Positions 1-11,060 of a stretch of 11,060 bases of DNA are shown piece by piece. Position numbers and translations under genes: made by a program. Every line of letters begins with the position of its first letter. Position 1 is the first letter of the stretch. The notes below the pieces were generated by a model. That model searched no databases and was not told the origin of the DNA. It worked only from the letters and a program-made list of their open reading frames with translations. Source of the stretch: Elusimicrobiota bacterium (GTDB taxonomy: Bacteria; Elusimicrobiota; Elusimicrobia; Elusimicrobiales; UBA9959); the NCBI GenBank assembly GCA_003500765.1, contig DNQL01000050.1, positions 1 through 11,060 on the forward strand, given 5' to 3'.

Positions 1-26
1 CCAACACGTTTTTTCTATTAACTCAT

Positions 27-52
27 AAAAAAGCCCCTGACGGGGCTTTTTT
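27..52. terminator. Bidirectional intrinsic terminator
   Basis: An 11-bp perfect stem (27-37 pairs with 42-52) closes on a TGAC loop. It is GC-rich at the loop end and A/T-rich at the base, so it gives a U-run on either strand. It lies 20 bases past the stop of the first endonuclease and ends its minus-strand transcript. It could equally end a plus-strand gene entering from the left. Confidence 0.9.
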
Positions 53-71
53 ATTTTGCGACAGGCCTTTA

Positions 72-956
72 TCAGTAGGCCGCGAACACCTGGGCGCCTA
101 TCCGGTCGGCCAGCGAAGGGTCGTCGATATAGGGATTGCGGCTGCCTTGGAAAGCGGCTATAAGGTCGTTGCGGCGGCGTTCGGCGGCGTCCGGCGGGTC
201 CTGGCGGTTCCACTCCAGGAACATCGGGACGCGGCTGATCCAGAAATTGTTGTAGTCCATTCCCTGGCGGATATTCTTGTCGTGGTACGTCGTGACGAAG
301 TAGAGCATGGCGCGGGCCACGTTGCCCTTCACCGCGTCGGCCGGCTCGAAGCCCTCCCTGCCCAGCACCGAGCCGGCGGAGGTGCCGTAATAGGGGGAGG
401 CTACTTCGGCGAAGGGAAGGTTGCTGCGGCGGGAGTTGGGGGTCATGAAGGTCGGGGAAAGATGGTGGAGGTCCGACTTCATCGGGTAGGCCTCTTTGAA
501 GTAACCCTGCGGCCAGATATGTTCGGCGTTTATGAAGCTGTCCACCACGCCGTCCCCGTTCATGTCGCCGCGCTCGGGATAGCTGTTGCCGTTGTCGCTG
601 CTGCCGTTCACGCAGACCTGCGAGTAGAAGGTCACGATCCCCGGCCCGCCGTTGCAGCCGATATTGTCCACCGTGGAGTACATATAACCCTTGGCCTCGG
701 TATAGCCGATCACGGCTTTCTGCCACTGGGCGGGCTTGGCGGCCTGGTGCAGGTAGGCGAACAGGGCTTCGCCCCCGAGGTCGAGAGGGACGGAAGCGGC
801 GCCGGGCTCGACCGCGGCGGGGATCTCAAGATCGGATATCGAAACAGAGGCCGCGCCCTGAAGGGAGTCGAGGGCGGGGGAGAGTTGGGCCTTGAGCGGC
901 GAAACGAAGAGGGCGGCTATAACCGCCGAGTTTAAGAGCCTGATGACGATGTTCAA
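72..956 (-). CDS. Secreted endonuclease I family DNase (paralog 1)
   Basis: A predicted exported, non-specific DNA endonuclease of the endonuclease I family (EndA/Dns/Vvn type, His-Me finger fold), 294 aa. Residues 1-23 form a signal peptide with likely cleavage after LKA. A low-complexity linker follows, then the catalytic domain from about residue 75. The catalytic motif NAEHIWPQ (143-150) places metal-ligand Glu145 and general-base His146. DLHHLSP (162-168) and the RSN Asn179 match the second half of the fold. The C-terminal RNPYIDDP (273-280) is typical of the family. Cys101 and Cys115 could form a disulfide. A DxNxDGxxD loop (131-139) precedes the catalytic motif. The start is TTG: GGAGG at 961-965 lies 4 nt upstream and the signal peptide begins at once. 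No convincing promoter was found. It lies in tandem with its paralog at 1151-2008, with a terminator between them, so it is probably transcribed separately. The family call is strong; the physiological substrate is inferred. Confidence 0.93.
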   Translation of the reverse strand: MNIVIRLLNSAVIAALFVSPLKAQLSPALDSLQGAASVSISDLEIPAAVEPGAASVPLDLGGEALFAYLHQAAKPAQWQKAVIGYTEAKGYMYSTVDNIGCNGGPGIVTFYSQVCVNGSSDNGNSYPERGDMNGDGVVDSFINAEHIWPQGYFKEAYPMKSDLHHLSPTFMTPNSRRSNLPFAEVASPYYGTSAGSVLGREGFEPADAVKGNVARAMLYFVTTYHDKNIRQGMDYNNFWISRVPMFLEWNRQDPPDAAERRRNDLIAAFQGSRNPYIDDPSLADRIGAQVFAAY

Positions 957-965
957 ACTGCCTCC
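954..965 (-). promoter_or_regulatory. Shine-Dalgarno plus TTG start of endonuclease paralog 1
   Basis: On the minus strand GGAGG (965-961) is followed by CAGT and the TTG start (956-954). No ATG or GTG lies near. The same GGAGGCAG-(T/C)-(T/C)TGA arrangement recurs before the second paralog, which supports both non-ATG starts. Confidence 0.75.
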
Positions 966-974
966 GATAACCTG

Positions 975-1003
975 TTGACTTACATCAATTTGACTGCCGT
1001 CAA
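975..1003. repeat. TTGAC/GTCAA motif cluster upstream of endonuclease 1
   Basis: TTGAC occurs at 975-979 and 990-994, and the inverse GTCAA at 999-1003. The last two form a perfect 5-bp inverted repeat around TGCC. The cluster ends 19 bases upstream of the TTG start, in the 5' leader or promoter region. It could be an operator for a dimeric regulator, but no regulator is encoded nearby and the arms are short. Confidence 0.3.
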
Positions 1004-1022
1004 TACAAGTTTATGCCATCAT

Positions 1023-1072
1023 GCCTATTTCGCAAGGGCCAAAGGTCCTACGCGAAAAATAGGCCCTTTGGG
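1023..1072. other. Intergenic element with competing inverted repeats
   Basis: An imperfect inverted repeat pairs 1023-1033 with 1052-1064 (11 bp, with a two-base bulge in the A-run). Inside it, 1034-1040 is complementary to 1062-1068, and CCAAAGG at 1039-1045 is complementary to CCTTTGG at 1065-1071. These pairings exclude one another. The element lies between the terminator of endonuclease 2 and the start of endonuclease 1. It may be a structured leader or overlap the promoter of endonuclease 1: TTGCGA at 1035-1030 and TAAACT at 1013-1008, 16 bp apart on the minus strand, are a weak candidate. It matches no RNA family known to me. Confidence 0.4.
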
Positions 1073-1105
1073 CAATTTTTACGAAAAAAGGGGGACCAGG
1101 GGAAC

Positions 1106-1129
1106 AAAAAAAACCCGCCGCGGCGGGTT
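1106..1129 (-). terminator. Intrinsic terminator of endonuclease paralog 2
   Basis: An 18-bp perfect palindrome (1112-1129, centred on CGCG) is followed on the minus strand by a run of eight U (complement of A at 1106-1113). It begins 22 bases past the stop at 1151. It separates the second endonuclease transcript from the downstream first paralog. Confidence 0.88.
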
Positions 1130-1150
1130 ACAGGAGGGGAAAGGACCGTT

Positions 1151-2008
1151 TCAGTAGCGCGAGAAAGCGGCTTCTCCGACGCGTTCAGCGAGGGAAGGGT
1201 CGTCCACGTAAGGATTGCGGTTGCCCTGGTAGGTCTCTATGAGGTCGTTGCGGCGGCGTTCGGCGGCGTCCGGCGGGTCCTGGCGGTTCCAGCGCAGGAA
1301 CATGGATATCCGCTCGGTCCAGAATTCGCGGTAATCCATTCCGTCGTCGATGTTGCGGTCATGGTAGCGGGTGACGAAATAAAGCATGGCGCGGGCAACG
1401 TTGCCCTTCACCGCGTCGGCGGGCTCGAATTCCCCGTCGGTCGAAAGGATGGAGCCGGCGGAGGTGGCGTATACGGCGTCGCCGGCCATGCCGAACGGAT
1501 AACTGCCGCGCATGCCGTTGGGGGTGAGGAACGTGGGGGCGAGGTGGTGCAGATCGGCCTTCATCGGGTAGGCCGAATTGAAATATCCCTGGGGCCAGAT
1601 ATGTTCGGCGTTCATGCTGTTGTCGGAGTAACCGTCGCCGTTGAGGTCGCCGCGCTCCCCGTAATCGGCGCCGTACTCGCTGTTTCCGGCGACGCAGACC
1701 TGGGAGTAGAAAGCGACGACTCCCGGGCGCCCGCCGCAGCCGGTATTATCCGCTTTCGAGAACATGAATTTTTTGGCCTTCAGGTAGTCGTATCCGCCCA
1801 TGTTCTTAGGCATCTCGGTGGCGTCGTGAAGGGTTTCAAAAAGCTTTACGCCGGAAAGACCGGGATAAGAAGGGTAGTAGCGCGCTTCGGGAAAAGCGAC
1901 GTGCGGTGCCGGGGAGAAAAGCTGTTCGGAGGGGGAGGGGGACGCGGCTCCGGCCGGGAAGGCCGGTATCAGTAATAGGATCGTGGCGACCGCGGAAAAC
2001 CTTGTCAG
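1151..2008 (-). CDS. Secreted endonuclease I family protein (paralog 2), CTG start
   Basis: A second endonuclease I homolog, 285 aa if started at CTG (2008-2006). From the first in-frame ATG (1813) it would be only 220 aa and lack any export signal. The 65 codons upstream of that ATG stay open and encode a convincing signal peptide (MTRFSAVATILLLIPAFPAG, reading the CTG as Met) and linker. GGAGG at 2017-2013 lies 4 nt before the CTG, copying the layout of paralog 1. The catalytic motif NAEHIWPQ is intact (Glu135, His136). A DxNxDGxxD loop lies at 121-129, cysteines at 91 and 105, and RNPYVDDP at the C-terminus. The position equivalent to Asn179 of paralog 1, the Asn that binds metal in Vvn-type enzymes, is Ser169 (RGS instead of RSN). 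Activity may therefore be reduced or altered. The gene has its own TATAAT upstream and terminator downstream. The family call is firm; the exact start and activity are inferred. Confidence 0.88.
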   Translation of the reverse strand: MTRFSAVATILLLIPAFPAGAASPSPSEQLFSPAPHVAFPEARYYPSYPGLSGVKLFETLHDATEMPKNMGGYDYLKAKKFMFSKADNTGCGGRPGVVAFYSQVCVAGNSEYGADYGERGDLNGDGYSDNSMNAEHIWPQGYFNSAYPMKADLHHLAPTFLTPNGMRGSYPFGMAGDAVYATSAGSILSTDGEFEPADAVKGNVARAMLYFVTRYHDRNIDDGMDYREFWTERISMFLRWNRQDPPDAAERRRNDLIETYQGNRNPYVDDPSLAERVGEAAFSRY

Positions 2009-2017
2009 GCTGCCTCC
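2006..2017 (-). promoter_or_regulatory. Shine-Dalgarno plus CTG start of endonuclease paralog 2
   Basis: On the minus strand GGAGG (2017-2013), then CAGC, then CTG (2008-2006). Between an upstream in-frame stop and the ATG at 1813 there is no ATG, GTG or TTG that would give a signal peptide. CTG is a rare bacterial start. The parallel with the TTG start of the neighbour is the main support. Confidence 0.65.
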
Positions 2018-2042
2018 ACCGCTGATTCTTTTACGCGCCCTT

Positions 2043-2048
2043 ATTATA
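2043..2048 (-). promoter_or_regulatory. -10 box TATAAT for endonuclease paralog 2
   Basis: A perfect TATAAT on the minus strand (2048-2043) lies 15 bases past the stop of the MarC-family gene. Transcription would start near 2036, giving a leader of about 28 nt that contains the GGAGG site. No good -35 hexamer lies at the proper distance. This gene is thus leadered, unlike most promoter-proximal genes in the window. Confidence 0.65.
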
Positions 2049-2062
2049 CTAAATCAACCAAG

Positions 2063-2707
2063 TTATTGACCCGCGACAAGCCCGCGTATGCCTTCCCATA
2101 TGATCTGCACGCCTATCGCGAGAAGGATGAAGGCGGAGATCTTCGAGATGACCTGGGCCCCGGCGCGGCCCAGTTTGGGGAGTATGCTGTCGCAATAACG
2201 GTAGAAGATGAAGACCGCCAGCGCGGCCAGGGCTATGCCGGCGGCGTCGCCGGCGAATTTCAGCCAGGTGGAACCGGCCAGCAGCGACCCGGTCGGCACC
2301 AGCGTCAGCGTCACGGCTATGGAGCCCGGGCCGGCGGTGACGGGCATGGTCATGGGGAAGAAGGCGCGCGAGGTCATCCGCGACTGGAGTTCCTCCTGCT
2401 CTTCGCGGGAGAACTTGGGCTCGCTGTTGAGCATCTTCCACGCGGTATTGAAAAGGAGCAGTCCGCCGGCGACCCGTATCACGGGAATGGAGATGCCGAA
2501 GATCTTGAGCATCCAGCCGCCGCCTACCAGCACGGCAAGGAGGAAGAGGAAGGTGTAGCGGCCCACCAGGCCCGCGAGGCGGTGACGGTCCGGGGAGGGA
2601 AGCGAAGCTGTCATCTCCATGAAGATCGGGGCCATGGCCGGAGGATTCAGTATAGGAAAGAGGGCCAGGAAGGCCAGGGCGGCGGAATCGAAGAAGAAGT
2701 GGTGCAT
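2063..2707 (-). CDS. MarC family integral membrane protein
   Basis: A polytopic inner-membrane protein of the MarC (UPF0056) family, 214 aa, the usual family length. About six hydrophobic segments can be seen, roughly at residues 8-29, 48-68, 72-92, 115-137, 150-170 and 186-207. Family landmarks are the ILNPPAMAPIF stretch in the first segment (19-29) and FFPMTMPVTAGPGSIA (116-131) after the charged loop at 95-112. The biochemical function of the family is unsettled; an early link to multiple antibiotic resistance in E. coli was not upheld. The ATG at 2707 has no Shine-Dalgarno, but a GATAAT -10 box ends 6 nt upstream, so the mRNA is probably leaderless. It is divergent from the helicase operon. 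The family call is strong; the role is unknown. Confidence 0.92.
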   Translation of the reverse strand: MHHFFFDSAALAFLALFPILNPPAMAPIFMEMTASLPSPDRHRLAGLVGRYTFLFLLAVLVGGGWMLKIFGISIPVIRVAGGLLLFNTAWKMLNSEPKFSREEQEELQSRMTSRAFFPMTMPVTAGPGSIAVTLTLVPTGSLLAGSTWLKFAGDAAGIALAALAVFIFYRYCDSILPKLGRAGAQVISKISAFILLAIGVQIIWEGIRGLVAGQ

Positions 2708-2713
2708 AAGGAT

Positions 2714-2719
2714 ATTATC
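2714..2719 (-). promoter_or_regulatory. -10 box GATAAT, leaderless start of MarC-family gene
   Basis: GATAAT (minus 2719-2714) is preceded by TGG, giving an extended -10 (TGn). The last base lies 7 positions before 2707, so the predicted +1 is the A of the ATG itself. There is no recognisable -35 in the GC-rich stretch upstream and no ribosome-binding site. Confidence 0.6.
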
Positions 2720-2781
2720 CCAAAAACGCGGCCGGGGCCGCCACCGCGGACTTTCCCGTGGCTATTGCCGTCCATATATGG

Positions 2782-2787
2782 GATAAT
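2782..2787 (+). promoter_or_regulatory. -10 box GATAAT, leaderless start of helicase operon
   Basis: GATAAT (2782-2787), again preceded by TGG (extended -10), ends 5 bases before the ATG at 2793. A transcript would begin at or within a base of the start codon. No Shine-Dalgarno is possible in the 5-nt gap. The octamer GGGATAAT is shared with the divergent MarC-family promoter. There is no clear -35. Confidence 0.6.
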
Positions 2788-2792
2788 TGAGT

Positions 2793-4025
<1,233 letters not shown>

Positions 4026-4028
4026 CCG

Positions 4029-5447
4029 ATGGCAGCGCCGGCGGAGCCCGCCCGGATAACGTTCCACGGCGCGGCCGGTGAAGTCACCGGGTCACGCCAC
4101 CTGCTCGAGGCCGCGGGCGTCCGCCTGCTCTTTGACTGCGGCCTGTTCCAGGGGCGCCGCGCCGAAGCGGCGGCCAAGAACCGGAATTCTCCTTTCGAAC
4201 CCTCGTCGATCTCAGCGGTCTTCCTCTCGCACGCGCACATAGACCATTGCGGCCTGCTGCCGCGCCTGGCCGGAGACGGCTTCAGGGGCCCCGTCTACGC
4301 CACCCGCGAGACCGCCGACCTGGTCGCCATAATGCTGGCCGATTCGGCCCGCCTTCAGGAGATGGACGCCAAGTTCTTCAACAAGGTCCACGCGGCCGAC
4401 GGCGAGCGCATAGAGCCGCTCTACGGCGAGAAGGAGGCCGACCTGGCCCTCTCACTGCTGCGCCCCTGCGGCCCCGGCGAGATGTTAAGCCCGTCGGCCG
4501 GGCTGCACTCCCGCTTTCTCAACGCCGGCCATGTCCTCGGCTCGGCGATGATACAAACCGATTTCGAAACCCCGGCGGGATCCCGCAGGCTGCTCTACAC
4601 CGGCGACCTCGGCCGGAGGGAAGTCCCTCTCATGCGGCCGCCTGAGCCGCCCGCGGACGTGGACTACCTGGTCATTGAATCGACCTACGGCGGCCGCACG
4701 CACGAACCATCTTCCGAGATCGACGCCCGGCTCGGTCAGCTGCTGCACAAAGCGGCCGCCGAAAAGGGGAAGATAATCATACCCGCCTTCGCCCTGGAGC
4801 GCTCCCAGGAACTGATAGTCGCGCTCGACAGGCTGCGCAACGATCCCTCGATGCCCGAGATCCCCGTTTACGTCGACAGCCCGATGGCCATAAACATAAC
4901 CGAGGTGTTCAACAAACACCTTGAGGGATTCAGCTTCGACCGCGAATTCAAGGCCTACGCCCGCAAGGACGGGGACCCTTTCGGCTTCGATTTCATAAAG
5001 TACGCCAGGTCCAAGGAAGAATCCCAGGCCCTCAACAGCCGTCCCGGGCCGATGATAATCATTTCCGCGTCCGGCATGTGCGAAGGCGGAAGGATCCTCC
5101 ATCACCTGCGCAACAATATCGCGGATCCTTCGGCCACCGTCCTCATCGTAGGCTACCAGGCCGCCGGCACCCTCGGCCGCCGCCTTCAGGACGGCCAGAA
5201 GAAAGTCCGCATCTTCGGCCTGCAGCATGAGGTAGCGGCCGAGATAAAGACGATGCCTCATTTTTCCTCGCACGCCGACAGGGAAGACCTGCTCGCTTTC
5301 GTTAAAGGCCTGAACAGGAAGCCGAGGAAGATATTCCTTGTGCACGGCGAGGACTCGCAGCGCGACGCGCTGGCGGAAGCGCTCGGGACCGCGGGATTCG
5401 GCGGCATAGAGAAGCCGCGGCTCGGACAGTCCTTCGTTCTGGATTAA
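4029..5447 (+). CDS. MBL-fold/beta-CASP ribonuclease-like protein
   Basis: A metallo-beta-lactamase-fold RNA nuclease of the beta-CASP group (CPSF-73, TTHA0252 and RNase J relatives), 472 aa, cytoplasmic. It shows the zinc motifs SHAHIDH (67-73), NAGHVLG (165-171, His168) and TGDLG (191-195, Asp193). Beta-CASP motif A is ESTYG (217-221), followed by the beta-CASP insert (about 240-375) with PAFALERSQE (252-261) and SASGMCEGGR (346-355). The C-terminal RMMBL part has SSHADRED (413-420) and VHGE (438-441). All metal ligands appear intact. The ATG at 4029 follows GGAGGAG (4015-4021), which lies inside the helicase's last codons. Translational coupling with the helicase, 3 nt away, suggests the two act together in RNA turnover, as helicases do with decay nucleases elsewhere. 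The family call is strong; endo- versus exonuclease activity and substrate are not shown. Confidence 0.95.
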   Translation: MAAPAEPARITFHGAAGEVTGSRHLLEAAGVRLLFDCGLFQGRRAEAAAKNRNSPFEPSSISAVFLSHAHIDHCGLLPRLAGDGFRGPVYATRETADLVAIMLADSARLQEMDAKFFNKVHAADGERIEPLYGEKEADLALSLLRPCGPGEMLSPSAGLHSRFLNAGHVLGSAMIQTDFETPAGSRRLLYTGDLGRREVPLMRPPEPPADVDYLVIESTYGGRTHEPSSEIDARLGQLLHKAAAEKGKIIIPAFALERSQELIVALDRLRNDPSMPEIPVYVDSPMAINITEVFNKHLEGFSFDREFKAYARKDGDPFGFDFIKYARSKEESQALNSRPGPMIIISASGMCEGGRILHHLRNNIADPSATVLIVGYQAAGTLGRRLQDGQKKVRIFGLQHEVAAEIKTMPHFSSHADREDLLAFVKGLNRKPRKIFLVHGEDSQRDALAEALGTAGFGGIEKPRLGQSFVLD

Positions 5448-5461
5448 AAGAGGTGGAGCGG

Positions 5462-7072
5462 ATGAAACTCTCGCGCCTGTTCTCCAAAGGCGATTTTTCC
5501 GGCTTCTGGGCCCTGCTGGCCGACAACCTGGCCAATATCGTCATCATAGCCGGCGTCTGCAAGGGCGTATTCAAGATGCCCGACGAGGTGGTATTCGGCA
5601 GGATAGTCCCCGGGATAGGCGTGGCCCTGCTGGCCGGTACGGCCGCCTACGCCTGGATGGCGATGCGCCTGGCGGAACGCGAAGGCCGCGATGACGTGAC
5701 GGCCCTGCCCTACGGCATCTCGACCCCCATAATGTTCGTCTACCTCTTCGGCGTAATCGGCCCGGTCTACTTCAAGACGGGCGATCCCGTAGCGGCCTGG
5801 CAATGCGGCATCGCCGCGGCCTTCATCGGCGGCCTGCTGGAGATGGCGGGGGGATTCGTCGGGCCCTGGATAAAGCGCCATACTCCGCGCGCCGGAATGC
5901 TGGGGACGCTGGCGGGCATAGCCATAGTCTGGATCGCGACGATACCTTTCGCCGAGATAATGGAACACCCGCTGATAGGATTCATCTCTCTCTCTATAAT
6001 ACTCCTGGGGCTGGTGGCCGGCGTGCGGCTGCCTTTCGGCCTGCCCGCGGGCCTGGCGGCCATACTGGACGGCACGGCGGTAGCGCTGGCCACCGGCGCG
6101 TCAAAGATCTCCGCGGCGGGGATAGGCTTCCACCCGCCGCTGCTGCTGCCCGCCGACCTGATCTCGGGGCTGAAGCTTGTCATGAACAACCCGGCGATAA
6201 TAGCCGTGATACTCCCGATAGAGATCTATAATTTCATCGAGACGATGAACAATGTCGAATCGGCGGAGGCCGCCGGCGACAGGTACCCGGTGCGCCGGGC
6301 GCAGATACTCGACGGGCTGGGCACGATAATCGGCGGACTTTTCGGCTCTCCGTTCCCCACGACCGTGTATATCGGCCACCCCGCTTACAAGCGGCTCGGC
6401 TCGCGCAGCGGATACGCTCTGGCCGTCGGCGCGGTACTCTTCCTGGCGGCCGGCTCGGGGCTGGTGAATTTCCTCTACGGCCTTATCCCGGTGGCGGCCG
6501 TGGCTCCTATACTGGTGTTCATCGCGATGATCATAACCGCCCAGGCCTATATCTGTGTGAAGCCCTCTCACGCGCTGGCCGTCTCGATAGCGCTGGTGCC
6601 GCATATAGCCGACCTGGTCTATAAGCAGGTCAGCGGCGCGATAAGCGGCGTCGGCGGCTACGCGGCGGGACTGGCCGGGACCGGAGAGGCGGGAGGCTTT
6701 CTTTCTGGACTGGCGGCCGGAACCGTTCCGCAGGCGCTCAAGGAGCACCTGCTCTCTTCGGGCGGGCTCCACCTGCAGGGCCTGGCGGCGCTCAGCCAGG
6801 GAGCCATAATCTCGGGGCTGTTGTGGGGGGCGGTCTGCGCCTCGCTCATCGACTGCCGCTACGCCGCGGCGGCCTGGTTCTCGGCCGCGGCCGCCGCGCT
6901 GGCCGCTGGCGGCTTCATTCATTCAGCGGCGGCCGGGCTGAACCTCGCATCTCCCTTCTTCTGGTCCTACCTGCTGATGGCCGCTTTCTTCGTGGTCTGC
7001 GCCAGGCTGAGGCTGAAATGCCACCTGGACGACTTTTCGGAGATGATGCTGGGGAAGAGGAAGAACTGCTGA
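5462..7072 (+). CDS. AzgA-like NCS2 nucleobase permease
   Basis: A polytopic inner-membrane transporter, 536 aa, related to the NCS2/AzgA (AGZA) xanthine/uracil/purine permeases. It shows many hydrophobic segments, ALPYGISTP (81-89), the NVESAEAAGD stretch (264-273) with acidic residues expected in the substrate site, and GSPFPTTVYIGHP (295-307). Residues 337-536 give further membrane segments and a basic C-terminus. ATG 5462 is chosen because GAGGTG (5450-5455) lies 6 nt upstream; the in-frame GTG at 5453 lies within that ribosome site and lacks one of its own. It is the third gene of the helicase/beta-CASP operon, 14 nt after it, and ends at a strong terminator. Linkage of an RNA-degradation pair with a base permease hints at nucleobase recycling, which is inference. 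The specific substrate cannot be read from the sequence. Confidence 0.85.
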   Translation: MKLSRLFSKGDFSGFWALLADNLANIVIIAGVCKGVFKMPDEVVFGRIVPGIGVALLAGTAAYAWMAMRLAEREGRDDVTALPYGISTPIMFVYLFGVIGPVYFKTGDPVAAWQCGIAAAFIGGLLEMAGGFVGPWIKRHTPRAGMLGTLAGIAIVWIATIPFAEIMEHPLIGFISLSIILLGLVAGVRLPFGLPAGLAAILDGTAVALATGASKISAAGIGFHPPLLLPADLISGLKLVMNNPAIIAVILPIEIYNFIETMNNVESAEAAGDRYPVRRAQILDGLGTIIGGLFGSPFPTTVYIGHPAYKRLGSRSGYALAVGAVLFLAAGSGLVNFLYGLIPVAAVAPILVFIAMIITAQAYICVKPSHALAVSIALVPHIADLVYKQVSGAISGVGGYAAGLAGTGEAGGFLSGLAAGTVPQALKEHLLSSGGLHLQGLAALSQGAIISGLLWGAVCASLIDCRYAAAAWFSAAAAALAAGGFIHSAAAGLNLASPFFWSYLLMAAFFVVCARLRLKCHLDDFSEMMLGKRKNC

Positions 7073-7095
7073 CCACGGAGAGGCGCCCCGGACTG

Positions 7096-7122
7096 AAAAG
7101 GCCCGCCTAAGCGGGCCTTTTT
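7096..7122. terminator. Bidirectional terminator between convergent genes
   Basis: An 11-bp perfect stem (7096-7106 with 7111-7121) closes on a CTAA loop, with a T-run on the plus strand and A-run on the other flank. It serves both the permease operon (stop at 7072) and the small secreted protein gene on the minus strand (stop at 7145). Confidence 0.93.
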
Positions 7123-7144
7123 AATGCGGCAAAGCGTCGCGGAC

Positions 7145-7645
7145 TCAGTAAACGGCTTCCTGTTTCTGCAGTTTGGCCGTCAGGCCTTTGGCCTTGAGCA
7201 GGCGCAGGTAAGCCCTGTCCTTCCCGCCCAGTACGGTGATCATTATTTCCATGGTCTCGCTGCCCAGCAGCGGCTCGTTCCAGGCGAAAGGCCTGTCATA
7301 GAGAACGGCGCCTTTTTCGTCGCTCAGGACCAGCCGGCCTTTGAACGAGCGCAGCGTCCGGATGGAAAGGTTCTGGAAGTAGAGGTAAAGGTTCAGTCCG
7401 AACTTGTCGCCCTCCACTACATTGTGTTTGCGAAGGAACTGCACCGCCACGGGCACGGCGGGCTCCTTCTGTATGACGGGAGCGGCGGCCCGGCCGGCGG
7501 CCCCCGGCCTCTCCAGCGCCGTGACGCGCGTCTCAAGGCGCTGCACCCGCACCTCCACACCGCGCACCCTCTCCTCCGTCACTTCGGCAGCGGCGAGCGG
7601 AGAGAAAGACAGCCACATCAGGCCGGCTAAAATAAAAAACCTCAT
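7145..7645 (-). CDS. Small secreted protein with coiled coil, function unknown
   Basis: A 166-aa exported protein that I do not recognise. Residues 1-20 are a signal peptide (hydrophobic core, cleavage near LAAA-E). Residues 24-46 carry regularly spaced Val/Leu among Glu/Arg (VEVRVQRLETRVTALE), as in a short trimeric or dimeric coiled coil. An Ala/Pro linker follows to about 65. The C-terminal 66-155 looks like an all-beta domain, with NLYLYFQNLS and GRLVLSDEKGAVLYD resembling bacterial FxLYD-type or other Ig-like periplasmic domains; that similarity is by eye only. The ATG at 7645 has no ribosome site, and TATAAT ends 6 nt before it, so it is predicted leaderless. It lies 47 nt downstream of the PLD gene in the same direction but has its own good promoter. 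It ends at the shared terminator. Confidence 0.8.
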   Translation of the reverse strand: MRFFILAGLMWLSFSPLAAAEVTEERVRGVEVRVQRLETRVTALERPGAAGRAAAPVIQKEPAVPVAVQFLRKHNVVEGDKFGLNLYLYFQNLSIRTLRSFKGRLVLSDEKGAVLYDRPFAWNEPLLGSETMEIMITVLGGKDRAYLRLLKAKGLTAKLQKQEAVY

Positions 7646-7651
7646 AAGTGA

Positions 7652-7679
7652 ATTATAGCAGGAATGTCCGGAATGTCCA
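7652..7679 (-). promoter_or_regulatory. Promoter of small secreted protein, leaderless
   Basis: On the minus strand: -35 TGGACA (7679-7674, 5/6 to consensus), a 16-bp spacer ending in TGC (extended -10), and a perfect -10 TATAAT (7657-7652). The last -10 base lies 7 positions before 7645, so +1 coincides with the A of ATG. This is one of the best complete promoters in the window. Confidence 0.75.
7661..7678. repeat. Tandem 9-bp repeat over the -35 region
   Basis: GGAATGTCC is repeated twice without a gap (7661-7669 and 7670-7678). Each unit is itself a GGA/TCC inverted repeat. The pair covers the spacer and five bases of the -35 hexamer of the minus-strand promoter. This placement suits a repressor operator, but no binding protein can be named. 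Confidence 0.5.
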
Positions 7680-7692
7680 GAGGCGGCCGGGC

Positions 7693-8835
7693 TCAGGGAG
7701 CCTTGGACGCCGCGAAGAGACGGTCGAATTCGGCGGCGTAGACCTGGACATAATACGGCTCCGCGGTGAAGATCGTGTTCTCCGCGTTCTTTTCCTCGGC
7801 CGTAGCCGACCAGTTGAAAGCGCCGTTTATCAGGAGGGCGCCGTCCAGAACGGCGAACTTGTTGTGCATCTGGCCGCGCTCGGTGCGGCCCGGTGAGAAG
7901 CGCAGGTCGAAGCGGTTCTTAAGCGCGTCGCCGAAGAAAGGGAAACTGGAGCCGGCATTGTGCATCAGCTTCACGCTGACGCCCCGGGAGGAGGCGCGGA
8001 CGAGCGCGGACATTATCGGTTCCGAGGTCAGGGTGAACATCGCTATCTTTATCTCTGAACGGACCGCGTCGATGGCTTTTATTATGGCGGCCTCGGTGCC
8101 GCCGCGGGGGGAAAAGGCGTAGCGCGGGAGATAAGCGCCGTTGAAATAGAGCGAAGGGGACGGGTCCGTCGGGACGGGCCCGGCGGGCGGCGCCTGCGAG
8201 TCGGGGCTCGAAGCCAGCCGGGACTGGTTCCACATCCACTCGAAATTGGCCTGGTAGCCGGCGATGGTATATGGCTCGTAGATGAAGAGCATGTTCTCGT
8301 AACTGGAGGTCTCGGCGAACCAGGTCCAGTTGGCCGAACCGGTCTGCAGGCCCGCGCCGTCGAAAATGGCGTACTTATTGTGCATCGAGCCGCTGCGGCC
8401 GCGGCCGCGCATGACGCGGACGTCCATGCCGGCGTCGAGCAGGCGCTGTATATCGGCGTTGCGCTTGGGGAATACATGCTTGTCGTCCAGCACCACGCGT
8501 ACCCGCGCGCCGCGGTCGCGGGCGGCGATCATGGCCTCCACGACTTCGGAGAGCTGTAGGTTGTAGAGGGCGACGTCCAGAGTGCTGTTAACGGTATTTA
8601 TCGCCCGAACCAGGACGGGGGTTATGGCGGTCTCTTCGGCGAAAAGGTGAAAGGGCAGGCCGGTATGATCGAAGCGGGCTTCGGCGGCGGGCGCGGGAAC
8701 CTCGCGCAGGGGCGAGAGCAGCGGGACCTGGGACGCCAGGACGGAATCCAGTCCAAAACCGGCGGAACGGGCGGGCAGGGAGAGAAGAGAAAAGTGGAGG
8801 AGGAAAATTAAAAAAGAAAAGGCGGTTTTGACCAT
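7693..8835 (-). CDS. Secreted phospholipase D-family protein (two HKD motifs), probable nuclease
   Basis: An exported PLD-superfamily phosphodiesterase, 380 aa. Residues 1-25 are a signal peptide (MVKTAFSFLIF..., cleavage near ARSA). Two PLD repeats follow. The first HKD motif is HNKYAIFD (His152, Lys154, Asp159) with GSANW at 166-170; the second is HNKFAVLD (His324, Lys326, Asp331) with GAFNWS at 338-343. Both catalytic sets are complete, as needed for one bipartite active site. There are no membrane segments after the signal, so it is not a typical cardiolipin synthase; Nuc/PLD6-type nucleases are closer. Lipase or nuclease cannot be decided from sequence. ATG 8835 is chosen over an in-frame ATG 42 nt upstream: the signal peptide starts here and a TACAAT -10 box ends 6 nt before it, so the longer form would begin upstream of its own promoter. 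It is divergent from the GNAT gene. Confidence 0.9.
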   Translation of the reverse strand: MVKTAFSFLIFLLHFSLLSLPARSAGFGLDSVLASQVPLLSPLREVPAPAAEARFDHTGLPFHLFAEETAITPVLVRAINTVNSTLDVALYNLQLSEVVEAMIAARDRGARVRVVLDDKHVFPKRNADIQRLLDAGMDVRVMRGRGRSGSMHNKYAIFDGAGLQTGSANWTWFAETSSYENMLFIYEPYTIAGYQANFEWMWNQSRLASSPDSQAPPAGPVPTDPSPSLYFNGAYLPRYAFSPRGGTEAAIIKAIDAVRSEIKIAMFTLTSEPIMSALVRASSRGVSVKLMHNAGSSFPFFGDALKNRFDLRFSPGRTERGQMHNKFAVLDGALLINGAFNWSATAEEKNAENTIFTAEPYYVQVYAAEFDRLFAASKAP

Positions 8836-8841
8836 GTAGAT

Positions 8842-8847
8842 ATTGTA
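8842..8847 (-). promoter_or_regulatory. -10 box TACAAT, leaderless start of PLD gene
   Basis: TACAAT (minus 8847-8842) is followed by ATCTAC and the ATG at 8835, so the predicted +1 is the A of the start codon. No Shine-Dalgarno is present. The region upstream is GC-rich without a clear -35, but a perfect 10-bp inverted repeat begins at 8871. Confidence 0.6.
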
Positions 8848-8870
8848 TCCGCGCCGGAGGGCCGGCGTAT

Positions 8871-8914
8871 CGGGCATAGGGCCCGGGGGCGCCGCCTATT
8901 TCGGCCTATGCCCG
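8871..8914. repeat. Perfect 10-bp inverted repeat between divergent promoters
   Basis: CGGGCATAGG (8871-8880) and its exact complement CCTATGCCCG (8905-8914) are separated by 24 bases. The element lies upstream of both the PLD promoter (minus, -10 at 8847-8842) and the GNAT promoter (plus, -35 at 8932). It has no T-run, so a terminator is unlikely. A two-site operator or a structured DNA element is possible. Confidence 0.55.
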
Positions 8915-8931
8915 CCTGGGACCATCGGCAT

Positions 8932-8960
8932 ATGACAGGGCGCCCGAGCTTTACTATAAT
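8932..8960 (+). promoter_or_regulatory. Promoter of GNAT gene, near-leaderless
   Basis: -35 ATGACA (8932-8937, 5/6), a 17-bp spacer, and a perfect -10 TATAAT (8955-8960). The predicted +1 is near 8967, two bases before the ATG at 8969. The eight bases between the -10 and the ATG hold no Shine-Dalgarno. Confidence 0.78.
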
Positions 8961-8968
8961 CGTTCTGG

Positions 8969-9442
8969 ATGACTTCGAAAGAAACGGATATCAAAGTGTC
9001 ACGTGTCGCCGGGGAGGACTCTTCCTGGCGCAGGGCCTTCAGGGCTTTCTACGCCGACTGCCCCCGCGCGGACAGGAGCGGCGTTGACCACGCCTATTTC
9101 GCGGCCTGGACGGGAAAGAGGCTGGCCGGCCACAGCGAAGTTTACTTCGACGGCGGTCGCTGGGTGCTGGACGGGCTCAGGGTCGCGGCGGAATTCAGGG
9201 AAAGAGGTATAGCGAAACGACTGACCGCCGCGCGGATACGCTACGCGATAGGAAGAGGGGCGAAAGAGGTATGGTACGCCTGCGACGACGGGAACCTGGT
9301 CACCATCTGCTGCCACCTGCGCTTCGGTTTCAAAAAAGTCTGCCCGGCCGGGCATTCCTGCAACGCGGCTACGGCCCACTGGTACCGGCTGAAAGTCACT
9401 AAAAAACTGCTGAAGGAACTTGACGGCGTCTCTCCCGCCTGA
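8969..9442 (+). CDS. GNAT family N-acetyltransferase
   Basis: A 157-aa acetyltransferase of the GNAT superfamily, cytoplasmic, expected to move acetyl from acetyl-CoA to an amine. The acetyl-CoA motif A is VAAEFRERGIAKRL (72-85), with the R-x-x-G-x-A loop RERGIA, and it continues to the CoA-side strand and helix VWYACDDGN...LRFGFKKV (101-124). The motif-B pattern RFGF is typical. The N-terminal half (10-70) supplies the variable acceptor side. Six cysteines (31, 105, 114, 115, 125, 131), four of them clustered at 114-131, are many for a short GNAT protein. The substrate is unknown. It is a single-gene unit with its own promoter, divergent from the PLD gene and convergent with the AI-2E gene; only 8 bp separate the two stop codons. 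Confidence 0.87.
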   Translation: MTSKETDIKVSRVAGEDSSWRRAFRAFYADCPRADRSGVDHAYFAAWTGKRLAGHSEVYFDGGRWVLDGLRVAAEFRERGIAKRLTAARIRYAIGRGAKEVWYACDDGNLVTICCHLRFGFKKVCPAGHSCNAATAHWYRLKVTKKLLKELDGVSPA

Positions 9443-9457
9443 GGCCTGGCTCAGGCC
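9437..9457. other. Hairpin holding both convergent stop codons
   Basis: GCCTGAG (9437-9443) and CTCAGGC (9450-9456) form a perfect 7-bp stem with a 6-base loop. The GNAT stop TGA (9440-9442) lies in one arm and the AI-2E gene's stop (TCA on plus, 9451-9453) in the other. An alternative stem pairs 9443-9448 with 9452-9457. No T-run follows on either strand, so it is not a standard intrinsic terminator. Confidence 0.5.
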
Positions 9458-10479
9458 GATTCCGTTTTCCAGGTCTCCAGCATCGAAAAAAGTATCGCGG
9501 CCACCACGGGCCCGAGTATAACCCCCAATATCCCGAACGTCCCTATGCCGGCGAAAATGGAGACGATCGCCAGCAGCGGATGCATGTTGGCCTGTCCCTT
9601 CAGGAAGGCAGGCTTGATGGTGTAATCGAGCATGCTGGCGGTAAAACTGATCACCGCGAGGACGATTATCTTCCCCATGTAGCCCTGCATATAAAGGTAA
9701 ACCGCGCCGGCCAGGCAGACGGGGAAACTTCCAAGCACGGGGATCCAGCCGAATATAAATGTGATACCCGCCGCGATGAACATCCCGGGTATTTCCAGCA
9801 GCCAGAACCCGGCCAGCACCGTCAGGGCCTGGGCGGTGGCCGAAGCGGAGGTGGCCCAGACTATGGTGGAGGTCGTGCCGCGGAAAGAGGACCAGATCCT
9901 GCCCCTAAGGTCTATGTCGAGGGGCAGCCGGGCCGTCAGCCATTTCATGAAGGGGTCCCCTTCACAGAGGGCGAAGAACCAGGTCAGCACGACCAGAGCG
10001 GCCTTGAGCGTCACGGCAGGCAGGGCGGCGGCCTGTACCAGTATCGCGGTGCTGAGGCCGGCGGCGGCGTTGCGCAGGAATTCCATACCCTTGGACTGCA
10101 GCGCCGCGGGATTGTCCAGGAAGAACGCGGCGGGCTTAAGGGCCATCACGGAGGCTATTAACTTTCGCAGCAGCGCTCCGCCCTGGGGGCCCGCCAGGGC
10201 CTGGGTAAGCTCTACCCCCTGACTTATCGCGGCGTAAGTGAAGAAGGCCAGGGGAACGATTATCAGCATGAACATCAGGAGAAGAGAGACGGAGGCGGCC
10301 AGTTTAGGCCCGGCTCCCATGGCGCGCAGCCGGTCGTAAAGCGGGCGGGTAAGCAAAGCGAGGATCACGCCTATCAGCAACGAAAGAAGGAAAGGCCAGA
10401 CCATCGCCAGGAAAATACCCAGGAAAACCAGTATAAGCGCCGGCAGGGCCGCCGGGAATTTTTTAAGGTCTTTCGTCAT
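9451..10479 (-). CDS. AI-2E family transporter (PerM/YdiK-like)
   Basis: A polytopic inner-membrane protein of the AI-2 exporter (AI-2E, formerly UPF0118) family, 342 aa, normal length. It has hydrophobic pairs at 11-45 and 60-85, a soluble middle part (86-150) and membrane segments at 150-172, 205-262, 268-286 and 302-333. The C-terminal family signature reads LDYTIKPAFLKG (284-295), HPLLAI (300-305) and FGILGVILGPVVAA (315-328). Despite the name, members have varied proposed roles (AI-2 export, Na+/H+ exchange), so the substrate is open. The ATG overlaps the stop of the upstream membrane gene (ATGA). GGAGG at 10489-10485 lies 5 nt upstream, so the two are co-transcribed and probably translationally coupled. 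Unlike the first gene of the pair, it uses a normal ribosome site. Confidence 0.92.
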   Translation of the reverse strand: MTKDLKKFPAALPALILVFLGIFLAMVWPFLLSLLIGVILALLTRPLYDRLRAMGAGPKLAASVSLLLMFMLIIVPLAFFTYAAISQGVELTQALAGPQGGALLRKLIASVMALKPAAFFLDNPAALQSKGMEFLRNAAAGLSTAILVQAAALPAVTLKAALVVLTWFFALCEGDPFMKWLTARLPLDIDLRGRIWSSFRGTTSTIVWATSASATAQALTVLAGFWLLEIPGMFIAAGITFIFGWIPVLGSFPVCLAGAVYLYMQGYMGKIIVLAVISFTASMLDYTIKPAFLKGQANMHPLLAIVSIFAGIGTFGILGVILGPVVAAILFSMLETWKTESA

Positions 10480-11018
10480 TCTTTCCTCCCGGCGCCGCGC
10501 GCGCCGTAAAAGCCGAGTATGATCCCCAGCGCCAGCGACCAGACGGCGGCCAGCCCTATGCGGAAATCTTCCGGCAGCATGAAGGTGACAGTATGCGCCG
10601 GGACCCAGAACCAGAGCAGCGAGAGCAGGGCCCTGTCTATGCCGGTCCAGTTCCGGCGGCCGTCGATGGCGTTGTCAATAAGACGGTGGACTATGACCAG
10701 GAAAGGACCGAACTGCAGGTTCATGGACAGGGAGACCGCGAAAGCGAAGGCGAAGAGGCCGAGCTGCGCGGGAAGCAGCCCTTTGGCGGAGAGCCCGGCG
10801 ACGAAAGCGGTGAAGCCGGCGAAAGCGTATTTTATGCAGACGGCCAGGGCCGCCCAGCCCAACGCTTTGAGAAGCGCGACCCGCGGGGGGAAAGGCGAAA
10901 AGAACCGGCGCTCGCGCATCCAGGCCGCGGCGGCTTCGCCAAGCGTGCCCAGCACCGCGAACTGGACGATAGCGCTGAGGAGAGGATGCTCCCTGACAAG
11001 GGCGGCGTACGAGTCCAT
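10476..11018 (-). CDS. Small Mpv17/PMP22-like membrane protein (tentative)
   Basis: A 180-aa integral membrane protein with about four hydrophobic segments, near residues 12-32, 49-75, 85-110 and 128-172. The region LQFGPFLVIVHRL (101-113) and the end pattern FWVPAHTVTFMLPEDFRI...W (137-160) recall the Mpv17/PMP22 family (Gly-Pro-x-x-H, Trp-x-Pro-x-x-x-x-x-F, then Pro-x-x-x-Arg before a Trp). This is a resemblance seen by eye, not a firm assignment, and the bacterial members have no settled function. The C-terminus is short and charged (RKE). It leads a two-gene unit with the AI-2E transporter, overlapping it by 4 nt. The ATG at 11018 has no ribosome site, and a TAAAAT box ends 6 nt upstream, so it is probably leaderless. 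Confidence 0.78.
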   Translation of the reverse strand: MDSYAALVREHPLLSAIVQFAVLGTLGEAAAAWMRERRFFSPFPPRVALLKALGWAALAVCIKYAFAGFTAFVAGLSAKGLLPAQLGLFAFAFAVSLSMNLQFGPFLVIVHRLIDNAIDGRRNWTGIDRALLSLLWFWVPAHTVTFMLPEDFRIGLAAVWSLALGIILGFYGARGAGRKE

Positions 11019-11024
11019 AGGCAG

Positions 11025-11030
11025 ATTTTA
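11025..11030 (-). promoter_or_regulatory. -10 box TAAAAT, leaderless start of Mpv17-like gene
   Basis: TAAAAT (minus 11030-11025, 5/6) is followed by CTGCCT and the ATG at 11018. The spacing is the same 6 nt as at three other genes in the window, so +1 is predicted at the A of ATG. The -35 region would fall inside the terminator hairpin next door and shows no consensus. Confidence 0.55.
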
Positions 11031-11031
11031 C

Positions 11032-11060
11032 AAATAAAAAGGCCCGCCGTCGCCGGCGGG
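11032..11060 (-). terminator. Minus-strand terminator at window edge
   Basis: CCCGCCG (11043-11049) pairs with CGGCGGG (11054-11060) around TCGC. On the minus strand the stem is followed by CC and a U-rich tract (complement of 11040-11032). It should end a minus-strand gene lying to the right of the window. The stem may continue past the edge. Confidence 0.75.

What the first reader, a model, noticed from the sequence alone, without database searches (positions are those of the whole stretch)
2705..11030. Six transcription units appear leaderless, with the -10 box 5-8 nt from the ATG
Seen: GATAAT (2719-2714), GATAAT (2782-2787), TATAAT (7657-7652), TACAAT (8847-8842), TATAAT (8955-8960) and TAAAAT (11030-11025) end 6, 5, 6, 6, 8 and 6 nt before the ATGs at 2707, 2793, 7645, 8835, 8969 and 11018. 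None has room for a Shine-Dalgarno. In contrast, operon-internal genes at 4029, 5462 and 10479 carry GGAGG or GAGGTG sites. This internal control makes chance unlikely: -10 position tracks promoter-proximal genes only. Known: leaderless translation is common in Actinobacteria and Deinococcus. Inference: this lineage relies heavily on leaderless mRNAs for first genes, and the two secreted endonucleases (GGAGG, TTG/CTG starts) form a separate leadered class.
Basis: partly seen in the sequence, partly recalled or inferred. Interest (0 to 1): 0.75.

Follow-up and report, generated by a model that had tools for sequence, protein, structure and literature searches.

The report
Leaderless genes in Elusimicrobiota bacteria
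In an uncultured bacterium, a minority of genes seem to start their message at the start codon itself, with the promoter pressed against the gene and no leader for the ribosome to dock on; this is known in other bacteria, and within this phylum it looks concentrated in one branch.

Summary
The window lies in an Elusimicrobiota genome. In 643 kb of it, TANAAT before first or divergent genes peaks at one spacing, 6 nt before the start: 11 of 182 genes, mean 0.85 at control spacings, unchanged without the window's contig; operon-internal genes 2 of 245. In the window's genus, 13 of 13 orthologs found keep a box 5-8 nt before the ATG. In 129 Elusimicrobiota genomes the excess is at least 1.5-fold in 53 of 61 genomes of the window's class and 0 of 68 others. 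The PLD gene switches: box beside ATG in 3 of 3 genomes of this genus, GGAGG with TTG or GTG in 3 of 3 of another.

Corrections: "relies heavily" is too strong. The excess is about 14 of 100 divergent genes here, and first genes carry SD-like cores about as often as internal ones (59 of 182, 93 of 245). The 8969 gene probably has a leader of a few bases.

No transcript ends were available: start points are inferred. Known mechanism, in a lineage where my searches found no report of it.

The parts
2714..2719 (-). GATAAT, 6 nt before the ATG at 2707 of a MarC-family gene (2063-2707)
   Evidence: genus orthologs G086 AATAAT gap 6, G143 GATAAT gap 8; g5 ortholog G057 GATAAT gap 5; MarC by Pfam
2774..2787 (+). 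ATATATGGGATAAT with -10 GATAAT 2782-2787, 5 nt before the ATG at 2793 of a DEAD-box helicase gene (2793-4025)
   Evidence: GGGATAAT close to the start in 13 of 14 loci compared, the window included; the 12-mer ATATGGGATAAT occurs at 23 places in 21 of 32 family genomes, 14 of them just upstream of this helicase
7652..7657 (-). TATAAT, 6 nt before the ATG at 7645 of a gene without a Pfam hit (7145-7645), signal-peptide-like start
   Evidence: G114 and G086 gap 6; g5: G110 gap 7, G106 gap 9, G057 no clear box
8842..8847 (-). TACAAT, 6 nt before the ATG at 8835 of a PLD-like gene (7693-8835), signal-peptide-like start
   Evidence: G114 TAGAAT and G086 TACAAT gap 6; the longer start at 8877 is excluded in G114 by an in-frame TAG; SD-led in 3 of 3 g5 genomes
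8955..8960 (+). TATAAT, 8 nt before the ATG at 8969 of a GNAT gene (8969-9442); probably a leader of a few bases
   Evidence: gaps 8 and 7 in G114 and G086; 8, 9, 10 in G106, G110, G057
11025..11030 (-). TAAAAT, 6 nt before the ATG at 11018 of a gene without a Pfam hit (10476-11018)
   Evidence: G086 and G114 TACAAT gap 7; G057, G106, G110 boxes at gap 6
961..965 (-). GGAGG 4 nt before the TTG start (956) of an Endonuclease I gene: leadered contrast class
   Evidence: same GGAGG and TTG in G114, G143, G086; Pfam
2013..2017 (-). GGAGG 4 nt before the CTG start (2008) of the second Endonuclease I gene; TATAAT at 2048-2043 lies 34 nt before the start
   Evidence: CTG, GGAGG and an upstream TATAAT present in G086, G143, G114 too

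Best explanation
These are promoters of the housekeeping (sigma70) type with the -10 box placed so that transcription starts on, or within a few bases of, the A of the ATG. The mRNA is leaderless (0 nt) or nearly so (1-4 nt) and would be translated by recognition of a 5'-terminal AUG with initiator tRNA instead of an SD site. Operon-internal genes and many other first genes use SD. The mode serves a minority of promoter-proximal genes, mostly divergent ones, and is much commoner in the window's class of Elusimicrobiota than elsewhere in the phylum. Shown: box position, enrichment at one spacing, conservation, clade distribution. Inferred: transcript 5' ends and the ribosome step.
For: Sharp peak at gap 6: 11 of 182 against mean 0.85, while gaps 5 and 7 give 0 and 0. 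Internal genes 2 of 245. Adjacent-box ATG genes have an SD core in 0 of 90, other ATG first/mid genes in 170 of 401, over three sets (the SD window partly overlaps the box, so part of this is mechanical). Genus orthologs of all six genes: 13 of 13 found have a box 5-8 nt before the ATG. For each of the six genes at least one genome has an in-frame stop 9-18 nt before the ATG, so no more upstream start is possible there. Helicase site conserved where the flanks are not. N6 against N9/N12 whole-genome counts: at least 1.5-fold in 53 of 61 genomes of the class, 0 of 68 others. The same spacing test on a Deinococcus radiodurans plasmid, a known leaderless user, gives 31 against 17.
Against: No transcript data. 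ATG restriction is only a tendency: among candidate starts of first/divergent genes the gap-6 TANAAT count is 11 at ATG, 1 at GTG, 0 at TTG (281, 134, 81 candidates), but relaxed boxes stand before 6 of 29 non-ATG divergent genes (2 of 15, 1 of 5, 3 of 9) against 61 of 195 ATG ones. Gaps are not uniform: orthologs range from 5 to 10. Tandem first genes show little excess. A genome outside the class, G023, has TANAAT at gap 6 in 5 of 55 first/divergent genes against mean 0.4. My start calls are rough: two of the six window starts were misplaced.
Confidence: 0.85

Rival explanations
1. Short-leader rather than leaderless: transcription starts 1-4 nt before the ATG, giving SD-less mRNAs that are not strictly leaderless.
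For: Gaps 7-10 at the 8969 gene and its orthologs, 7 at 11018 in G086 and G114, 9 at 7645 in G106; in genus relatives relaxed boxes at gaps 6, 7, 8, 9 number 10, 10, 5, 4 of 139 first/divergent genes.
Against: In the window's own genome the peak is at gap 6 alone (gaps 5 and 7: TANAAT 0 and 0 of 182), the spacing expected if +1 is the A of ATG (-10 positions recalled).
Confidence: 0.1
2. Leadered transcripts from a promoter further upstream carry these genes; the adjacent box is minor or unused.
For: Second promoters cannot be excluded by sequence; distal TANAAT boxes exist before other first genes (68 collected over three sets).
Against: The box and its distance are conserved while flanks drift, and no SD core lies before these six ATGs.
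Confidence: 0.04
3. The AT-rich hexamer is a translation signal in a leader, for example an S1-binding site, not a promoter.
For: PMC5397173 (passages) notes that U-rich bias near -10 in some phyla may be S1 sites; T-rich bases lie at -15 to -19 before the box.
Against: The signal has the -10 form at one spacing and is nearly absent before operon-internal genes, which need translation signals too. The T-rich stretch also precedes distal boxes (T at -15 in 83% of 78 adjacent and 56% of 68 distal).
Confidence: 0.01

Closest known systems
Leaderless genes of Deinococcus-Thermus with the -10 motif adjacent to the ORF (PMC12340547; outline, Results part 1 of 3)
   Same: TANNNT box about 6-7 bp before the ORF alongside a separate GGAG class; no bias to particular pathways reported there, and no functional theme seen here.
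   Different: There the motif stands before nearly a third of genes and its common form is TACACT; here it is a smaller minority and mostly TANAAT, in an unrelated phylum. There promoter function was tested by mutation; here it is inferred.
TA-led (leaderless) genes in the 953-bacterial-genome survey (PMC3160421; abstract, passages, section 3 part 2 of 7)
   Same: Same signature: a Pribnow-like signal about 10 bp before the start, in first or single genes rather than operon-distal ones.
   Different: Elusimicrobia are not named in that text (0 occurrences); a member could sit in its row 'Other Bacteria' (8 of 20 genomes). The split inside the phylum is not treated in what I read.
Leaderless mRNAs of Actinobacteria (Mycobacterium, Streptomyces; papers seen only in the listing, Streptomyces examples)
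   Same: -10 box of TANNNT type beside the start codon.
   Different: Leaderless GTG starts are documented there (Table 1 of PMC3160421); here the gap-6 TANAAT peak is mainly at ATG.

Membership tests
Bacterial leaderless (TA-led) genes | -10-like signal about 10 bp before the start codon, above chance | tested here: met
   11 of 182 first/divergent genes with TANAAT at gap 6 against mean 0.85
Bacterial leaderless (TA-led) genes | Found in promoter-proximal, not operon-distal, genes | tested here: met
   15 of 267 against 2 of 245 (P 0.002); a small excess remains at internal genes
Bacterial leaderless (TA-led) genes | No SD site before the start | tested here: met
   0 of 31 here and 0 of 90 in three sets, partly mechanical because the windows overlap
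Bacterial leaderless (TA-led) genes | Transcript 5' end at the start codon | not testable with these tools
   No RNA data held
Bacterial leaderless (TA-led) genes | AUG start favoured | tested here: inconclusive
   11, 1, 0 at ATG, GTG, TTG for strict boxes, but relaxed boxes before 6 of 29 non-ATG divergent genes
   Best three relatives of the 4029 protein are Elusimicrobia MAGs at 61% identity, next 49%

The most novel reading that the evidence does not exclude
Leaderless expression is a clade-level trait inside Elusimicrobiota: common in most families of one class, lost in at least one of them (f4), and weak or missing in the other lineages sampled. Orthologous genes flip between a leaderless ATG start and an SD-led GTG/TTG start between sister genera, so the phylum offers a fine-grained comparison of how genes change initiation mode and what each mode demands of promoter, start codon and leader.
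Probability: 0.45. Interest if true: 0.55.

Novelty: new member of a known kind. Interest (0 to 1): 0.4.

Why it matters
Gene starts in this phylum are predicted from genomes, and a caller without a leaderless model can misplace them: mine misplaced two of the six. The split within one phylum (53 of 61 genomes against 0 of 68) and the PLD gene's switch of initiation mode give a comparison for how leaderless genes arise and are lost outside the usual Actinobacteria and Deinococcus examples.

Tried and rejected
Terminator-promoter fusion. Several adjacent boxes follow a GC-rich stretch and a T run, and the 11018 box follows a terminator-like hairpin (by eye). Folding the 29 bases upstream gave no excess over dinucleotide shuffles: mean z 0.02 (27 tandem) and -0.13 (61 divergent), against -0.20 and 0.06 for non-adjacent tandem and divergent genes (150 sampled of 329 and of 163 for z). 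Raw energies below -8 were commoner in adjacent divergent genes (0.33 against 0.09), which their higher GC explains. Rejected as a general feature.

General -35 box. 5 or 6 of 6 matches to TTGACA in 10 of 78 adjacent and 6 of 68 distal promoters (shuffles 33 of 1560 and 21 of 1360): above chance, but a minority in both classes.

Functional theme. 23 of the 27 adjacent-box proteins listed for this genome (the four on the window's contig left out) matched 48 Pfam families; of the 25 shown only PMT_2 has two members. No theme.

GGGATAAT regulon. The 8-mer shared by the two divergent window genes lies mostly inside genes elsewhere, and 9 of the 23 ATATGGGATAAT places are not beside the helicase; I saw no common gene there. 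Not pursued.

Weak controls. The E. coli stretch (50 kb) has few genes: relaxed boxes 0 of 10 divergent, 0 of 16 tandem, 1 of 11 internal. Deinococcus: 2 of 24, 3 of 30, 2 of 37. G034 and G053 stretches are 80 kb each. Rfam and tRNA scans of the window found nothing.

Literature. ('leaderless' with 'Elusimicrobi'): 2 papers, one read in passages, one seen in the listing only. Searches listed nothing on this phylum's leaderless genes as far as titles and abstract starts show; one search matched 39,214 papers loosely and only 10 were listed, so it says little.
Full report
WHAT THE WINDOW IS. The window is bases 1-11060 of contig C28 in a 2.1 Mb genome of 322 contigs, 78% complete. The best three relatives of its 4029-5447 protein in named genomes are Elusimicrobia MAGs at 61% identity; the next is at 49%. 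Pfam names two Endonuclease I genes, a MarC-family protein, a DEAD-box helicase, a PLD-like protein, a GNAT acetyltransferase and an AI-2E-family transporter; the proteins at 5462-7072, 7145-7645 and 10476-11018 have no hit. The 4029 protein resembles records called MBL fold metallo-hydrolase. The tools give the relatives no names, only kinship, so 'the window's class' is GTDB's class of this genome; that it is class Elusimicrobia is my inference.

All six boxes are at the stated places with gaps 6, 5, 6, 6, 8 and 6. For a genome-wide test I took contigs C1-C80 (643,401 bases) and called 585 genes with a dicodon-based caller that uses no upstream motif. TANAAT stands exactly 6 nt before the start in 11 of 182 first or divergent genes; control gaps have mean 0.85 and maximum 4 (Poisson P 1.9e-9). 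TANNNT gives 18 against 4.08. Without the window's contig the counts are 11 of 175 and 18 of 175. Internal genes, within 25 nt of an upstream gene on the same strand, give 2 of 245 and 5 of 245, small but above their own controls of 0.15 and 1.07. Over promoter-proximal genes (mid included) it is 15 of 267 against 2 of 245 internal (P 0.002).

HOW COMMON. Relaxed boxes at gaps 5-8, against the mean of eight control blocks: divergent genes 22 vs 8.1 of 100 here, 22 vs 3.5 of 58 in three genomes of the same genus, 23 vs 7.9 of 66 in three genomes of genus g5; tandem first and mid genes 11 vs 7.5 of 167, 9 vs 4.0 of 118, 9 vs 4.2 of 74, of which the first and third do not exceed their highest control block. 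SD-like cores precede 59 of 182 first/divergent and 93 of 245 internal genes (control stretch 11 and 23), P 0.26. So the contrast between SD-bearing internal genes and SD-less first genes holds for the adjacent-box subset (0 of 31 here, 0 of 90 over three sets), not for first genes at large.

START CODON. With every candidate start near the called one allowed, strict boxes at gap 6 fall 11 at ATG, 1 at GTG, 0 at TTG, from 281, 134 and 81 candidates. Against a strict rule, relaxed boxes also stand before 6 of 29 non-ATG divergent genes over the three family sets, compared with 61 of 195 ATG ones. I call it a tendency.

CONSERVATION. In the genus, the orthologs found in the fetched stretches number 13 (MarC 2, helicase 3, the other four genes 2 each) and all 13 have a box 5-8 nt before the ATG. 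In genus g5 the picture is mixed: helicase 3 of 3 at gap 5, the 11018 gene 3 of 3 at gap 6, MarC 1 of 1 at gap 5, the 7645 gene at gap 7, gap 9 and no clear box, GNAT at 8, 9 and 10, PLD 0 of 3. The helicase site is the clearest: in 13 of 14 loci, the window included, GGGATAAT stands close to the start in front of proteins down to about 68% identity. ATATGGGATAAT occurs at 23 places in 21 of 32 family genomes and 14 are just upstream of the helicase. For each of the six genes at least one genome has an in-frame stop 9-18 nt before the ATG, so a more upstream start is impossible there. This removes the longer PLD start at 8877 in G114.

SWITCHING. The PLD gene has a box 6 nt before ATG in the window, G114 and G086, but GGAGG 5-6 nt before TTG in G106 and before GTG in G110 and G057. 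The two endonucleases are the leadered counterpart: GGAGG 4 nt before TTG and CTG, the same in 4 of 4 genus genomes; the CTG gene has a TATAAT 34 nt before its start.

CLADE DISTRIBUTION. In 129 Elusimicrobiota genomes, this one included, drawn evenly by the tool, I counted TANAAT-N6-ATG with N9 and N12 as controls. N6 is at least 1.5 times the control mean in 53 of 61 genomes of the class and in 0 of 68 others. Pooled ratios: f1 1.85, f2 2.23, f16 2.37, f17 3.03, but f4 1.02 and f18 1.18 in the same class; outside it 0.95-1.20. From the same sums the mean excess per genome is about 63 (f1), 80 (f2) and 15 (f5). AT-rich backgrounds lower the ratio, and the f5 genome sampled has 5 of 55 at gap 6 against mean 0.4, so weak use outside the class is likely. 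A looser count, TATAAT-N5-8-ATG against the reversed pattern, agrees for this genome (63 against 15). On a Deinococcus radiodurans plasmid TANNNT gives 31 at N6 and 17 at N9.

MECHANISM. The simplest reading is a sigma70 promoter whose +1 falls on or next to the A of ATG, giving an mRNA read by recognition of the 5' AUG; passages of PMC10783764 describe that route with IF2 and initiator tRNA, and list Elusimicrobia with the usual anti-SD tail, which fits the SD-led genes here. Before the box lies a T-rich stretch (T at -15 in 83% of 78), weaker before distal boxes (56% of 68); good -35 boxes are few. Start points and the ribosome step are inferred.

NOVELTY. Leaderless genes marked by an adjacent -10 are established (PMC3160421; PMC12340547). 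Searching 'leaderless' with 'Elusimicrobi' gave 2 papers, neither on this (one read in passages, one seen only in the listing). The 953-genome survey does not name the group in its main text, though a member may sit in its 'Other Bacteria' row. I file it as a new member of a known kind.

Noticed in passing
8871-8880 and 8905-8914: A perfect 10-bp inverted repeat (CGGGCATAGG / CCTATGCCCG, 24 nt between the arms) lies between the divergent PLD and GNAT genes and is largely conserved in G114 and G086 together with CATATGACAG nearer the GNAT gene: an operator-like region, regulator unknown.
   Followed up: partly
2793-4025: Genus relatives G086, G143 and G114 carry two DEAD-box genes in tandem; here there is one. 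Its first ~380 residues match the first copy (about 91%), while the bases before the 4029 gene resemble those after the second copy. This suggests a deletion between the copies, or an assembly collapse.
   Followed up: partly
2008 (- strand): An Endonuclease I gene appears to start at CTG with GGAGG 4 nt upstream; the CTG is the same in 4 of 4 genus genomes.
   Followed up: partly
L251 (G129:C74, near 2294): In one relative the helicase frame has ATA where the others have the leaderless ATG (box 6 nt upstream), and no ATG, GTG or TTG in the short stretch read before it: a possible AUA start or a sequence error.
   Followed up: partly
2714-2719 and 2780-2787: The divergent MarC and helicase genes both use GGGATAAT; in the stretches of this genome that 8-mer is otherwise mostly inside genes.
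   Followed up: partly
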